Below are positions 1 to 64,000 of a stretch of 64,000 bases of DNA, one piece after another. Origin of the DNA: Halobellus clavatus (lineage in GTDB: Archaea > Halobacteriota > Halobacteria > Halobacteriales > Haloferacaceae); NCBI RefSeq assembly GCF_900107195.1, contig NZ_FNPB01000001.1, positions 620,001 to 684,000 on the forward strand. The letters are read 5' to 3'. Each line of letters starts with the position of its first letter. Positions within the stretch are counted from its first letter, which is position 1. The translations under genes and the position numbers were made by a program. A model generated the notes under the pieces. It was given only the letters and a program-made list of their open reading frames with translations. It did not search any database and had not been told where the DNA came from.

Positions 1-269
1 ACAGCGAAGGCGATCCCCGTGACGATCGCCGCCCCGAACATCACGAAGGGGAGTCCGAGGTCGTCGAACTGGAGGAAATCCAGCACGACCTCCGGCCGCG
101 CCATATGGCTGAAGCCGAGGCCGAATCCGAAGATCAGGCCCCCGACGAGGATCAGCGGCAGAAACAGCGGGTGCCGGCCCCCGTCGCTCGCGAGTCGGGT
201 GCGCTCCGGCTCGGACTCCGAGGCGCTCGCGTCGTCCGCTTCTCGGTCCGCTCCCGTCTCGCGGCTCAC
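1..269 (-). CDS. YeeE/YedE-family sulfur transport membrane protein (partial, second half)
   Basis: The gene runs off the left edge of the window, so only the N-terminal part (about 89 residues) is seen. The start is a GTG at 267-269 that overlaps the stop of the upstream YeeE/YedE gene (GTGA overlap), which indicates translational coupling. After a charged, acidic leader of about 32 residues comes a hydrophobic segment (PLFLPLILVGGLIFGFGLGF) and a second one starting near residue 72. YeeE/YedE (DUF395) proteins are inner-membrane channels for thiosulfate or other sulfur species. Haloarchaea often encode the family as two adjacent half-size proteins, which matches this arrangement. Confidence 0.8.
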   Translation of the reverse strand, partial: MSRETGADREADDASASESEPERTRLASDGGRHPLFLPLILVGGLIFGFGLGFSHMARPEVVLDFLQFDDLGLPFVMFGAAIVTGIAFA

Positions 270-823
270 GGGTGGACCCCCAGCGCGGCGACGATCTGGG
301 CAGTCGCGATGGCGACGACGATGAACGTCACCACGCCCACCAGCGACGTTTTCGAGGCCGATCCGACGCCGCAGACGCCGTGGCCCGACGTGCAGCCTTT
401 CCCGACCCGGGTGCCGATGCCGACCAGGATGCCGCCCAGGAACAGCCGCCAGGGCTGTACCGACGTCGTCCAGAGCGTCACCCCCGCGACCTCGTAGAGA
501 CTCCCGGTCGATCCGGGCTGATACAGCGACGTCGTGACGAGCCCCGATTGGACCGTTGCGGCGAAGGCGAACGCCCCGAGAATGATTCCGAGCGTGAACA
601 CGAGTCGCCAGTCCCGCGAGCCGACGTACTGCTGGAACCGCGACTGCTCGGAAACGTACGACAGCGTCGATTCGAGGAACGTGCTCGCGCCGGCAGGGAT
701 GCCCGTTCCGACGTAGATGACGACCGCGCCCAGGCCGACGAGGAGCCCCCCGACGGCGTAGCGGCTGATCCCGTTCGGGAACAGCTCGGCGGCGATCTGC
801 AGCGCCACTGGATCAGCGACCAT
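266..823 (-). CDS. YeeE/YedE-family sulfur transport membrane protein (first half)
   Basis: A 185-residue integral membrane protein with about five hydrophobic segments. The conserved stretch GKGCTSGHGVCG near residues 140-152 is the hallmark Cys-containing motif of the YeeE/YedE family. These proteins import thiosulfate or carry sulfane sulfur across the membrane. The gene lies 8 bp downstream of the rhodanese/metallo-beta-lactamase fusion and overlaps the next YeeE/YedE gene, so the three probably form one minus-strand operon. It faces a divergent TusA/DsrE operon. The family call is firm; the exact substrate is inferred. Confidence 0.88.
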   Translation of the reverse strand: MVADPVALQIAAELFPNGISRYAVGGLLVGLGAVVIYVGTGIPAGASTFLESTLSYVSEQSRFQQYVGSRDWRLVFTLGIILGAFAFAATVQSGLVTTSLYQPGSTGSLYEVAGVTLWTTSVQPWRLFLGGILVGIGTRVGKGCTSGHGVCGVGSASKTSLVGVVTFIVVAIATAQIVAALGVHP

Positions 824-831
824 ACGCCGAC

Positions 832-2025
832 TCAGTCACCCGCGAGCGATTCCTGGCTCGCCGCACAGTTGTTCGGGCCCAGTTCGAGCGAGAACGCTTC
901 GTCGTCGTCGACGGCGTGCTGTCCGAGATTCGTGGCGATGATATCCTCGTAGTTTGCCGGGCGGGGCGGCATATCGGCGAGGATCAGGTCGACGAAGTCC
1001 TCTTCGTCCATCGAGAGCGCGTCCATCCGCGTCTTCAGTTCGCCGATCGTCGCCGTGTAGGTCCCGTCCTCGGCAGCCACCGCGGCGCCGCTGAAGTGCG
1101 CGCCACCGACGAGCGTGTCGTCGGGGAGTGTCAGCACGCGCTCCTGCAGCGACTCATAGAGCATCCGTGCGGCGTCGGGGGCACCCTCGTCGCCCTCCTC
1201 GAGGTCCGGCCGGGCGACGCTCTCGATGAAGAGGCCGTCGCCGGTCGCCAGCAGACTGTCGTCGAGCAGGTACGAGGTCATCCCGGTCGTGTGCCCGGGG
1301 GTGTAGACCGTTTCGACCTCGGCGTCGCCGACGGTGAAGACGTCGCCGTCCTCGGCGTTCGTCAACTCGTCGGCGTACGTGACGCCGCGATCGACGGACG
1401 CCGCGGGGATCACGCCCTCGACGCCCTCGTCGTCGAGGTCGCGGACGCCCGAGATGTGATCCGCGTGGACGTGGGTGTCGAGCGCGTAGACGAGGTCGGC
1501 TCCGAGATCGGCCGCATCGGCGAGGTAGCGATCCGTGAAGGCGCGAAGCGGATCGACGATCGCGGCCTCGCCGTCGCTGACGAGGAGGTAGCCCAGACAG
1601 CCCGACGAGGGGCGCTGGTACTGATAGAGCGTGCCCGCGCCGTCGTAGCGGGAGACCGTCTCACGTTCGTAGATGCTCGCCCAGCCGTTCATCCCGTCCT
1701 CGAGGTGGTCGACGTCGTACCCGCGTTCGACGAGGGTCCCTGCGACGTATTCGCTGGCGCCGCCCTTGGCACACAGGACCGTGACGTGTTCGTCGGCGGG
1801 GATCGAGTCAAGGACGTCGGCGTCGATGTCCTCGTCGAGGAATTCGAAGTACGGCACGTTGATCGAGGTGACGTTCTCGCCCTCGATGTGCCACTCCTCG
1901 TAGTCGGATTGCATTCTGGTGTCGAGGATCGTGACATCCTCGCCCGAGTCGATGCGGTCTTTCAGCGCTTCCGGGGTGACGGATTCGACGTCAGCGTCCG
2001 GCGTGGGAAAGTCCTCTGCGTTCAT
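832..2025 (-). CDS. Rhodanese / metallo-beta-lactamase fusion (persulfide dioxygenase-like)
   Basis: A 397-residue soluble protein. The N-terminal rhodanese domain (about residues 12-122) has its candidate catalytic Cys85 in CAKGGAS. The C-terminal metallo-beta-lactamase domain (about 130-395) has the metal motif THVHADH at residues 184-190 and TPGHTTG further on. It ends with the PPRPANYEDIIATN segment seen in ETHE1-like persulfide dioxygenases. Such enzymes oxidise glutathione- or CoA-type persulfides to sulfite. The start was placed at the ATG at 2023-2025, preceded by GGAG, rather than an in-frame codon 33 bp upstream. It leads an operon with two YeeE/YedE genes and is divergent from tusA, so it probably handles imported or stored sulfane sulfur. 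Confidence 0.88.
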   Translation of the reverse strand: MNAEDFPTPDADVESVTPEALKDRIDSGEDVTILDTRMQSDYEEWHIEGENVTSINVPYFEFLDEDIDADVLDSIPADEHVTVLCAKGGASEYVAGTLVERGYDVDHLEDGMNGWASIYERETVSRYDGAGTLYQYQRPSSGCLGYLLVSDGEAAIVDPLRAFTDRYLADAADLGADLVYALDTHVHADHISGVRDLDDEGVEGVIPAASVDRGVTYADELTNAEDGDVFTVGDAEVETVYTPGHTTGMTSYLLDDSLLATGDGLFIESVARPDLEEGDEGAPDAARMLYESLQERVLTLPDDTLVGGAHFSGAAVAAEDGTYTATIGELKTRMDALSMDEEDFVDLILADMPPRPANYEDIIATNLGQHAVDDDEAFSLELGPNNCAASQESLAGD

Positions 2026-2304
2026 TATCGTGCACTCTCCAGTACCGGCTATACGCACAAAAACGTTTGGATAGTAGTTCTATTTCTCTACAATACTACC
2101 GACGGGGCGATGATCGGCGCCTCCTGCAGGCACCGACATCGAGGCACAATCACGATATCTTGCTAGTTTGTTCGTGCTCACGCGACCGGCACGCGAACAG
2201 TGGAGCTTACAGTAATTCACATCTAGTACAAGAACCGATACCCTTTTCACGCCGCCGGTAATATTGTGCGTTGGATCCAATACGTAACACGGATCAGAGA
2301 AACT
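2026..2304. promoter_or_regulatory. Divergent promoter region of the sulfur module
   Basis: A 279-bp intergenic region between the minus-strand rhodanese/MBL operon and the plus-strand tusA operon. It is clearly more AT-rich than the flanking genes. A TATA-like TAATATT lies near 2259-2265, about 40 bp before the tusA ATG. A 10-bp perfect palindrome TTGGATCCAA occupies 2271-2280, between that element and the start codon, and could be an operator. No coding sequence is apparent. Regulatory roles are inferred from position only. Confidence 0.5.
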
Positions 2305-2550
2305 ATGAGTGTGAATTTCGACATCGCGGAGACGCTCGACGTGAAAGGTGCCTCGTGCCCAATGCCGGTGGTCAAGACGAAGTCAGCCATCGACGAGCTC
2401 GAAGAAGACGCCGTGCTGGAAGTCCTGGCGACCGATCCCGGGAGTATGAGCGACCTCGACGGGTGGGCGTCCGGGACCGACGGCGTGGAGATGCTCGACC
2501 AAGTCGAGGGCGACGACGTGTACAAGCACTACGTGCGCAAGACGGAGTGA
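2305..2550 (+). CDS. tusA: TusA-family sulfur carrier protein
   Basis: An 81-residue protein, the usual TusA length. The signature GASCPMPVVKTK carries the persulfide-accepting Cys18 followed by Pro-x-Pro. TusA proteins accept sulfane sulfur on this Cys and pass it to partners such as DsrE-type proteins or rhodaneses. The start was set at the ATG at 2305 because it gives the canonical N-terminus; the in-frame upstream start would add 13 non-conserved residues. Two DsrE-family genes follow within a few bases (gap of 3 bp to the next), so the carrier and its probable exchange partners are co-transcribed. Confidence 0.92.
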   Translation: MSVNFDIAETLDVKGASCPMPVVKTKSAIDELEEDAVLEVLATDPGSMSDLDGWASGTDGVEMLDQVEGDDVYKHYVRKTE

Positions 2551-2553
2551 ACG

Positions 2554-2937
2554 ATGGAGAAGATCGGAATCATCGTCGACAGCGACAGCCCGAAGAGCCT
2601 CGCGATGGCGATGAACCTGGGGCACACGGCGCTGGCGTCGGAGATGGAGGTGCTCGTCTACTTCACGTTCGACGGGCTCACACACCTCCTGGAGGGCGAG
2701 AAGGACGTCTCGGAGATTCAGGCGCTCCTCGACGAGGGGATGCCGAATCCCTACGACCTGCTCGACGCGTTCGTCGCCGAGGGCGGCGAGGCCGTCACCA
2801 CGGTCGCCTGTACGACCACGCTGGATATGCTGGCGTGGGAGCAGGATGCCATCGACGACGACGTGACGACGAAGTTCGCCGGCGCGGCGACCTTCCTCGA
2901 AGCCGTCGACGACGCCGATCAGGTGTTCAGCTTCTAA
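2554..2937 (+). CDS. DsrE/DsrF-like sulfur relay protein
   Basis: 127 residues with the DsrE-family Rossmann-like fold pattern: strand MEKIGIIVDSD, a helix, then EVLVYFTFDGL. Cys86 in VACTTTLDM sits where DsrE/TusD-type proteins hold the active cysteine. It lies 3 bp after tusA and 1 bp before the DsrE2-like gene. By family it should exchange persulfide sulfur with TusA. A purely structural peroxiredoxin-like role cannot be excluded from sequence alone. Confidence 0.85.
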   Translation: MEKIGIIVDSDSPKSLAMAMNLGHTALASEMEVLVYFTFDGLTHLLEGEKDVSEIQALLDEGMPNPYDLLDAFVAEGGEAVTTVACTTTLDMLAWEQDAIDDDVTTKFAGAATFLEAVDDADQVFSF

Positions 2938-2938
2938 T

Positions 2939-3532
2939 ATGAGCACAGACACACCCGACGCCGACGCGGAGTCAGCACCGGAGAGCGCCGAGGAGGCCCC
3001 GTCGCGTGCGGAGTTAGCCGCGCGCGTCGAGGAACTGGAATCGCAACTCGCGGCGGTCGACACAGACGATGGGGAGAAGAAGATGTCCATCGTCGCGACG
3101 AAGGGGACGCTCGACATGGCGTATCCGCCGCTCATCCTCGCCAGCACGGCCGCTGCGTTCGGCTACGACGTGACGGTCTTCCACACGTTCTGGGGGCTCG
3201 ACATCCTCCACGAGGAGCGCTCGAAGGACCTCAAGCTCAGTTCGGTCGGCAACCCCAATATGCCGGTCCCGAACGTCGTCGGCGCGCTCCCGGGGATGGA
3301 CCGCGTGACGACCTCGATGATGGAGAAGCGGATCGACGACAACGACACCGCGACCATCGAGGAACTCATCGAGACCTCGCTGGATATGGGCGTCGAGTTC
3401 CAGGCGTGTCAGATGACGATCGAACTGATGGACTACGACGAGGACAACTTCTACGACGGCGTCACCACCGGCGTCGGCGCGGCGACGGCCATCCAGGATA
3501 TGGCCGACGCCGACATCCAGTTGCTCGTCTGA
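2939..3532 (+). CDS. DsrE2-like (DsrE/DsrF/DrsH family) protein
   Basis: 197 residues. Residues 1-45 form an acidic low-complexity leader that becomes helical and charged (ELAARVEELESQLAAV), probably a short coiled coil. The DsrE2-type domain follows, with MSIVATKGTLDMAYPP at 49-64, FHTFWGLDIL at 81-90 and the conserved Cys157 in FQACQMT. DsrE2 proteins are typically encoded with TusA and rhodaneses and are often membrane-associated in bacteria; here no transmembrane helix is obvious. It is the third gene of the tusA operon. Confidence 0.86.
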   Translation: MSTDTPDADAESAPESAEEAPSRAELAARVEELESQLAAVDTDDGEKKMSIVATKGTLDMAYPPLILASTAAAFGYDVTVFHTFWGLDILHEERSKDLKLSSVGNPNMPVPNVVGALPGMDRVTTSMMEKRIDDNDTATIEELIETSLDMGVEFQACQMTIELMDYDEDNFYDGVTTGVGAATAIQDMADADIQLLV

Positions 3533-3620
3533 GTGCGGCTCACGCGTCGTGCCGCGGACGCCTGCCGATTTCGGTGATCGAACCACCACCCTTCTTGTGA
3601 CCGGCAACGGAGCCACGCGT

Positions 3621-4286
3621 ATGGAATCCTGGCGTGCGCTCTTCGACCGCGCGGCCGGAGCCGACACCGACGAGGCCGCGATCAGTGCGGCGCTCCGGGC
3701 GGTGCGCGCAGACGAGGGCGGCGGGAGTCCCGCTGGCGACGACACTGGCGAGACAGACGCGTCCGAGGCTGACGTCGACGGGACCGACGCGGCGTCCGGA
3801 CCGTCGGTGCCGCCGCCGGGGGAGTCCTCGCCCGCTCGCGTCGTCGCCGACGCTGACGTCCTCGCCGCGGACCTCCTCGTCGGCGGCGACGCCCGCGCGG
3901 CCCTCGACGAACTCCGGTCGCACACCTGGACGACGCTCCTCGCGAGCGATCCGCTCTTGGACGATGCCGAGGCCGTCGTCGAGACCGTCGCGGACGACCG
4001 CCTGGCGGCTGACTGGCGGGAGCGCGTCGCGGCGTGGCGCGAGCCCGTGACGCAGCCGCCGGGCGATCACCCGGCGCTCGCGAGCGCCTACCGCGGCGGC
4101 GCGATGCACCTGCTGTCGTTCGACGATGGCCTCCTCTCGGCGACGGCGGGCGCGACGCTCGGCAGTCGGCTCTCGGTGAGCGCCCGCCACCCGCAGGCCT
4201 TCGCGAGCCTCTTCGACCCCGAGAGCCTCTATCAGGCGGTCGTCGGAGGGGCGTACCCCGGTCCCGACCGCGACCCGCGTGAGTGA
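3621..4286 (+). CDS. PIN-like domain haloarchaeal protein
   Basis: 221 residues. The N-terminus (1-75) is acidic and low-complexity. A core resembling a PIN domain then starts with VVADADVLAADLL (Asp77/Asp79 in the position of the first PIN acidic residue) and includes HLLSFDDGLL (Asp168/Asp169) late in the fold, like the PIN D-x-D pattern near the C-terminus. PIN folds are usually metal-dependent ribonucleases, but sequence divergence makes activity uncertain. The ATG at 3621 was chosen over an upstream in-frame start at 3549 because conservation-like sequence begins there. No toxin-antitoxin partner is visible. Confidence 0.65.
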   Translation: MESWRALFDRAAGADTDEAAISAALRAVRADEGGGSPAGDDTGETDASEADVDGTDAASGPSVPPPGESSPARVVADADVLAADLLVGGDARAALDELRSHTWTTLLASDPLLDDAEAVVETVADDRLAADWRERVAAWREPVTQPPGDHPALASAYRGGAMHLLSFDDGLLSATAGATLGSRLSVSARHPQAFASLFDPESLYQAVVGGAYPGPDRDPRE

Positions 4287-4392
4287 GTGCGGCGGCCCGG
4301 GAATGCACCGCCGGCGCACCCCCTGCGATCGAAGCGGCAGGCGACCCGTGGGATCGAAGGGCGTTTCCGCACTGCAGACCCACAGGTGGACG

Positions 4393-4779
4393 ATGGTGGA
4401 CGAGATCACGCCCGCAGAGTTGCGCGCCCAGATGACGGACGGACCCGGCGCACCGGAGACCGACCCGTCGCTCTCGGTCGTCGACATCAGGGACCCCTCC
4501 TCGTACGCCGCCGGCCACATCGAGGGCGCGGTGAACGTCCCACCGGCCCGGCTGTCGACGGACGCACTCGACGCGTCGTGGGCCGACGCCGAGGAAGTCG
4601 TCGTGTCCTGCTACATCGGCAAGAGTTCAAAACAGGTCGCCGACGCGCTCGACCGCCACCTCGACGCCGACGTCGCGAGCCTCCGCGGCGGCTTCGAGGC
4701 CTGGGACGGCCCGACCGACGACGGCCGAAGCGCGGCTGACGGGCGAGACGCGAGTGAGGGGCCCGAAGCGCCGTTTTGA
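4393..4779 (+). CDS. Single-domain rhodanese sulfurtransferase
   Basis: 128 residues forming one rhodanese domain. VVDIRDPSSYAAGHIEGAVN (residues 29-48) is the classic N-terminal rhodanese motif and CYIGKSSKQV places the catalytic Cys73 in the active-site loop. The last 20 residues are a disordered acidic tail. The start was set at the ATG at 4393, preceded by AGGTGGA. The protein would transfer sulfane sulfur to cyanide or thiol acceptors in vitro; its physiological partner may be the TusA/DsrE set about 1 kb upstream. Confidence 0.88.
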   Translation: MVDEITPAELRAQMTDGPGAPETDPSLSVVDIRDPSSYAAGHIEGAVNVPPARLSTDALDASWADAEEVVVSCYIGKSSKQVADALDRHLDADVASLRGGFEAWDGPTDDGRSAADGRDASEGPEAPF

Positions 4780-4830
4780 CTGGCGGCGGGCGCGCACCAC
4801 GATGAGACGGCAGCGGCGGTTCACCCGGTC

Positions 4831-4947
4831 TCAGGCCTGCCAGCGGAGCCCGCAGTTCTCACACACGCGGAGGCCACCGTCTTCGGCCTGGATGTCTTCG
4901 GAGCGGCATTTCGGACACTGATTGTCGCTGTCGGTTTCGAGTGCCAT
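4831..4947 (-). CDS. Small two-CxxC zinc-ribbon protein
   Basis: A 38-residue protein starting at the ATG at 4945-4947. Two CxxC knuckles, CPKC at residues 11-14 and CENC at 29-32, make a minimal zinc ribbon. Haloarchaea encode many such microproteins below 60 residues, and some affect stress tolerance or biofilm formation. It stands alone on the minus strand, downstream of the L15e gene in the same orientation with a gap of about 140 bp. The function is unknown. Confidence 0.75.
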   Translation of the reverse strand: MALETDSDNQCPKCRSEDIQAEDGGLRVCENCGLRWQA

Positions 4948-5089
4948 ATCGCACCGGAGGCAAATTGTGACTAAAAAATGTGCGGGTCGTTCTCACGAGC
5001 GGGGAGCGAGCCGAACGTCGATTGTGGTCGCCCCTGAAGCGCACGGGGTCGCTGCCGGTCGGGAAAAAAGCGAGAACGAGCGTCTCGGG

Positions 5090-5680
5090 TTACTTGCCGC
5101 GTCGACGGTCCGCGCCGATGCTCGGGCGGGTGTGTTCTGCGCCCTTGCCGCGGTTCTGGAGGCCGCGGTTCGATCGGCCGGCGTTCGTCAGGCCGCGGAA
5201 AGCGCGACCCTTGTGGTCGTCGCTGCAGATCCAGTTGAGATCGTCGTCGCTCTGGATCGCGGGGTGTTCGGGATCGACGAGGATCACTTCGTGCCACTTC
5301 TGGGAGCCGTCTTCGCCGACCCAGTAGGACGCGAGCGTCCGGAGGTTCGGGTACTTGCGCGCGGCGCGCTCCTCGGCGATGCGCTGGATGCTCTTGCGGC
5401 GACCGATGCGGTTGACGCCCTGCCGCTTGCTGCGGCGGCCCGCCTTGAATCGCTGCTTGCGGGCGTTGCCCTTGCGGACGGAAACGCGCGCCACGACGAT
5501 GCCCTGCTTGGCTTTGTAGCCGAGTTCGCGTGCCTTGTCGAGGCGCGTCGGTCGCTCGACGCGAACGATCGCGCCCTGATCGCGCCACTCTTGCTTTCGC
5601 TGCCACTGCAGCTCGGCGAGTTTGCCGTCGCCGGGCTGCTTCCACGCGTCCTTGATGTGTGAGTAGAAGCTTCGTGCCAT
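5090..5680 (-). CDS. rpl15e: 50S ribosomal protein L15e
   Basis: 196 residues. The N-terminus MARSFYSHIKDAWKQP and the basic core with KAKQGIVVARVSVRKGNARK and the QGVNRIGRRKSIQRIAEERA region are diagnostic for L15e. It is a large-subunit rRNA-binding protein present in archaea and eukaryotes. The basic, Arg/Lys-rich composition stands out against the acidic proteome. The start was set at the ATG at 5678-5680; an in-frame extension of 26 residues upstream does not match the family. Confidence 0.97.
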   Translation of the reverse strand: MARSFYSHIKDAWKQPGDGKLAELQWQRKQEWRDQGAIVRVERPTRLDKARELGYKAKQGIVVARVSVRKGNARKQRFKAGRRSKRQGVNRIGRRKSIQRIAEERAARKYPNLRTLASYWVGEDGSQKWHEVILVDPEHPAIQSDDDLNWICSDDHKGRAFRGLTNAGRSNRGLQNRGKGAEHTRPSIGADRRRGK

Positions 5681-5895
5681 AGGTTCACCACGGGCGCTTG
5701 CGATTCGGGCGACGTTCGACGCCGGCCCACATGTCGTCCCGATCCCTCGGGTGCCCACTGGCGTCCCGTTCGACCAGCGAGTTAGTGTCGCTACCGCCGT
5801 GGCGCTCTTAACGACTTCGAATGCGAATCAGGACGGCTCGCTGCTGGGAGTGCGGGAACGAACGGCTTTTGATGCCGGGTGTCGGAGGCGTACGT

Positions 5896-6210
5896 ATGGC
5901 TACGGAAACGCAGAGCGGGCTCTCGGATCACATCCGGGGTATCACAGTCACCACGCTCGCCTGTCTCGCGGGCGTCGCCGCCGCCGTGGCGTCGGGAAGC
6001 ATCGTCGGGACCGATGCTGCCGCGGCGACGAGTCGGCAGACGCTGATGATCGTCGCAGGGCTCGTCGTCCTCCAGTTTCCCGTCCTGCGCGTCGTCGGGA
6101 TCGACGTCTCCGACTTCGGCGCGAAAGACTACCTCTACGTGGCGTTCATGACGTTCGCGCTGTGGTTCATCACCTTCGGGATCATCCTGACGGAAGGCGT
6201 CGCCCTGTAA
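5896..6210 (+). CDS. EMC6-like membrane protein
   Basis: 104 residues with three predicted transmembrane segments: about 18-38 (TVTTLACLAGVAAAVASG), 52-70 and 82-102. The last contains KDYLYVAFMTFALWFITFG. The pattern matches archaeal EMC6-like proteins, relatives of the Emc6 subunit of the eukaryotic ER membrane complex, which helps insert membrane proteins. The start was set at the ATG at 5896. The stop lies 3 bp before the Rli1 start, so the two are almost certainly co-transcribed. The family call is from memory of haloarchaeal annotations. Confidence 0.75.
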   Translation: MATETQSGLSDHIRGITVTTLACLAGVAAAVASGSIVGTDAAAATSRQTLMIVAGLVVLQFPVLRVVGIDVSDFGAKDYLYVAFMTFALWFITFGIILTEGVAL

Positions 6211-6213
6211 CCG

Positions 6214-8043
6214 ATGGCGGACGACAGCATCGCGGTCGTCGATCTCGACCGGTGTCAACCCGATCGCTGCAACTACGAGTGCGCGAACTACTGCCCGCCG
6301 AACCGCACGGGTCAAGAGTGTATCACCACTCGCGAGGAGTACTACGAATCGGACGAACCGTTCGACGGTGAGCCCGAGCAGATCCGGATCTCCGAGGAGA
6401 TCTGCCTCGGCGAGAGCTGCGGGATCTGCGTCGAGAAGTGCCCCTTCGACGCGATCGAGATCATCAATCTCCCGACCGAACTCGAAGAGGAGCCGGTACA
6501 CCGCTACGGCGAGAACACCTTCGCGCTCTACGGCCTCCCGGTGCCGGAGTCGGGGAAGGTCACCGGCATCCTCGGCCCGAACGGGATCGGGAAGACGACC
6601 GCCGTCCGCGCACTCGCCGGCGAGATGATCCCCAATCTGGGTGCACACGAGGCGGAACCCTCCTGGGAGGCCGCGCTCGACCGCTTCCGCGGCACCGAAC
6701 TGCAGACGTACATCGAGCGCGTCCAGGCGGACGACGTCACGATCGCACGGAAGCCGCAGTACGTCGACCAGATTCCGAGTCAGTTCGACGGCACCACCAT
6801 CGAGCTGCTCGAATCGACCGATGAGCGCGGCGCGCTCGACGACTACATCGACCGACTCGGTATCCGTCCGGTCGTCGATCAGCCGCTCGATACGCTCTCG
6901 GGCGGGGAACTCCAGCGGGTCGCGCTCGCGGCCACGCTCGCTCGCGACCGCGACTTCTACTTCCTCGACGAGATCTCGCCGTACCTGGATATCGGCCAGC
7001 GCGTCACCGCCGCGCGGCTGATCCGCGAACTCGCCGAGGAGGAAGACCGCGCGGTGCTGGCGGTCGAACACGACCTCGCGATCTTGGATCTCCTGGCCGA
7101 CACGCTGCACGTCGCCTACGGTGAACCCGGCGCGTTCGGTGTCATCACCGACCCCAAGTCGGTCAGAAACGGCATCAACGAGTACCTCACGGGGTATCTC
7201 TCGAACGAGAATATGCGGATCCGACCGGGGGAGATCGAGTTCCACGAGCACGCGCCGCGGGAGACCTCGAAGTCGACGCCGCTGATCGAGTACCCCGACA
7301 TCCGGAAGTCCTACGGGGAGGGCGAGTTCTCCTTAGAGGTCGACGCCGGAACGATCTACGAGTCAGAGGTGCTGGGCGTCGTCGGTCCCAACGGGATCGG
7401 GAAGTCGACGCTCGCGAAGCTGTTCACGGGTGCGCTCGAACCCGACGCGGGCGACCTGGACTTCCGGCTCGACATCGCGTACAAGCCGCAGTACATCGAG
7501 ATCGACCAGCCGATGCGCGTCGACGCGTTCCTCTCGTCGATCACGGACGACTTCGGGACCTCCTACTGGAAGACCGAGATCGCGAATCCCCTGCAACTCG
7601 ACCGGATCATGGAGCGGAACCTCAATGACCTCTCCGGCGGGGAGCGCCAGCGCGTCGCCATCGCGGCGTGTCTCTCCGAGGACGCCGACCTCTACGTGAT
7701 GGACGAGCCGTCGGCGCACCTCGACGTCGAGCAGCGCGTGCAGGCGACGACGGCAATCCGTCGATATGCAGAGAACAACGACGAGACGGTGCTGGTGATC
7801 GACCACGACATCTACATGATCGACCTGCTCGCCGATCGGCTGATGGTGTTCGACGGCGAGCCCTCCGAGTTCGGTCACGCCACGAAGCCACAGGAGATGC
7901 GCGACGGAATGAACGACTTCCTCGCGGATCTGGACATCACGTTCCGTCGCGACGAGCGGACCCAGCGCCCGCGGATCAACAAACCGGGGTCACAGCTGGA
8001 CCGGAAGCAGAAGAAGCAGGGCGAGTACTACTACGCGCCCTGA
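6214..8043 (+). CDS. rli1: Ribosome recycling ATPase ABCE1/Rli1
   Basis: 609 residues with the full ABCE1 layout. An N-terminal two-cluster ferredoxin-like region (Cys residues in CQPDRCNYECANYC and CLGESCGICVEKCP, residues about 12-75) is followed by two ABC ATPase domains. Walker A is GPNGIGKTT near 124 and GPNGIGKST near 392; the signatures are LSGGELQRVALA and LSGGERQRVAIA. The Tyr- and Lys-rich C-terminus is also typical. ABCE1 splits 70S ribosomes after termination together with aPelota or aRF1. It is translationally adjacent to the EMC6-like gene. Confidence 0.97.
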   Translation: MADDSIAVVDLDRCQPDRCNYECANYCPPNRTGQECITTREEYYESDEPFDGEPEQIRISEEICLGESCGICVEKCPFDAIEIINLPTELEEEPVHRYGENTFALYGLPVPESGKVTGILGPNGIGKTTAVRALAGEMIPNLGAHEAEPSWEAALDRFRGTELQTYIERVQADDVTIARKPQYVDQIPSQFDGTTIELLESTDERGALDDYIDRLGIRPVVDQPLDTLSGGELQRVALAATLARDRDFYFLDEISPYLDIGQRVTAARLIRELAEEEDRAVLAVEHDLAILDLLADTLHVAYGEPGAFGVITDPKSVRNGINEYLTGYLSNENMRIRPGEIEFHEHAPRETSKSTPLIEYPDIRKSYGEGEFSLEVDAGTIYESEVLGVVGPNGIGKSTLAKLFTGALEPDAGDLDFRLDIAYKPQYIEIDQPMRVDAFLSSITDDFGTSYWKTEIANPLQLDRIMERNLNDLSGGERQRVAIAACLSEDADLYVMDEPSAHLDVEQRVQATTAIRRYAENNDETVLVIDHDIYMIDLLADRLMVFDGEPSEFGHATKPQEMRDGMNDFLADLDITFRRDERTQRPRINKPGSQLDRKQKKQGEYYYAP

Positions 8044-8084
8044 GCGTCGCGACGTGTCGATCCGAAACGAAAAAAGCGGCCGGC

Positions 8085-8234
8085 TTACGCCGCGCGGCGT
8101 TCTTTCGACTTGGGTCGAAGGTTCTTGTACCCGCACTTGCGACACTGCTCAGCGCGCTGGGGGTTGCGGGCGTTACAGCGCATACAGATCTGCTTCTCGA
8201 GCATCCGTTTGACGGCGGCCTCGTTCTTGGGCAT
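8085..8234 (-). CDS. rpl40e: 50S ribosomal protein L40e
   Basis: A 49-residue protein, [20 protein letters not shown] onward. A C4 zinc finger is formed by CMRC at 17-20 and CRKC at 31-34, followed by the basic tail [13 protein letters not shown]. Length and motif pattern match archaeal L40e, the zinc-finger ribosomal protein that eukaryotes encode fused to ubiquitin. It lies between Rli1 and thioredoxin, facing Rli1. Confidence 0.95.
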
Positions 8235-8357
8235 ACGCCTCGCTACCGGACGGGGCAGTATAACGCTTGCGAGACACGAGACCGCCTGCGGCGCGGCGGC
8301 GTGGTCGGTTCAGACGACGCGGATCGAAGAACGGGTCCGTCAGTCGCGGTCGGCGCG

Positions 8358-8636
8358 TCAGACGCCGGCCGGCTGCGCGGCCTGCTGCAGCGCGGACTCG
8401 ATGTCGTCGCGTCCGGTGAAGCCGACGAAGCGGTCGACGATCTCGCCCTCGCGCTCGACGACAACGGTCGGGAGCGAGCGGACCTGATACTGGTTTGCGA
8501 GGTCCTGCTCCTCGTCGACGTCGATCTTTTCGAAGTCGACGTCGCCGTACTCCGATTCGAGCGCTTCGAGAATCGGATCCTGTTTTTTACACGGGCCGCA
8601 CCAGTCGGCGTAGAAGTCGAGTACTCGGACGGTCAT
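8358..8636 (-). CDS. trxA: Thioredoxin
   Basis: A 92-residue single-domain thioredoxin. The active site WCGPCK is at residues 12-17 after FYAD, and the cis-Pro motif SLPTVVV is at 54-60. It reduces protein disulfides in the cytosol. The ATG at 8634-8636 gives the compact N-terminus MTVRVLDFYADW; the longer open frame upstream is Arg-rich and not thioredoxin-like. The fold starts without the usual first beta-alpha unit, so this is a short version of the family. Confidence 0.93.
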   Translation of the reverse strand: MTVRVLDFYADWCGPCKKQDPILEALESEYGDVDFEKIDVDEEQDLANQYQVRSLPTVVVEREGEIVDRFVGFTGRDDIESALQQAAQPAGV

Positions 8637-8803
8637 CGTTGCGTAGCGACGTAGCGCGGGGGGTCGCATAAGCGTTTCCACAGGCTCAAATCCGCCCGGA
8701 ACCGCAGCGGACCATCGGGGGAGCCGCACCGCACGGCGCGGGCGGGAATCCGACGCGCTGTCCGATCCGAAACGTTTAGGCGGGTGAGCGGTCAGGTTGA
8801 GGT

Positions 8804-8968
8804 ATGAGCAGCGGCCAGAACAGTGGCGGCCTGATGTCGAGTGCAGGGCTCGTCCGCTACTTCGACGCCGAGGACCGCAACGCGATCCGGATCGACCCGA
8901 AGACCGTCTTCGCCTTCGGGTTCTTCTTCGGCGTCGGGGTGCTCGTCCTGAACGCCCTCGCAATCTGA
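8804..8968 (+). CDS. secG: Preprotein translocase subunit Sec61-beta
   Basis: A 54-residue protein. The N-terminus is Ser/Gly-rich, then [18 protein letters not shown], the conserved cytosolic motif of archaeal Sec61-beta, followed by one C-terminal transmembrane helix (about 33-52). It is the small third subunit of the SecYE-beta translocation channel. A TATA-like AACGTTTAGG lies about 30 bp upstream, so the transcript probably has a very short leader. Confidence 0.95.
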
Positions 8969-9034
8969 GGGACGAGCCGCGTAGCGGCGGGATCGAACGG
9001 ACGCTTTTTGTCGATCCGACGCCGAGTCACGGGT

Positions 9035-9631
9035 ATGTTACGAGCGGGTGTCGTCGCCGTTCAGGGCGACGTCTCAGAACACGCGGACGCGATCCAGCGG
9101 GCCGGCGCGGCCCACGACGAGGCGGTCGAGGTGACAGAGATCAGACAGTCGGGATCCGTCGGCGAGTGCGACGTGCTGTTGTTGCCCGGTGGCGAGTCGA
9201 CGGCGATCTCGCGGCTGCTCGCACGCGAGGGGATCGACGCGGAGATCGAGGCCCACGTCGAGGCCGGTAAGCCGGTGCTCGCGACCTGTGCGGGCCTCAT
9301 CGTCGCCTCGCGTGACGCGAACGACGAGCGGGTCGACACGCTCGATCTCCTGGACGTGACGGTCGACCGCAACGCGTTCGGCCGTCAGGTCGACAGCTTC
9401 GAGGCCCCGCTGGACGTGACGGGCTTCGAGGAGCCGTTCCCCGCGGTGTTCATCCGCGCGCCCGTGATCGACGAGGTCGGCGACGGCGTCGAGGTGCTCG
9501 CCGCGTGGGAGGGCCGGCCGGTGGCCGTCCGCGACGGGCCGGTCGTCGGCACCGCGTTCCACCCCGAACTGACCGCTGACAGCCGGATCCACGACCTCGC
9601 ATTCTTCGAAGAGCAGGCCGTCGAGGTCTGA
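9035..9631 (+). CDS. pdxT: Pyridoxal 5'-phosphate synthase glutaminase subunit PdxT
   Basis: 198 residues, class-I glutamine amidotransferase fold. The N-terminal GVVAVQGDVSEHADAI and the GGESTAISRLL motif identify PdxT. The nucleophile is the Cys in ATCAGLIV, and the His/Glu pair is in FHPELT near residue 180. PdxT releases ammonia from glutamine for PdxS, which makes PLP from ribose-5-phosphate and glyceraldehyde-3-phosphate. pdxS is not in the window. The ATG at 9035 was chosen over a TTG 27 bp upstream. Confidence 0.96.
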   Translation: MLRAGVVAVQGDVSEHADAIQRAGAAHDEAVEVTEIRQSGSVGECDVLLLPGGESTAISRLLAREGIDAEIEAHVEAGKPVLATCAGLIVASRDANDERVDTLDLLDVTVDRNAFGRQVDSFEAPLDVTGFEEPFPAVFIRAPVIDEVGDGVEVLAAWEGRPVAVRDGPVVGTAFHPELTADSRIHDLAFFEEQAVEV

Positions 9632-9685
9632 GGCGGTCGCGAGACCGGAGAGAGATCACGGCGACCCGCGACGGCGGCCGCTCGG

Positions 9686-10702
9686 TCAGTCGACGCTGAC
9701 GACGACTTTGCCCTGGTGCTTTCCGGCCGCGACGTACCGGTAGGCCGCCTGTGCCTCCTCGAAGTCGAAGACGCTGTCGACGATCGGCTCTAGCTCGGTC
9801 GCCGCGATAGCGTCGGTCATCCGCTCGAACATCGCCTGACTGCCGACGCCGATGACGCCCTCGACGTCGAGCGCCTTGCCGAGGATGGGCGAGGGGTCGA
9901 CCGACCCGGCCCCGCCCGCGAGCACGCCGATGAGGTGGACATGACCGCCGTGGGCCGCCGCCGATAGCGACTGTTCGAGCGTGTTCGGCCCGCCGACTTC
10001 GACGACGTGATCGACGCCGCCGAGGCGTTCCTGCACGGTCGATCCCCACTCGGGCGTCTCCTCGTAGTTGATCGTCTCGTCGGCGCCGAGCTCACGCGCC
10101 CGATCGAGTTTGTCGTCGCTCGAGGAGGTGACCACCGCAGTCGCACCGTGGATCTTCGCAAACTGGAGCGCGAACGTCGAGACGCCGCCCGTCCCAAGCG
10201 CCAGCACCGACTCGCCGGCACCGAGGTCGCCGTCCTCCGCGAGCGCGCGCCAGGCCGTCAGCCCCGCACAGGAGAGCGTCGCGCCCTGTTCGTACGAGAG
10301 GTGATCGGGGAGCGTCGTGAGGCTCTCCGCGGGGAACGTCGCGTACTCCGCCAGCGCGCCGTCGACGTTGCCGCCGGTCGAGTGCCGCACCTTCTCGGGC
10401 GTGCTCGGCCCGTCGATCCAGTTCGGGGCGAACGGGGTCGCGACGCGGTCGCCCTCGGTCACTCCGGAGACGTCGTCACCGACGGCGACGACCTCGCCCG
10501 CCCCGTCCGACAGCGGCACGACGGGGAGATCGACGCCGGGATAGACCAACTCGGAGCTCGCGATCGCGAGGTCGCGATAGTTCAGCGAACAGGCCCGGAT
10601 CCGCACGCAGGCCTCGTCGGGTGCGGGGTCGGGACGGTCGCGCTCGACCTGGACGACGCCCTCGTAGTCGGGAGTTGTCTCGTGGACTTCGTAGGCTCGC
10701 AT
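9686..10702 (-). CDS. Zinc-type alcohol dehydrogenase / quinone oxidoreductase-like MDR protein
   Basis: 338 residues of the medium-chain dehydrogenase/reductase superfamily. The N-terminal GroES-like domain includes NYRDLAIASSE and PLSDGAGEVVAVGDDV. The NAD(P)-binding Rossmann domain has LALGTGGVSTFALQFAK. The usual catalytic-zinc Cys is missing (NYRDL replaces the C-x-T-D pattern), which points to a zinc-independent quinone- or enoyl-reductase-like enzyme. It is divergent from an M20 peptidase. The substrate cannot be told from sequence. Confidence 0.88.
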   Translation of the reverse strand: MRAYEVHETTPDYEGVVQVERDRPDPAPDEACVRIRACSLNYRDLAIASSELVYPGVDLPVVPLSDGAGEVVAVGDDVSGVTEGDRVATPFAPNWIDGPSTPEKVRHSTGGNVDGALAEYATFPAESLTTLPDHLSYEQGATLSCAGLTAWRALAEDGDLGAGESVLALGTGGVSTFALQFAKIHGATAVVTSSSDDKLDRARELGADETINYEETPEWGSTVQERLGGVDHVVEVGGPNTLEQSLSAAAHGGHVHLIGVLAGGAGSVDPSPILGKALDVEGVIGVGSQAMFERMTDAIAATELEPIVDSVFDFEEAQAAYRYVAAGKHQGKVVVSVD

Positions 10703-10855
10703 CGACCGTGGTTCGATCGCTCGACACTTTCGTGCTCGGGTCGGCCCCAGATTCACCGCTTCGACGCGATACCGGTCGATTACGCCGGATGTGGGGGACG
10801 CCACGCGCTCGCGGCGCGTCCGAGGCTTTTCAACCGAAGCCGGCCACACTCCAGT

Positions 10856-12007
10856 GTGAGCGCGAACGCGACCGAGGTCGAGACGCTGACGCGGCGACTC
10901 GTCTCGATCCCCAGCCACGAGGACGAATCGGCGGCGGGCGAGGCAATCGAGTCGTGGCTGCGGGAGACGACCGACGCAGCCGTGCGACGGGACGAGCACG
11001 GCAACGTCTTCGCACGGCGCGGCGAGGGGCCGACGTCGCTCGCGCTCGTCGGCCACCACGACGTGGTCGACCCCGACGAGTCACAACGTCGGACAGTGAG
11101 CGATCGGCCAACGGCTGACCGCGAGCGGGGGACCGACGGCGGCGGGGATCCGGCCACCGAGTACCGCGTCGGGAAGCGCGACGGACGGTTGTACGGGCGC
11201 GGGACCGCGGATATGAAGGGGTCGCTGGCGGCCGCGATGCTCGCCTTTCGGGACGCCGAGCCGGCCGGCGAGTTGGTGTTCGCGTCCTTCGTCGGGGAGG
11301 AACAGGGCGGCGTCGGCGCGCGGGCCGCCATCAGCGACGGCTTCGCGCCGGACTACGCGGTCGTCGGCGAGGGATCGACCAACTACGCGGGCGACGACCA
11401 GACGGACGTCGTGATCGCCCACCGCGGGCGTCGCGGCTCGACGATCGCCGCACGCGGGACGGCCGCCCACGCGAGCGAGCCCGACGCGGGCGCGAACGCG
11501 GTGTATCGGGCCTGCGATGCAGTGGACGTCGTCCGCGACCTCGACGCACCGAGTGCGACCGTGTTGGGGCAAGCGGTCGAGGGGAGCCTCGTCGTCACCG
11601 AGATCGAGGGGGGCGACGCCTGGAACGTCGTGCCCGAGTCCTGCACGGTGACGGTCGACGAACGGACCGTCCCCGGGCAGCGCGCGGCGCTGGAGCGCGT
11701 CGAGTCGATCGACGGCGTCGAGTGGCACGTCGAGCAGGACCTCCCGCCGATGGCGTGCGAGGATCCCGCCTTCGCGGAGGCGGCACTCGCCGCGGCCGAC
11801 GCGGCCCAGGCGGCGACGCCCGAGCACGTCAGCAAGCCGCACGCGACCGACGCCGGGTGGCTGGCCGACGCCGGCACGACCTGCGTCGTCGTCGGGGCGT
11901 CCGAACCCGGCGAAGCGCACACGGCCGACGAGAGCGTCTCGATCGAGGTCCTCGAGCGGTGTCGCCGGTGCTATTTGACCCTCGCCGAGCGGTGGCCCGC
12001 CGAGTGA
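10856..12007 (+). CDS. M20-family metallopeptidase / deacylase (ArgE/DapE-like)
   Basis: 383 residues from a GTG start at 10856. M20 metal-binding motifs are present: GHHDVVDP, GRGTADMKGSLAAAM with the bridging Asp, EEQGGVGA with the catalytic Glu pair, and a C-terminal EAHTADESV with the last His. The lid (dimerisation) domain lies between. M20 enzymes remove acyl groups or cleave dipeptides using two zinc ions; possible roles are acetylornithine or succinyl-diaminopimelate deacylation. About 25 residues of charged sequence (roughly 82-105) are inserted between the first two metal motifs. Confidence 0.88.
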   Translation: MSANATEVETLTRRLVSIPSHEDESAAGEAIESWLRETTDAAVRRDEHGNVFARRGEGPTSLALVGHHDVVDPDESQRRTVSDRPTADRERGTDGGGDPATEYRVGKRDGRLYGRGTADMKGSLAAAMLAFRDAEPAGELVFASFVGEEQGGVGARAAISDGFAPDYAVVGEGSTNYAGDDQTDVVIAHRGRRGSTIAARGTAAHASEPDAGANAVYRACDAVDVVRDLDAPSATVLGQAVEGSLVVTEIEGGDAWNVVPESCTVTVDERTVPGQRAALERVESIDGVEWHVEQDLPPMACEDPAFAEAALAAADAAQAATPEHVSKPHATDAGWLADAGTTCVVVGASEPGEAHTADESVSIEVLERCRRCYLTLAERWPAE

Positions 12008-12131
12008 ACTCGATCGGGTGCTGCTGACCGCCGGAGCCGCGCGCGGCACGACCGCCACCCGGTTCGCCGCCTCGGTCAGTGTGCCGCCGGAGGCGTCGGC
12101 TTGATACGGGCCCGCGCCCAACGATTCGGTA

Positions 12132-13703
12132 ATGTCGACAGACGCATCCGACACGGACCGCCCCGCCGCGGCCGACGACGACGGTGAGGACGCACCCGAG
12201 GCCTACGAGTCGCTCCTCGGGGAGTATCGCCGCATCGCGAACGTCCGCAGCGCGGGCGAGATGCTCTCGTGGGACCAGCAGGTGATGATGCCCGAGGGCG
12301 GGACGCCGGCCCGCTCACAGCAGCTCTCGACGCTCTCGTCGCTGTCTCACGAGTTGCTGACCGACGACGCCGTGGGCGACGCGCTGGCCGAACTCGACGC
12401 GATCGAGTTGCCGGCCGAGCAGGCGGCCGTCGTGCGGGAGATCCAGCGGCAGTACGACCGCGCCGAGGCGGTCCCCGGGGAACTGATCGAGGAGATCTCG
12501 ACGACGTCCTCGGAGGCGCTTCCGGCCTGGGAGGAGGCGAAGGCCGAAGACGACTTCGAGTCGTTCGCGCCCTACCTGCAGAAGCACGTCGACCTCAAGC
12601 GCGAGTACGCCGAGCACATCGATCCGGACCGCGACGCCTACGAGGTGCTGTTCGAGGAGTTCGAGCCGTGCCTCTCGCTCGAACGGGCGGAGCAGATCCT
12701 CGAAACGCTCAGGGAGACGCTGGTCCCGATGATCGAGGAGATTCGGAACGCCGACGCCGACCTCGCCACGGACGCGTTCACGTCGCTCGGTTCGTACCCC
12801 GCCGACGACCAGGAGGCGCTCTGTCGCGACGTCCTCTCGACGCTCGGCTACGACTGGGACCGTGGCCGCCTCGACACCTCCTCGCATCCGTTCACCGCGG
12901 GGACGACGTTCGACTCGCGCGTGACGACTCGGTTCGACGAGTCTGACCCCCTCGGGTCGCTGCTCTCGACGGTCCACGAGTTCGGGCACGCGACGTACAC
13001 CGTCGGACTTCCGGACGAGCACTACGGGACGCCGCTCGGCGAAGACCGCGACCTCTCGGTCCACGAGTCCCAATCGCGGCTGTGGGAGAACCACGTCGGT
13101 CGCTCGGCGGCGTTCTGGGAGCACCTGCTGCCGACGTTCACCGACCACTTCCCCCACGCGGCGGACGTGACACCGCGGGAGGCCTACGAGGCCGCGAACC
13201 AGGTGTACGAGAACAACCTCATTCGCGTCGAGGCCGACGAGCTCACCTACCACCTCCACATCATCATCCGGTTCGAGATCGAGCGCGCACTGATCGCGGG
13301 CGAGATGGACGTCGAGGAGGTGCCCGCCGTCTGGAACGACAAGTACGAAGAGTACCTCGGCATCCGGCCGGAGACCGACGCTGAGGGCTGTCTGCAGGAT
13401 ATCCACTGGAGCCACGGCAACTTCGGGTACTTCCCGACGTACTCGCTCGGTTCCGCGATGGCCGCGCAACTGTACGCCGCCGCCGAGGCCGACATCGGTG
13501 CCGACGCGCTCGAAGCGGGGGTCCGAGAGGGCGACTTCGACCCGCTGCACGACTGGCTGACCGAGAACGTGCACCGACACGGCGCGCGGTACGAGACGAA
13601 CGAACTCGTCGAACAGGCGACCGGGGAGTCGTTCACTGCCGACGCGTTCACCGACTACGTCACCGAGAAGTACGGGTCGCTCTACGACCTCGATTCGGTC
13701 TAA
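12132..13703 (+). CDS. Carboxypeptidase M32 (Taq family)
   Basis: 523 residues, mostly helical. The zinc motif HEFGH is at residues 282-286, and the substrate motif ESQSRLWENHVGRS follows about 30 residues later. Both are diagnostic for M32 carboxypeptidases, which remove single C-terminal residues except proline. The first 20 residues are an acidic haloarchaeal extension. It stands alone between the M20 peptidase and a small zinc-finger gene in the same orientation, so three plus-strand peptidase-related genes (with the M24-like gene) lie within 6 kb. Confidence 0.95.
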   Translation: MSTDASDTDRPAAADDDGEDAPEAYESLLGEYRRIANVRSAGEMLSWDQQVMMPEGGTPARSQQLSTLSSLSHELLTDDAVGDALAELDAIELPAEQAAVVREIQRQYDRAEAVPGELIEEISTTSSEALPAWEEAKAEDDFESFAPYLQKHVDLKREYAEHIDPDRDAYEVLFEEFEPCLSLERAEQILETLRETLVPMIEEIRNADADLATDAFTSLGSYPADDQEALCRDVLSTLGYDWDRGRLDTSSHPFTAGTTFDSRVTTRFDESDPLGSLLSTVHEFGHATYTVGLPDEHYGTPLGEDRDLSVHESQSRLWENHVGRSAAFWEHLLPTFTDHFPHAADVTPREAYEAANQVYENNLIRVEADELTYHLHIIIRFEIERALIAGEMDVEEVPAVWNDKYEEYLGIRPETDAEGCLQDIHWSHGNFGYFPTYSLGSAMAAQLYAAAEADIGADALEAGVREGDFDPLHDWLTENVHRHGARYETNELVEQATGESFTADAFTDYVTEKYGSLYDLDSV

Positions 13704-13791
13704 CGGCCGCCTCCCAGCGGTTTTCTTCCGGTTCTCACCGAGCGAAACGCGGCAGTACAACTAAGTATTGGTAAGTCATACCATAGCGTGT

Positions 13792-13974
13792 ATGGCCTCA
13801 GCACCGAGCTCCGACGACGCGCTGTTCGACCAGTTCCTCGACGACCGCGGACACGACGTGGAGACAGTAGACTGGGAGACATCATATAACAAGAAGCAGT
13901 GTCCGGAGTGCGGTGCACTCCACGATTCGGCGGCGACCGACTGCGGCGTCTGCGGGTGGGATCCGCGGGCGTAA
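13792..13974 (+). CDS. Small C-terminal zinc-ribbon protein (HVO_0416-like)
   Basis: 60 residues. An acidic N-terminal half is followed by the zinc ribbon CPECGALHDSAATDCGVCGW, with CPEC at 38-41 and CGVC at 52-55. The combination DQFLDDRGHD...NKKQCPECG matches a conserved haloarchaeal family known from Haloferax volcanii as HVO_0416-like. The ATG at 13792 was preferred over an upstream GTG. The function is unknown. It precedes the helicase gene by 88 bp. Confidence 0.78.
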   Translation: MASAPSSDDALFDQFLDDRGHDVETVDWETSYNKKQCPECGALHDSAATDCGVCGWDPRA

Positions 13975-14062
13975 GCGGCAGTCGCCCCGGCGGCGAACTG
14001 TCCTCCGTGATGATATTTTCGAAACAGGTAGTTTATCAGGCACAAGGACGTGTAACGGTCCA

Positions 14063-15919
14063 ATGAGCAACTCTGACGCGACGGTCACCCGACTGTTCGG
14101 TGGCCCCGGGAGCGGGAAGACGACGGCGCTGCTCGATCGAGTCGACGAACTCCTCGAGCGCGATGACGTCACGATCCGCGACATTCTCGTCGTGTCGTAC
14201 ACACGAGCGGCCGCTGCAGAGGTTCGCGAGCGACTGGCAGAGCGCCTCGACATCTCTCCGCGGGCGCTGAAGGGGAACGTCGCGACGATGCACGCGAAGG
14301 CGTACGAACTCTTGGATCTCTCCCGTAACGACGTCGTCGGCGAGAGCGACAAGCAGGAGTTCTGCGAGGAGTACGGCATCGAGTTCGAAGACGAGTACGG
14401 CGGTGCGGGCCGGCGAACCGCCCGCTCGACGACCATCGGGAACAAGATTATCGCGACGAGCCAGTGGCTCCAGCGCACCCGCCGCGACGTGGCCGACTGG
14501 TACGACGTCCCCTTCCAGTGGAACGTCGAAGAAGTGCGCCTCCCGCCGGAGGTCGACCCCAACGCCCAGGAGGGGAACAAGTACACCCCCACGTGGCCGT
14601 CCGACGACGACCGGATCGACGTGCCCGAGGTCATCCGCGCCTGGCGGACCTACAAGGGCGAACACGGGCTCGTCGGGTTCGCGGATATGCTTGAGCGCGT
14701 CAGCCAGCGGTCGCTCGTGCCCCACGTCGACTACCTCGTCATCGACGAGTTCCAGGACATCACGACGCTGCAGTACGGCGTCTACGAGGAGTGGAAACCG
14801 CACATGGAGCGGGTGCTCATCGCCGGCGACGACGACCAGGTCGTCTACGCCTGGCAGGGAGCGGATCCGAACCTCCTGCTCGACGCCGACCGCGACGAGG
14901 ACGTGGTGCTGCCGAACTCCTACCGGCTGCCCTCGCGGGTGCTGAACGTCGTCAACCAGGAGATCCGCCACCTCGACAAGCGACAGGAGAAGGACCTGCG
15001 GCCCAGAAAAGAGGGCGGCACCGTCGAAGGGATCGACTCGCCGTCGATGCTGGACCTCGCGCGGAACGTCCGCTACACCATCGAACAGGGCGAGGACGAC
15101 GAGACGATTATGGTGCTGTTCCGCGCCCGCTATCAGCTCTTCCAGTTCGTCGACGAGTTCCTGCCGCTGGGGATGCCGTTCTCGGCGCTGACCGACCAGC
15201 GGATGTGGACCGATCGGCTGACGCAGTACGTCCGCGGGATCGAAGCGCTCGACAGCGAGGATCCGTTGACCGGCCTGCAGGCTCGACGGCTCGCGGATAT
15301 GCTGCAGGACTCGGCGTTCGGGACGAACGACCGCGACGGGCTGTTCGACCGCATCGACGAACTGAAAGAGGCGGCCGGCGTCGACGACCTGACCGAGATG
15401 ACGGTCGATCCCGACGTGATCACGGAGTTCGCGCCGTTCGCCCCCGACGTCGACTCCGCGGGCGATATGCTCCGGAAGGTCACCTCCTTCCAGCGGAACT
15501 CCGTCGAGGCGTACTTCGACGGCGAGTACCAGGGGATGGACCCTAACCGGGTCCGGATCGGCACGATTCACTCCGCGAAGGGCCGTGAGGCCGACCACGT
15601 TTTCGTGGCGACCGATCTCACCGAGAAGGTCGTCGAGCAGATGGCCGCCTCCGTCGAGGACGAGGAAGTCGACGGCGTCGAGGAGTTCACCTCCAGCACC
15701 GATCCCGTCCCGATCCTCACTGACAACGAGCGCCGGGTCTTCTACGTCGGGATGTCGCGGGCGCGAGAGCGACTCGTGCTCCTCGAGAACCTCGTCAGCG
15801 GCGCGCCGACGCTCCCCGTGAGCGTCCTCCTGCACAACGAGATCCGCGACGAGTCCGTCGAGTCCCTGCTGGACACCGCACAGGAGGGCGAGGTCCCAGC
15901 GCCCGAACCGGACGCCTGA
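14063..15919 (+). CDS. UvrD/Rep-family superfamily 1 DNA helicase
   Basis: 618 residues. SF1A helicase motifs occur in order: Walker A GGPGSGKTT at 13-21, VVSYTRAAAAEVRERL (motif Ia), VIDEFQDIT (motif II, near 227), AGDDDQVVYAWQGA (motif III), GTIHSAKGREADHV (motif V) and FYVGMSRARERLVLL (motif VI). It unwinds DNA 3'-5' with ATP and is likely to act in repair or replication restart. It ends 3 bp before the M24-like gene. A TATA-like GTAGTTTATC lies about 35 bp upstream of the ATG. Confidence 0.93.
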   Translation: MSNSDATVTRLFGGPGSGKTTALLDRVDELLERDDVTIRDILVVSYTRAAAAEVRERLAERLDISPRALKGNVATMHAKAYELLDLSRNDVVGESDKQEFCEEYGIEFEDEYGGAGRRTARSTTIGNKIIATSQWLQRTRRDVADWYDVPFQWNVEEVRLPPEVDPNAQEGNKYTPTWPSDDDRIDVPEVIRAWRTYKGEHGLVGFADMLERVSQRSLVPHVDYLVIDEFQDITTLQYGVYEEWKPHMERVLIAGDDDQVVYAWQGADPNLLLDADRDEDVVLPNSYRLPSRVLNVVNQEIRHLDKRQEKDLRPRKEGGTVEGIDSPSMLDLARNVRYTIEQGEDDETIMVLFRARYQLFQFVDEFLPLGMPFSALTDQRMWTDRLTQYVRGIEALDSEDPLTGLQARRLADMLQDSAFGTNDRDGLFDRIDELKEAAGVDDLTEMTVDPDVITEFAPFAPDVDSAGDMLRKVTSFQRNSVEAYFDGEYQGMDPNRVRIGTIHSAKGREADHVFVATDLTEKVVEQMAASVEDEEVDGVEEFTSSTDPVPILTDNERRVFYVGMSRARERLVLLENLVSGAPTLPVSVLLHNEIRDESVESLLDTAQEGEVPAPEPDA

Positions 15920-15922
15920 GCG

Positions 15923-17149
15923 GTGCCGAGCGACCCGTCATCCGGGGGGCCGACAGCCGGAGCGGCAGCCCCTGAGCGACCTGCGGTCGACGACGCGTTT
16001 CTGTCGGCACTGCTCGATACTCCCCAGGACCACGAGGAGCGGCCGCGTGGCTTCGTCGCGGTCGGCGACGGGAGCGACGCGGATTTCAGATATCTGACGG
16101 GGATCGCGGGCGTGGACCGGCCGTCCGCGTTCGTTCGTCTCGTCAACGAGCGAGTGGTCTGTCCGCCGGTCGGAGCGGCCGACATCGCCGCCCGGCAGTT
16201 CGACGGACGGGTGGCGACTGCTCGTTCCGGGGAGCCACCGGGGCAGCGAGCCGCCGCCGTCCTCAAAGAGGCGAGCGACCGGCGGCCGGACGGGGCCGAT
16301 GTCGTCCTGACGCCCGCGACGATCCCGCACGACGCCGCGCTCTATCTCGAACGCGCGGGCTACGAGTTGCGGTCGACGGCCGCCGTCAGGGAGGCGAGAG
16401 CGACCAAGACGGGCGGCGAGATCAGCGCGATCGGTGCGGTGCAGGACGCGGCGGTCGCAGCCGTCCGGCGCGGGGCGTCGGTGCTCGCGGCCGCCTCGGC
16501 GGCGGACGACGAACTCCGCTGGGAGGGCGGGGCGCTCACCGCCGAACGGCTGCGGCGTGCAGTCGACGCGGAACTCGTCCGACAGGGCGTCCAGCCCGGC
16601 GGACGCACGGTCGTCACTGCGGGACCGTCAGCACAGCCAGAGGTGCCTGGAGGCGGAAGGAGCGACGCGGACGCCGCCGTTCGGGTGGCCGAGCCGGTCC
16701 GCATCGACGTGGCTCCGCACGGGCCGCACGGCTATCACGGTGCGCTCTCGCGGACGTTCGTCGTCGACAGCGACGGCGGCTGGGAGCGCCGCGCCTACGT
16801 CGCGGTCGAGTCGGCACTCGACGCCGCGCTCGGCGAGATCGCCCCCGGCGTGACCATCAGCGAGGTGCGACGCGAAGCCGACGCCGAGGTCACCGCGTTC
16901 GGCTTCGATCCGGGCGGAGAGGGCACCGGCCCCGGAGACGCCGTTCACGGCGTGGGACTCACGCCGCGGGAACGACCGCGGTCGGGTGGCGAGACGGTCG
17001 AGCCGGGGTCGGTCGTCGCGGTCACGCCGCGCGTGTCTGACCCCGACTACGGGAGCGTCGCCCTCGGCGGACTGGTCGCCGTCAGGGAAGACGGGATCGA
17101 CCGCCTGGGCGAGGCGACGTGGTCGTTCTCGCCGCGGCCGGCCGAGTGA
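15923..17149 (+). CDS. M24 (Xaa-Pro peptidase/creatinase) homologue with degenerate metal site
   Basis: 408 residues from a GTG start, 3 bp after the helicase stop. The N-terminal domain resembles prolidase domain 1 and the C-terminal pita-bread domain starts near 150. The metal-site pattern is partly lost: the first Asp (Asp262 in RIDVAPHG) and the His (His342 in VHGVGL) remain. The second Asp is Ala274 (HGALSRTF), the first Glu is Thr368 (VAVTPRV), and the last Glu position reads Leu-Gly (VALGGLV). The fold is clear but peptidase activity is doubtful. Coupling with the helicase suggests a non-catalytic or binding role. Confidence 0.82.
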   Translation: MPSDPSSGGPTAGAAAPERPAVDDAFLSALLDTPQDHEERPRGFVAVGDGSDADFRYLTGIAGVDRPSAFVRLVNERVVCPPVGAADIAARQFDGRVATARSGEPPGQRAAAVLKEASDRRPDGADVVLTPATIPHDAALYLERAGYELRSTAAVREARATKTGGEISAIGAVQDAAVAAVRRGASVLAAASAADDELRWEGGALTAERLRRAVDAELVRQGVQPGGRTVVTAGPSAQPEVPGGGRSDADAAVRVAEPVRIDVAPHGPHGYHGALSRTFVVDSDGGWERRAYVAVESALDAALGEIAPGVTISEVRREADAEVTAFGFDPGGEGTGPGDAVHGVGLTPRERPRSGGETVEPGSVVAVTPRVSDPDYGSVALGGLVAVREDGIDRLGEATWSFSPRPAE

Positions 17150-17190
17150 GTCCGCGCAGCCGATCGGATCAGTACGTGCGGCTTGCGGTG

Positions 17191-17436
17191 TCAGTCCTCG
17201 TCGTCGTCCGGTTGTTTGACGACCGCGCCGGCGACGCGTTCCCCCACTTTCGCCGGGATGTCGCCCGGCGTGGTGAGATACTGCGGGAGCAACACCATCC
17301 CGGCAGCGATCGCCACCGCGCCCACCCCCAGAAGCGTCTCCCCGTCGAGCAACCGGGAGATCCCGAAGATTCCGACCGGCGCGGCGAAGATCAGCGTGCC
17401 CGCCAACTGGAGGGTGCCGAGGATTCCGAGTCGCAT
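17191..17436 (-). CDS. Small haloarchaeal membrane protein
   Basis: 81 residues with two transmembrane segments: about 3-24 (LGILGTLQLAGTLIFAAPVG) and 33-52 (LLGVGAVAIAAGMVLLPQYL). An amphipathic stretch TTPGDIPAKVGERVAGAVV and an acidic end (PDDDED) follow. The composition fits a conserved haloarchaeal DUF membrane protein, but I do not recognise a function. It is convergent with the M24-like gene and lies about 100 bp upstream of nothing else on its strand except nadE. Confidence 0.7.
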   Translation of the reverse strand: MRLGILGTLQLAGTLIFAAPVGIFGISRLLDGETLLGVGAVAIAAGMVLLPQYLTTPGDIPAKVGERVAGAVVKQPDDDED

Positions 17437-17541
17437 CTGGAGAAGATCGACGACCGTCGGAGAAAAGCCTCGCGGTGAGGTGTCGGTGACCGGTAAAGAA
17501 GCGTCTCGCAGTGCGGTACCGACGACAGGCGGAGCGCAGAC

Positions 17542-18375
17542 TTAGCGGTAGAGCGGTTCCGGGGCCGGCGGCATCGACCGCTTGTGTACGCTCTCCTCGT
17601 ACAGTTCGACGACGCGCTCGACCTGCGCCTCGGTGACGTCGAGTTGCCGGACGGTCGCGGCCGTCGACAGCGGGCCGTCGATGTGGAGTGCGAGCACCGC
17701 GTCGAGGGTGTCGTAATCGAGCCCCATCTCCTCCTCGTCGGTCTGGCCGCTCCACATCTCCGCGGAGGGCGTCTTCGTCACCAGTTCCTCGGGGACGCCG
17801 AGGTGGGCCGCGAGCTGGCGGACCTGCTGTTTGTAGAGGTTGCCGATGGGGTTACAGTCGACCGCCTGGTCGCCGTACTTCGTGAAGTAGCCCGTCATCG
17901 CCTCCGAGCGGTTGCCCGTGCCGAGGACGACCTTGTTCTCGTAGTTGGCGACGAAGTAGTTCAGTACCGCACGAGTGCGGACGTAGACGTTGCCCGCGGC
18001 CGTTCGATCGTCCGCGGCCTCGGGGATCGCGTCGAAGAACGACTCGGCGATGGGCTGGATCTCGACGACATCGTACTCGATGCCCAGTTCCTGAGCGACC
18101 CACTCGGCGTCGCTCATATTGTCCTCGGTGTTCACGACGCTGGGCATCACGAGGCCGTGGACGTGTTCGGCCCCGAGCGCTTCCACTGCGAGGTACGCGA
18201 CGGTCGTACTGTCGATCCCGCCGGAGAGGCCGAGTACCGCACCGTCGGCACCGGCGTCGTCGACGACGCCTTCGAGAAACGCAGTGAGGTGCTCCGTGGT
18301 GGATTCGAGTTCCGCGTCCGAGAGCCGGAGGTCGAGCGGTGCGTCCTCTCGCAGAACCGCCTGATTCGTGGTCAT
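17542..18375 (-). CDS. nadE: NAD+ synthase
   Basis: 277 residues. It has the PP-loop SGGIDSTTVAYL near 50-61, GTGNRSEAMTGYFTKYGD for the deamido-NAD site, and the C-terminal KTPSAEMWSGQTDEEEMG. It is an ammonia-dependent NAD synthase without a glutaminase domain and converts nicotinate adenine dinucleotide to NAD+. The start is the ATG at 18373-18375. It is divergent from panE across 135 bp. Nicotinamidase and nicotinate phosphoribosyltransferase genes near 40-43 kb supply the upstream salvage steps. Confidence 0.95.
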   Translation of the reverse strand: MTTNQAVLREDAPLDLRLSDAELESTTEHLTAFLEGVVDDAGADGAVLGLSGGIDSTTVAYLAVEALGAEHVHGLVMPSVVNTEDNMSDAEWVAQELGIEYDVVEIQPIAESFFDAIPEAADDRTAAGNVYVRTRAVLNYFVANYENKVVLGTGNRSEAMTGYFTKYGDQAVDCNPIGNLYKQQVRQLAAHLGVPEELVTKTPSAEMWSGQTDEEEMGLDYDTLDAVLALHIDGPLSTAATVRQLDVTEAQVERVVELYEESVHKRSMPPAPEPLYR

Positions 18376-18510
18376 CAGTAACGTATACCCGCTGTGGACA
18401 CTAATACTCACCCGTTGCGGGACATCTGTGGACGTACGTACACTTCCGAGCGGCCGGGAGCACGCAGCCCTTGCGGAACGGCTTTTTGAATCCGGGGCGG
18501 ACGCTCCCGT

Positions 18511-19437
18511 ATGGAGATCGTCGTCTTCGGCGCGGGGAGCATCGGAAGCCTCCTCGGTGCGCTCCTCGCACGCGTCCCGGACCACGACGTGACGCTCGTC
18601 GGTCGGGGCCCCCACGTGTCCGCGATCCGTCGCCGCGGCCTCCGGGTCGAGGGGATCGAGTCGTTCACCGTCGAACCGCAGGCGACGACCGACGGGACCG
18701 ACCTGGCAGCGGACCTCGTGCTGGTGACGGTGAAAGCCTACGACACCGAGGCGGCCGCACGGGAACTCCGAACGGGGGAGTTCGACGCGGTCTGTTCGCT
18801 CCAGAACGGGATGGGAAACGAGGAGACGCTCGCCGGGTATCTGGACTGTCCGGTGCTGGGCGGGACGACCAGTTACGGCGCGGTCCGGACGGATTCCGGC
18901 GAGGTCGTCTGGAACGGGGCCGGCGAGATCGCCGTCGGGCCCTGGGCGCCGCGTGGTGACGACGAGACCGCTGCGACGGTCGGCGCGGCGATGACCGCGG
19001 CCGGGTTGGAGGTCGACGTGGTGGACGGGGCCGGAATCCGCCGGCGACTCTGGGAGAAGTTGGCCGTGAACGCCGCTATCAACCCGACGACGGCGCTGGC
19101 TCGCGTGGAGAACGGCGCACTCGGGGACGAGCCTGGCACCGACCTCGTCGAACCGATCGCCCGTGAGGTCGGGGCGACGGCCCGGGCTGAGGGCGTCACG
19201 CTGAGCGATGAGGCGCTCGTTGACGCGGTCGGGGAAGTCGTCACGGCGACGGCCGAAAACGAGTCGTCGATGTACGCCGACGTGCAGGCGGCGCGGCGGA
19301 CCGAGATCGACGTGATCAACGGCTACGTGGTCGAGCGCGCACGGGAGCACGGGATCGACGTCCCGACGAACCGGACGCTGTGGACGCTGCTGCGCGCCTG
19401 GGAGGCCGAGCGGGGACTGCGGGCGATCGACGCCTAA
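18511..19437 (+). CDS. panE: 2-dehydropantoate 2-reductase (ketopantoate reductase)
   Basis: 308 residues. The N-terminal dinucleotide-binding motif is VVFGAGSIGSLLGALLA (GxGxxG). The family motif VTVKAYDTEAAA (with the Lys), SLQNGMGNEE, and the C-terminal helical domain with KLAVNAAINPTTAL, which holds the catalytic Lys and conserved Asn, are all present. It reduces ketopantoate to pantoate with NADPH. It lies 80 bp before panB, so the two sequential steps of pantoate synthesis are neighbours. A TATA-like CTTTTTGAA is about 28 bp upstream. Confidence 0.93.
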   Translation: MEIVVFGAGSIGSLLGALLARVPDHDVTLVGRGPHVSAIRRRGLRVEGIESFTVEPQATTDGTDLAADLVLVTVKAYDTEAAARELRTGEFDAVCSLQNGMGNEETLAGYLDCPVLGGTTSYGAVRTDSGEVVWNGAGEIAVGPWAPRGDDETAATVGAAMTAAGLEVDVVDGAGIRRRLWEKLAVNAAINPTTALARVENGALGDEPGTDLVEPIAREVGATARAEGVTLSDEALVDAVGEVVTATAENESSMYADVQAARRTEIDVINGYVVERAREHGIDVPTNRTLWTLLRAWEAERGLRAIDA

Positions 19438-19517
19438 CCGACCGTCGAGTCGGGGGCGAACGCAGACACAGCGCCGGAGCGTAGCCATTGAAGTCCCCGC
19501 TGAGAGATACGTCACGT

Positions 19518-20315
19518 ATGACCACAGTCGCGAGCATACGGGAACAAGACGAGGCGATCACGGTACTCACCGCCTACGACGCCGCGACGGCCGAACTGGT
19601 GGAGGCGGCCGACATCGACGTGATCCTCGTCGGCGACAGCCTGGGGAACGCGACGCTCGGATACGACTCGACGCTCCCGGTCACGATGGACGACGTGGCC
19701 CGCGCGACCGATGCCGTGACCCGCGCGACCGACGATACGCTGGTCGTCACTGACCTGCCGTTTCTCTCCTACGGCGTCGAGACGGCACAGAGTCTCGAAA
19801 ACGCCGGCCGACTGCTGAAAGAGTCGGGCGCGCAAGCGGTCAAGATCGAGTCGGGGCCGCACACCGTCGACCTGACCGAACGGCTGACGCAACTGGGGAT
19901 TCCCGTGATGGCGCACCTGGGGTTGACTCCCCAGCACGTCCACGGCATCGGCGGGTACACTCGCCAAGGGACGACCGAGGAGCGGGCCGCAGAAATCATC
20001 GACCTCGCCGAGGCACACCAAGCGGCGGGTGCGTTCTCGCTCGTGCTAGAACACGTCCCGCGGGAAGTCGGCAAAGCGGTGACCGAAGCGGTCGAGATGC
20101 CCGTCATCGGGATCGGGGCCGGCCCCGATACCGACGGCCAGGTCCTCGTCATCGACGACGCGGTCGGGCTCTCGGCGTCGGTGCCGCCGTTCGCGGCGGC
20201 CTTCGGTGACGTTCGGACGGAGATGCGCGAGGCGATCGAAGCCTACCGCGACGCCGTGGTGTCGGGATCGTTCCCCGCCGAAGAACACAGCCACAGCGAG
20301 GGGCTCGATCTGTAG
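19518..20315 (+). CDS. panB: 3-methyl-2-oxobutanoate hydroxymethyltransferase (ketopantoate hydroxymethyltransferase)
   Basis: 265 residues, TIM-barrel PanB. Signatures are MTTVASIREQDEAITVLTAYD, DVILVGDSLGN with the metal-binding Asp, VKIESGPH and VIGIGAGPDTDGQVLV. It adds a hydroxymethyl group from 5,10-methylene-tetrahydrofolate to 2-oxoisovalerate and feeds PanE. The ATG at 19518 gives the standard N-terminus. In archaea pantoate is then used by pantoate kinase and phosphopantothenate synthetase, not seen here. Confidence 0.96.
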   Translation: MTTVASIREQDEAITVLTAYDAATAELVEAADIDVILVGDSLGNATLGYDSTLPVTMDDVARATDAVTRATDDTLVVTDLPFLSYGVETAQSLENAGRLLKESGAQAVKIESGPHTVDLTERLTQLGIPVMAHLGLTPQHVHGIGGYTRQGTTEERAAEIIDLAEAHQAAGAFSLVLEHVPREVGKAVTEAVEMPVIGIGAGPDTDGQVLVIDDAVGLSASVPPFAAAFGDVRTEMREAIEAYRDAVVSGSFPAEEHSHSEGLDL

Positions 20316-20334
20316 GGGCAGAAACCGTCCGGGC

Positions 20335-20709
20335 TCATCCGAGCATCAGCCGGGCGTTGTAGACAGTCGTGAACGCACCGGCGAGCGACAGGACGATCGG
20401 GGGGAGGTAGTAGAGGAAGCGGTCGGCGTCGGCCGCGCCGAGCAGCGAGATCCCGATCGCGACCCCGAACGCGAGGTACTTCAGGAGGACGAGCCCCAGG
20501 AGTCCGAGGTGGTCGATACTGAGTCGGATCAGCGCGTTCGCCTCCGAGACGGTCGGGCTGTACTCGATGAGCGCGATCGTCGTGACGACGTCGCCGACGC
20601 CGTAGGTCGCCAGCGCGAGCAGCCACAGCCTGGTGAACGTCCTGGCGTCGAACGGAGTGTCGTCGAGCGAAACGTACGTTTCGGAGAGCGCGGTGAGGCG
20701 GGGGATCAT
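20335..20709 (-). CDS. Haloarchaeal membrane protein, DUF5658-like
   Basis: 124 residues with three predicted transmembrane segments, near 32-50, 72-90 and 102-120. TYGVGDVVTTIALIEYSPTV followed by SEANALIR resembles the Asp- and Glu-Ala/Asn-containing signature of DUF5658 membrane proteins. It is convergent with panB, with 19 bp between stops. No enzymatic motif is visible; the role is unknown. Confidence 0.65.
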   Translation of the reverse strand: MIPRLTALSETYVSLDDTPFDARTFTRLWLLALATYGVGDVVTTIALIEYSPTVSEANALIRLSIDHLGLLGLVLLKYLAFGVAIGISLLGAADADRFLYYLPPIVLSLAGAFTTVYNARLMLG

Positions 20710-21168
20710 CGGTCTGATCGGCAGTTGAGCATCGTTCGAGCGTGGTTCGCGTGTGAGTCAAGCATCAACGGAAACGGCGAGGTTGACCACGGGAGTGAGT
20801 CATAGATGCCCACTGGAGGGAGCATCGAACCCCGTTCACCGGGGCTCTCCGAACCGTTCGGCAACCGACTGTGAAGACGCACGGCACGCACGATACGCAA
20901 TCGTCTGCGGCACTCGTATTGGAGGTTTCGTCGTCTTACCGTCCTTCCAGGCAGGATCGGTCCACAGAATGCAAGTCGATGGTGACGACGAGGATGGAAC
21001 GGACCCCTCCCCAGCGGCCGAATCGTCCGCGTCCGCCGTGGTCGAGGACGCTCGATGAGTCTTCGTCAGGGGTACCCGCCGAAGCCGTCGGAGACGACGT
21101 CTGTGCACTGACTTCCGTCATCCTTAAGTCTCGGCTGTGGCTCTGTTTCGAGTGCGAGACAGCCCCGA
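20710..21168. other. Intergenic stretch before tRNA-Gly, no confident gene
   Basis: This 459-bp stretch has lower G+C and irregular codon composition. Open frames exist on both strands (for example 20753-21058 plus and 20836-21108 minus), but neither looks haloarchaeal throughout. Only the last 29 codons of the plus frame, from an ATG at 20969, are acidic (MQVDGDDEDGTDPS). It may hold a decayed gene. A TATA-like CTTAAGT at 21123-21129 could serve the tRNA. Confidence 0.4.
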
Positions 21169-21239
21169 GCGCCGGTGGTCCAGTGGTAGGACAGTGGCTT
21201 CCCAAGCCACTAGCCCGGGTTCAATTCCCGGCCGGCGCA
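21169..21239 (+). tRNA. tRNA-Gly (anticodon CCC)
   Basis: A 71-nt cloverleaf. The acceptor stem GCGCCGG pairs with CCGGCGC and the discriminator base is A. The anticodon stem GTGGC/GCCAC encloses the loop TTCCCAA, giving anticodon CCC (reads GGG, Gly). The T arm is CCGGG-TTCAATT-CCCGG. CCA is not encoded and no intron is present. Its 3' end is repeated downstream. Confidence 0.96.
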
Positions 21240-21331
21240 TTGCTGTTGCGACCGAAGTGAGCAGCGAAATCGCTGCGGTGGGAATTGAATCAGGGAGCGT
21301 CGGGAGCGACGCCAGCGGCGCGACCGTGGTG

Positions 21332-21349
21332 CAATTCCCGGCCGGCGCA
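21332..21349 (+). repeat. Repeat of tRNA-Gly 3' end (copy 2)
   Basis: CAATTCCCGGCCGGCGCA here is an 18-bp perfect copy of tRNA-Gly positions 21222-21239, 110 bp further on. Such tRNA 3'-end duplications are typical att-like scars left by integrases that recombine at tRNA genes. No integrase gene is visible in the window. Confidence 0.8.
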
Positions 21350-21407
21350 CTCCCTCCGATCGGCTCCCGGCCGACGTCCCTTCGACCGCGGTGTTCGCTC
21401 GCGGGAC

Positions 21408-21421
21408 TCCCGGCCGGCGCA
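21408..21421 (+). repeat. Repeat of tRNA-Gly 3' end (copy 3, shorter)
   Basis: TCCCGGCCGGCGCA repeats the last 14 bases of the tRNA gene for a third time, 72 bp after copy 2. A fourth partial match (CTCCCGGCCGACG) starts at 21364. The tandem spacing suggests repeated integration/excision or slippage at the tRNA 3' end. Confidence 0.65.
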
Positions 21422-21513
21422 CGCGCTGTAGTCACACGCTGACGTACCCACGTAGAAGGTCCGTGCGATATCGGTGTCAAAGCACTCATCACAGGCAGCC
21501 GTAACGTGTGAGT

Positions 21514-22626
21514 ATGGATCGAAGCCTCCGGCATCCGCACCCGTGGCTCATCGTCGGGTTCGGGGCGGCGCTGTTCATCACGGCGCTCGTCCACCACGGT
21601 CGGGAACTGGCGGTCGTCGGAAGCGTGAACGGCCCGCTCGCCGCAGTCGTACTCGATGGGGTTCCGGCACTCGGGCTCGCGTATCTCGGATACTGGCTCT
21701 CCGGACGCGGATTTTCCGGGCGGGACCACCGACTGATTCTCGCCTGGTGTCTCGGCGGGAGCGCCCTGTTTGTCGCGGTGATCGGGGCGACCTACCTGAT
21801 CCGACTCGTCGAGGGCCGGACGCTCGCCGAACCGGTCTTCCCGCTGTTGATCGCGGCCGAAGCGGGAGCGCTGGCCGGAGCGATCGCCGGATACTACAAC
21901 GTCCGAGCGCGGATGGACGCCCGTCGGGCACAGACGGTCACCGACGCGCTGTCGTTCGTCAACAGCCTCATCCGACACGACCTCCGCAACGATCTGAACG
22001 TGATCCGCGGCCACGCCGGACTGCTCGACGGCGAAAGCGGGGACGGAGACCGCCGAAGCGAGACGTCGAAAGTCATCGTCGAGAAATCCAGCGAGGCGCT
22101 CGCACGCATCGAAACCACGCGAGCGATCACGAACACGCTGATCGGCGAACCCGACCTCGAACCGGTCGAGCTGACCGCCGTGGTCAGCGAGATGGCCGCA
22201 CAGGTAACGAACGCGTTCGACGTCTCGGTCGTCACCGACGTCCCGGATCGGGCGTCGGTCACGGCGAACGCCGGCCTCCGGTCGGTCGTGGACAACCTCC
22301 TCGAGAACGCCGCCGAACACAACGACGCCGACGAGCCGAAAATCGAGATCGTCGTCGAACGGCAACCGAACGACGTCGTGTTGCGGATCAGCGACAACGG
22401 CCCGGGGATCCCCGACGCACAGAAGGAGACGCTCTTCGAGCCGTCAGAGGACGGAGACGGCGGCGGTGGGCTCTCGCTCGTGCGGACGCTGATCGAAGGG
22501 TACGGTGGGGACATCCGGATCGAGGACAACGACTCCACCGGCACGACGTTCGTGGTGCGACTCCCGCGGTCGGACGCCGCCGGGAGTCAGGAGGCGTGGC
22601 AGGCAGGCGACGACGGCAGCGTGTGA
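21514..22626 (+). CDS. Membrane-bound sensor histidine kinase
   Basis: 370 residues. Four transmembrane segments lie in the first 125 residues (about 11-30, 40-63, 75-97, 108-128). The phospho-accepting H-box follows with His155 in LIRHDLRNDLNVIRGHAGL. The HATPase_c domain has DNLLENAAEHND (N box), ISDNGPGIP (G1) and the Gly-rich GDGGGGLSLV (G2). No PAS or HAMP domain is seen between membrane part and H-box. The start is the ATG at 21514; a GTG two codons upstream (21508) is possible. No response regulator is adjacent. Confidence 0.9.
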   Translation: MDRSLRHPHPWLIVGFGAALFITALVHHGRELAVVGSVNGPLAAVVLDGVPALGLAYLGYWLSGRGFSGRDHRLILAWCLGGSALFVAVIGATYLIRLVEGRTLAEPVFPLLIAAEAGALAGAIAGYYNVRARMDARRAQTVTDALSFVNSLIRHDLRNDLNVIRGHAGLLDGESGDGDRRSETSKVIVEKSSEALARIETTRAITNTLIGEPDLEPVELTAVVSEMAAQVTNAFDVSVVTDVPDRASVTANAGLRSVVDNLLENAAEHNDADEPKIEIVVERQPNDVVLRISDNGPGIPDAQKETLFEPSEDGDGGGGLSLVRTLIEGYGGDIRIEDNDSTGTTFVVRLPRSDAAGSQEAWQAGDDGSV

Positions 22627-22647
22627 GACGGACGGTGACCGCGCCGA

Positions 22648-23553
22648 TTAGGAGCGATCCGGCGGCGTCAACTCCCGTTCGAACTCGTCGAAATCGTCGA
22701 GGTCCGCGGGGAGGTCGTACTCGATCCGGCGCTCCTCCTGACGGGTGGTGAGGCGGTCCTGGATGGGGTCGGCGACGGACTCCCAGCCGTTCTTCACGTT
22801 CAGGCTCTTCGCGGGAATACCCGCGGCGATGTGATGATCGGGGACGTCGCCCTGGACGACCGAGCGGGCACCGACGATGGCGTTCTCGCCGATCCGACAC
22901 CCGGCGCGGACCATCGCGTCGTACGTGACGCGGGCGTCCTCCCCGACGATCGTGTGGTAGTTCGCGACTTCGGTCTGATCGACGACGTCGTGATCGTGAC
23001 TGTAGAGGTGGACGTCGTCGGAGATCGACGCGCGGTCGCCGATCGTGAGTTTGCCCCGGTCGTCGAGGTGGACGTCGTCGTGGATCACGACGTTGTCACC
23101 GACGGAGATGTTGTGGCCGTAGGTGAACGTGATCCCCTTGAAGAACCGACAGTTGTCGCCGCAGTCCTCGAAGAGATGATTCGCGAGCATCGCCCGAAAC
23201 TGGAGTGCGAACCCGACGTTGTCGGCCATCGGCGTCGCGTCGAACTGCCGCCAGAGCCACTGGAGATACTTCGATTCGGGGAATCGCTCGTCGTCTTTTT
23301 CGGCGTAGTACTCCGATTCGAGCGTCGCGTTACAGGGATCGTATCCCTGGAGTCGGACCCGCTCGGCGGGCGAGAGTTCCTCGCCGGCCTGCCAGCGCTC
23401 GTACGCCTCGCGGTCCCCGTGGAGGTCGACGAGCGTCTCGGTGACGACCCGGCAGGTGTCCTCGTCCGATGCGAGTCGGTCGTCGACTTCGTCGATGAAC
23501 GCATCGACGTTCGATTGCGCCTCCGCAGGGAGGGAGACGTCGACTTTTGTCAT
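22648..23553 (-). CDS. Left-handed beta-helix (hexapeptide) acyltransferase
   Basis: 301 residues. The N-terminal half is helical and acidic. From about 145 the hexapeptide-repeat beta-helix begins: ITFTYGHNISVGDNVVIHDD, GKLTIGDRASISDDVHLYSH, then IGENAIVGARSVVQGDVPDH and the closing AAGIPAKSLNVKNG. The H-D-H in LYSHDHDV is the region of the catalytic His in maltose/galactoside O-acetyltransferase relatives. It should transfer an acetyl or other acyl group from CoA to a sugar or small alcohol. The N-terminal extension of about 120 residues is longer than in bacterial maa-type enzymes. Confidence 0.85.
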   Translation of the reverse strand: MTKVDVSLPAEAQSNVDAFIDEVDDRLASDEDTCRVVTETLVDLHGDREAYERWQAGEELSPAERVRLQGYDPCNATLESEYYAEKDDERFPESKYLQWLWRQFDATPMADNVGFALQFRAMLANHLFEDCGDNCRFFKGITFTYGHNISVGDNVVIHDDVHLDDRGKLTIGDRASISDDVHLYSHDHDVVDQTEVANYHTIVGEDARVTYDAMVRAGCRIGENAIVGARSVVQGDVPDHHIAAGIPAKSLNVKNGWESVADPIQDRLTTRQEERRIEYDLPADLDDFDEFERELTPPDRS

Positions 23554-23638
23554 CGACGCTGGGTTCGGACTCAGTGGGCAAATCCGTTCGGTTGTGCGGA
23601 AGAATCGACCGACCGAGCCGGAAATATGTGTGCCCCGA

Positions 23639-26368
23639 TTACTCCCGGCCGCGCAGCACGCCGAGCAGCCGGTAGTCGTGATCGGGCGTGTAGCGGCGGA
23701 AGAGCAGGCTGTTACTCAGCACCGATACCGACGACAGCGCCATCGCGCCCGCCGCGAGAATCGGCTGGAGCAGGCCGAGCGAGGCCAGCGGAATCATCGC
23801 GGTGTTGTACCCGAGCGCCCAGAAGAGGTTCTGCTTGATCTTCGAGAGCGTCCCGGCCGAGATCCGGATGGCCTTCACCACGTCGGTCGGCTCGTCGCGC
23901 ATCAGCGTCACGTCGGCGGCCTCGATCGCGACGTCGGTGCCGGAGCCGATCGCGGTCCCGACGAAGGCGGCCGCCAGCGCCGGCGCGTCGTTGACGCCGT
24001 CACCGACCATCATCGCGTTCCGGCCGCCGTCCTGGATCGACTCGACCGCGTCGGCCTTCGCCTCGGGCAGGACCTCCGCGCGGACGTTCTCGGGGTCGAT
24101 CCCGAGGTCGGAAGCGACGGCACGCGCGGTCCGTTCGTTGTCGCCGGTGATCATGTGCACGTCGACGCCGCGCTCGTGGAGGGCCGCTACGGCCTCAGCC
24201 GCGCGCTCTTTGACCGTGTCGGCGTCGGCGACGACGCCTAAGAGTTCGCCCGTCGCGTCCGTCCCGGCGTCCGCATCGCCGCTCGCCGCAGGGTCCGAGA
24301 GCCGCCCGACGAGCATCGCGGTCTTCCCCTCGGATTCCAGCCGCTGCATCGCCGCTTCGGCGGGGCTCGGGTCGATCCCGGCCTCGTCGAGGAGCCGGCG
24401 GTTGCCCACCAGGACGGTCGCCTCGCCTCGTGACGCTGCTCCGTCGCCGCTGGATCGTTCCGCAGCGGCCGGTGCCGCTCCCGCCACCGTAGCGCGAACG
24501 CCCCGCCCGGGCGCGTTCTCGAAGTCCGTCGCCTCGGGGATGTCGAGACCCCGTTCCTCGGCTCCGGCCACGATCGCACGGGCCAGCGGGTGCTCGCTGT
24601 GCTGTTCGGCGGCCGCGGCGAGCCGGAGGAGTTCCGTCTCCGTGTCGTCGGGCTCCTCGTCGGCCGCGTCGGGATCGCGGAGCTGACCGCCGTCGGGGGT
24701 CGCATCGAGCGCGACCACGTCCGTCAGCGACATCTCGCCCTTGGTCAGCGTCCCCGTCTTGTCGAAGACGACGGTGTCGACGTCGCGGACGCGCTCTAAG
24801 ATGTCGCCGCCCTTGAACAGGACCCCGTGCTGTGCGCCGATCGAGGTGCCGACCATCGTCGCTGCCGGCGTCGCCAGACCGAGCGCACAGGGACAGGCGA
24901 TCAGGACGGCGGAAGCGAAGACGAGCACAGAGAACTCGAACGTGGAGACGGTGCCGCCGGCGACCGCCGGCCCGCCGGCCACGACGCCCCACAGCGGGAG
25001 CGCGTCGACGAAGCCCGCGAGCGCCTCGGGGAAGAGCGCCCAGACCGCGGCCCAGAAGAGCGCGTTCACGATGACTGCGGGCACGAAGTACGCCGAGATC
25101 CGGTCGGCGACGTTCTGGATCTCGGGCTGTCGCGACTGGGCCTCCTTGACCGTCTGGACGATCTGCTGGATCGCGGTGTCGGCGCCGACTTTCGTCGCCT
25201 CGACCACGAGCACGCCGTTCTGATTCACGGTCGAGCCCACGACCTCGTCGCCCGACTCCTTCGAGACGGGGACGGACTCGCCGGTCACCATCGACTCGTC
25301 GACCGCGCTCTCGCCGTCGACGACCACGCCGTCGGTCGGGATCTTCTCGCCCGGCCGGACCTTCATCCGGTCGCCGACCTCGACCGTGTCGAGGGGCACC
25401 TCGCGTTCCTCGCCGTCCGCGTCTATGAGTGTGGCCGTGTCGGCCTCCATCTCGAGCAGTGAGCGGAGCGCCTCGGAAGCCTGGCCTTTCGAGCGCGCCT
25501 CGAGGTAGTTCCCGAGCGTGATGAAGACGAGGATCAGCGCGGCCGTGTCGAAGTACAGCCCCGCGTTCGGGAGGATCCCGACGAGCGCAATCACGGAGTA
25601 CGCGTACGCCGTCGTCGATCCGAGCGCGATCAACACGTCCATATTGGCCGTGCGGTTCCGGACGAGCGCCGTGTAACTGTTCTCGTAGAACTCGCGTCCG
25701 AGGACGACCTGGACGGGCGTCGCGAGCGCGAACGCGACCCAGCCGAAGGGGAGGCCAGTGCCGGGGATGGTCTCGGGGACCAGGCTGGGAGCGAAGAGGT
25801 GGATGGCGAGCAGCCCGACGAGCGGGAGCGAGAGTACGGCCCCGAACAGCGTCAGACGCTTCTGTCGGCGGATCTCGGCGTTGCGGGCCGCGTCGCGGGC
25901 GTCCGCATCGCCGTCCGCCGCCGCACCGTCGCCGCCCGCGTCGCTGGACTGGCGGACGGGCGCGTAGCCGGCCGCCTCGATGGCGTCGTAGAGGTCCTCC
26001 ATCGAGATCTCACCGGGGGCGTACGTCACCTGCGCCTCGTCGGTCGCGAAGTTCACGTCGGCGCTGACGACGCCGGGCGTCGACTCCAGCGCCGTCTGGT
26101 TCGTCTGCGCGCAGTTCGCACAGGTCATATCGGTGATGCCGATCGAGACCGTCTCCGAGACCGGGTCGTACCCGGCCGCCGAGATCGCCTCGTAGACGGC
26201 CCCGAGCGACACCACCTCGGGGTCGTACGTCACCGTCGCCTCGTCGGTCGCGACGTTCACCGACGCGTCGTCGACGCCGTCGAGGTCCGTCAGCGCGCCC
26301 TGCACCGTCTGAGAGCAGTTCGCACAGGACATTCCCCTGACGTCGAGGGTGATCGTTCGGGTACTCAT
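23639..26368 (-). CDS. copA: Copper-translocating P1B-type ATPase
   Basis: 909 residues. Two N-terminal HMA domains carry [11 protein letters not shown] (about 12-22) and [11 protein letters not shown] (about 83-93). The transmembrane metal site is [12 protein letters not shown], with TGES in the actuator domain, [10 protein letters not shown] as phosphorylation site and [13 protein letters not shown] as the hinge. CPC with HMA domains indicates Cu(I) (possibly Ag) export. The soluble ATP-binding region contains halophilic acidic insertions. A TRASH/Lrp regulator lies just upstream on the same strand (115 bp gap) and a metallochaperone beyond it. Confidence 0.97.
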
Positions 26369-26408
26369 CTTATGTCTAGATACGGGTCCCTCTCTTACTG
26401 CGATTGCG

Positions 26409-26455
26409 CTTTCGAGAGTTCGGGTCAGTCCGGATCGAAACCTTCGAATCGAAAG
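26409..26455. promoter_or_regulatory. Candidate copper-responsive element in the copA promoter
   Basis: CTTTCG at 26409-26414 and CGAAAG at 26450-26455 frame a 47-bp region 41-87 bp upstream of the copA ATG. The right arm TTCGAATCGAAAG (26443-26455) matches the right arm of the perfect repeat in the regulator/chaperone promoter at 11 of 13 positions, and the outer spacing (47 versus 51 bp) is close. The left arm matches only at its outer six bases. Function is inferred from this resemblance. Confidence 0.45.
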
Positions 26456-26482
26456 CCGATCGCGATTTTCGTTCAGCCGTGT

Positions 26483-27076
26483 TCAATCCGCGCCCGCCTC
26501 GAACTGCTCGTAGCGGTCGCGGAACTGCGCCAGACACGATGGGCAACAGAAGTGGTACTGCTCGCCGTCGAACCGCTCGCTGCGGCCTTCGCTCGTGACG
26601 GTGTTGCCGCACTCCGCACACGAGAGCGCGAACTCCGCGCCGCCGACGGCGGGGCTCCACTCAACGTCGCCGACGACGGTCACCGCGTAGTCGTCGATCC
26701 GCGAGAGGTCCACCAGTCCGTCGAGTTGCTCGCGGACGGCGTCGGCGCGCAGTCGCGCGTGGAAGACGACGTCACCCTCGGCGGTGACGAAGACGTGCTC
26801 TGTCGGTTCGGCGGCGACGACGTCCTCGCGGACGGCGTCGACGGCGTCGGACGGGACGTCGAGCGTCACGAGCACGGGCACGCCCGCACGGAGTTGTGAG
26901 CGGTCGACGTCGACGGTGAAACGCCGGATGACGCCGGATTCGCGCAACCGTTCGACCCGGTCTGAGACCGCCGGCGGCGAGAGGTCGACGCGCTCTGCGA
27001 TGTCGCTGAACGGGCGGCGGCCGTTTTCCACCAGGAGTTCGAGGATCTGTACGTCCGTCTCGTCGAGAGAGGCCAT
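26483..27076 (-). CDS. Lrp/AsnC-family regulator with C-terminal TRASH metal-sensing domain
   Basis: 197 residues. An AsnC-type winged helix (LDETDVQILELLVENGRRPF, then LSPPAVSDRVERLRESGVI) is followed by a ligand-binding-like middle. The C-terminal TRASH domain begins at CAECGNTV and continues with FCCPSCLAQFRDRYEQF. TRASH cysteines bind Cu or other soft metals. In Halobacterium salinarum a protein of this architecture (VNG1179C) is required for the copper response of the P-type ATPase yvgX. Its position between copA and the chaperone supports the same role here. The ATG at 27074-27076 was chosen. Confidence 0.92.
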   Translation of the reverse strand: MASLDETDVQILELLVENGRRPFSDIAERVDLSPPAVSDRVERLRESGVIRRFTVDVDRSQLRAGVPVLVTLDVPSDAVDAVREDVVAAEPTEHVFVTAEGDVVFHARLRADAVREQLDGLVDLSRIDDYAVTVVGDVEWSPAVGGAEFALSCAECGNTVTSEGRSERFDGEQYHFCCPSCLAQFRDRYEQFEAGAD

Positions 27077-27119
27077 ACCGGCCGGACGGTCCGTACTCGG
27101 AAGGAATTTTCCCATATCG

Positions 27120-27170
27120 CTTTCGTTTCCAAAGCGTTTCAGCGCGAGATCCTCATCTTGGAAACGAAAG
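27120..27170. promoter_or_regulatory. 13-bp perfect inverted repeat (copper operator candidate)
   Basis: CTTTCGTTTCCAA at 27120-27132 and its exact reverse complement TTGGAAACGAAAG at 27158-27170 are separated by 25 bp. They lie in the 127-bp region between the divergent TRASH regulator (start 27076) and the HMA chaperone (start 27204). The arms are placed roughly symmetrically, 43 and 33 bp from the two start codons, so one bound complex could control both promoters. Confidence 0.75.
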
Positions 27171-27203
27171 TCGGCCAAAGAGAGCGGCCCGTCTATCGAA
27201 ACG

Positions 27204-27401
27204 ATGACGCAGACGATCACCGTCGAAGGAATGAGTTGCGGACACTGCGAGCAGACCGTCGAAGACGCCCTGGCGTCGGTGCCGGGCGTCGAGTCCGCGC
27301 CGGCCGATCGCGGGACCGAATCGGCGACCATCGAGGGCGGGGCCGCCCTCGAGGACCTGCTCACGGCCGTCGACGACGCGGGCTACGACGCGTCTGTGTA
27401 G
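27204..27401 (+). CDS. HMA-domain copper metallochaperone
   Basis: 65 residues, a single heavy-metal-associated domain. The metal loop is GMSCGHCEQTV (Cys12 and Cys15) with the typical beta-alpha-beta pattern VEDALASVPGVESA. It is a CopZ-like Cu(I) carrier that would deliver copper to the HMA domains of CopA. It is transcribed divergently from the TRASH regulator across the inverted repeat. The acidic substitutions (ESAPADRGTESAT) are expected for a halophile. Confidence 0.93.
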   Translation: MTQTITVEGMSCGHCEQTVEDALASVPGVESAPADRGTESATIEGGAALEDLLTAVDDAGYDASV

Positions 27402-27438
27402 CGGGACAGCGACGCCAACCGGGCTGGCGGAGCGCAGG

Positions 27439-27837
27439 TCACTCGTCTTCGAGGCGCTCGTACTCCTCGTCGGAGCGGTCACCGCGCGCGTACGCGTCCC
27501 GTAACTCCTGAGCCGGGTCAGTCGCGCCCGCCGCCACGCCGTCAGTGCTGAGTGCGCGATAGAGGAGGTAGCCACCCCCGACGATCACCCCGAGGACCAG
27601 GACGCGCCACAGTGCGGCGAGCAGGAGCCACCAGCCACCCGTGCCCGTCCGGCTCATCGTGCCGTCCATCATCGGGATGCTGTGCATCGGCCCCACCATC
27701 CCGCCGGTCCCGCTCGTCATCCCGCCCCAGGCCATCGTGCCGCCACCTGCACCGAGCAGGAGTGGGGCAAACAGGACCAGCGCACCGAGTGCGACGAGGC
27801 CACCGACGACCCAACGCGAGGAGTACTGTTGTTGCAT
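27439..27837 (-). CDS. Met-rich SHOCT-domain membrane protein
   Basis: 132 residues. Two transmembrane segments lie at about 9-31 and 72-91. Between them is a Met- and Gly-rich exposed loop, GGTMAWGGMTSGTGGMVGPM then HSIPMMDGTMSRTG, with nine Met and one His. The C-terminus DPAQELRDAYARGDRSDEEY is a SHOCT domain (short C-terminal oligomerisation domain). Met-rich loops are common Cu(I) ligands, and the gene is convergent with the copper chaperone, so a copper-related role is plausible but unproven. The start was set at the ATG at 27835-27837. Confidence 0.8.
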   Translation of the reverse strand: MQQQYSSRWVVGGLVALGALVLFAPLLLGAGGGTMAWGGMTSGTGGMVGPMHSIPMMDGTMSRTGTGGWWLLLAALWRVLVLGVIVGGGYLLYRALSTDGVAAGATDPAQELRDAYARGDRSDEEYERLEDE

Positions 27838-28176
27838 CGGACTCACCACTAGAAGAAACGGGGCCCTCACTTACTTCCATTTCCACTTCGATACCGTGAG
27901 TTTCTGCGCGCCGGATCGTTTGATTCGAAAGTGCTGGGTCGCTGCGACGATTCCTCCTGAACAGGCGTCAGAAGCGGCCGCTTGCTCTCGGGGGCGAGGT
28001 CGCTCCAGGAGACCGATCCCGCCTCAGCGGTGTTTTCGGGGTCCATCGCGGGGTCACTCAGGTCGCCCCCGGTTCTCGACGCTGTCTCGACGGGATGGAC
28101 AGCGCGCGCGACGAAGACCGGGGGCGACGGCTTCGAGCGGCAGTGAGACGAGCAGCGCGGCCCGAACCGGGCGGGG
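27838..28176. other. Intergenic region upstream of the SHOCT gene
   Basis: 339 bp with no convincing gene; the short frames here are Arg-rich shadows. TTTGATTCGAAAG at 27919-27931 matches the right arm of the copper inverted repeat at 10 of 13 positions, about 82 bp upstream of the SHOCT start codon. Nothing else was recognised. Confidence 0.4.
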
Positions 28177-28473
28177 TTACTCGTCGTCTGCGCCGTCGAG
28201 ATGCGCCTCGACCTTGTCGGCGTGTGAGTCGAGCGCGTCGGCGATCGTCCGGGCCTCCTCCGGCGAGAGCGTCACCTCGTCTGCGTGGGCGGGTATCGAC
28301 TCCAGTTGGCTGTTGTCGAGTTCCAGTTGGAACTGCACGTGATCGGGGTTCTCGCGCGGCGACGTGACGTTCAGCACCGCGACGGCTTCGTCTTCGAAGT
28401 CGTGGCCGCGGGCGGCGGCGTCGACGAGATCGAGTGTCGTGTAGGCGTTGACTCTGAGCAGGCGGTTTGGCAT
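28177..28473 (-). CDS. Conserved haloarchaeal protein (DUF6360-like)
   Basis: 98 residues, soluble. It starts MPNRLLRVNAYTTLDLVDAA and contains ENPDHVQFQLELDNS, with a C-terminal helical segment LSPEEARTIADALDSHADKV. The pattern matches a haloarchaeal family that I recall as DUF6360, with alternating beta strands in the first 55 residues. No catalytic motif is visible. It precedes the nitrite reductase in position (the reductase lies on the same strand, 81 bp upstream), but a link is not established. Confidence 0.7.
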   Translation of the reverse strand: MPNRLLRVNAYTTLDLVDAAARGHDFEDEAVAVLNVTSPRENPDHVQFQLELDNSQLESIPAHADEVTLSPEEARTIADALDSHADKVEAHLDGADDE

Positions 28474-28554
28474 AGTGGCGTAACGCGGTCGAGCGGCAAG
28501 TCGGTACCGCTCCGGACGTCGGGTGCGGCGGGTCGCCGAGCGAGCGCGACCGGC

Positions 28555-30303
28555 TCAGTCGTCAGCCGGCGTCGGCGGGCTGGCGTCCATCCCGTCGTCT
28601 TCGGCGTACGGGTACCAGGTCATCTTCGTGTTGTGCATCATCGGGTCTTCGTAGTCCGTCTCTTCGGGTTCGACGAACGCGTCGAGTTCCTCGTCGTCGT
28701 GGCGGTCGACGAACGCGCGGAAGGACTCGCCCTCGTTGCGCTCCGCGGCGAACGACTCGATCAGGTTCGCGATCGCACCCGGCACCTCGTCGACGGGGAC
28801 GCGCTGGGTGACCCAGCGGGCGAACTGCGGCTCGTCGCCGAGGCCGCCTCCGAGACCGACGTCGAGGGCCTCGACCGCCTCGCCGTTCTTGCGTGTCTTC
28901 ATACCGCGGAGACTCACGTCGGCGATCTGCGGCTGCGCGCACGAGGCCGTACAGCCCGAGAGGTGGATGTGGAACTCGTCGACGTCGTCGGGGAGGTCGA
29001 CGTGCTGTTTCAGCCAGCGCGCGAACCGCACCTGCCGGTTCTTCGTCTCGACGATCGAGAGCGAACAGAACTCCGTGCCCGTACAGGCGATCGAGCCGCG
29101 CATAAACGGTGACGGATCCGGCGAGTAGTGTTCGAGGAGGTCCTCCGCGAGGAAGTCGTCGAGTTCCTCGTCGGGGACGTCGGTGACGATGACGTTCTGG
29201 CGCTGCGAGAGGCGGACCTCACCGGAGCCGTACTCCTCGGCGAGGTCGGCCAGTTCCAGCACGTCGTCGGCACCCATCCGTCCCACGAGGACGTTCAGCC
29301 CGACGAAGTTCGTGCCGTCCTTCTGCTTGTGGACGCCGATGAGGTCGTTTCGCTCGCCCTCGCCAGTGTTGTAGGTGTACTCCTCGCGAACGTCGCGGCC
29401 GGCGGTGCGGAGCTCGAAGTCGACGTACTCCTCCTGAAGCGTCTCGCGGACCTGTTCGGGGCCCCACTCGTCGACGAGGAACTTGATCCGGGCGTTGTAG
29501 CGGTCCTCGCGGTCACCGTTATCGCGGAAGAGCGCCGAGAGACCGCCGGCGACGTCGGAGACCTGATCCGGAGAGACCCAGACGTCGATGTCGCGGGCCA
29601 GTCGGGGCTCGTTACGCGCGAGGCCGCCGCCGACGCGGACGTTGAAGCCGACTTCGTCCTCGCCGTCGATCTCCTTGTATGCTGGCTCGAAGGCGAGGTC
29701 GTTGATGTCGCCTTGGCCGGAACCGTCGGCCGATCCCGTGACGGAGACCTTCCACTTTCGCGGGAGGTTCGAGTGGTCGTCGTTGCCCTTGAACGTCTCG
29801 TTGAGGTCGCGGATGACGGGCCAGGCGTCGATGACCTCCTGTCCGTCCTTGCCCGCGACGGGGTTCCCGACGATGTTCCGCCAGGAGTCGCCACACGCCT
29901 GCTGGGTCGAGAGCCCGTTCGCCTCCAGTTTCTCGAAGACGGCCGGGACGTCCGAGAGTTGGATCCAGTGGAGTTGGATCGACTGCCGCGTCGTAAAGTC
30001 GGCGTAGGACTCGCCGAAGATCGGGTTCGTGCCCGGCCCGCGGGCGTACTCGTCGGCGATCTCGCCGACGACGCGCAGCTGTCCGGGTTCGAGCACGCCG
30101 TTCGGCGTCCCGATCCGCATCATGAAGTAGCCTTCCTGTCCGTTCCGCTGGTGGTACAGTCCCCACCACTTGAAGCGCTCGAACCAGGCGTCCCGCTCGT
30201 CGTCGGGGATGGTCTCGAAGCCCTCCTCGGCGAAGCGGAAGAGGTGTTCGCGTATTTCGTTTCCGTAGACCTCGGATTTCCAGTTTTCGACGTCCGTTGG
30301 CAT
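28555..30303 (-). CDS. nasD: Ferredoxin-dependent nitrite reductase (siroheme/4Fe-4S)
   Basis: 582 residues. Two ferredoxin-like nitrite/sulfite-reductase half domains alternate with two siroheme-binding domains. The first has QACGDSWRNIVGNPVAG. The 4Fe-4S/siroheme cysteines are in CTGTEFCSLSIVETK (C-x5-C) and HLSGCTASCAQPQ (C-x3-C). These enzymes take six electrons from ferredoxin to reduce nitrite to ammonium in assimilation; haloarchaeal versions are called NasD. Sulfite reductase remains an alternative because the families are close. No nitrate reductase gene is adjacent. Confidence 0.88.
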   Translation of the reverse strand: MPTDVENWKSEVYGNEIREHLFRFAEEGFETIPDDERDAWFERFKWWGLYHQRNGQEGYFMMRIGTPNGVLEPGQLRVVGEIADEYARGPGTNPIFGESYADFTTRQSIQLHWIQLSDVPAVFEKLEANGLSTQQACGDSWRNIVGNPVAGKDGQEVIDAWPVIRDLNETFKGNDDHSNLPRKWKVSVTGSADGSGQGDINDLAFEPAYKEIDGEDEVGFNVRVGGGLARNEPRLARDIDVWVSPDQVSDVAGGLSALFRDNGDREDRYNARIKFLVDEWGPEQVRETLQEEYVDFELRTAGRDVREEYTYNTGEGERNDLIGVHKQKDGTNFVGLNVLVGRMGADDVLELADLAEEYGSGEVRLSQRQNVIVTDVPDEELDDFLAEDLLEHYSPDPSPFMRGSIACTGTEFCSLSIVETKNRQVRFARWLKQHVDLPDDVDEFHIHLSGCTASCAQPQIADVSLRGMKTRKNGEAVEALDVGLGGGLGDEPQFARWVTQRVPVDEVPGAIANLIESFAAERNEGESFRAFVDRHDDEELDAFVEPEETDYEDPMMHNTKMTWYPYAEDDGMDASPPTPADD

Positions 30304-30402
30304 CGTTATCGTCTACAACACCCCCACCTTCAAAGAGGAACGCCTGGCGTCAACCCTTCCCGCTGCTCCCGCCTCCCGGAGATTGTTGCTCCTTCCCCGC
30401 GA

Positions 30403-30714
30403 TCACCCTTCGGAGTGGGCGGAGAGGACGCTCTCGCGTTCCAGATCGGTGAATTCGCCGTCGACGATCCGGCCCACGGGGATCCACCCGGTCGTCGACT
30501 TCGTGCCGCAGGTGATGCACTGGCCGTAGACACGAACCTCGACGATCGGACCGTCGACACCGACCGCTTGGAAGTTCTCGACGACCAGATCAGCCAGGTC
30601 GCAGTCGCAGAATTCCGTGCTGTCAAGCCGCCAGAGTTCGCTCACGCTCACCCGCCGCGTGTCGTCGACAGAGAGCCACGCGCCGTCGTCGAGGATCCGA
30701 AGTCGAGTGGTCAC
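30403..30714 (-). CDS. Small Cys-cluster protein of unknown function
   Basis: 103 residues from a GTG start at 30712-30714. Four cysteines occur in CDCDLADLVV (near 36-38) and CITCGTKSTTGW (near 65-68), spaced like a zinc- or iron-binding site. Beta-rich flanks (VEVRVYGQCITCG, TGWIPVGRIVDGEF) resemble a small zinc-stabilised beta barrel. It lies 99 bp upstream of the nitrite reductase on the same strand, so co-regulation is possible. I do not recognise the family. Confidence 0.6.
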   Translation of the reverse strand: MTTRLRILDDGAWLSVDDTRRVSVSELWRLDSTEFCDCDLADLVVENFQAVGVDGPIVEVRVYGQCITCGTKSTTGWIPVGRIVDGEFTDLERESVLSAHSEG

Positions 30715-30931
30715 ATCCCCGATAGGGGCCCCACGGTCCCGTCTCTGACGGCGGTCACAAACTGCGACGCGTTCGCTGACACCGGGATCGGGGTAAATCT
30801 ACCTGCAGTCAGTCGATTTTGCCTCCGAAAGCGCGTCGGAGATGCCGGAACTCCCTTCCGGTATCCGGGAGTAGTGGTTCGATTTACGCCTGAGGCGGCC
30901 CTTATGCGGGTTGACTCCGTATGGGTATTTG

Positions 30932-31093
30932 ATGACCGACTCAGTCCCGATCGCTGACCGAACGGCGACGGCGGGGGCGCGGCAACACGCCCCGGCCGAC
31001 GTCGCCCCGGAACTCTACGCGACAGCACAGACCGACGCCGATCCCGATGCAACCGACAGCGAGTCGGCCCGCGATGCGAGCAGTCGCCAATGA
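30932..31093 (+). CDS. Small acidic protein, first of a coupled pair
   Basis: A 53-residue open frame (MTDSVPIADRTATAGARQHA onward) with haloarchaeal codon and amino-acid composition. It overlaps the next small gene by ATGA at 31090-31093, indicating coupled translation. A TATA-like CTTATG lies about 30 bp upstream. No domain is recognised and the sequence may be largely disordered. The evidence is coding composition and the precise overlap only. Confidence 0.45.
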   Translation: MTDSVPIADRTATAGARQHAPADVAPELYATAQTDADPDATDSESARDASSRQ

Positions 31094-31257
31094 GCCAAAA
31101 GATGGAATTCGACGACGACGCGAGCGATAGCGACCCGAGCACCGACGCCGAGGACAGCGCCGACGAGGAGGCCGAGACGAGCCACCTCGACGACCTGGCG
31201 GACGGCGCCGGCTGCACTGAGATCTGGGAGCACCTCTCTGACGGACGCGACGAGTGA
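31090..31257 (+). CDS. Small acidic haloarchaeal protein (GCTEIWEHLS motif)
   Basis: 55 residues. A highly acidic disordered stretch (residues 6-40) ends in GAGCTEIWEHLSDGRDE, a C-terminal motif I recognise from small proteins encoded next to DUF7119-like genes in other haloarchaea. It overlaps the upstream small frame by ATGA and precedes the ParB-like gene by 126 bp. The single Cys and the Trp in a short helix suggest a protein-interaction tail. Function unknown. Confidence 0.6.
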   Translation: MSQKMEFDDDASDSDPSTDAEDSADEEAETSHLDDLADGAGCTEIWEHLSDGRDE

Positions 31258-31383
31258 CGCGGGTGCCGGTCGAGACGAGCGTTCCACCGCTCGCGCCGGA
31301 TCGACCAACGAACTGACAACGCTCGCCCCGGCCACTCGACGGAGGGAGCCTTTTACTTCCGGACTCGCTACGTAGATTCGACG

Positions 31384-32076
31384 ATGCCCGACGACGCCGA
31401 CACAGACCGACGCCTGCCAGCCGATCGCGAAGAGCCGGTCGGCCGGCCGGTCGTCCGTGCCGACCCCGCCGTCACCGGTGAGCGGGCGAAAGAGGCCGTC
31501 GGGTTCGACCCTGAGGACCCCGAGAGCGTCGCCGAGGCGGCCGAGACGGTACTCGCATTCTCACAGAACACCGTCGGCGCCGCGGACAACGTCTACATGC
31601 TCCGCGGGGCCGCAGCGTGTGCCGCGCTCGTCAGGGGAGTCGGTTCCTACAAGGAGGCGGTCAAGCGCGCCGGCGGCGACGTCTCGGTGTCGTTCGTCCG
31701 GAAGTGGGCCCGCGTCCACGACCTCCCGCAAGCGATCCGCCGGCACGTCGCGCGCGGTGATATCGCGCCGACGGCTGCGAAGCACATCGCGCGCGTCTCG
31801 GGAGTCGACCGCTTCGACCTCGCGTGGGCGGTCGTCGACGCTGATCTCACCGTGCGGCAGGTGCGGCGGATCGCCAGCGAGATCGACGGCGACACCAGCG
31901 CTGCGGAGGCGCTCGCCGCCCGCGGCATCGAACTGGGACAGCTCGAACTCTCGCTCCCGATCGACGTCTACCGCGAGCTTCGACGGCGGGCCTCGATCGA
32001 GAACAGAGAGCCCGGTGAGATGGTCTCGGAGGCCCTGCGGACGTACTTCGACGAGGAATCCGTTACGCCCGAGTAG
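31384..32076 (+). CDS. ParB-like HTH plus ribbon-helix-helix DNA-binding protein (DUF7119-like)
   Basis: 230 residues. After an acidic leader, residues about 78-175 resemble the KorB/ParB HTH region: LVRGVGSYKEAVKRAGGDVS, SFVRKWARVHDLPQAIRRHV, IAPTAAKHIARVSG, LTVRQVRRIASEID. Residues about 195-226 (LSLPIDVYRELRRRASIENR then EPGEMVSEALRTYFDEE) look like a CopG/Arc ribbon-helix-helix. I recall the family as DUF7119. It lacks the ParB N-terminal CTPase domain, so a transcription or chromosome-organisation role is inferred. It is convergent with the PAS kinase. Confidence 0.72.
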   Translation: MPDDADTDRRLPADREEPVGRPVVRADPAVTGERAKEAVGFDPEDPESVAEAAETVLAFSQNTVGAADNVYMLRGAAACAALVRGVGSYKEAVKRAGGDVSVSFVRKWARVHDLPQAIRRHVARGDIAPTAAKHIARVSGVDRFDLAWAVVDADLTVRQVRRIASEIDGDTSAAEALAARGIELGQLELSLPIDVYRELRRRASIENREPGEMVSEALRTYFDEESVTPE

Positions 32077-32107
32077 TGGGTTCGTCGACGCGGGGGAGCC
32101 GAGTCGG

Positions 32108-34387
32108 TCACGCCGGGTCGTCGCCGGAGTCGGCCGTCGGCAGCGAGAGAGAGACGACGCCGCCGGTAGCGGCAGCAGCGTCGTCGGCCGCGTCAACAGT
32201 GTCGCCGTCGTCACCGGCAGCAGCGTCGACGCCGCCGGGCGACTCGAAGCGGACCGAGCCGTTGGACCGCTTCGCCACGTGGTAGACGAACTGGAGCCCC
32301 AGTCCCGAGCCGTGGAACAGCGGCGTGATGTCGCCGGGACCCTGTGCCGCCCGCTGTTCCATCTCGGGGATTCCCGAGCCGGTGTCGGAGACGGTCACGA
32401 CGACCCGGTCGTCCTCGCGACCGACGCGGACGGTCACGTCGACGTCGTCGCCCGCGTGGATGAAGGCGTTCTCGACGAGCTCCGCGATCGCGTCGCGGAT
32501 CTCCGGGATCGCGCTGACCACGAACGGCTCCGAGCACTCGACAGCGACCTCACGGTCCGGGTACTCGGCTTCGAGATCCGCGACGACGTCTTCGACCACT
32601 GACTGCAGCGAGAGGTCCTGACACTCCGTCTCGTCCGTGAGGAGATCGACGATTCGACGCTCCTTGTCGGCGAGTTCGACGAGGTCAGCCCCGGCCGAAC
32701 GGATCTGCTGTGCCGAGTGGCGCGCCTCGCCGCTGGTGCGATCTTCGAGCAGTTCGGCGTGCCCCAAGATGAGGTTCATCTTGTTGTAGAGGTTGTGTCG
32801 CAGGATGCGGTCGAGCACCCGAAGTTGGTGCTCGCGCTCGGCCCGGTCGGTGATGTCGCGACAGATGGCGACCATCCCGTCGATCTCGTCGTCCTCGTCG
32901 TAGAGCGGGTACCGCGTCGTGACGAACGATCGCTGGCCTTTCGTCGGGAACGTGGGAGTGATCTCGTAGTCGATCGACCGTTCGGATTCGAGGACCTCCC
33001 GCTTGCGGTCGTCGACCGCACGCGCGGTCGTCGGATCCATAAACGCGAACTCGTCGTCACCGATGAGGTCCGAGCGCGGGAGGCCGGCGTACTCGACGAC
33101 GGCGTCGTTGACGACCTCGAAGTTCCCGTCGCAGTCCTGCAGCATAATCGGGTCCTCCAGTCGATTCGCGATCTCTCTGAATGTCTCCAGTCGCTCGCGG
33201 GTGTGGACCTGCTCGGTGATGTCGGTCTGGATGGCGACGAACCCCTCGACGGTGCCATCGTCGCCGGTGATCGGGGCGATCGTTTCGGAGGCGTGGTAGT
33301 GCTCGCCGGATTTGCGCTCGTTGAGGATCGGCTCGGACCACACCTCGCCGGAGAGAATCGTGCTCCAGAGGTCCGCGTAGTACGCCTGGTCCATCTCGCC
33401 GGATTTGAGCAGGGACGGATCCTCCCCGATCACCTCCTCGGGGGCGTACCCGGTCACGTCCTCGAACGCGGGGTTGACGTACTCGATGGTCCCCGTCCGG
33501 TCGGTGATGAAGATCGCGTGCCCGGCGGCCTCGACCGCCCGCTTGAATCGCCGGGCGGCGGCCTCGGGTCGCTTCCGATCGGTGACGTCCTGGAACGCGC
33601 CGCGGACACCGACGACCTCACCGGCGGCGACGACCGGCCGTCCTCTCGACCGGACCTGCCGCATCTCGCCGTCCGCGCGGACGAGTCGGTACGTCGAGTC
33701 GAACCGTTCGCCCTCGAGTGCGGCCTCGATGTCGGTCCGGACCGCCGCGCGATCCGCAGGGTGATAGCACTCGATCGCCTGTTCGAGCGTCGGTTCGAAC
33801 GATCGGTCGATGCCGTGCAGTCGGTAGGTCTCGGCCGTCCACGTGAGCGTCTCGGTGCGGGCGTCGAACGCCCAGCCACCCACGTCGGCGAGTTCGGCAG
33901 TGGCCTCGAGCAAGTCACGACCGGCCGCGTCCCGGTCCCGGTCGCTGTCTGCGGGTGTCGCGGACAGAGACGCGTCGATGGCGTCCGCGAGGAGGCCGTG
34001 ATCGTCGGTGTCGATCGATTCCGGAACGTATCGGACGGTCGCGTCGTTCGCGGCCTGGCGCGCCAGGTCGTCGGCGGGACGCTCCGGGTAGAGCACGACC
34101 GGCGTCAACCGATCGGTCGACGCGTCCTCCGTACCGCCGTCGCCTGCGGCCGAACCGACGGCGGCCTCAGTGATCGCTGATCCGCCGCACTGAGGACGGC
34201 TTCGGGAAACGACGCAGTCGGGTCGGGGACGGGAGGGCGGCGAGGAGTCGCCGGTCACGACCACGTCGATGGTCCGGGATCGATCCGCGAGCGCGTCGCG
34301 GACGGCCGACGCGAGCGCCTCGTCGCCGCGAACGAGGATCGTCTGCAGAGTCGTCGAGCCGTCGTCTCTCGGGGCGCGAGAATTCAT
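32108..34387 (-). CDS. Soluble multi-PAS sensor histidine kinase with degenerate receiver
   Basis: 759 residues without transmembrane segments. Residues about 10-160 look like a degenerate receiver (LQTILVRGDEALASAVRDAL ... VVLYPERPADD). Three PAS domains follow, near 165-275, 285-405 and 412-530; the second contains FITDRTGTIEYVNPAFEDVT. The H-box is LRHNLYNKMNLILGHAELL. The ATPase domain has ELVENAFIHAGDD, VSDTGSGIP and FHGSGLGLQFV, with an acidic Ala-rich insertion before the end. The start is the ATG at 34385-34387. Soluble PAS arrays usually sense redox, light or small ligands. Confidence 0.9.
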   Translation of the reverse strand: MNSRAPRDDGSTTLQTILVRGDEALASAVRDALADRSRTIDVVVTGDSSPPSRPRPDCVVSRSRPQCGGSAITEAAVGSAAGDGGTEDASTDRLTPVVLYPERPADDLARQAANDATVRYVPESIDTDDHGLLADAIDASLSATPADSDRDRDAAGRDLLEATAELADVGGWAFDARTETLTWTAETYRLHGIDRSFEPTLEQAIECYHPADRAAVRTDIEAALEGERFDSTYRLVRADGEMRQVRSRGRPVVAAGEVVGVRGAFQDVTDRKRPEAAARRFKRAVEAAGHAIFITDRTGTIEYVNPAFEDVTGYAPEEVIGEDPSLLKSGEMDQAYYADLWSTILSGEVWSEPILNERKSGEHYHASETIAPITGDDGTVEGFVAIQTDITEQVHTRERLETFREIANRLEDPIMLQDCDGNFEVVNDAVVEYAGLPRSDLIGDDEFAFMDPTTARAVDDRKREVLESERSIDYEITPTFPTKGQRSFVTTRYPLYDEDDEIDGMVAICRDITDRAEREHQLRVLDRILRHNLYNKMNLILGHAELLEDRTSGEARHSAQQIRSAGADLVELADKERRIVDLLTDETECQDLSLQSVVEDVVADLEAEYPDREVAVECSEPFVVSAIPEIRDAIAELVENAFIHAGDDVDVTVRVGREDDRVVVTVSDTGSGIPEMEQRAAQGPGDITPLFHGSGLGLQFVYHVAKRSNGSVRFESPGGVDAAAGDDGDTVDAADDAAAATGGVVSLSLPTADSGDDPA

Positions 34388-34543
34388 CGCATTGGTATCA
34401 CCAGTGGACGCTCCTGGATCGTTCTCACCGAACACGTTGTCTCGTGTCGTCGCCCGAAGAATGAATATGTGTTCTTCTTGTCGCCAGACCGGCACACGCG
34501 AAGAGCAAACCCTTATGAGCAGGCGGTAGTTACGCCTCGGTGA

Positions 34544-34617
<74 letters not shown>

Positions 34618-34681
34618 TCTTCTCGCCGCGAGCACTATCGCGAGCGGCGACTATCTACCCGACGGGAGTTGAATCGGAGAC

Positions 34682-36109
34682 TCAGAGCGACCCGTTGAGC
34701 ACCTTCGCCGCGACGAGCACGGGATCCCAGACCGGGCTAAACGGTGGTGCGTAGCCGAGGTCCTGCCGTTCGAGTTCGCCGACGGTCAGTTCACCGCCGA
34801 GCGCCGTCGCGACGGTGTCGATGCGGACGGCCGCTCGGTCGGTCCCGGCGATGCTACCGCCGAGGAGTCGGCCCGTGGCGCGGTCGGCGACGAGGGTGAC
34901 TGTCGTCTCGGCCGCGTCAGGGTAGTAGCCCGACCGCGACCCGGCGGTGATCGTCTCCGAGACCGGATCGAAGCCGGCCGCTCGGGCCCGGTCGTGGTCC
35001 AGAATTCCGGTCCGGCCGCACTCGAGATCGAACGCCTTGACCATCGCCGTACCGGCGACGCTGCCGACGGGCTGTGGATCCCCGGCCACCGTCGCGCCGA
35101 TCGCCCGGCCGGCGCGGTTCGCCGGCAGTCCGAGGGGATCCCAGGTCGCCTCGCCCGTGACGGTGTGGGGCATCTCCGCGACGTCGCCGGCGGCGTACAC
35201 GTCGTCGACCGAAGTGCGGCCGAAGGCGTCGGTGGCGATCGCCCCCGACCCGCCGCGTTCGATCGGCGTGTCCTCGATCAGTGCCACGTTCGGGCGGATG
35301 CCGATCCCGACGAGTACGGCGTCGACGTCGAGTGTCGAGCCCGAGTCACAGACAACCGTATCGACGGCTCCGGCCCCGCCACGGAGCCGGACGACCTCCT
35401 CGCCGAGGTGGGTCGTGACGCCCGCGTCGTCGAGCGCTGCGATGACCGCGTCGCCGACGGCGTCGCCGAAGCCCGGAACCGGGCGTTCGGAGCGCTGGAA
35501 GAGGTGGACGTCCACGTCCCAGGCGTCGAACGCCTCGGCCATCTCGACGCCGACGTAGCCGGCGCCGACGACTGCGACCCGCTCCGGCGGTGACATCGCG
35601 CCGTATCGCTCGACCACGTCCGCAGCGAGCGCGTCGCCGCCGCCGAGATCGGCGACAGCGAACTCCTCGGGCGGGGTGAGAAACGCCCGGATCGCCGCCG
35701 CGTGATCGAGTCCGTGAAGCGTGAACACCCGGTCGAGCGACGACCCCTCGATCGGGTCGTCGACCGCGCGGGCACCCGTGGCGATCAGGAGGTCGTTGTA
35801 CGGTTGTTCAAAGGTCTCGCCGTCCGCTCGGACGGAGACCGTCTGTGAGTCGGTATCGACGCCGACGACCTCGTGGCCCCGGCGCAGGTCGATGCCGCGT
35901 TCCGCCACCGCCGCGGGTGAGAGCGAGAGCAGGTCCTCGAGGCGGTCGACTTGGCCCTTCACGAAGTAGGGCGTCCCGCAGTGTGCGTAGGAGATCCACT
36001 GGCCCTTCTCGAAGACGACGACGTCGCGGTCGGGATCGGTTCGACGGCACTTGCTCGCGGCCGAGAGGCCGGCCGCGTCACCACCGACGACGACGAACGG
36101 AGCTGACAT
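34682..36109 (-). CDS. FAD-dependent pyridine nucleotide-disulfide oxidoreductase (CoA-disulfide reductase/NADH oxidase-like)
   Basis: 475 residues. FAD-binding VVVGGDAAGLSAASK lies at 6-20, the NAD(P)-binding VAVVGAGYVGVEMAEAF near 175, and the C-terminal dimerisation domain after 350. The single active Cys44 in SYAHCGTPYF matches the position of the redox Cys of CoA-disulfide reductases. Such enzymes recycle CoA disulfides or persulfides with NAD(P)H or reduce oxygen. Given the sulfur module near 1-4.8 kb, a thiol/persulfide role is attractive but inferred. The ATG at 36107-36109 gives the canonical start. Confidence 0.9.
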   Translation of the reverse strand: MSAPFVVVGGDAAGLSAASKCRRTDPDRDVVVFEKGQWISYAHCGTPYFVKGQVDRLEDLLSLSPAAVAERGIDLRRGHEVVGVDTDSQTVSVRADGETFEQPYNDLLIATGARAVDDPIEGSSLDRVFTLHGLDHAAAIRAFLTPPEEFAVADLGGGDALAADVVERYGAMSPPERVAVVGAGYVGVEMAEAFDAWDVDVHLFQRSERPVPGFGDAVGDAVIAALDDAGVTTHLGEEVVRLRGGAGAVDTVVCDSGSTLDVDAVLVGIGIRPNVALIEDTPIERGGSGAIATDAFGRTSVDDVYAAGDVAEMPHTVTGEATWDPLGLPANRAGRAIGATVAGDPQPVGSVAGTAMVKAFDLECGRTGILDHDRARAAGFDPVSETITAGSRSGYYPDAAETTVTLVADRATGRLLGGSIAGTDRAAVRIDTVATALGGELTVGELERQDLGYAPPFSPVWDPVLVAAKVLNGSL

Positions 36110-36237
36110 ATCGGTCCCTGCGGCGGCCTGGGGTAGATACCTTTCGCCGGACGGCATCGGTCGCGCACGGGCGCAGTCCGCCAGCAGTGCCGACCTCCCG
36201 GCGGATGATTTTAGCGGGACGCGACACGAGTGGCGGT

Positions 36238-37008
36238 ATGGACGTCGCGGCCGTGCAACTGCCGGCGGAGAACGCCCCGAAGGAGAACCTCGATCGGGCC
36301 GTCTCGCGGATCCGAGACGCTGCCGACGCGGGGGCGGCGTTGGTCGTGTTGCCGGAACTATGGCCGGTCGGATACTTCGCGTTCGACGCTTACGGCGACG
36401 CCGCCGAACCGGTCCCGGGACCGACGACGGACCGACTGAGCGCGCTCGCCGACGACCTGTCGATCCACCTCCACGGCGGGAGCATCCTCGAACGGGACGG
36501 TGACGAACGGTACAACACGTCCCTGTTCTTCGGCCCCGACGGGGACCTGCTCGCGACCTACCGGAAGATGCACCTCTTCGGCTACGAGTCCGAGGAGGCG
36601 CGCCGGCTCACGGCCGGGACCGATCCCTGCGTCGTCGAGACTGAACTTGGGACGGTCGGGCTGACGACCTGCTACGACCTCCGCTTCCCAGCGCTCTATC
36701 GATCGCTCGTCGACGACGGCGTCGAGGTGCTGCTCGTCACGTCCGCGTGGCCGCTCGAACGGCTCGATCACTGGCACCTCTTCGCTCGGACCCGGTCGGT
36801 CGAGAACCAGTCGATCCTCGTCGCCGCGAACCTCGCTGGCTCGGTCGGCGGCGTCGACCTCGCCGGGGAGAGCGTCGTGATCGATCCCTGGGGCGTCGAG
36901 CGGGCCAACGCCGGTCGGAATCCCGGAACCGCGCGGGCGGAAGTCGATCTCGGGGAAGTGCGAGACGCGAGAGCGACGTTCCCGGTGCTCGAGGACAGAC
37001 AGCTCTGA
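36238..37008 (+). CDS. Carbon-nitrogen hydrolase (nitrilase superfamily amidase)
   Basis: 256 residues. The Glu-Lys-Cys triad is visible: Glu40 in VLPELWP, Lys110 in TYRKMHLF and Cys145 in TTCYDLRFP. The pattern is closest to omega-amidase/Nit-type enzymes that hydrolyse small amides (DLRFPxLYR is typical). It probably deaminates or repairs amide metabolites in the cytosol. It is divergent from the flavoprotein gene with a 128-bp gap and ends just before the RNA candidate at 37048. Confidence 0.93.
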   Translation: MDVAAVQLPAENAPKENLDRAVSRIRDAADAGAALVVLPELWPVGYFAFDAYGDAAEPVPGPTTDRLSALADDLSIHLHGGSILERDGDERYNTSLFFGPDGDLLATYRKMHLFGYESEEARRLTAGTDPCVVETELGTVGLTTCYDLRFPALYRSLVDDGVEVLLVTSAWPLERLDHWHLFARTRSVENQSILVAANLAGSVGGVDLAGESVVIDPWGVERANAGRNPGTARAEVDLGEVRDARATFPVLEDRQL

Positions 37009-37021
37009 GCGAGGTGAGTCC

Positions 37022-37027
37022 TTATAT
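37022..37027 (+). promoter_or_regulatory. TATA element of RNA candidate A
   Basis: TTATAT at 37022-37027 lies 26 bp upstream of the conserved GCCGTGAC that opens the RNA candidate. That is the usual archaeal TATA-to-start distance. The second copy at 59186-59191 (TTATGT) has exactly the same spacing. Confidence 0.55.
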
Positions 37028-37047
37028 ACGAAGGCGGGGCCAGGACC

Positions 37048-37140
37048 GCCGTGACCTAACGCGAGTCCCGCGTCGGATCGCGGTCGTCCGGCACGTCGGC
37101 GCGGGGAAAACAGGAGTACGGGTGCCGGCTGTTCGCCCTC
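37048..37140 (+). ncRNA. Structured small RNA candidate, copy A
   Basis: A 93-nt block homologous to 59212-59295. It opens with GCCGTGAC and has a first stem CCGCG (37068-37072) / CGCGG (37079-37083) with a 6-nt loop. A 4-nt linker leads to a second stem CCGGCAC (37088-37094) / GTGCCGG (37122-37128) with a 27-nt apical region containing CGGCGCGGG. It ends CTGTTCGCCCTC. The stems are identical to copy B while the loops differ. It lies between the convergent nitrilase and dihydroorotase genes. No known RNA family was recognised; H/ACA or C/D guide RNA could not be shown. Confidence 0.65.
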
Positions 37141-37207
37141 ACTGAGCCCTGCCGACCGATCTGCAGTGGAAGTCCAGGGGGTCGATCCCCACCACGACGT
37201 CAGCGTG

Positions 37208-38509
37208 TTACGCCCGCACGTTCTCACCGGCCGGGTCGCCGACGACGGCCTCACCGTCGTAGACGACGTCACCACCCCGGAGCGTCAGGTCCGGGAAGAC
37301 GCCGTCGTACCCCTCGAACGGCGTCCACCCGCACTTCGAGTGCAGATCGTCGCCGCGGATCTCGCGGCTGTCGTCGGGATCGACCAGCACGAGGTCGGCG
37401 TCGTAGCCTTCCCGAATCCGGCCTTTCCGCGGAAGGTCGAAGATGGAGGCGACGTTCGCAGCGGTGACGTCGCGGACGCGCTCGTAGGAGATTTCCCCCT
37501 GTTTAGCGCGCGCTAAGAGCAGCGGGAGCATCGTCTCGACGCCCGGGACGCCGCTCGGCGCGTCCCAGAGCCCAGCGTCCTTCTGCTCGCGCGTGTGGGG
37601 CGCGTGATCGGTCGCGACGATGTCGATGTCGCCCGCGACGAGCCGCTGCCACAGGTCCGAGCGGCGCTCCTCACTCCGGAGCGGGGGGTTCATCCGGCCG
37701 TACGTCCCCAGGTCGGTCGCATCCTCGCGCGAGAGAAACAGGTGGTGCGGCGTCGCCTCGCAGGTCGCACCCCCCGCGACCGCGGCGTCCACACCCTCGG
37801 GCGTGCTCGTGTGCGCGATGTGGATATCAGCCCCGGCGTCTGCGCCGACGTCGACCGCGCGCTCGACCGCCGCCGCTTCGGCCTCGGCAGCGCGGTACTG
37901 GCTCCAGACGTCGGCGTCGGCGTCGTGGCCGGTACCGCCGGCGTCACGCTCGCGGGCCGACTCGTCGAACAGCTCGGCGTCCTCGGCGTGGACAGTGACG
38001 ACGACGTCGGCGTCGGCCGCGCGCTCCACCGCGTCGGCGAAGAGCGACGCGTCGATCCCCATATCGCCGGTCGAATCGGCGAGGAAGACCTCACCGAGCG
38101 CGAACAGCGGCCGGTCGAACAGCGACGCGGGATCCCAGTCGGGGGTGACGCCGCCGTTGATCCCGTAATCGACGGACGACGCGGCCGCCAGCGAGGCCTT
38201 CTCGTCGAAGGCGTCGCCGGTGACCGTCGGCGGCGTCGTGTTCGGCTGGTCGACGACGGTGGTCACGCCCCCGGCGACGGCGCTCCGCGAGCCGGTCGTC
38301 CAGGTTTCCTTCTCGTCGTGTCCGGGTTCGCGAAAGTGGACGTGCGCGTCGATCGCACCGGGTAACAGGAGCCGTTCGTCCGCGTCGATGACGCGGTCCT
38401 GCGGGTCGGTAGCGACCGATTCGGCCACGCTGGCGATCCGGCCGGAAGCGGTCCGGACGTCGCGGACCCGCCCGTCGGCGAGCCGCGCGTCGCGAAAGAG
38501 TGTCGACAT
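37208..38509 (-). CDS. pyrC: Dihydroorotase
   Basis: 433 residues, cyclic amidohydrolase fold. Metal motifs are DAHVHFREPG near 53-62, VTVHAED, IHIAHTSTPEGVDA, and ATDHAPHT near 300. MNPPLRSEERR is the dihydroorotase substrate-loop signature. It closes carbamoyl-aspartate to dihydroorotate in pyrimidine synthesis. It is a class-I type single enzyme. No other pyr genes are in the window. Confidence 0.95.
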   Translation of the reverse strand: MSTLFRDARLADGRVRDVRTASGRIASVAESVATDPQDRVIDADERLLLPGAIDAHVHFREPGHDEKETWTTGSRSAVAGGVTTVVDQPNTTPPTVTGDAFDEKASLAAASSVDYGINGGVTPDWDPASLFDRPLFALGEVFLADSTGDMGIDASLFADAVERAADADVVVTVHAEDAELFDESARERDAGGTGHDADADVWSQYRAAEAEAAAVERAVDVGADAGADIHIAHTSTPEGVDAAVAGGATCEATPHHLFLSREDATDLGTYGRMNPPLRSEERRSDLWQRLVAGDIDIVATDHAPHTREQKDAGLWDAPSGVPGVETMLPLLLARAKQGEISYERVRDVTAANVASIFDLPRKGRIREGYDADLVLVDPDDSREIRGDDLHSKCGWTPFEGYDGVFPDLTLRGGDVVYDGEAVVGDPAGENVRA

Positions 38510-38619
38510 ACGCGGGCGTCGCCCGCGGCTGACCTAAGCCCGGCGGTTCGATGCGGCTGCCCGGGCCGACGGACCTAAGCGCCGGCCGTGCAGCGATAGC
38601 GTATGCGCGGTGAGACGGC

Positions 38620-39591
38620 GTGACGGCTACGGACGCGGACGGGCGAGACGCCGAGTGTCGAGTCCGGCTCCCGGCGTCGACGCTTCGTGAGTACCGGCGG
38701 TTCTCGCTGTATAACTCGCCGTATCCGGCGCACGACGCGGGCTGTGCGATCGATCTGTATCCGGCCACGAACGACGGCCGTTCGCCCGTCGCCGGCGAGG
38801 TTATCGAAACCCGCACCGTTCGCGCCCCCTCGAAGTCGTACGCGGACGACGAGGAGTATCTGATCCTGGTCGACGTCGACCTCGACGCGAGCGGCATCGA
38901 CGTCGAATCGCCGGCCCAGGGCCTGGTGGCCCGGGTGCTGCACGTGCAGCCGAGCGTGGCCCCCGGCGACCGGGTCGGCGTCGGCGCCTCACTCGGGTCG
39001 ATGGTCCGCTCGGGCTTCTTCGCCCCGTGGGTCGAGAATCACGTCCACGTCGGGTTCCGGCGGCCGTCGCAGCACCTCCACCGGGCCGGGGGGTCGGTAC
39101 CGATCGACGTCGGAGTCGACGTCGAGCCGCTGCCGTGGGACGGCACGGGAACCGTGATCGAGGTCGGTGAGACCTACGCGCTGCTGGACGCTCCGGCACA
39201 CCCCGCGTCCGGCGAGCGGTTCGCCGGCGTCGGAGCGACGACCGCTGCCGAGGGGGGGCGCGAGACGACGGCTCCGGCCGGACGGGTCGCCCTCGACGGC
39301 GGCTTCGCCCACTACGCAGCCGGAGGTGCCCTCGGCTCCGTGAGCCGCGACCTCACTGGTGAGACGGTGTCGTTTCTCGGCCACCCGGTCGGAGCCCGCA
39401 CCGACCGGACGGTGGCGTGGCGTGACGTCGACGTCCTCGCGAACGGCGACCGGATCACCGGGCTCTCGTTGTTCGTCGGTATCGACCCGTCGTTCGGGGC
39501 GAAACTCGTCTGTCCCGACTGGGAGTGTTCAGTCGGCGAGCGGGTCCGAGTCACCGTCCGCGACAGCGACGACCCGATCCGTCTCGGCTGA
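38620..39591 (+). CDS. M23 peptidase-like (duplicated hybrid motif) haloarchaeal protein
   Basis: 323 residues from a GTG start. The N-terminal half resembles the LytM/M23 fold: YPAHDAGCAIDLYPA supplies a His-x-x-x-x-x-Asp-like pair, SPVAGEVIETRTV and GLVARVLHVQPSVAPGDRVG are typical lysostaphin-fold strands, and ENHVHVGFR is the HxH motif. The C-terminal half is a separate beta-rich domain with CPDWECSVGERV near the end. Archaea lack murein, so a canonical murein target is impossible; glycan, pseudo-wall or purely structural roles are open. No signal peptide is visible, so it seems cytosolic. A short upstream ATG frame (38603) is out of phase. Confidence 0.65.
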   Translation: MTATDADGRDAECRVRLPASTLREYRRFSLYNSPYPAHDAGCAIDLYPATNDGRSPVAGEVIETRTVRAPSKSYADDEEYLILVDVDLDASGIDVESPAQGLVARVLHVQPSVAPGDRVGVGASLGSMVRSGFFAPWVENHVHVGFRRPSQHLHRAGGSVPIDVGVDVEPLPWDGTGTVIEVGETYALLDAPAHPASGERFAGVGATTAAEGGRETTAPAGRVALDGGFAHYAAGGALGSVSRDLTGETVSFLGHPVGARTDRTVAWRDVDVLANGDRITGLSLFVGIDPSFGAKLVCPDWECSVGERVRVTVRDSDDPIRLG

Positions 39592-39638
39592 GACTCACGT
39601 CCCGAAGCCGACGTCCTCACGTCTCGGAGGAGACATCT

Positions 39639-40217
39639 TCACGACTCGAAGGCGACGTCCGCCCGCGTCGTCACCTCACCGAACAGCCACTCGGCGTGAT
39701 CGAGTGCGTACTCCCGATGGTCCTCCTCGATCGCGCCGATCGCGTCCTCGACGAGCACTGGACGGTAGTCTCGCAGCCCGGCACTGCCGGCGGTATGAAG
39801 CACACAGACGTTCGCGAGCGTCCCGCAGATGAGCAGATTGTCGATGCCGCGGGCGGTGAGCCAGCCGTCGAGTTCGGTCTCGTAAAACGCGTCGTAGGTG
39901 TGCTTCTCGACGACGTGGTCCGCGTCGCTGACCTCGAGTGCGTCGACGATCGCGGCGTCCCAGGAGTCTTCGAGGACGTGTTCGCCCCACTGGTCGAACT
40001 CGTCGTAGTAGTGCGCATCGTCGAACTGCTCCGGTGGGTGAACGTCGCGGGTGAAGACGATCTGTGCGCCGGCGTCGCGAGCGTCGGCGACGAGGTCGGC
40101 AACGGCGTCGATAGCCGCTTCGCTGCCGGGGGCGTAGAGGCTCCCGTCCGGATGACAGAACCCGTTCTGCATATCGACGACGACGACCGCGGTGCGTTCG
40201 GGCGCCAAGAGGGGCAT
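39639..40217 (-). CDS. pncA: Nicotinamidase / isochorismatase-family cysteine hydrolase
   Basis: 192 residues. The catalytic triad pattern of nicotinamidases is present: Asp in VVVDMQNGFCHPDGSL, Lys in VEKHTYDAFY and Cys in ICGTLANVCVLHTA. The metal-site region is FTRDVHPPEQF. It would convert nicotinamide to nicotinate. A nicotinate phosphoribosyltransferase lies 1.7 kb downstream and NAD synthase elsewhere in the window, so the nicotinamidase assignment within this hydrolase family is favoured. Confidence 0.85.
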   Translation of the reverse strand: MPLLAPERTAVVVVDMQNGFCHPDGSLYAPGSEAAIDAVADLVADARDAGAQIVFTRDVHPPEQFDDAHYYDEFDQWGEHVLEDSWDAAIVDALEVSDADHVVEKHTYDAFYETELDGWLTARGIDNLLICGTLANVCVLHTAGSAGLRDYRPVLVEDAIGAIEEDHREYALDHAEWLFGEVTTRADVAFES

Positions 40218-40324
40218 ACCTATTCGTCGAACGCACAGGCCAAAGTGGGTTCCGTCGAGCCGGAACCCGGGTGTTCGTCCCGGGGGCGAAAAGGTACTTC
40301 ACCGCGTGGGACTTGGAATCGATA

Positions 40325-41773
40325 ATGAACGTGAGACACGGCCTCGCTGTGTTGGCCGTCGCTGTCCTCCTCGTCCTCGCCGGGTGTAGTGCTCCGGTGC
40401 AGGACCCCGAACCCGCCGCGAGCGGCAGTGAGCGCGTCGCGTCGCCGCCGGCGAACTTCTCGGACCCCGAATCGGACGTCCTCGGCTGGGAGGATGGCTA
40501 CTGGTACAACGAACCGATCTCCGTCGACCAGTCCGATGGGTTGTCCGACGAGGAGACGCGGGCGTACGTCGGACGCGCGATGGCTCGCGTCGAGGTGATC
40601 CGCAAACTCGAGTTCGAGCGCCGCGTGCCCGTTTCAGTCATCTCCCGGGAGACCTATCGGAATCGGAGTGGCGGCGGTGGTGGCACAGCCGGTGAGACCG
40701 ACTACAGCCAGTGGAACGACCAGGTGTGGGAAGCGCTCTTTGTGACCGGAGAATCAGAAGACAGTAACACTGCAATCAGTACCACCCGGAGCAGCGCCGT
40801 CGCCGGGTTCTACTCGCCCACCGACGATGAGATCAAGATCATCACCGGGACGCCGGAGTCGCCGACGATCAGCAACGTCACGCTGATGCACGAACTCGTC
40901 CACGGACTCCAGGATCAGCACTACGACCTCACCGATCGACGCTACAGCACGGAGACCCAGGACGGCCAACTCGCGACCGACGGGCTGATCGAAGGGGACG
41001 CGAGCTACGTCGAACAGCAGTACATCGAGCGCTGTGGCGGCGCGTGGGAGTGCGTCGAAACGCCGGCGGCGTCCGGGGGTGGCGGTGGCGGCGGTGGCGG
41101 GGGAATGAATCTCGGCATCTTCCTGACCATCTTCCAGCCGTACTCGGACGGCCCCGTCTACGTCGACGACCTCGTCAGTTCCGAGGGATGGGGAGCCGTC
41201 GACGAGTCGTTCCAGACGCCGCCGGTCTCGTCGGAGCAGATCATCCACCGCACCGACGAGACGCCGGTCCAGATCGAGTACCGCGACCGCGCCAGAAACG
41301 GGTGGGAGACGTTCCCACAGCAGGGCGAGGACGGCTCCGACACCGTGGGCGAGGCCTCGATGTACGTGATGTTCTGGCACCAGGCGCGAGAGTCTGGCGC
41401 GGAGACGATCGATCCCCGCACGCTCAGCGACGTCGACGGCCGGTACGATACCTACAACTACGCCGCCGACCCCTCCGCGGGGTGGGGGAACGATCGGCTG
41501 TTCCCGTACCGGAACCAGACCAGCGAGGACGGGGAGTACGGGTACGTCTGGGTGACTGAATGGGACACCCGAGCCGACGCACGGGAGTTCCAGCGGGCGT
41601 ATCAGGCCATCCTCGACGCCCAGAACGCCGAACAGCGCGCCGAATCGACCTACGTGATTCCGGAGGGCCAGTTCGCCGATGCGTTCCGCGTCACGCGGTC
41701 CGGCACGCGCGTGACAATCGTGAACGGGCCGAGAGTCGACGATCTGGACGACATCCGGCCGCGCTCGTCGTGA
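40325..41773 (+). CDS. Secreted lipoprotein with HExxH zinc-protease motif (Hvo_1808-like surface protein)
   Basis: 482 residues. The Sec-type signal with lipobox VLLVLAGC predicts lipidation at Cys21; no twin Arg is present. The zinc motif HELVHGLQDQHYDL lies near residue 198. A ten-Gly run (near 249-259) separates the protease-like part from a C-terminal domain with many aromatic residues. The overall pattern matches haloarchaeal Hvo_1808-family surface proteins. It should sit on the outer face of the membrane and may trim surface proteins. It is divergent from pncA and upstream of the NAPRTase gene. Confidence 0.85.
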   Translation: MNVRHGLAVLAVAVLLVLAGCSAPVQDPEPAASGSERVASPPANFSDPESDVLGWEDGYWYNEPISVDQSDGLSDEETRAYVGRAMARVEVIRKLEFERRVPVSVISRETYRNRSGGGGGTAGETDYSQWNDQVWEALFVTGESEDSNTAISTTRSSAVAGFYSPTDDEIKIITGTPESPTISNVTLMHELVHGLQDQHYDLTDRRYSTETQDGQLATDGLIEGDASYVEQQYIERCGGAWECVETPAASGGGGGGGGGGMNLGIFLTIFQPYSDGPVYVDDLVSSEGWGAVDESFQTPPVSSEQIIHRTDETPVQIEYRDRARNGWETFPQQGEDGSDTVGEASMYVMFWHQARESGAETIDPRTLSDVDGRYDTYNYAADPSAGWGNDRLFPYRNQTSEDGEYGYVWVTEWDTRADAREFQRAYQAILDAQNAEQRAESTYVIPEGQFADAFRVTRSGTRVTIVNGPRVDDLDDIRPRSS

Positions 41774-41869
41774 GGGGGCTTCCGACGCCGCGCTCGGTTG
41801 AAGAACGATCGCCTTCGGACGGTCCGGCTGAACGAGTGAACTTTTCAGCGCGCCCGTCGAACGGCGGGT

Positions 41870-43024
41870 ATGGAGTTCGACATCGTCGGTCCGGAAGCGA
41901 TCAGGGACGGACGGGCGACCGACGCGTACTTCGACCGGACGGAGACGACGCTCCGGCACGCCGAGCGGAACCCCCACGTAGTCGCCGAGATCACCGCTGA
42001 TCAGTTTCCCGACGGGGAGTACGAACTGCTCGCGGGCGTGAAGGACGTCGCGGCGCTCTTAGAAGGCCGGAACGTCGACGTCGATGCGATCCCCTCGGGT
42101 CGCCTGTTCGACGGCGGCCCAGTGATGCGGATCGAGGGAGACTACCTGGAGTTCGCTCGTCTCGAAACGTCGATTCTGGGGTTCCTCTCGCACGCGTCCG
42201 GCGTCGCGACCACCGCGTTGGACGTCAGGCGGGCCGCGCCCGATTCGCTCGTCCTCTCGTTCGGGGCGCGACACGTCCACCCCTCGATCGCGGCGATGAT
42301 CGAGCGGAGCGCGCTGATCGCCGGTCTCGACGGGTTCTCACACGTCGCCGGCGGCGAGGTGCTGGGACGGGACGCCGGCGGGACGATGCCGCACGCGCTG
42401 GTGATCTGCTTCGGCCGGGGGAAGCAGGAGGCGGCCTGGCAGGCCTTCGACGAGGCAGTCGGCGAGGACGTTCCCCGCGTCGCGCTGTGTGACACGTACT
42501 CCGACGAGACCGACGAGGCGCTCCGGGCCGCGACGGCGCTCGGTGACCGCCTCGACAGCGTGCGACTCGACACCACCGGATCCCGACGGGGCGACTTCCG
42601 TCACATCGTCAAGGAAGTGCGCTGGACGCTCGACGCACACGGTCGCGAGGACGTCGACGTCTTCGTCTCCGGCGGCCTCGGACCCGAAAACCTGCGGGCG
42701 CTTCGAGACGTGGCCGACGGGTTCGGCGTCGGCGGCTACGTCTCGAACGCCGACCCGGTGGACTTCGCGCTCGACCTCGTCGAGGTCGACGGCGAACTCG
42801 CCGCCAAGCGCGGCAAACTCACCGGCGCGAAGTCCGTCTATCGGACGCCCGACGGCGGCCACCACGTCGGACTCCGCGGCCGCGACGGTCCCGAGGGCGG
42901 AGAACCGCTCCTCGAACCGCTGCTCCGGGACGGCGAGGTCGTCGACGGGGTCGAACTCGGCATCGACGCGGCGGCCGAGCGGGCCGCTCGCGACGCGGAG
43001 CGCTGTGCGTACGGCGCGGAGTGA
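41870..43024 (+). CDS. pncB: Nicotinate phosphoribosyltransferase
   Basis: 384 residues, archaeal-type NAPRTase. FDIVGPEAIRDGRATDAYF opens the protein, SFGARHVHPSIAAMIER contains the conserved active-site His region, and FVSGGLGPENLRAL binds the phosphoribosyl end. The C-terminal zinc-ribbon-like extension of some family members is not apparent; the last 40 residues are Glu/Ala-rich. It joins nicotinate and PRPP to nicotinate mononucleotide. With pncA upstream and nadE at 17.5 kb it outlines the Preiss-Handler salvage route. Confidence 0.93.
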   Translation: MEFDIVGPEAIRDGRATDAYFDRTETTLRHAERNPHVVAEITADQFPDGEYELLAGVKDVAALLEGRNVDVDAIPSGRLFDGGPVMRIEGDYLEFARLETSILGFLSHASGVATTALDVRRAAPDSLVLSFGARHVHPSIAAMIERSALIAGLDGFSHVAGGEVLGRDAGGTMPHALVICFGRGKQEAAWQAFDEAVGEDVPRVALCDTYSDETDEALRAATALGDRLDSVRLDTTGSRRGDFRHIVKEVRWTLDAHGREDVDVFVSGGLGPENLRALRDVADGFGVGGYVSNADPVDFALDLVEVDGELAAKRGKLTGAKSVYRTPDGGHHVGLRGRDGPEGGEPLLEPLLRDGEVVDGVELGIDAAAERAARDAERCAYGAE

Positions 43025-43094
43025 GACGCGGACCGGGCCGTCGGGATGGACCGACCGGCGGGGGACCTATTTTTCTCCCCCACGTAGCACGGCT

Positions 43095-43730
43095 ATGGCG
43101 GACGCTGTCTGGGTCGTGAGACACGGCGAACGGCGCGATACGGTGGATCCCGACTGGGCCGAACACGCCGAGCGGCCGCACGATCCACCGCTGACCGAGC
43201 TGGGCCGCTGGGCGGCCTGGCGCGTCGGCCGACGCTTCGCCGAGTCGGGCCCGGCCTTCGACGCCATCTACACGTCGCCGTTCCTCCGGGCGGTCGAGAC
43301 CGCCGACGAAATCTGTCGGGAGATCGGGGCCGAAGCGTGGCTCGAACCGGGACTCGGCGAGCACCGGAACGCCGAGTGGTTCGACGCGGAACCGGAGATA
43401 CTGTCGAATCAGGCGTTGACTGCTCGGTTCGATCCGATACGAGACGACCACGAACCGTCCCTCCACCCGACGTTTCCGGAGACGCACGCCGAGGCGAGTG
43501 CGCGAGTCGGCGAGACCGCCACACGGATCGTCGAGGACGAGGCCGGGACGGTCCTCCTCGTCGGGCACGGGCTCACCGTCGGCGGCGTCGTGGAGGGACT
43601 CGTGGGCTCAACGGCGGGCGTAGACGCACCGCTGTGTGGGATCACGCGGATCGAGCGCGTCGCGGAGCGCACCGGCGACGGGACTGACGAATGGGAACTG
43701 GACTGCTCCGGGGACACGTCGCACCTGTAG
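43095..43730 (+). CDS. Histidine phosphatase (phosphoglycerate mutase-like) family protein
   Basis: 211 residues. VWVVRHGERRDTV contains the RHG motif with the phospho-acceptor His, DAIYTSPFLRAVETAD the second Arg, and LLVGHGLTVGG the second catalytic His. The family covers cofactor-dependent phosphoglycerate mutases and broad phosphatases; eukaryotic UBASH3/STS-like members share the long insert with LHPTFPETHAEASARV. The substrate is not clear. It follows pncB by 70 bp on the same strand. Confidence 0.9.
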   Translation: MADAVWVVRHGERRDTVDPDWAEHAERPHDPPLTELGRWAAWRVGRRFAESGPAFDAIYTSPFLRAVETADEICREIGAEAWLEPGLGEHRNAEWFDAEPEILSNQALTARFDPIRDDHEPSLHPTFPETHAEASARVGETATRIVEDEAGTVLLVGHGLTVGGVVEGLVGSTAGVDAPLCGITRIERVAERTGDGTDEWELDCSGDTSHL

Positions 43731-43786
43731 CTCCGGTCCGGCGTCAATCGCCGCGACGCGGTCGGAGCGAGGACTGTCCGGCGTCG

Positions 43787-44389
43787 CTACAGTTCTTCGA
43801 CGCTGCCGCCGTCAGCGCGCTCGCGGAAGACCTGGCCGTCGAACAGCGTCACGGTCGCATCGTCGTCCTGCCAGGCCAGCGGCGAGAGGCCCGCTTTGCG
43901 GCAGGCGTGGGTCAGGAACTGCTCTTCGTTCCAGCCGTTTTCGACCGGAATCGTCGGGTAAAGCCAGCCGTGGTTGCCGTCTTTGTCGATGACGACGCCG
44001 TGTGTGCCCAGTTCGACGTCGTCGAGCGGTCGGTCGGTCTCCGTGTGATCGCAGACAACGCAGACCGAGATGGTGAGATTCGAGAGTTCGGGCTGTTCGA
44101 TCTCCGAGCCACAGGAGTCGCCGGAGGCCGCCTCGATGGCGGCGTCGACGATCGCGTGGCCTAGCTGGTCGCTCCCCCGATATGCACCGGCACAGCCTCT
44201 GAGGCGTCCACGGCCGCGCGTGGACCGGATCCGAACGAACGCGCCAGTGCGGGCGTAGAAGGCGTCCCGCATACTCCCCGGCTGCTCTCGTTGTCCATGA
44301 AGAACGTACGATTCGACCGATTCACGCGCGAGCTCGACCGCCCTCGCCCCGTCGTCGTAGGAGAGACGAACGGTCTGCGCCTCGGACAT
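43787..44389 (-). CDS. AMMECR1-family protein
   Basis: 200 residues. It contains GRGRLRGCAGAYR, the counterpart of the LRGCIG motif that defines AMMECR1, plus VCVVCDHTETDR and VVIDKDGNHGWLYP. The family is nearly universal in archaea and eukaryotes; in archaea it is often linked to Memo and radical-SAM genes, neither of which is adjacent here. The conserved Cys suggests a catalytic or acyl-carrying role, but no function is established. It is convergent with the histidine phosphatase. Confidence 0.93.
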   Translation of the reverse strand: MSEAQTVRLSYDDGARAVELARESVESYVLHGQREQPGSMRDAFYARTGAFVRIRSTRGRGRLRGCAGAYRGSDQLGHAIVDAAIEAASGDSCGSEIEQPELSNLTISVCVVCDHTETDRPLDDVELGTHGVVIDKDGNHGWLYPTIPVENGWNEEQFLTHACRKAGLSPLAWQDDDATVTLFDGQVFRERADGGSVEEL

Positions 44390-44556
44390 ATATCCGAAGA
44401 AGCGCCGGGCTGACTTGAACGCTTCCCTTCTATCTTGGGGGTATACGGCCCCGAACGTCCGTTCGGGCGGGCGATTGTGAATGGATATCGAGGGTACGGA
44501 GGGAGAGCGACGGATCGAGCGCTCGGGGGCTGTCGGACGCCGGACCGACCGAACGG

Positions 44557-44563
44557 CTTATTT
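44557..44563 (+). promoter_or_regulatory. TATA element of RNase P RNA
   Basis: CTTATTT at 44557-44563 is centred about 27 bp upstream of the predicted RNase P RNA 5' end, the standard archaeal promoter distance. Confidence 0.5.
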
Positions 44564-44586
44564 GACTCTCCCGTCTCGTCGCTAAC

Positions 44587-45059
44587 GGCAGAGAGAGCTC
44601 GGCTCCCGTCGGTCCACACGGACCGATGAGGAAAGTCCCCCCACCGTCCGGACGGGTGACCGGGCGCAAGCCCGGAGTCGGAGACGGCTGGCGCTGGAAC
44701 AGAAACGAGACCCCTCGGCCCGACCGATGAGACGCGCTCGGCGGCGCGAGCCGCCGGCGGTGCGAGCGGGGTGACCCGCACGCACGCGAACCGACCCGCG
44801 AGGGAAGGGAGTTGACCCGTCGAGGGAACCGCGGTCGCGACGCGACCGCGGAACGTGAGCGGTGGAAGCCGCGAGCGCGTGCGCGTCCCGTGATTACGAC
44901 GGGCGAGCGGCAGAGCCGCACGCACGCGGGAACGGCCGAGAACGGATGGAACGGCGAATCCTCACCGGTGCAAGTCCGCGCCGCGAAGGTAGTCCGGACA
45001 GGGCGCGGGCGCTCAGCCGAATGCCGAGACGAACAGAAGGGGGCTTACTCCTCTCAGCC
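44587..45059 (+). ncRNA. rnpB: RNase P RNA
   Basis: About 473 nt. Conserved regions occur in order: GAGGAAAGTCC (CR-I, 44628-44638), ACAGAAACGAGACC (from 44699), GTGCAAGTCCGCGCC with CGAAGGTAGTCCGGACA near 44970-45000, and ACAGAAGGGGGCTTA (CR-V, 45033-45047). The ends close as stem P1: GGCAGAGAG (44587-44595) pairs with CTCTCAGCC (45051-45059) with one A-A mismatch. It is the catalytic RNA for tRNA 5' maturation. Long GC-rich helices in the specificity domain fit haloarchaeal type-A RNAs. Ends are set from P1, not from mapping. Confidence 0.95.
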
Positions 45060-45127
45060 ATCCACGCTCCGCGAGCGACGGCCGTGGCTGTGAGAACTTT
45101 CTTATCGGTCTCGTCCCTCCGGAGCGT

Positions 45128-46264
45128 ATGGCGATGAGGACGTCGCGAACCGCCGTCGTCGGGCTGGTGCTCGTGGTCGCACTCGCCGGCTGTGTCGGGC
45201 CCGTGGGGGAACTCCCCGTCGACGGTCCATCGACGACGACCGGCGGCGACGCCACGACGGCCTCGACCGCGCCGACGACTGGCGGTGATGCCACGACGAG
45301 ATCGACCCCGTCGACAGTCGGATCGAGTCCCGGAACGAGCGAGGGAACCCCGTCGCCGACGCCGACAGCCGCCCCCGACCGGGAGAACCCCTGGGGAAGC
45401 GGGCCGATCGTCGTCGCGATCCGCGACACGTCAGGGACAGCGCGGAACTGGACGCCGCTCGTCCGCGAGGCGACCGCGTACTGGGAGGCCGAGGGCGAAC
45501 GCTTTGCCGGATTCCCCGTCACGTATACCGTCCGACCAGACGCCACCGACCCGGACATCGTCTTGGAGTTCGTCGACACGGTCCCCCGCTGTGAGGGCGC
45601 GGACGACGCCGCGGGCTGTGCGCCGTTGATCGAGGATCGCCGACAGATCGACCGCCCCGAGACTGTGTTCGTCCGCACCGGCTTCTCCGACAATTCGACG
45701 GCGCGCGTGGTCGAACACGAACTCGGGCACACGCTGGGTCTGACGCACGACGACGCGCCGCAGTTCGTGATGGCCAGTCGGACGGTCCTCTACACCGAGC
45801 CCCAGCCCGATGCGACCGAGCGCGCGTTCCCGTGGGACGACCCGAACTTCTCCGTCTACGTCGACGTCGCGAATGCGAGCGATCCCGACGGGGCCCGCCG
45901 GCAGGTCGAACACGCGCTTGACTACTACGGGGCGGGCGCGCCGGGGATGGCATCGAACATCACGTTCACCACGGTCGAGAGCGCTGCGGAGGCCGAGATC
46001 GTCGTCCAATCGGTCGAAACGTCACCGTGCGGGGAGGACGCGGCTTCCTGCGGCCGCACCGTCGGCCAGGATCCCGACGGCGACGGAGCGGTCGAGACGT
46101 ACTCGAGGCTCCGGATCTCGCTCGTCGATCTCGATACCGACGCCGTCGCCTGGCACACCGGCTACTGGCTGGCGTACGGACTCGGTGCCGAAGACGACAG
46201 CGAGAAGCCGTCGCCGTTCCGCAACGCCTCCTACGAGGAGCGTCGCAGCGAGTGGTGGACCTGA
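45128..46264 (+). CDS. Matrixin-like zinc metalloprotease lipoprotein
   Basis: 378 residues. The signal ends in lipobox VALAGC (Cys22), followed by a Thr/Ser/Pro-rich linker to about residue 85, typical of haloarchaeal surface lipoproteins. The protease core has the metzincin motif HELGHTLGLTH at residues 197-207 with three His ligands. Two Cys pairs (154/164 and two near 302-309) could form disulfides. It should act outside the cell. It starts 68 bp after RNase P RNA; an in-frame ATG two codons later is an alternative start. Confidence 0.87.
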   Translation: MAMRTSRTAVVGLVLVVALAGCVGPVGELPVDGPSTTTGGDATTASTAPTTGGDATTRSTPSTVGSSPGTSEGTPSPTPTAAPDRENPWGSGPIVVAIRDTSGTARNWTPLVREATAYWEAEGERFAGFPVTYTVRPDATDPDIVLEFVDTVPRCEGADDAAGCAPLIEDRRQIDRPETVFVRTGFSDNSTARVVEHELGHTLGLTHDDAPQFVMASRTVLYTEPQPDATERAFPWDDPNFSVYVDVANASDPDGARRQVEHALDYYGAGAPGMASNITFTTVESAAEAEIVVQSVETSPCGEDAASCGRTVGQDPDGDGAVETYSRLRISLVDLDTDAVAWHTGYWLAYGLGAEDDSEKPSPFRNASYEERRSEWWT

Positions 46265-46390
46265 GACGGGGCGGTGTCGGAGGGATCGTCCGGAACGGGT
46301 CCGAGATGACCCAGCACGGTCCGCCACCGGACTGCGCGGCGAGCGGACGACGGCGGCGGATTCTTTTCTCCGGGGGTTATAGACAGACGT

Positions 46391-46723
46391 ATGACCAACA
46401 ACGGCGACCGCAGGGGACCGTCCGGACTGGAGATGGCCCGTTTCGAGGCCGACGACCTGGTCGCGGCGCTGGCGGACGCGTTCGATGGGAGCGAGTCCGA
46501 GCACCGCGTCGTCGCCAGACAGGCCCGGGACCTCGCGGACGCAGGGATCGTCGAGGACGACAGGGGAGAGCCGCTCACGATCGAGGAGATCGTGCGGAAC
46601 CTCGCGGACGCGCCGGAGGACTCGAGCGTCGCCGGCCGCTGGAACTGGTGGCTCGGTGCGCTCGACGCCGCCTACGGCGGATACCGGGAGTTCGAAGTCC
46701 GGGCAGTGCCGGACGAAGAGTGA
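46391..46723 (+). CDS. Small conserved haloarchaeal protein
   Basis: 110 residues, soluble and acidic. Segments LEMARFEADDLVAALADAF, EHRVVARQARDLADAGIVED and AGRWNWWLGALDAAYGGY form an alpha-helical pattern with an aromatic-rich WNWWLG motif. No known domain is recognised. It lies 57 bp upstream of the beta-CASP nuclease gene in the same orientation, so the two may be co-transcribed. A TATA-like GTTATAG lies about 15-20 bp upstream of the ATG. Confidence 0.65.
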   Translation: MTNNGDRRGPSGLEMARFEADDLVAALADAFDGSESEHRVVARQARDLADAGIVEDDRGEPLTIEEIVRNLADAPEDSSVAGRWNWWLGALDAAYGGYREFEVRAVPDEE

Positions 46724-46780
46724 CCCGGAGCGGCGTCGAAGCGACGGAGCCAAACCCGCCGGTCGGATACTGACCCGCAG

Positions 46781-48013
46781 ATGGACGTTCGCTTTCTCGG
46801 TGGGGCGCGCGAGGTGGGTCGGAGCGCGCTCCTCATCAACGACTCGCTGCTCCTCGATTTCGGGTTGCTGACCGGCAACCCCCCGCAGTTCCCGGTCGAG
46901 ACCCCCGACCCCGACGCGGTCGTCGTCTCCCACGGCCATCTCGACCACGTCGGTACGGTCCCCTCGCTGCTCTCGGGAGACCGGCGGCCACCGATCCACT
47001 GGACGCCACCCACGTACGAACTCGCGCTCACGCTCGCCCGCGACACGCTGAAACTCCACGGCGGTTCGTACAACTGTCCGTTCACCGAGAACGACGTCAA
47101 GCGCGTCACCGAGGTCTCGGAGACGCACGGGTATCAGGAGCCGTTCGAGGCGGCGGGCCACGAGGTGACGTTCTCCAACGCCGGTCACATTCCCGGGAGC
47201 GCACACGTCCTCGTCGACGACGGCGATACTCGGCTGCTCTACACGGGCGATTTCCACACTGACGACCAGCGGCTCGTCTCGGGCACGACGGCCCGACCCG
47301 ACGCGGACGTCGTGGTCTGTGAGAGCACGTACAGCGACGTCGAACACGAGGACCGGGACAGCGTCGAAGAGCGGTTCGTCGAGAGCGTCGAGTCGACGCT
47401 GTGGGAGGGGGGCACGGTCGTCGTGCCGGCGTTCGCGATCGGCCGCACGCAGGAGATGCTGCTCATCTGTGAAGCGTACGACATCCCCTGTTACGTCGAC
47501 GGGATGGGGAAGCGGGTCACCGAGATGCTGCAGCAGTACCCCGAGTTCGTCCGGGACGCGGACGCGCTCGGCCGGGCGAAGTCTCACGCCCGGTTCGTCA
47601 CCGGTCGGGACGGACAGCGCGGGCGCATCACCGACCAGACGGCCGCGATCGTCACCACCAGCGGGATGCTCTCGGGTGGCCCCGCGATGAGTTATATTCC
47701 CAAGATCCGGTCGAATCCAACGAACAAGATCACGATGACCGGCTATCAGGTGGCGGGAACGCCCGGGAGGGAACTCATCGAGTCGGGACGCGCCGAGATC
47801 GACGGGCGCGTGATGCCGGTCAGCGCGCAGGTCGAACAGTACGACTTCTCCGCCCACGCCGATCGCGAGGGGCTCTTGACGTTCCTCGACGCGTACCGGG
47901 ACGTTCCGGTGCTCGTGAACCACGGCGACCGGTGTGCGGCGTTCGCGGCCGAACTCGACGCGGACGGCCGGCGCGCGTCGGCACCGGCAGTCGGCGAGAC
48001 GGTTTCGCTGTGA
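46781..48013 (+). CDS. Beta-CASP metallo-beta-lactamase nuclease (CPSF73-like, without KH domain)
   Basis: 410 residues. MBL motifs are SHGHLDHVG (HxHxDH), GHIPGSAHV, and TGDFHTD; the beta-CASP region has ESTYSD, VPAFAIGRTQEML, TSGMLSGGPA and the closing FSAHADREGL. There is no N-terminal KH domain, so it belongs to the aCPSF2-like group rather than aCPSF1. Members are RNA endo- or 5'-3' exonucleases. The start at 46781 gives MDVRFLGGAREVGRSAL, the family N-terminus. Confidence 0.93.
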   Translation: MDVRFLGGAREVGRSALLINDSLLLDFGLLTGNPPQFPVETPDPDAVVVSHGHLDHVGTVPSLLSGDRRPPIHWTPPTYELALTLARDTLKLHGGSYNCPFTENDVKRVTEVSETHGYQEPFEAAGHEVTFSNAGHIPGSAHVLVDDGDTRLLYTGDFHTDDQRLVSGTTARPDADVVVCESTYSDVEHEDRDSVEERFVESVESTLWEGGTVVVPAFAIGRTQEMLLICEAYDIPCYVDGMGKRVTEMLQQYPEFVRDADALGRAKSHARFVTGRDGQRGRITDQTAAIVTTSGMLSGGPAMSYIPKIRSNPTNKITMTGYQVAGTPGRELIESGRAEIDGRVMPVSAQVEQYDFSAHADREGLLTFLDAYRDVPVLVNHGDRCAAFAAELDADGRRASAPAVGETVSL

Positions 48014-48067
48014 GCGGTCGGAAAACGAGGGGTGGCCTGGCGTCCGGTTCGGACCTGGAGGTTTAGG

Positions 48068-49180
48068 TTAGTCGTCGTCTGCGGGCGTCGCGGTGCTCTC
48101 GCTCGGACCGAGCGGCTCCTTCGGCTTGATCGGCGATCCCTCCTCGAGACCCTGTTCGGCCAGCGCCATACTCCCCATCACCTCGATGATGAGGCGGTTC
48201 GCGAAGCCGCTGGTGATGCCGCCGTTGTAGGAGTTGGTGTCGCTGGCGTCGTAGGCGGGCGACACCTCGACGACGTCGAACCCGAAGTCGTCGGGATCGA
48301 GCGCTTTGACGACCTCGCGGACCATGTAGATCGCCTCGCGCGGCACGAGCCCGCCCGGTTCGGGTTCGCCGGTGCCCGGGGCGTACGCTGGCTCCATCAC
48401 GTCGACGTCGAAGGAGACCCAGACGGCGTCGGTGCCGTCGGTCGCGCGCTCGACGGCGTCGGCGACGATGTCGTCGAGCGCCATTCCGGCGACCTCCATC
48501 GCCGTGTACCACTTCATCCCCGCCTCGCGCATCTCCTCGTAGGTATCGGGACCGGGCCAGAAGCCGCGCGGCCCGATCAGCGTGTAGTTCTCGCCGGCCA
48601 TCAGGTCGTCGTCGTAGACCCGCTTGACCCACGCGCCGTGATCGTACTCGAAGCCGGTCAGGCCCTCGTCGCCCGTGTCGGCGTGGCAGTCGAAGTGGAT
48701 CAGCCCGATGTCCTCGTAGCCGTTGGCCTCCGCCCAGCCCTTGATGTCGGGGTAGGAGATGGAGTGGTCGCCGCCGATGACGATGGGCGTCGCCTGTTCG
48801 GAGACCTCGTAAACGGCGTCCTCGATGTTGAGCTGACTCTGACGGGTGTCACCGGGTGAGACGGCGGCGTCGCCCGTGTCGGCGACGCTGTAGGTGTCGA
48901 AGGGATCGACGCCGGTCTCGATGTTGAAGTGCTGGTACGGCGGCGAGGGCACCGTCGAGGCCGCGCGGACCGCACGCGGGCCGTAGCGAGTGCCCGGCCG
49001 GATCGTCGTGGCCGTGTCGAGCGGCGCGCCCAGGATGCCGATGTCGACGTCCTCGTCGGCCAGCTGGTCGCGGTCGACCTGCGGGAGCTTCAGGAACGTC
49101 GGGATCCCGCTGAAGATAGGTTCGTTTGCTTCCTCGTACGCCTCGCCGTAGATGTCGCGTCCGGAGCGTTCGTCTGTCAT
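48068..49180 (-). CDS. Agmatinase/arginase-family ureohydrolase
   Basis: 370 residues. Binuclear Mn ligands are in IGGDHSIS, IHFDCHADT and VSFDVDVMEPAYAPGTGEPE. The GTGEPEPGGL loop favours agmatinase/guanidinobutyrase-type members over arginase. An extended C-terminal tail (KPKEPLGPSESTATPADDD) is disordered. The enzyme would release urea from a guanidino compound; the exact substrate is not deducible. The sodium:solute symporter 1.5 kb away could import the substrate, but this is speculation. Confidence 0.88.
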   Translation of the reverse strand: MTDERSGRDIYGEAYEEANEPIFSGIPTFLKLPQVDRDQLADEDVDIGILGAPLDTATTIRPGTRYGPRAVRAASTVPSPPYQHFNIETGVDPFDTYSVADTGDAAVSPGDTRQSQLNIEDAVYEVSEQATPIVIGGDHSISYPDIKGWAEANGYEDIGLIHFDCHADTGDEGLTGFEYDHGAWVKRVYDDDLMAGENYTLIGPRGFWPGPDTYEEMREAGMKWYTAMEVAGMALDDIVADAVERATDGTDAVWVSFDVDVMEPAYAPGTGEPEPGGLVPREAIYMVREVVKALDPDDFGFDVVEVSPAYDASDTNSYNGGITSGFANRLIIEVMGSMALAEQGLEEGSPIKPKEPLGPSESTATPADDD

Positions 49181-49479
49181 TGTGGTGTTTCGGTCGTCGT
49201 CGGTAGATAGCCGAACGTACGTCGGCTATAATGCGGCAATTGAGTGTGTTCCGTTCACTTAGAAAAGCGTTTCTTGGAATATGTCCAAGTACCTCACACA
49301 GGCTTGTGCAGGCATATACCCTCGATGTGTCCTTTAAGACCTTATATCGAGAGTGGGCGCGGGATCTGGAGCATCGCGGCCGCGTTCGACGTGCAGAGAA
49401 TGCGGCGCGAGAGCCCGCAGCACGCGGTCCGTCGGCGTCGAGGGGCGGCAGAACCCGCTGGTCGCGACGGCGACAGACG
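49181..49479. promoter_or_regulatory. Intergenic region with a 17-bp palindrome
   Basis: 299 bp upstream of the agmatinase-family gene and downstream of the AbrB-PhoU gene, locally AT-rich from 49220 to 49345. CTTGGA-ATATG-TCCAAG at 49273-49289 is a perfect 6-bp inverted repeat with a 5-bp spacer, about 93 bp upstream of the agmatinase start. A TATA-like CTTATATC occurs at 49342 on the plus strand with no gene behind it. No coding sequence is seen. Confidence 0.45.
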
Positions 49480-50505
49480 TCAGAAGTCCTTGGTCTCGAC
49501 GGCGTGAGCCGACCTGAACGCGAAGTGCGTGGCGACGTCGAGGCTGTCCTCGGCGTGGCCGGCGCTGCGGCGAAGAGTCAACAGCACCCGCTGCAGCGCC
49601 AGAATCGGTTCGGGGCGGGCCGTTTCGAGGTGCTCTTGCGCCCGGTCCGCGCACGCCTCGAGTGTCGCGAGCGCCTCGCGCCCCGCTGTCGTCGCCGTTG
49701 CGGTCGGTGTCGTGACTGCGTTCCGGGTCGCAGTCGCGACGTCGTCGAGCGCGGTAGCGGCTGCAGTCAGGTGCTCCCGTGTCTCCTCGTCGAGCGCGAA
49801 GTCGTCGGTGTCGATGACGACTTCAGCCAGTTCCCGGGCGGCACCGGCCATCAGCACGACGTCCTGGGCGACCGAGCGATAGCCGATCAGCGGGAAGCCC
49901 GTCTCCAGCCCGACCGACTCGTTGAGCCGGGGGTTGCGATACGTCGTGAACACCAACCGGAGAAAGAGGTAAAACAGCTTCTCGACCTGTCGCTGTCGGT
50001 CGATCGCGCGCTCTGCGAGGTCGTCGTCCGCTTCGAGCAGACTCTCGACGGCTTCCGAGCGCATCGTCGCCTCCGTGCGCCACAGCCGGTCCATCAGCGT
50101 CGGGAGCTCGAAGTCGCCCGGATCGACCGAACAGCGGATGGCGACGGTATCGATGCCCTCCTCGACGACGCCCAGGCCCATCAGCTGTCGCTCGATCTCG
50201 GTGATCGCGTCGAACACCGCCGGTTGGATCGGACCATCGCTCTCGACTTCGATCAACTGCCGGCCGAGGACGTACTGCGCGAGGATGGCTCGCTGGACGG
50301 ATTCGGAATCGAGCGAGGCGGCGTCGATCGTCGCCGTCGCCTCCGTCTCCGCCGGCGTGTCCGGAACCACGAGGAGCGAACCGCTGCTCTCGTCGCGCTG
50401 GACGACCAGTTCGTCGCCCTTCTGGAGATCCTGTTCGCGAGCCCACTCCGCCGGGAGCGTCACTGCCAGCGTCGAGGACCCCAGTTTCTGGATCTTCCGC
50501 TTCAT
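49480..50505 (-). CDS. AbrB/SpoVT-type DNA-binding plus PhoU-domain regulator
   Basis: 341 residues. The N-terminal swapped-hairpin AbrB-like domain reads MKRKIQKLGSSTLAVTLPAE then GDELVVQRDESSGSLLVV. Two PhoU-like helical repeats follow from about 75 onward (LDSESVQRAILAQYVLGRQL ... DVVLMAGAARELAEVV). Haloarchaeal AbrB-PhoU proteins are transcription regulators, several linked to phosphate transport. Here the neighbours are a symporter and an agmatinase-family gene. The start was placed at the ATG at 50503-50505; a GTG seven codons upstream (50526) is possible. Confidence 0.87.
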   Translation of the reverse strand: MKRKIQKLGSSTLAVTLPAEWAREQDLQKGDELVVQRDESSGSLLVVPDTPAETEATATIDAASLDSESVQRAILAQYVLGRQLIEVESDGPIQPAVFDAITEIERQLMGLGVVEEGIDTVAIRCSVDPGDFELPTLMDRLWRTEATMRSEAVESLLEADDDLAERAIDRQRQVEKLFYLFLRLVFTTYRNPRLNESVGLETGFPLIGYRSVAQDVVLMAGAARELAEVVIDTDDFALDEETREHLTAAATALDDVATATRNAVTTPTATATTAGREALATLEACADRAQEHLETARPEPILALQRVLLTLRRSAGHAEDSLDVATHFAFRSAHAVETKDF

Positions 50506-50700
50506 TCGGAGATCGTCCGAACTCACGGCGACCCCCCCATCTTAGAGCCACGACGACGCCAAAACCGAGGCCGATATACACGCATTTATTTCGGATTATA
50601 CTGTACGTAGTAGCGATAAATGTTCTTTGATACGTTCGAATATTTTCTGAACACCCGAAAAGAAATACGATTGTGAATATATGTTTACGGTCCTGAGCGG
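50506..50700. other. AT-rich intergenic region
   Basis: The stretch between 50540 and 50690 is strikingly AT-rich for this genome (for example CGCATTTATTTCGGATTATAC). It is the upstream region of the AbrB-PhoU gene and the downstream region of the symporter. A TATA-like CATTTATT near 50583 is about 78 bp from the AbrB-PhoU ATG. No gene is seen. Confidence 0.5.
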
Positions 50701-52251
50701 TCAGTCATCGGCCGACTGCGCCTGCTCTTCGATCGAGAGCGAGCGGGCGTCGTGCGTGTTCCGCGTCGCGTAGGCGACGCCGACGAAGACGACGAGGCTC
50801 ACGCCCGCGGCGATGAACGTCGGGAGGCCGTCGAAGGCGGAGGTGAAGATGTCGTTGGGAATGTACAGCAGCGTGTTCTCGTACGCGTACGTCGTCGGGA
50901 CGAGGACGAACAGCAGCAGACGAGTGCCCGACCCGGCGAGCATCGAGGCGAGCGCTGCGGGCGTGTTCGCCATCTCGGACCAGTAGAGCCCGAACAGCAG
51001 CGGGACGAACGCGCCGGCGAGCATAATGTCGAAGGCGAGCACTAACAGCATCCCGGTCGCCGAGACCCGAATGGCGAAGAAGATCCCCAGGAGCGTGATC
51101 GGGATGGACATCAGGCGGGTGACGGTGAGCAGTTTGTCGCTCTCCGTGCCGAAGAAGCCCTCTTCGGTCCCGCCGTCGGCCGCGACGGCCTTGTTCTGGC
51201 TCGACTTCTCGTTGACGCGGATGTCGCCGATGTTCCGGGCGATGACCGCAGAGGTGCCGAGGATGGCCCCGTCGCTCGTCGAGAACGACGCGGCGACGAT
51301 CCCGGCGAGTACGAGGGCTGCCAGCCATGGCGGGACCGCGCTCTGTAGCAGCGTGTACAGCACCGCCTGGCCGCCAGAGGCGACCCCAAGCGACGTGAGG
51401 ATGGGACCCGCCGACAGCGCCACCACCGAGAACGGAATGCCGATGATCAGCGTCCCGGCGGCTCCGACGAAGCACGCTTTCTGTGCGGTTTCGGGGCTAT
51501 CAGCCGCGAATACCCGCTCCATAAAGTCGATGGCGACGATGTCACCCAAGCCGAGGGCGACGATCGTCGCGAGGTTGATGAACGCGCCCTGACTCGGGTC
51601 GGTCAGTTGCCCGAGGTTCGTGGGCCCCATCCCGCTGGGAATGGTGAGCCCGTACTGAGTCGTGACGAAGAGGATGAGTGCGACGGAGCCGACGAAGGCC
51701 ACGAGCGCCTGCAGGACGTCGGTGTAGGCGACGGCGAACAGGCCCCCGGCGACGGTGTACGCGAGCACAAGGCCGGCGATGATGAACACGCCGAGTTGGA
51801 AGCTCGTGCCGACGAAGATCTGGAAGAGGTACCCGCCGGCGACGAGGTTCCCCGCCAGGAGGAACGCGTACGCGACCGACATAATCAGGCTGGCGACGAT
51901 CTCGGCCACCCGGCCGTACTTCCGGCGGAAGAAGTCCGGCAGCGTCGTGAGGTTCATCCGGTTCATCGGTTTGGCGAAGAACAGCCCCGTGAGCGTCAGA
52001 CACAGCGCCAGCCCGACCGGCAGCGCCGCCCCGGCCCAGAAGCCGGCGGCGGCGACGAGGTCGGTGTTCCCGAGTGTCGCGTTCGAGTCGAGCGACTGTG
52101 CCATCAACGTCGCGGCGGCTAACGGGAGGATGAGCCCTCGGCCGGCGACGATGTAGTTGATGCTGTCGCCTTTGACTTTCCGGGAGACGTAGAGGCCGAT
52201 GGCCATCATCAGGGCGATGATCGCCGCCAGTCCGTAGACGATGACGCTCAT
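50701..52251 (-). CDS. Sodium:solute symporter (SSS) family transporter
   Basis: 516 residues with about 13 transmembrane helices. The SSS pattern includes SINYIVAGRGLILPLAAATL and later GLVLAYTVAGGLFAVAYTDV, and ASFSTSDGAILGTSAVIARN matches the conserved Na2-site helix (S-T near sodium). It should couple Na+ entry with uptake of a sugar, amino acid, carboxylate or urea-like solute; the substrate is unknown. The ATG at 52249-52251 was taken, with a GTG two codons upstream as alternative. Confidence 0.93.
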   Translation of the reverse strand: MSVIVYGLAAIIALMMAIGLYVSRKVKGDSINYIVAGRGLILPLAAATLMAQSLDSNATLGNTDLVAAAGFWAGAALPVGLALCLTLTGLFFAKPMNRMNLTTLPDFFRRKYGRVAEIVASLIMSVAYAFLLAGNLVAGGYLFQIFVGTSFQLGVFIIAGLVLAYTVAGGLFAVAYTDVLQALVAFVGSVALILFVTTQYGLTIPSGMGPTNLGQLTDPSQGAFINLATIVALGLGDIVAIDFMERVFAADSPETAQKACFVGAAGTLIIGIPFSVVALSAGPILTSLGVASGGQAVLYTLLQSAVPPWLAALVLAGIVAASFSTSDGAILGTSAVIARNIGDIRVNEKSSQNKAVAADGGTEEGFFGTESDKLLTVTRLMSIPITLLGIFFAIRVSATGMLLVLAFDIMLAGAFVPLLFGLYWSEMANTPAALASMLAGSGTRLLLFVLVPTTYAYENTLLYIPNDIFTSAFDGLPTFIAAGVSLVVFVGVAYATRNTHDARSLSIEEQAQSADD

Positions 52252-52620
52252 TGCCACGCACCCCGAACGGCCCGGCTAGATTGTTTGCTTTTGTTCACCA
52301 GTTCGACCGAATTGCAATCGTATGGGCTCATACTTGCCACGACAGTTGAGGATCGTAGATAACTGAAAAGATCTTTCCTGTATTTGTATAGTTAGTGGGA
52401 GGGGGGAATTGCAGGTACGAACTATATTAATGCCATATTATGTGGTAATATATTTATTCGATATCTGCACCGTCCGTTCGGAGAATCACGTTCCCACCGC
52501 TGGCGGCGGTGAGGAGATCGAGCGGGAGACGGACGGCAATCGACGTGAGTGAGCCGTCGACCGGACGGGCACTGGGGGGAGAACGTCCCGCGAGGACCGG
52601 CTCGTCGGCCGATACCAGGG
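52252..52620. promoter_or_regulatory. Long AT-rich promoter region of the symporter
   Basis: 369 bp with no gene. The part from about 52300 to 52466 is exceptionally AT-rich (for example TATATTAATGCCATATTATG, and GGTAATATATTTATTCG). A short hairpin CACCGC-TGGCG-GCGGTG lies at 52495-52511. The unusual composition may reflect foreign DNA, a nucleosome-depleted regulatory region or a replication-like unwinding element; no origin-recognition repeat was identified. Confidence 0.45.
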
Positions 52621-53304
52621 TTATGCGGAATCGTCGTCCGCGTCTTCGGTCAGTTCCTCAGTCCGCAGATCAGCGCTCGCCTCCCTGACTTCCCGCATCA
52701 CACTGGAGATCCGTTCTTCGGCTTCCATCTCCTCTTCGACCGAGAGATCGACGCCCTCGACCTCTAGGAGAAACTTCGCGATCTCGGTAACCTCGTACAT
52801 CATTTCGTCGAGTTCCTCGGCGGTGAAGAAGCCCGACATCGCGCCGTAGAGGAACGTCGCCCCCGACTTCCGGATCTTGTCCTCGAAGGAGGATCGGGCC
52901 TGGTTGACCGCCTGTGGCGTGTAGGTGTCGGTCATAAACGGCACCAGTTCGGGGAGGTTCTCGCCGATCTTCGTCATCTCGACGCCGGTCTCGGTCCGAA
53001 AGTCCGCACACAGACGGGCGATCGCCCACTCGCGCGCCGTGATGTACGTTCGATCGCGGAGGAAGTCGTTGACGCGGTCGTACTGCGCGCCGTCGACCTT
53101 CTTGAACCGGGCGTACTTCTGTACGTCTTCGGGCGGTGCGTCGTCGTCCGACGGGTCGGACTCGTCCGCGCGTTCCTCGACGCCGGGCGCTGTCTGGTCG
53201 TCGATGTCCGATTGGGGGTCGGTGTCCGACGGCGCAGCCGACGTGGAAGCGGCGTCGTCGGACGGTCCCCGATCGGCGGTCGGCGTCTCGGCGTCGTCGT
53301 CCAT
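52621..53304 (-). CDS. Conserved haloarchaeal protein (DUF5806-like)
   Basis: 227 residues. An acidic disordered N-terminus (1-70) precedes a helical conserved domain: DGAQYDRVNDFLRDRTYITA, AREWAIARLCADFRTETGVE, NLPELVPFMTDTYTPQAVNQ and MSGFFTAEELDEMMYEVTEI. The pattern matches the haloarchaeal DUF5806 family as I recall it. The AREWAIARL helix and the TYTPQAVNQARSSFEDKIRK segment look like a small-molecule- or DNA-contacting helical bundle, but there is no known function. A TATA-like GCTTTTTGC lies about 25 bp upstream, suggesting a leaderless mRNA. Confidence 0.75.
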   Translation of the reverse strand: MDDDAETPTADRGPSDDAASTSAAPSDTDPQSDIDDQTAPGVEERADESDPSDDDAPPEDVQKYARFKKVDGAQYDRVNDFLRDRTYITAREWAIARLCADFRTETGVEMTKIGENLPELVPFMTDTYTPQAVNQARSSFEDKIRKSGATFLYGAMSGFFTAEELDEMMYEVTEIAKFLLEVEGVDLSVEEEMEAEERISSVMREVREASADLRTEELTEDADDDSA

Positions 53305-53396
53305 ACTGCCGCGTGTCGGGCCGACCGCAAAAAGCGTTCCGTCGGCCACTGCAAGCGTCGAGCCGGAGGGCGATCCGCGTCGTGTCGGCAGTGGCT

Positions 53397-53412
53397 GTGA
53401 AATAATTTTCAC
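53397..53412. promoter_or_regulatory. Inverted repeat GTGAAA-N4-TTTCAC
   Basis: GTGAAATAATTTTCAC has 6-bp perfect arms with a 4-bp AT centre, an operator-like site between the DUF5806-like gene and the winged-helix regulator. TTTTCACC recurs at 53420-53427. No transcript was mapped, so this is a positional inference. Confidence 0.4.
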
Positions 53413-53470
53413 CGTGTTCTTTTCACCGGCGAGACAGTGCATCCGGGTGCCGGGAATAGACTCGGCCAGA

Positions 53471-53506
53471 CGTCGTCCGGCGGTTGTGCCTCTGCGCCGG
53501 ACGACG
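53471..53506. repeat. 11-bp perfect inverted repeat (stem-loop)
   Basis: CGTCGTCCGGC (53471-53481) and GCCGGACGACG (53496-53506) form an 11-bp perfect stem around a 14-nt loop in the 304-bp region upstream of the winged-helix regulator. Both arms are followed by GGTTG-like sequence. It lies 102 bp before the GTG start at 53609. It could be a terminator, an RNA hairpin or an operator. Confidence 0.6.
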
Positions 53507-53608
53507 GTTGCGCACTTCGACCACTCGATGTCGGGACCGGAAGACTGCCGCAGAGCGGCACCGCCGACTGACGAAACCGCTATTTTGTTTCGGAGATGAG
53601 ACAGGAGC

Positions 53609-54514
53609 GTGAGATCACAGCCGCCCGAGCACGTCGAATTCGACGACGAGGCGTTGAAGGCTGTCGCCAACGAGACGCGGCTCAGGATCATCGCCAGCCT
53701 GGGGGAGATCGTCCAGGACGGACAGTACGGCACGCGACGGTTCTCGGATCTGATGGACGACGTCGGACTGAGCGACAGCGGACAGACGACCTACCACCTC
53801 GACAGACTCCGCGAGCAGGGGTACGTGGAGCGGCGGGAGGAGGGGTACAAACTGACGCTCCGCGGTCTGCGAATCTACCAGTTCGTCCGCTCGGGGGTGC
53901 TGAGCGAGACGCCGACGCTCGGTCCCTTCGAGATCGATGCCGAGCACGATGGGTGCGGTGAGCCGCTTTCGATCCACTACGAAGGCCAGCGGATGTACGG
54001 GCGCTGTGAGGCCTGCGATGAGATCGTCGGGGTAAACCCGATCCGACCGAGCGGCGTGGATCCGGATCGACCGGAGTCGCTCGCGGACGCGTTCCGACAG
54101 CGATTCTGGATGGACAACTTCGCGATGACGCAGGGCTTCTGTCCGTACTGCGGCGGCGGCGTGGAGTCGACGATCGACTACCGGCACGCGGAGGCGATCC
54201 CCGACGACGCCAAGGGGACGGACCCGGCGATTACGTTCACCTGCACGGTCTGTCATTGGTTCATCAACACGACGATCGATTTCCCGGGCTACTTCCACCC
54301 CGCCGTGGTGTCGTTCTGCTACGAGCGAGGCATCGACATTCGCGAGCACAGTCCGCTGGAACTCCCGCTCAGGGTGGACACGCACGAGGTCCGCTCGGAG
54401 GACCCCTGGCGCGTCGCCAACACGTACACCCACGAGGGCGATTCGATCACGCTCGTCTTCGATGAGGACCTGACTGTCCACGACGTCGAAACGCACACAG
54501 GTAGGCACGACTGA
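53609..54514 (+). CDS. Winged-helix transcription regulator with zinc-ribbon-like C-terminal domain
   Basis: 301 residues from a GTG start. An ArsR-like winged helix opens the protein (DEALKAVANETRLRIIASLG, then SDLMDDVGLSDSGQTTYHLD, LREQGYVERREEGYKLTLRG). The C-terminal part contains CEACDEIV, CPYCGGGVES and CTVCHWF, three Cys knuckles that could bind zinc, and beta strands. This layout is common among haloarchaeal HTH regulators. A TATA-like CTATTTTG lies about 28 bp upstream. No ligand is predicted. Confidence 0.85.
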   Translation: MRSQPPEHVEFDDEALKAVANETRLRIIASLGEIVQDGQYGTRRFSDLMDDVGLSDSGQTTYHLDRLREQGYVERREEGYKLTLRGLRIYQFVRSGVLSETPTLGPFEIDAEHDGCGEPLSIHYEGQRMYGRCEACDEIVGVNPIRPSGVDPDRPESLADAFRQRFWMDNFAMTQGFCPYCGGGVESTIDYRHAEAIPDDAKGTDPAITFTCTVCHWFINTTIDFPGYFHPAVVSFCYERGIDIREHSPLELPLRVDTHEVRSEDPWRVANTYTHEGDSITLVFDEDLTVHDVETHTGRHD

Positions 54515-54577
54515 TCGGCTGCGGGACCGTAGGTCCACACCCGACGATTTTTCTACTCCGCCGCCGACAACCGGCGT

Positions 54578-54949
54578 ATGAGAATCCTCCTGGGCATCGG
54601 TAGCGCCGATGACTCCCTCCAGGCACTCGAACGGACTGCAGAGCGGGCAGCCGAGGCCGACGACGAGGTGACTGTCGCCATCATCGACGACGACGGGCCG
54701 CGGGGCGTCGGCGAGATCGAAGCCGCGGTCGACGGGACGCTCGACGGCTGGGGGATCACGGCGGAGATTCGCCACGTCGAGTCCGAGACCGATCCCGGAA
54801 GCGAACTCGTCGAGATCGCCGAGTCCGAGGGGTTCGACCGGATCGTGATCGGCGGGGGAACGACCAGTCCGATGGGGAAGATCCAACTCGGGAGCACGGC
54901 CGAGTTCGTCCTGCTGAACTCCCACGTCAGCGTAACGCTCGTCCGATGA
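54578..54949 (+). CDS. Universal stress protein-like (UspA) small protein
   Basis: 123 residues. The start MRILLGIGSADDSLQALERT and the C-terminal nucleotide-binding pattern IVIGGGTTSPMGKIQLGSTA fit UspA (G-2x-G-9x-G-S/T). It lacks the usual D residue after the first strand (GSADD instead of VDGS). It overlaps the GNAT gene by ATGA, so the two are translationally coupled. Confidence 0.82.
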   Translation: MRILLGIGSADDSLQALERTAERAAEADDEVTVAIIDDDGPRGVGEIEAAVDGTLDGWGITAEIRHVESETDPGSELVEIAESEGFDRIVIGGGTTSPMGKIQLGSTAEFVLLNSHVSVTLVR

Positions 54950-55497
54950 CCCGAGATCGTGGGTATCCCGAGGCGATCGCCGGACCCTTCGAGGGACCGC
55001 CGCGGACGTTCGAGGATCGAGCGGGGCGAACGATCGAAATCCGCGCACACGACGGGAGCAACGAGGAGTACGAGGCCCTGGCGTCGATGTACATCGAGTT
55101 CGACCCCGCCGACCGGGCGCAGGGGATCCCACCGAGCCAGGAGCAGCGGGTTCGCGAGTGGCTCGAAGCGATCCTCGGCGAGGACTGCCTGAACGTCATC
55201 GCGTGGGACGACGGGACGGCCGCCGGGCACGCGACCCTCGTCCCCGACGGTGACGCCTACGAACTCGCGATCTTCGTCCTGCAGGCGTACCAGGAGGCTG
55301 GGATCGGCACCAGGCTGTTGAAGACGCTGCTCGGCTACGGTGCCGAAGAGGGCGTCGAGAAGGTGTGGCTCACTGTCGAACGCTGGAACAAACCCGCGGT
55401 CGGGCTCTACAAGAAGATCGGGTTCGAGACCAGCGACGCCGAGAGTTTCGAGTTGGAGATGGGAATCCGGCTGGCCGACGCCCACGACGACGACTGA
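54946..55497 (+). CDS. GNAT-family N-acetyltransferase
   Basis: 183 residues. Acetyl-CoA-binding region: LAIFVLQAYQEAGIGTRLLK matches the GNAT motif A Q/R-x-x-G-x-G/A (QEAGIGT), and NKPAVGLYKKIGFE is motif B. The substrate is unknown (protein or small-molecule amine). It is coupled by a 4-bp overlap with the upstream UspA gene, an association often seen in stress-related operons. Confidence 0.9.
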   Translation: MTRDRGYPEAIAGPFEGPPRTFEDRAGRTIEIRAHDGSNEEYEALASMYIEFDPADRAQGIPPSQEQRVREWLEAILGEDCLNVIAWDDGTAAGHATLVPDGDAYELAIFVLQAYQEAGIGTRLLKTLLGYGAEEGVEKVWLTVERWNKPAVGLYKKIGFETSDAESFELEMGIRLADAHDDD

Positions 55498-55518
55498 CCA
55501 GGGTCGATCGCGACCGAC

Positions 55519-55977
55519 TCAGACCGACAGGACGGGCTGGCTCGCGTACAGGAGGACGTACTCGGCGGCTTTCTCCAGCACCTCGCCGGGGTCGCCCGAG
55601 AGCGGCTCACGCGGGACGACGAGGAAGTCGGCAGACAGTTCCTCGGCGGTGTCGAGGACGACGCTCCCCGGATGTCGCAGTTTCATCTTCGTCGAGAAGC
55701 CGTAGGCGACCGACGTCGAGAGTCCGACGTCGTGGTCGGCCGCGATCGCCTCCGCGGTCTCCATAATCGCCTCGCCGTCCGCAGCGACCTCGTCGTCGTC
55801 GACGTCGCCCGCTTCGATGGCTCTGACGACGTCCTCGCCGAGGACGTGGACGACGTGGACCGTCGCATCGTACTCGGCGGCGATCGCGGCGGCGTGCGCT
55901 ACCGCATCTGTCGACTCGTCGCTCGCATCCACCGGAACGAGCACGAGGTCGGCAGACAGCGGTCGGCGTTCGGTCAT
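55519..55977 (-). CDS. Universal stress protein family protein
   Basis: 152 residues. LVLVPVDASDESTDAVAHAA is the UspA first strand with the Asp, and TVHVVHVLGEDV the second strand. The C-terminal ATP loop is degenerate (SADFLVVPREPLSGDPGEVL lacks the G-2x-G-9x-G pattern), so this may be a non-ATP-binding Usp. The ATG at 55975-55977 was chosen. It is convergent with the GNAT gene. Confidence 0.82.
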   Translation of the reverse strand: MTERRPLSADLVLVPVDASDESTDAVAHAAAIAAEYDATVHVVHVLGEDVVRAIEAGDVDDDEVAADGEAIMETAEAIAADHDVGLSTSVAYGFSTKMKLRHPGSVVLDTAEELSADFLVVPREPLSGDPGEVLEKAAEYVLLYASQPVLSV

Positions 55978-56027
55978 ACACGCGTCTGCAACGCCCGGCG
56001 GCAAAAATCCTCACACTATGACCGCGG

Positions 56028-57131
56028 TCAGTCGAGCGGCGACGCCGATCGCCGGGGGCGCGTTCCCAGCGTCAGCTCGACCGTCTGCCGGGTCCCATCG
56101 CGGAGTACAGTCACGCTGATCGTGTCACCCGGACGAGTCCGGAGCGCCAGGTGGCTGGCCAGATCCTCGAACGACTGCAGCGGCGTCTCGTCGATCGCGG
56201 TGATGACGTCGCCGCCGACGGGGGTCTGGACCCCGTCGACGACCTCGATTGTACTCGGGGTGAGGACCCCCTGAGCCGGGCCGTCGTCGACGACCCGGAC
56301 CACCAGCAGCCCGCTGGGGCGGGCCAGGTCGTTCGCCTGAGCGACACGCGGCGTCACGGTCTCCAGCGAGACGCCCATATACGCGTGCTCGTACTCGCCG
56401 TTCCGGATGAGTTCGGGGGCGACGCGACGAGTGAGCGCGGCCGAGATCCCGAAGGCGATGTCGTCGCCGCGTTTCGAGTTGACGACGCCGACGACGGAGC
56501 CGTCCAGCGCCATCAGCGGCCCGCCGCTGTTTCCGGGGTTCACCGCGGCGTCGGTCTGAATCGCGTCCGGGATCCGGTATCCGGCGGGCGAGGGAATCAG
56601 GCGATCGGTCCCGCTGACGATCCCCGAGGTGACCGTCCCGCTGAGGCCGTACGGATTGCCGATGGCGGCGACGCGCTGTCCGATCACGGGGGAGTCCGCC
56701 ACGAACGAGAGCGGTCGGGCGTCGTCGGGGACCGCGTCGGATTCGACGACTGCGAGGTCGCTGTGCACGTCGGTGCCCTGGACAGTTCCGGTGCTCCACG
56801 TGCCGTCGTGGTACCTGAGTCGGACGGTCTGTGCGTCCCCGACGACGTGGGCGTTCGTGATCACGTGCGTCCGGTCGTACTGAAAGCCCGTCCCTTGGCC
56901 GCGCTCGGTCCGGACGAGGACGACCGACGGAATCGTCTCCCGGTACACGCGGGTGTACGGGCTCTGGCTCGCCGTGGCCGTCGACACGGCGTCCGAGGTC
57001 GACGTCGGTGACGACTCGGTCGACTGCGCGGCGGCGTCCGCCGACGGAGCCGAGCAACCGGCGAGCGCGGCGACGAGACCGAGGCCACCGACCCCGAGGA
57101 CGTCCCTGCGGGAGAACTCCTGTCCAGACAC
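56028..57131 (-). CDS. HtrA/DegP-like serine protease lipoprotein (Tat-exported)
   Basis: 367 residues from a GTG start. The signal has the twin-Arg motif SRRDVLG and lipobox AALAGC (Cys26), so it is a Tat-exported lipoprotein. The trypsin-like triad is His95 (ITNAHVVG), Asp125 (HSDLAVVE) and Ser202 (GNSGGPL). A single PDZ domain (about 265-355) contains GDVITAIDETPLQSFEDLAS. It likely degrades misfolded envelope proteins. A cluster of three Usp genes surrounds it, consistent with a stress role. Confidence 0.94.
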   Translation of the reverse strand: MSGQEFSRRDVLGVGGLGLVAALAGCSAPSADAAAQSTESSPTSTSDAVSTATASQSPYTRVYRETIPSVVLVRTERGQGTGFQYDRTHVITNAHVVGDAQTVRLRYHDGTWSTGTVQGTDVHSDLAVVESDAVPDDARPLSFVADSPVIGQRVAAIGNPYGLSGTVTSGIVSGTDRLIPSPAGYRIPDAIQTDAAVNPGNSGGPLMALDGSVVGVVNSKRGDDIAFGISAALTRRVAPELIRNGEYEHAYMGVSLETVTPRVAQANDLARPSGLLVVRVVDDGPAQGVLTPSTIEVVDGVQTPVGGDVITAIDETPLQSFEDLASHLALRTRPGDTISVTVLRDGTRQTVELTLGTRPRRSASPLD

Positions 57132-57313
57132 GTCGGTCCAGTCGGCCCTGACGGATGTGTACCTTGTGGATCGGCGGGGCGAGGACCCGCTCCCGGAGGC
57201 AGACCGAAATCGGGGACCGTAGCGTGCCGATGGGGAGAGCGACGCGACAGGTCGTGCCGCCGACCGATGCCCTCTGCTTGGGATTTATCCCGACCGGCGG
57301 CGAAGCCGTGGAT

Positions 57314-57784
57314 ATGTTCGAGACCATCGTCATCGCCACCGACGGTTCCGAGAGCGTCAGGCGGGCCGTCGACGTGGCGCTGGATCTCGCCGAGCGCTTC
57401 GACGCCGAGGTACACTGCCTCTACGTCGTCGACGAGGGCGACGTCGCCTCCTCACCCGAGCGACTCCGCGGCGAGATGGCCGAGGCGCTCGCGGACCGCG
57501 GTCAGGAGGCGATCGGCGAGGTCCGTGAGTCGACCGACCGCGAGGTGATTGCGTCGGTACAGGAGGGCCACCCGCCGTCGGTGATCGACGAGTACGCCCG
57601 CGAGATCGACGCGGATATGGTCGCGATGGGGACTCGCGGCCGTCACGGCGAGAACCGCTTTCTCATCGGGTCGGTGGCCGAGCGCGTCGTCCGGACGTGT
57701 CCGGTTCCCGTCCTCACCGTCCGCCAATTGGCTGCTGGAGAGGGCGACGACGCGCTGACGGGGACGCCCGAACGCGCCGACTGA
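57314..57784 (+). CDS. Universal stress protein UspA
   Basis: 156 residues, full-length Usp. IVIATDGSESVRRAVDVALD carries the ATP-site Asp, and GTRGRHGENRFLIGSVAERV matches the G-2x-G-9x-G-S/V ATP-binding loop, followed by CPVPVLTVR. It is predicted to bind ATP and act in stress survival. It is divergent from htrA across 182 bp. Confidence 0.93.
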   Translation: MFETIVIATDGSESVRRAVDVALDLAERFDAEVHCLYVVDEGDVASSPERLRGEMAEALADRGQEAIGEVRESTDREVIASVQEGHPPSVIDEYAREIDADMVAMGTRGRHGENRFLIGSVAERVVRTCPVPVLTVRQLAAGEGDDALTGTPERAD

Positions 57785-57883
57785 GGCCCCGCAGACAGAC
57801 GGGAACGCGGCTGCCTGAGCCTCGACGGAGTCACGGTCGGCGGAACCGCGCCGGTTTTCACGCGGGCGGCCGTCGTGTCGGGT

Positions 57884-59137
57884 ATGGAAGACGAACTCAT
57901 CGACAGCGCGAGCCTTTCGCTCTCCCGGAAATCGCAGCTTCCGGGAACGGGCTTCTTCTACCCGGATTCCCTCGACGAGGACCGGGCCGAAGAGCGCGTC
58001 GCCGAGGCGGTCGACGGGGCGGAAGCCGTCGTCGTCGCCGACACCGACGCCGACGGACTGGGCTGTGTCGCGCTGCTCCGTGAGATGTACGACGCGACGA
58101 TCAAGTGGGCGACCTTCGCGGAGGACGTCCAGGCACGCGTCGATCGCTGGGAGCGGGACAGTCCCGCGGACGACGAGGATCGCGACGTCGACGAAGACGA
58201 GGCGGACGCCCCGCGCTCGACGGTCGCGCTCGTCGGGGCCGGACCGTACTCCCTCGACGAGGCGCTGGAGAACGTCGCCGCGCACGCACCGGCCGGAATC
58301 GATCTCTACGTCTGCGATCTCTGCCCCGACGAATACGCCTGGATCGAGGAGGAACTCGCGGCCGTCAGCGAGGTTGCGGACTCGATCGCGTGGTACGACC
58401 ACCACCAGTGGAGCGAAGCGACCGCAGCGCGAGTGCGCGAGGCGGGCGTCGACCTCGTGGTCGGCGAATCCGACGAGGAGTGCTCGACGGACGTGACGCT
58501 GCGCTCGCTCGATTACGACTTCGACGAGCGGTGGACGGAACTCGCGGCGGTCACCCGCGATCACGACCTCTGGCAGAAAGAGGACCCCCGTAGCGACGAC
58601 CTCGCGGACTACGCCTACTGGACGGATCCAGAGGAGTACGTGGCCGTCGTCGGGGCCTTCGGCGTGGACCTTCCCCCGGTCGTCGAGCAGTACATCGAAC
58701 TCCGGCGGGTCGAGAAATCGGAGTTGATCGAGGCCGCCGTCTCCCGAGCCGAACTGAAGCAGATCGGCCCCTGGACGGTCGGCGTGACCTACGGTCGGTG
58801 TTCACAGAACGAGGTCGCCGAGGCGCTGCGCGAGAAGGGGGCCGACGGTGCAGTCGTGGTCAAGCCGGCCGGCAGCGCCAGCATCCGCGGCTCAGAAGGG
58901 TTCGAGCGCGCCCACGAAGTCGCCGGTCGGGTCAACGGTGGCGGGCATCCGCGCGCCGCGGGATGTAAACCCGACATCTACGACGATATGCTGGATTACG
59001 CCCACCACTGGACCACCCAGGGGGCGACGGCGAAGCGCGTCATTCTTCGGGCGTTCGAGGACGTCGCGAGCGAGGTCGCAGCAGACGACGAGGCGAGCGA
59101 GACCGAAGCCGACGACGACGCGGCTGGAGACGAGTAG
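57884..59137 (+). CDS. DHH/DHHA1-family phosphoesterase (archaeal RecJ/NrnA-like)
   Basis: 417 residues. DHH motifs are VVVADTDADGLGC (I), YVCDLCPDE (II), WYDHHQW (III) and TRDHDLW (IV). The DHHA1 substrate motif is GRVNGGGHPRAAG. The acidic insert DDEDRDVDEDEAD (about 95-107) is a halophile feature. Archaeal DHH proteins of this group include RecJ-like 5'-3' exonucleases bound to GINS and c-di-AMP/nanoRNA phosphodiesterases; sequence cannot decide. The ATG at 57884 was chosen over a start 9 bp upstream. The acidic C-terminal tail ends with ETEADDDAAGDE. Confidence 0.9.
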   Translation: MEDELIDSASLSLSRKSQLPGTGFFYPDSLDEDRAEERVAEAVDGAEAVVVADTDADGLGCVALLREMYDATIKWATFAEDVQARVDRWERDSPADDEDRDVDEDEADAPRSTVALVGAGPYSLDEALENVAAHAPAGIDLYVCDLCPDEYAWIEEELAAVSEVADSIAWYDHHQWSEATAARVREAGVDLVVGESDEECSTDVTLRSLDYDFDERWTELAAVTRDHDLWQKEDPRSDDLADYAYWTDPEEYVAVVGAFGVDLPPVVEQYIELRRVEKSELIEAAVSRAELKQIGPWTVGVTYGRCSQNEVAEALREKGADGAVVVKPAGSASIRGSEGFERAHEVAGRVNGGGHPRAAGCKPDIYDDMLDYAHHWTTQGATAKRVILRAFEDVASEVAADDEASETEADDDAAGDE

Positions 59138-59185
59138 CGCCAGCGACGGAGGGATTGCCGGTGCGGACGGCGGCCGGACGAACCC

Positions 59186-59191
59186 TTATGT
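59186..59191 (+). promoter_or_regulatory. TATA-like element of RNA candidate B
   Basis: TTATGT lies 26 bp upstream of the conserved GCCGTGAC, matching the spacing found for copy A at 37022. The 34 bases from TATA to GTGAC align without gaps between both copies. Confidence 0.5.
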
Positions 59192-59211
59192 CGGAAGCCG
59201 GGAGCAGTCCC

Positions 59212-59295
59212 GCCGTGACGTGAGGAATGCCCCGCGCCGGGGCGCGGTTGTCCGGCACGCCGGCGCGGGCGCGATCGTGCCGGCTGTCAGCCCTC
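59212..59295 (+). ncRNA. Structured small RNA candidate, copy B
   Basis: An 84-nt block homologous to 37048-37140. GCCGTGAC is followed by 12 nt, stem CCGCG (59232-59236)/CGCGG (59243-59247) with a 6-nt loop, the 4-nt linker TTGT, and stem CCGGCAC (59252-59258)/GTGCCGG (59277-59283). The apical part is 18 nt with CGGCGCGGG retained. It ends CTGTCAGCCCTC, two bases before the stop codon of the convergent DUF5807-like gene. The two copies keep identical stems and spacing while loops and linker differ, as expected for RNA structure. Confidence 0.65.
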
Positions 59296-59296
59296 G

Positions 59297-59782
59297 CTAC
59301 TCGGTCGATTCGACCGGCTCCGAGCCGCCGGGCTGGACGCCCGTGGCGGCCTCCTCGCCGACGACCCACTTGTCGGAGTAACTCACACCACAGGCGCAGT
59401 GTGCGTACGCGTGGACGACGTCGCCGCGCTCGTAGAGGCCCCCGACCTCCTCGTTCTGCGCCTCCGAGAACGCGAAGATGAACTCGACCTCGTGAGCGGC
59501 TGCGTCGTCGCCGTCGGCAGCAGGACACTCACCGCCGTCGAGGCTGCGGGAGATGTGGCCCGTCTCCTCCATCGCCCCGCGGGCGAACTCCATCGCGTCC
59601 ATTCCGGTCCCCGCGGCGAAGGCCTGCCGTCCGTCGTCTCCCGGGACGACGAGCACGTAGCCGCCCTCGACGGCTTCGCCCAGTTTCGGGAGTTTCCCCT
59701 GGCTGTCGAGGTACTGGTCGGTGAGATACAGCGCAACGTCCTCGTGTCTCTCGCCCGCGAGAAACGCGTCGAGTTGGCTCAT
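59297..59782 (-). CDS. Conserved haloarchaeal protein (DUF5807-like)
   Basis: 161 residues. LTDQYLDSQGKLPKLGEAVE and GYVLVVPGDDGRQAFAAGTG give a conserved beta-alpha core. CPAAD near 97 and HAYAHCACGVSYSDKWVVG near the C-terminus supply three Cys and two His that could bind zinc. The pattern matches the haloarchaeal DUF5807 family as I recall it. The function is unknown. It is convergent with RNA candidate B, whose 3' end reaches its stop codon. Confidence 0.75.
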   Translation of the reverse strand: MSQLDAFLAGERHEDVALYLTDQYLDSQGKLPKLGEAVEGGYVLVVPGDDGRQAFAAGTGMDAMEFARGAMEETGHISRSLDGGECPAADGDDAAAHEVEFIFAFSEAQNEEVGGLYERGDVVHAYAHCACGVSYSDKWVVGEEAATGVQPGGSEPVESTE

Positions 59783-59890
59783 AGCGTCGCGACGGCGCGC
59801 AGCGATAAAAGCCGCGTGAAATCGTGAGCCCCATCGTGGCTCAGACCGGCGACGGCGAGCGTGAGTCAGTGTCCGGTGTCGCAGTCGGCG

Positions 59891-60046
59891 TTAGTGTCGC
59901 GTCGCGCGCGCTTCCCGAACGTCGGCACCGTCGCGGACCTTGTCCTCGCAGTTCGGGCAGACGCGTGGGTGTTCCATCCCGTTCGGGGCGAACACCCGGA
60001 CGTACTCCGCGGTGACGAACGATCCGCAGTTCTCGCATGTCGGCAT
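59891..60046 (-). CDS. Small zinc-finger protein (DUF7563-like)
   Basis: 51 residues starting at the ATG at 60044-60046. MPTCENCGSFVTAEYVRVFA and then PNGMEHPRVCPNCEDKVRDG, with two C-x2-C knuckles (CENC at 4-7, CPNC at 30-33), match a conserved haloarchaeal microprotein family recalled as DUF7563. The C-terminus VREARATRH is basic. The function is unknown; such proteins are often expressed highly and may bind nucleic acid or proteins. Confidence 0.82.
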   Translation of the reverse strand: MPTCENCGSFVTAEYVRVFAPNGMEHPRVCPNCEDKVRDGADVREARATRH

Positions 60047-60146
60047 CGACGCCGAATTTGTGGTGAATCAAAATAATATTTAGGGGCGGACATATCCGCG
60101 TTACGCATCCGGAACGCGCGTTTCGCCCGCGCCGTCGGGAGCTGCG

Positions 60147-60779
60147 CTACTCGTCGGGGTACTTCGGCTCGCGGCGCTCGGCGCGTTCGAGCGCCCGTTC
60201 GATCACGTCGCGGACGGAGTCGTCGTCGCCGTCCGGGTCGGCGCGGTACACGTCGCCGTGACCGGCGTACAGTTCCGCGACGGTGTCGGGGAGGCGATCC
60301 AGGATCGTCTCGAGGCTCTCGATGAGTCGCTCGCGGGACTGGCCGGAGAGATCCGTCCGGCCGAAACTGCCGTCGTCGAAGGCGCCGTCGTTGTAGACGA
60401 CCACGTCGCCGCTGAAGACGCGCGTCTCGCCGACGAGCGAGACGTGGTCGTCGGCGTGGCCGGGCGTGAAGACGACTTCGTAGGACTCCCCCGCGAGCGA
60501 GAGCTCTTGCCCGTCCGACAGCGCCGCGGTCCGTCGCGGGTGCTCGCCGTACGCGTAGAGGTCGGCGTCGAACCGATCGAGGACGGCGTCGAGTTCACCC
60601 ACGTGATCGCGGTGCTGGTGTGTCAGATATACCGCATCGAGGTCGTCGACGTGGTCCGCGATGACGTCCTCAACGCCCGGCATCGACCCCGCATCGACCA
60701 GTGCCGGCGAGTCGCCCGCCAGCAGATACGCGTTACACGTGAACTCCGTCGCACCGTCGGTGACCGTGTGGATGTCCAT
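60147..60779 (-). CDS. Metallo-beta-lactamase fold hydrolase (glyoxalase II-like)
   Basis: 210 residues. MBL motifs are YLTHQHRDHVG, TPGHADDHVS, FSGDVV and LYAGHGDVY. The short domain without an extra helical lid resembles generic MBL hydrolases such as glyoxalase II-like thioesterases. The ATG at 60777-60779 gives MDIHTVTDGATEFTCNAYLL, the usual first strand. The second His of the metal motif reads HQHRDH, as in many MBL hydrolases. Confidence 0.88.
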   Translation of the reverse strand: MDIHTVTDGATEFTCNAYLLAGDSPALVDAGSMPGVEDVIADHVDDLDAVYLTHQHRDHVGELDAVLDRFDADLYAYGEHPRRTAALSDGQELSLAGESYEVVFTPGHADDHVSLVGETRVFSGDVVVYNDGAFDDGSFGRTDLSGQSRERLIESLETILDRLPDTVAELYAGHGDVYRADPDGDDDSVRDVIERALERAERREPKYPDE

Positions 60780-60876
60780 ACGCGTCGATTCCGCAGCGGC
60801 GACGAAAAAGCCTCGGCCGGGGGAGTCGGGCGGCGCCACGGCACCGTATGGTAATTTGTCACACGGACTGCGTGTG

Positions 60877-60885
60877 TTTTATACC
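60877..60885 (+). promoter_or_regulatory. TATA box giving a leaderless DUF5786 transcript
   Basis: TTTTATACC at 60877-60885 sits about 23-27 bp upstream of the ATG at 60904. Transcription would therefore begin at or next to the start codon, giving a leaderless mRNA of the kind common in haloarchaea. Confidence 0.6.
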
Positions 60886-60903
60886 AGTTGGGCCGTTATC
60901 ATT

Positions 60904-61086
60904 ATGTGTATGGGATTTGGGAGCTACGACGAGTCCGAGCAAGAGAATCAGGACTTTGATACCGATCTCGAGGACGACGACGGCGTCGCAACTTCCGAGG
61001 CCGACCACGGGGGAGACGTGGAATTCGAGATCGGCGCGTCGAACGACGAACTTCTGGATCGACTCAAGGACATCAAAGAGGAGTAA
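60904..61086 (+). CDS. Small acidic haloarchaeal protein (DUF5786-like)
   Basis: 60 residues. GFGSYDESEQENQDFDTDLE followed by GGDVEFEIGASNDELLDRLKDIKEE matches the conserved haloarchaeal DUF5786 family as recalled: a disordered acidic N-terminus and a C-terminal helix. The ATG at 60904 (MCMGFGSY) is placed next to the expected transcription start; the ATG at 60910 is an alternative. The strong promoter suggests high expression; function unknown. Confidence 0.82.
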   Translation: MCMGFGSYDESEQENQDFDTDLEDDDGVATSEADHGGDVEFEIGASNDELLDRLKDIKEE

Positions 61087-61164
61087 CCACGAGCGGGCCG
61101 GCAGCGACGCACGGCCAGGGGATCTCGCGCATCGGATGCGGAGCGACTGGGAGGTGAGTTGCGG

Positions 61165-61746
61165 GTGAAGCCGGGGACGCGAGCACTCGGTATCGCGGAG
61201 TCGACAGACGAAGCTAGCGGACGCTGTGTCTTTTGCGGGGCAGTCGTACGAGCGGACCGGGTAGTGGACGGTATCGCTTTTGAGACCGGCACGGTCGGCG
61301 CGCTCGACGCCACCGACGCCGTCCGTTCGCTGTTCGAGACGGCACTCCGCGAGGACGTTCGGTACGTGGTACTCTCGGGTGTCGCCCCCGCCTGGTTCAA
61401 CCTCCTCGACCTCGACGCGCTCGCGGCGGCGGCCGGGCGGCCGGTCATCGCGGTCTCGTATGAGTCGAGCCCCGGACTCGAGTTGGCGCTCCGCGAGCAC
61501 TTCGAGGGGGACGCGCTGGCGGAGCGACTCGAGATCTACGACCGACTGCCGTCCCGGCAGCGGATCGACGTGAACGGTGAGTCGCTGTTCGTCCGCGTCG
61601 TGGACGAGGGTGAGACACCGAGCGAGGTCGAGGCGGCGCGGGTCGTTCGGGCGTACACGCCGACGGGTGGTCGTCCGGAACCGCTTCGAGTGGCTCGGCT
61701 CGCGGCCCGCGGGGCGCGGACGTGGCGGGCACGGCGTGAGGGGTGA
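61165..61746 (+). CDS. Endonuclease dU (DUF99 family)
   Basis: 193 residues from a GTG start. MKPGTRALGIAESTD is the DUF99 N-terminus, followed by VRADRVVDGIAFETGTVGAL, RYVVLSGVAPAWFNLLDLDA and VIAVSYESSPGLE. DUF99 proteins have an endonuclease V-like RNase H fold and are annotated as endonuclease dU, cutting DNA at deoxyuridine. It lies 50 bp upstream of a uracil-DNA glycosylase gene in the same orientation, which supports a uracil-repair role. Confidence 0.85.
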   Translation: MKPGTRALGIAESTDEASGRCVFCGAVVRADRVVDGIAFETGTVGALDATDAVRSLFETALREDVRYVVLSGVAPAWFNLLDLDALAAAAGRPVIAVSYESSPGLELALREHFEGDALAERLEIYDRLPSRQRIDVNGESLFVRVVDEGETPSEVEAARVVRAYTPTGGRPEPLRVARLAARGARTWRARREG

Positions 61747-61796
61747 AGACCGAATCGGACCGTCACGGGTAAGTCGCGGCCGGCCGGCTCTTCGGT

Positions 61797-62444
61797 ATGA
61801 GCGACGACGACACAGCGGCCGCCGGCGACGGATCGGCGGCCAACCGGATGGAGGGGCCCGACGTCATCGCCTGCGAACAGTGTCCCGAACTCGTCGAGTC
61901 GCGGTCGCGGATCGTCGACGGGGTCGGCCCCGACGACGCCGACCTCCTGTTGCTCGGGGAGGCTCCCGGGGCGAACGAGGACGAGCAGGGCGAGCCGTTC
62001 GTCGGGCGCTCCGGGTCCATCCTCGACGAGGCACTGCGGGACGCGGGGCTCGCGCGGGACGACGTGCGGATCACGAACTGCGTGCGCTGCCGACCGCCGG
62101 AGAACCGCGATCCGCACACGGAGGAACTCGCGAACTGCCGCGGTCACCTCGAACGCGAACTCGCGGTCGTGGACCCCAAACTGGTCGTGACGCTCGGGAA
62201 GGTCCCCTCCGAGCACCTGCTGGATCGGTCGATCGCGGTGACGAAGGCGGCCGGCGACGTGGTCGACGTCAGGCTCGGCGGCCGGGGCTACCGCGCCGTC
62301 GTCTCCGTGCATCCGGCGGCGACGCTGTACGACGGGAGCCAGCGCGAGACGTTCTTCGAGACGATCGCGCGCGCCGCCGAGATCGCCGGCGTCGGCAGCG
62401 GAGGCGACGAGGACGGCGGGCAGTCGAGCCTCGGGCAGTTCTAG
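61797..62444 (+). CDS. udg: Type-4 (Fe-S) uracil-DNA glycosylase
   Basis: 215 residues. Four Fe-S cysteines follow the family 4 spacing: Cys26 and Cys29 (CEQC), Cys98 in CRPPENRDP and Cys114 in ANCRGHL, 16 residues later. The catalytic motif A is LLLGEAPGANEDEQGEPFVG and motif B is HPAATLYD. It removes uracil from deaminated DNA. Its stop overlaps that of phnE (CTAG shared at 62441-62444, convergent). Confidence 0.95.
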   Translation: MSDDDTAAAGDGSAANRMEGPDVIACEQCPELVESRSRIVDGVGPDDADLLLLGEAPGANEDEQGEPFVGRSGSILDEALRDAGLARDDVRITNCVRCRPPENRDPHTEELANCRGHLERELAVVDPKLVVTLGKVPSEHLLDRSIAVTKAAGDVVDVRLGGRGYRAVVSVHPAATLYDGSQRETFFETIARAAEIAGVGSGGDEDGGQSSLGQF

Positions 62445-63454
62445 TTCCGCGGATCGCCGCGGCCGAGCCACTTGTTCGGGTTGAAGAGGTCCCGAACCGC
62501 CTCGACGACGCTCTTGCCCGAGTGCTCGCCGGGGCGCAGTCGCGCCCGGATCCGCGAGGAGATCAACTCGATGCCCAGCACGACGACGAAGACCATTATG
62601 AGCCCCGCAGCGGTCTGCTGGAACTCGAAGAGGTCCTGGCTGTTCCGGATCATCAGCCCGAGGCCGCCGGCACCGACGACACCCAGCGAGATGGCGATCC
62701 GCGTGTTGATCTCGAGGATGTACAGCGTCCACGCGATGAACGAGCGCGAGACCTGACTCAGCATCCCGAAGCTCACCGTCTGCGTACTCGAAGCGCCCGT
62801 CGAGCGGATCGCCTCGATCGGCCCCTCATCGATCTCCTCGAGGTCGTCGGTGAACAGCCGACCGAGGTTGCCGATGCTGTCGGTGCCGATCGCCAGTACC
62901 GCGGTGATCTGGCTCGGCGGGCCGATCGGGATGTAGAGGAAGATCCAGACGATGGCGGGAATGGCGCGGATCGCGCTCAGGGTCCCGCGGAAGATGAAAT
63001 TGAAGGGGAACGGCGTAACCCGCTCGCTGCCCAGCACGCCCAGGATGAGCGCGAACGGGAACGCGATCACCGTGCCCATGAAGCCGAGTAACAGCGTCAC
63101 CAGGCTGGCCTTCACCAGCGACAGCCGCGAGGACTGGAAGCTCTCGAAGATGGGCTGACCCCAGTTCCGGAAGCTCGCCGGGATGGCCTGGAGTCCGGTG
63201 ATGTCGTTGTCCTTCGTGTAGATCGTGAAGTTCTGGAAGTCCGGCGGGAAGAAGCCCTGTGCGATGAAGTCGTACATCGCCGGGAAGCGGTTGGCGACGA
63301 CGCCGGCCTGGAACCCGATGAAGCCGAGTCCCCAGTAGGTCACACCGACGACAGCCCCGAGAACCGCAGCCCACAACAGGTACTTGAGGCGACGGAGGCG
63401 ATCCAGCGTGGCGAGTTTCTCCCGAACGGCGGTGTCGACCGAGTCCGAACTCAT
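62441..63454 (-). CDS. phnE: Phosphonate ABC transporter permease PhnE
   Basis: 337 residues with about six transmembrane segments. The binding-protein-dependent transport motif reads LEEIDEGPIEAIRSTGASST with the permease EAA loop, and GVVGAGGLGLMIRNSQDLFE is typical of PhnE. It forms the membrane channel for phosphonate or phosphite uptake. Its start overlaps the stop of phnC (ATGA-type overlap at 63451-63454), so translation is coupled. Confidence 0.9.
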   Translation of the reverse strand: MSSDSVDTAVREKLATLDRLRRLKYLLWAAVLGAVVGVTYWGLGFIGFQAGVVANRFPAMYDFIAQGFFPPDFQNFTIYTKDNDITGLQAIPASFRNWGQPIFESFQSSRLSLVKASLVTLLLGFMGTVIAFPFALILGVLGSERVTPFPFNFIFRGTLSAIRAIPAIVWIFLYIPIGPPSQITAVLAIGTDSIGNLGRLFTDDLEEIDEGPIEAIRSTGASSTQTVSFGMLSQVSRSFIAWTLYILEINTRIAISLGVVGAGGLGLMIRNSQDLFEFQQTAAGLIMVFVVVLGIELISSRIRARLRPGEHSGKSVVEAVRDLFNPNKWLGRGDPRN

Positions 63455-64000
63455 ACGCTCTCACCCCCGTCGGGTGTCGCGTTCGGGTCGGGCGTCTCCG
63501 AGGGAACCGCGTCCGTCCCCGTCGGATCGGTGCTGAGCGAGTCGCCGTCGCCGCTGTGGCCGTAGTAGATCCGGTCCATCTCTTCCATCGTGAGATCGTC
63601 GGCATCGCCGTCGAAGATGACCTCGCCGTCGCGAATGCCGAGGAACCGGTCCCCGAACTCGCGGGCGATGTTCACCTGGTGAAGGCTCGTCACCGTCGTG
63701 AGATCCTTCTCGGTCGCGGCTTTCTTGAGGTACCGCATCACCTCGCGGGCGGCTTTCGGATCGAGGCTGGCGACCGGTTCGTCCGCGAGGACGATCTCCG
63801 GCTCCTGAACGAGTGCGCGAGCGATCCCGACGCGCTGTTTCTGTCCGCCGCTCATCGATTCGGCTCGCTGCCCGGCCTCGTCGAGCAGCCCGACGGTCTG
63901 TAGCGATTCGAGGGCGTTGATCTTGTCGTACTCCGAGTGGAGGCCGAGCATACTCCGGAGGAGTCCGTTGCGGGACAGCGCGCCGGTGAGCGCGTTCCCG
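63451..64000 (-). CDS. phnC: Phosphonate ABC transporter ATP-binding protein PhnC (partial)
   Basis: The C-terminal 182 residues are present; the gene continues past the right edge of the window. Visible are the ABC signature MSGGQKQRVGIARAL, Walker B IVLADEPVASLDPKAAREV and the H-loop SLHQVNIARE. The Asp-Pro-Lys version after DEPVASL is typical of PhnC. An acidic, low-complexity tail follows (about the last 40 residues). It energises PhnE, and phnD is expected upstream. Confidence 0.9.
   Translation of the reverse strand, partial: GNALTGALSRNGLLRSMLGLHSEYDKINALESLQTVGLLDEAGQRAESMSGGQKQRVGIARALVQEPEIVLADEPVASLDPKAAREVMRYLKKAATEKDLTTVTSLHQVNIAREFGDRFLGIRDGEVIFDGDADDLTMEEMDRIYYGHSGDGDSLSTDPTGTDAVPSETPDPNATPDGGESV

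Follow-up and report, generated by a model that had tools for sequence, protein, structure and literature searches.

The closest described counterparts of the locus studied here are two archaeal copper regulons governed by TRASH-Lrp proteins. In Pyrococcus furiosus, CopR is described in the sections of PMC7830388 drawn on here as an octameric protein that binds a 15-bp semi-palindrome upstream of the BRE, activating copA and repressing copR. In Halobacterium salinarum, yvgX, VNG0702H and VNG2581H are reported to be copper-induced and regulated by VNG1179C (PMC3551603, available portion), and the VNG1179C motif has been published as a logo (PMC4236453, Fig. 1B); eight Lrp paralogues are counted in this species in the same paper. 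More generally, archaeal Lrp sites lie two or three helical turns apart, as stated in the part of PMC2995911 used here. A literature search at listing level returned no stated sequence of a haloarchaeal copper box, which is no proof of absence, and the excerpt of PMC9240420 holds nothing on such a box.

We analysed a 64-kb stretch of the Halobellus clavatus genome (the window), which resembles P. furiosus in having a TRASH-Lrp regulator next to a divergent copper gene, and in a 15-bp semi-palindromic motif with a W centre placed upstream of the promoter (PMC7830388, same sections). However, the divergent gene is copA in P. furiosus and a chaperone here, copA following the regulator on the same strand; the motif reads TTNNCAWWWTGNNAA there and CTTTsGAwTCsAAAG here, the half-sites differing, among other things, in SG here against CA there; and the P. 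furiosus site lies directly next to the BRE, whereas the dyad centre here is ~34 bp upstream of a BRE-like element of the copA and HMA genes, the dyad being close to the promoter of the regulator. The haloarchaeal box would work like the cop box without carrying the Pyrococcus sequence. With the H. salinarum VNG1179C/yvgX regulon the locus shares a TRASH-Lrp regulator and, as targets, copA and HMA chaperones (PMC3551603, available portion). The same dyad as in the window is present in the yvgX promoter, but the H. salinarum pump and second chaperone do not lie in one divergent cluster. Presumably, the regulator gene of that species also lies outside any single divergent cluster with the two. 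Archaeal Lrp multi-site regions are similar in their clustered short semi-palindromes, bound there by dimers or higher oligomers, yet their arrays are spaced by two or three turns, as compared with 36 bp here and 31-32 bp in several relatives (PMC2995911, in part).

The regulator, its neighbours and the repeat between them

The initial annotation had described a perfect 13-bp inverted repeat, with arms 25 bp apart, inside a 127-bp promoter common to a TRASH-Lrp regulator and an HMA chaperone, and both statements hold. Arm 1, CTTTCGTTTCCAA (27120-27132), and arm 2, its exact complement (27158-27170), are 13 nt each, 100% complementary and separated by a 25-nt spacer. They lie in the gap (27077-27203) between the regulator ATG at 27076 on the minus strand and the HMA ATG at 27204 on the plus strand (Table 1).

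Table 1. Genes, repeat and dyads of the copper locus, in window positions
Feature	Positions	Strand	Evidence
copA, copper P1B ATPase, 909 aa	23639..26368	-	TIGR01511 ATPase-IB1_Cu, over cut-off
copA promoter box, CCTTCGAATCGAAAG	26441..26455	.	23.4 bits, best PWM site of the window
TRASH-Lrp (CopR-type) regulator, 197 aa	26483..27076	-	Pfam HTH_AsnC-type and TRASH_HVO_1752_C
Perfect 13-bp inverted repeat	27120..27170	.	only in this genome among 46 non-redundant promoters
Box 1, CTTTCGTTTCCAAAG (left arm plus AG)	27120..27134	.	22.4 bits, second best PWM site
Box 2, weaker dyad TCTTGGAAACGAAAG (right arm plus TC)	27156..27170	.	16.8 bits, fourth best
HMA copper chaperone, 65 aa	27204..27401	+	Pfam HMA, 2.6e-16
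Met-rich, probable membrane protein, 132 aa, SHOCT-like tail by eye	27439..27837	-	homologues adjoin copper genes
Met-rich gene box, CGTTTGATTCGAAAG	27917..27931	.	18.8 bits, third best

The regulator combines an AsnC-type HTH (PF13404, 2.4e-16) with a TRASH domain (PF24273, 3.8e-25, over cut-off). Its residues C153, C156, C177, C178 and C181 are invariant in 16 sequences, and its closest named relatives are from Halobellus. A Pfam search to E 0.01 yielded no RAM/AsnC_trans_reg match (PF01037), a domain common to Lrp proteins in general that we do not require of a CopR-type protein; in VNG1179C, too, it is called likely non-functional (PMC4236453, excerpt). The best NCBIfam match of the chaperone is CopZ_AFE_1862, below its cut-off. 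For the Met-rich protein, NCBIfam gave no match to 0.1 and Pfam only GvpG at E 0.11.

When the 127-bp gap was dinucleotide-shuffled 2000 times, a perfect arm of at least 13 nt arose once. The window contains no other such arm with a span of up to 60, and one of four shuffled whole 64-kb windows also held one; at this scale the repeat is only moderately surprising. A pattern search allowing 20-30 nt between the arms found it once in the whole genome. An RNA hairpin was dropped without folding, because the repeat is upstream of both start codons.

A 15-bp dyad in haloarchaeal copper promoters

Separate EM motif searches of regulator (n=95) and copA (n=54) promoters revealed one and the same 15-bp dyad, CTTTsGAwTCsAAAG, with log-likelihoods of 564.6 and 516.1, respectively, versus 79-91 for shuffles. 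These promoters derive from 110 regulator loci, that is, 30 loci plus 80 picked by hand down the match list and together a part of the regulator matches found, after removal of sequences more than 85% alike (regulator, 110 to 95; copA, 66 to 54; HMA, 60 to 46). The four best sites of the window, scanned with the merged and symmetrised PWM, all map inside 26441-27931, the fifth reaching only 13.6 bits; window scores are slightly favoured by the presence of its own promoters in the training sets. Box 1 is centred 51 bp from the start codon of the regulator gene and 77 bp from that of the HMA gene; the centre of box 2 is 36 bp further on, 41 bp from the HMA ATG; and the copA and Met-rich gene boxes are centred 80 and 87 bp upstream of their respective ATGs. 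Genome-wide, 25 places fit CTTTSGWWWCSAAAG with at most two mismatches, versus 7 for the reversed pattern, and box 1 is the only exact match. None of the 21 near-matches outside the cluster exceeds 16.6 bits, all of them scoring below the four cluster sites; 12 fall inside predicted coding ORFs, and for the other nine no gene emerged from a filter that required a GC3-type ORF either spanning the site or beginning no more than 200 bp away. Among control promoters near the loci, 3/121 scored at least 10 bits, 1/121 at least 15 and 0/121 at least 18.

Of 170 genomes in the family, 162 match the regulator, and its TRASH family is matched in 232 of the 243 in the order; copA is downstream of the regulator in 70 of 110 loci. 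Conservation at orthologous copper loci, which the initial annotation had named as decisive for the wide repeat, is a property of the dyad instead: a dyad of at least 10 bits precedes the regulator in 59 of the 60 loci with a divergent HMA chaperone, whereas the wide perfect repeat is seen, among 46 non-redundant orthologous promoters, only in that of the window, the next longest perfect arm being 9. The dyad, not the wide repeat, is the conserved unit, and the tempting reading of long perfect arms as the recognition unit is hereby corrected. Dyads of this strength are also found upstream of the regulator in 10/14 loci with copA and no chaperone, and in 10/36 with neither neighbour. Autoregulation does not seem universal, because the remaining 26 of these 36 regulators have no box of at least 10 bits. 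Named loci gave a dyad in 69 of 79 regulator promoters, a figure that includes 19 loci of one near-identical cassette (18 aligned, the 19th by score only); with this cassette reduced to one representative the hand count is 51/61.

The copA promoters behave alike. At least 10 bits were scored by 53 of 54 non-redundant sequences, mostly with the dyad 77-82 bp before the ATG, and by 23 of 24 promoters from 19 genomes mostly chosen for a regulator away from copA; in this second set the L293 box is far off position, and the single miss, L291, is a match starting late in the protein. The divergent chaperone gap is kept at 126-134 bp (46 non-redundant promoters, 60 loci). In 36/46 promoters the strong dyad lies 76-80 bp ahead of the chaperone start codon (slot 1), and in 10/46 the distance is 47-49 bp (slot 2). 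The slot-2 loci (L046, L048, L051, L057, L063, L074, L080, L083, L091 and L097) have at best a weak slot-1 site, and may reflect a switch of operator slot between lineages.

Archaeal CopR boxes being already known, the additions here are the candidate haloarchaeal operator consensus, CTTTsGAwTCsAAAG, its fixed distance, the putative slot switch and the Met-rich gene. The consensus would supply a concrete operator sequence for copper regulators of a type present in nearly all haloarchaea examined, and would account for the chaperone and the pump being tied together at a fixed distance. The Met-rich protein, probably membrane-bound, is a likely new member of the copper regulon. Among its non-redundant homologues, window included, 8/14 have a dyad of at least 10 bits upstream, and in Halobellus and Natrinema loci the homologues have copper genes in their vicinity.

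Dyads in Halobacterium salinarum

The genome that we take to be that of H. salinarum encodes a bacteriorhodopsin 100% identical over 249 aa to that of the species. Its copA (yvgX) promoter carries CTTTTGATTCGAAAG, a 24.7-bit dyad centred 78 bp upstream and one of three one-mismatch sites of that genome in a pattern search. A separate HMA gene, in our assumption VNG2581H, has two sites ahead of its likely ATG, one of 13.2 bits at ~47 bp and one of 8.6 bits at ~79 bp (hand-measured). The HMA gene adjoining copA, presumably VNG0702H, may use the copA promoter, since it starts ~65 bp after copA and a PWM scan found no strong site nearby. Four other genomes of the genus contain the dyad in five copA promoters (16.4-23.9 bits). 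Published responses bearing on the sense of autoregulation differ: the VNG1179C transcript is unchanged with copper (PMC3551603, available portion), whereas silver raises lrp, together with copA and copZ, in Haloferax alexandrinus (PMC10694973, in part).

Proposed operator architecture and competing readings

These data make it very probable that the repeat marks an operator at which the haloarchaeal CopR-type regulator acts, with a strong site and a weaker one. The initial annotation had proposed an operator of the TRASH regulator; as a conserved copper-regulon element, with this regulator by far the likeliest binder, the proposal survives, but the long-armed wide repeat as its unit does not. 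By analogy with P. furiosus CopR, a regulator dimer would recognise the 15-bp dyad, box 1 acting as the conserved high-affinity site at about the same distance from the chaperone ATG as in copA promoters, and box 2, on the chaperone core promoter, as a weaker copy perhaps contacted by another dimer of the same oligomer. Copper (or silver) on the TRASH domain would switch the DNA-bound protein, leading to more chaperone and copA transcription, the direction of control that we predict for Halobellus clavatus; for copA, copper dependence is proposed on the precedent of both H. salinarum and P. furiosus. The oligomer anchored on box 1 may assist TFB/TBP some three turns downstream, at the promoters of the chaperone and of copA, and, with box 1 just upstream of the promoter of the regulator, may also modulate the latter.

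The strongest competitor concerns box 2. Box 1 could be the sole operator, the right arm being the BRE/TATA of the chaperone gene and resembling a dyad by chance, a reading to which we give somewhat less than even chances. Box 2 probably overlaps the predicted BRE/TATA of the HMA gene, and the same stretch of 36 aligned HMA promoters has the consensus CGAAGGGGAAA (GAA-N4-AAA; CGAAGgGgAAA); part of the dyad likeness of box 2 may be BRE likeness, because the box sits on this core-promoter element. Resemblance of the left half at 31-32 bp is also weak. However, the 16.8 bits of the right arm are matched by at most 1 of 121 control promoters (the one scoring at least 15), and its 13-mer has a probability of 2.5e-5 under a column model of that stretch of HMA promoters. 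In the stretch after box 1 of 36 HMA and 49 copA promoters (those of the 54 with a box 65-95 bp from the ATG), mean second-box scores lay far above those of dinucleotide shuffles, 0/100 of which reached them. In the spacing profile, right halves fall at 31-32 bp, left ones at 36-38 bp, and both stem from the same BRE-like element, which confounds comparison of these second-site spacings in relatives with the 36 bp between box centres in the window. A separate left-half test in relatives gave little signal beyond that element. A second box beyond the core promoter was rejected as a proven second operator, the signal being confounded by the BRE-like element.

That a higher oligomer grips both 13-bp arms as a symmetric pair, the wide repeat being one recognition unit, appears unlikely. 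Perfect symmetry at the shuffle frequency given above, the dyad scores of both arms (22.4 and 16.8 bits) and the strength of slot 1 or slot 2 in different lineages (36 and 10 of 46) are consistent with it, but the repeat is confined to one of 46 promoters with a next longest arm of 9, each arm is part of its own 15-bp dyad, and the 36-bp spacing is off helical phase. The 36 bp between box centres is ~3.4 turns as compared with the two or three reported (PMC2995911, in part), so that a single oligomer holding the two boxes from the same side of the helix is not self-evident, a point that also weighs against the favoured reading. A looser version, in which the divergent genes are separated by two dyads at a distance of 31-37 bp, one oligomer can anchor on either (slot 1 near the regulator, slot 2 on the core promoter of the chaperone) and lineages switch the strong slot, is a tentative proposal to which we attach perhaps one chance in a few; if true, both slots would be strong in Halobellus clavatus and might give stepwise control of the chaperone, activating and then blocking it.

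Recognition of the dyad by another regulator, or its being a general promoter element, is improbable. The operator assignment is made from sequence, and haloarchaea have other Lrp paralogues (eight in H. salinarum; PMC4236453, excerpt), yet only 3 of 121 control promoters reach 10 bits and the dyad tracks the regulator, chaperone and copA promoters, yvgX of H. salinarum being regulator-dependent (PMC3551603, available portion). Finally, a chance repeat without function is hardly credible: one of four shuffled windows did produce a comparable arm, but box 1 is conserved in sequence and place, which refutes chance for this box, while the perfect symmetry as such may still be accidental. The favoured reading is that of an operator of the CopR-type regulator with box 1 as its strong site.

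Two further observations concern individual loci. The copA promoter of one Halobellus locus (L013) includes a duplicated stretch of ~32 bp with box-like sequence. In the near-identical cassette (L149-L177), an 8.6-kb segment carrying the genes for regulator, chaperone and CopA (e.g., L154:1-8588) is 97.3-99.99% identical to L154 over 7.8-8.6 kb in 16 of 17 other loci; it spans many haloarchaeal genera and is found on named plasmids of several of them (9 records cover at least 80%), a distribution suggestive of a recently spread copper cassette.

Follow-up and report, generated by a model that had tools for sequence, protein, structure and literature searches.

Two short stretches of the 64,000-nucleotide window analyzed here (the whole stretch of Halobellus clavatus contig NZ_FNPB01000001.1 from position 620,001 to 684,000) resemble each other, copy A at 37022 to 37137 and copy B at 59186 to 59292, and they raise the question of whether they encode an RNA and, if so, what such an RNA may do. 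The original prediction took them for a structured RNA family of two copies with its own promoter. Their homology was confirmed; it extends from the TATA box to include the whole of the second of the two proposed stems, and the spacing between the TATA box and GTGAC is identical in the two copies. Copy A lies between convergent genes for a carbon-nitrogen hydrolase and a dihydroorotase-like amidohydrolase, and copy B between an unassigned gene and a DUF5807 gene, likewise convergent. The Rfam search found four RNAs elsewhere in the window, listed below with the parts of the two copies, and gave no match with Rfam 15 at the gathering score for copy A, copy B, or 20 other loci of the same genome, in agreement with the earlier remark that no RNA family could be recognized. 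A relaxed E value, applied to copy A and to 20 loci of related genera, likewise brought up nothing credible.

37022..37029, + strand: copy A TATA box (TTATATAC), promoter core, where the homology begins; T-rich/TATA columns at -30 to -24 in 160 copies
37035..37042, + strand: copy A SGSGRCCA box (CGGGGCCA), probable promoter or regulator site at -16 to -9; retained across genera, with column frequencies of 0.96 (G), 0.97 (C), and 0.83 (A)
37051..37059, + strand: copy A leaderless two-codon ORF GTG-ACC-TAA, whose first base is the predicted transcription start; [AG]TG-NNN-stop in 155/160 copies, with -1 pyrimidine (99%) and +1 purine
37067..37075, + strand: copy A P1 5' strand (CCCGCGTCG), by covariation
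37076..37087, + strand: copy A loop L1 with the conserved GCGG(T/G)NG motif, from the alignment of copies
37088..37094, + strand: copy A P2 5' strand (CCGGCAC) of the pseudoknot, in the strongest covarying column pair
37097..37105, + strand: copy A P1 3' strand (CGGCGCGGG), by covariation
37106..37121, + strand: copy A loop L3, whose length and sequence differ among copies (family range, 6 to 48 nt)
37122..37128, + strand: copy A P2 3' strand (GTGCCGG), by covariation
37129..37137, + strand: copy A conserved 3' tail CTGTTCGCC, where the homology ends; columns near-invariant, background beyond
59186..59193, + strand: copy B TATA box (TTATGTCG)
59199..59206, + strand: copy B SGSGRCCA box (CGGGAGCA variant)
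59215..59223, + strand: copy B leaderless two-codon ORF GTG-ACG-TGA
59231..59239, + strand: copy B P1 5' strand (CCCGCGCCG)
59252..59258, + strand: copy B P2 5' strand (CCGGCAC)
59261..59269, + strand: copy B P1 3' strand (CGGCGCGGG)
59277..59283, + strand: copy B P2 3' strand (GTGCCGG)
59284..59292, + strand: copy B 3' tail CTGTCAGCC
44587-45059, + strand: archaeal RNase P RNA (Rfam search)
21169-21239 and 34544-34617, + strand: two tRNAs (Rfam search)
5697-5751, - strand: eL15 ribosomal-protein leader, just over threshold (Rfam search)

The family is not confined to the two copies originally proposed. With copy A as the query, blastn aligned about 28 copies in the H. clavatus genome (3.75 Mb, 30 contigs), nearly all of the matches starting at the same TATA base, and a covariance model built from 28 of these blastn-derived copies retrieved 46 copies at an E value of <1e-7, 45 of which were full-length, with the next scores dropping sharply to an E value of about 5e-4. 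The 46 copies occur on both strands of the genome, and all of them are intergenic according to a codon-usage gene finder. Furthermore, the covariance-model search detected the family in at least 61 of 99 relatives and in at least 191 of the 293 genomes sampled from the haloarchaeal order (at least 50 of 78 genera); a phylum-wide sample yielded no match in the sampled non-haloarchaeal genomes, so that the matches are limited to haloarchaea. Carrier genomes contain from 1 to about 46 copies, the counts across sampled genomes being lower bounds. Two to four strong copies were found in genus g50, which probably corresponds to Haloferax, an assignment that is only suggestive, since Haloferax mediterranei plasmid DNA matches g50 best overall. 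In an exact-pattern search, the named matches all belonged to Halobellus; phage records provided no match of note, and a pattern search of viral contigs provided none. A degenerate 20-mer with 3 mismatches was discarded as a family probe, its matches being uninformative background in GC-rich genomes. From the sequences, it is almost certain that we are dealing with an RNA family, a vertically inherited, multi-locus, and haloarchaea-wide structured one.

Some observations concern single genomes. The 398-kb plasmid of Halobellus limi (NZ_CP031312.1) carries an unannotated copy (L177, 4001-4094) flanked by msrA and a dihydrofolate reductase gene, H. limi being the sole match in the plasmid searches for other genera, and at L098 one genome has two copies on opposite strands, some 400 bp from each other (1001-1128 on the - strand and 1501-1620 on the + strand). 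No copy was detected in the same-genus genomes G001, G008, G010, G012, and G016. Those among them that were examined at the dihydroorotase locus have a low GC content (0.47 to 0.51), and no copy adjacent to the dihydroorotase gene was recognizable in low-GC congeners; the copies of low-GC relatives may have diverged beyond the covariance model.

The fold indicated by covariation is an H-type pseudoknot, made up of P1 (9 bp, CCCGCGYCG with CGRCGCGGG) and P2 (7 bp), where YCGGCAC in the P1 loop pairs with a downstream GTGCCGR strand. In particular, when the column pairs of the 28-copy alignment were ranked without bias, the pseudoknot pair 78-151 came first (CG 16, UA 11, GC 1) and the P1 pair 57-96 second. 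In a set of 102 copies, 18 of which come from other genera, 98.6% of the P1 and P2 pair cells are standard, versus 27 to 45% for slid partners, and double-sided changes affect 182 cells, versus 25 in shuffles. P1 alone is paired in 98.8 to 99.1% of cases across copies, and the outer P2 pair occurs as five pair types, with pairing in 102/102 copies. Since the alignment was fitted to P1 and not to P2, the covariation of P2 is independent of the model and does not represent a fitting effect. There are 56 G-U cells as opposed to 5 A-C cells, an imbalance that identifies the + strand, the one originally proposed, as the transcribed one. Single-sequence folding energy was no better than that of shuffles, and thus the case rests on covariation and not on energy. 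Immediately past the pseudoknot, the 3' tail CTGTTCGCC is near-invariant and is followed by background, with no terminator-like T-run visible after it in the column frequencies across copies.

These results modify the original prediction in part. The RNA and its promoter are supported, and the second stem, CCGGCAC/GTGCCGG, is real and covaries, as P2 of the pseudoknot. As for the first stem (CCGCG/CGCGG, 6-nt loop), pairing of only 83% across copies and zero compensatory changes led to its rejection as a local stem; its 5' strand pairs with the later CGRCGCGGG strand to form P1, so that the second stem closes a pseudoknot. Two of the checks proposed for the structured-RNA reading, covariation among homologues and the search for a known Rfam family, were run, and neither spoke against it. 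The copy number had been underestimated, and both the pseudoknot and the peculiar 5' end of the element had been missed.

For that 5' end, we considered 161 distinct copies, with start and stop tallies on 160. Upstream, the copies share a TATA box at -30 to -24 and an SGSGRCCA box at -16 to -9; the -1 base is a pyrimidine (99%) and the +1 base a purine. On the basis of this pyrimidine/purine initiator and of the TATA position, the predicted transcription start was placed at the start codon; both features fit a leaderless transcript with a start predicted from the sequence. The occurrence of the SGSGRCCA box in nearly all copies suggests that one regulator, or one variant of a basal factor, may serve the whole family. 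Position +1 is the first base of GTG in 145 copies and of ATG in 15, and L198 alone has neither. The start codon is followed by one variable codon and then by a stop in 155/160 copies (TGA, 132; TAG, 17; TAA, 6; other, 5), which is the layout of a two-codon minigene, i.e., start, one sense codon, and stop. Among the 5 copies lacking a stop at the expected triplet, L054 has one a codon later. TGG at the stop position was observed 0 times, against about 14 expected from column frequencies (Fisher P = 5e-18, a value that overstates independence, since the copies are related, and that is indicative only). The same pattern is present in the initial blastn copy set and recurs at different loci and in different genera, and selection by the covariance model should not produce it, because TGG would outscore TAG. 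The spacer from the stop to P1 measures 6 to 7 nt in 137/160 copies, although its bases vary.

The second codon is variable and rich in ACC, ACG, CGC, and ATC, mostly codons for Thr, Arg, and Ile, and its first base is A or C in some 95% of the copies. The TAG stop is almost confined to copies with a preceding ACG codon (GTGACGTAG), for instance, L039, L041, L048, L050, L191, and L193, and this tie is unexplained by a pure stop-codon constraint. A small protein gene was rejected, given the stop after one codon in 155/160 copies and the variable length of L3, which breaks every frame: the L3 lengths are spread over all three frames (length modulo 3, 34/36/32), and therefore no longer ORF exists.

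The best explanation of these features, to which we assign a probability of roughly 0.6, is that the leaderless two-codon ORF and the pseudoknot belong to a ribosome-engaging small RNA produced from many loci; that the mini-ORF is really engaged by ribosomes is, by itself, likely. Each site would be an independent transcription unit, with a TATA promoter and the shared SGSGRCCA box, dozens of which would be dispersed in a genome, and the predicted RNA of about 80 to 130 nt would comprise the start codon, one codon, the stop, 6 to 7 nt, the H-type pseudoknot, and the CTGTTCGCC tail. Haloarchaeal ribosomes readily initiate on leaderless RNAs, and leaderless translation is the main mode in haloarchaea. 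A ribosome initiating on the leaderless 5' end would form one peptide bond (Met-X) and halt once the stop codon occupies the A site; the pseudoknot, 6 to 7 nt farther downstream, would then meet the mRNA entrance, much as the pseudoknots of readthrough and frameshift signals do. The stop codon would thus both engage the ribosome and prevent the unfolding of the pseudoknot. It is possible to hypothesize, if only tentatively, that the start-X-stop end, the shortest practical frame for leaderless initiation, parks a ribosome against the pseudoknot, so that the RNA may serve as a sensor of ribosome state or as a ribosome-bound regulator expressed from up to about 46 loci.

The same 5' end could also be read without ribosomes. 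The three triplets might go untranslated, serving as an initiator joined to a protein-binding site, and the pseudoknot RNA might be the scaffold of a ribonucleoprotein that does not involve ribosomes. In favor of this reading, GTG may be an initiator of fixed sequence, conservation extends to promoter sequence, as is evident from the SGSGRCCA box, and the tie of TAG to the preceding ACG is what a sequence motif might show. This reading is rather unlikely, because the third triplet corresponds to the exact set of stop codons, TGG being absent in spite of its single change from TGA, whereas TAG, two changes away, occurs 17 times. Furthermore, the start varies only between GTG and ATG, and the pseudoknot lies at a distance suited to a ribosome whose A site holds the stop codon.

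The genomic positions bear on whether the proposed ribosome-engaging RNA would act in cis or in trans. In H. clavatus, the upstream gene is divergent in 32/46 copies (binomial P = 0.011), the downstream gene is antisense (convergent) in 29/46, and both neighbors are antisense in 23 copies versus both sense in 8 (P = 0.011, 46 copies). The placement between convergent genes, correctly described for copies A and B, is not a family trait, being found in only 6/46 copies. A riboswitch or mRNA leader was rejected on account of the downstream gene, antisense in 29 of the 46 copies. An independent transcription unit avoiding read-through should show an orientation bias of this kind (P of about 0.01). 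The bias could also be anticipated if transcription of the element insulated or regulated its neighbors, opposing convergent read-through and sharing a divergent promoter region upstream, but all four neighbor arrangements occur, an independent gene would show the same bias, and neither the start-X-stop frame nor the pseudoknot is necessary for insulation. In addition, the neighbors at a handful of loci appear to be unrelated housekeeping genes, and we regard such a cis-acting element as unlikely.

The positions of the loci are stable. The copies compared from the sister-species genome G013 are, by their flanks, nearly all orthologous in position to those of H. clavatus (copy A corresponding to L142 and L169 and copy B to L146), one H. 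clavatus locus is also kept in genera g7 and g50, with neighbors that we take to be a zinc-ribbon-like protein and a HAD-like hydrolase, and in another family a copy (L249) is again placed next to the dihydroorotase gene, as copy A is. This positional stability argues against recent insertion, as would be envisaged by a reading in terms of IS200/IS605 omega-RNA. The elements at orthologous loci share 73% identity versus 69% at nonorthologous ones, and neither L3 nor the linker preceding P1 is conserved at orthologous loci, even within the genus. We favor trans action, since no gene context is common to the copies, individual loci do not retain their variable parts, and the downstream gene is mostly antisense. 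The RNAs would act collectively, with their stability, or their binding to protein or ribosomes, set by initiation and termination at the mini-ORF, and the complex might titrate, signal, or recruit a protein via the CTGTTCGCC tail; a trans-acting, translation-gated role of this kind is conceivable but still doubtful.

Bacterial two-codon minigenes, such as mg2 (ATG-ACT-TAA) in axe-txe, affect translation (PMC8708949), and in them a start, one sense codon, and a stop, the layout also seen in the haloarchaeal element, constitute a functional unit that engages ribosomes. The element might therefore be a two-codon minigene that causes peptidyl-tRNA drop-off or ties up ribosomes or tRNAs in bulk, for which the many copies would give the dose. 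We hold this to be improbable: the strictly paired pseudoknot and the tail are left unexplained, and no single tRNA would be depleted, since the second codon is any of many codons, mostly for Thr, Arg, and Ile. It is also very improbable that the family consists of conventional trans-acting antisense or guide RNAs in which L3 (6 to 48 nt) or the linker before P1, the variable parts of a fixed scaffold, pairs with a locus-specific target, given their lack of conservation at orthologous loci, where identity hardly exceeds that of nonorthologous ones, and the lack of a convincing rRNA complement for the conserved single-stranded motifs. Complementarity of the tail or of the L1 motif to rRNA was rejected, the sole 9/9 match (with one G-U) being to sequence that flanks the rRNA locus and not to the 16S gene itself; the rRNA was that of a congener, as neither a 16S nor a 23S rRNA gene is detectable in the H. 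clavatus draft assembly, probably because of an assembly gap. Finally, a dispersed, MITE-like mobile repeat carrying promoter and fold by chance would account for many copies on both strands of one genome but is hardly credible for copies that are old, diverged, and compensated and that occupy orthologous positions across species and, in a few cases, across genera.

The proposed ribosome-engaging small RNA shares traits with several known systems. H-type pseudoknots of readthrough and frameshift signals, such as that of murine leukemia virus gag-pol, follow a stop codon after a spacer of a few nucleotides and meet the ribosome there. The haloarchaeal element has the same succession of stop codon, short spacer, and H-type pseudoknot but, different from recoding signals, no conserved frame past the stop. 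Eukaryotic minimal upstream ORFs of the AUG-stop type (boron responsive) are ribosome-stalling sensors located upstream in an mRNA, whereas no sense gene lies downstream of the haloarchaeal element in 29/46 copies. The bacterial minigenes have Shine-Dalgarno sites, are embedded in leaders or coding sequences, and affect the gene downstream of them in cis (PMC8708949). In contrast, the haloarchaeal frame is leaderless, begins at the first base of the predicted RNA, precedes a pseudoknot, and stands alone in dozens of copies. Thus, none of the minigenes, recoding pseudoknots, and AUG-stop upstream ORFs is leaderless, stand-alone, and multicopy with a pseudoknot, and we know of no comparable RNA class in any domain.

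An open-access literature search, with subscription papers and preprints mostly outside its scope, found no description of the family, and no word beginning with "halo" occurs in the main text of a 2010 survey of 104 candidate structured RNAs. The family therefore appears to be previously unlisted, being undescribed in Rfam and in the open-access literature searched, even though it is a structured RNA class that reaches tens of copies per genome and is found in most of the haloarchaeal genera sampled. Covariance models and alignments would allow existing dRNA-seq and Ribo-seq data sets to be reread, and the 5' end predicts ribosomes on a two-codon leaderless frame before the pseudoknot. In Haloferax volcanii, sRNAs have been reported that are associated with ribosomes, apparently untranslated, and without detectable protein (PMC12482152). 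Ribosome occupancy without protein would be the signature expected of the haloarchaeal family, a likeness by description only, and the family could help to explain the ribosome-associated, proteinless sRNAs of Haloferax. More generally, it bears on the regulatory use of leaderless translation in haloarchaea.
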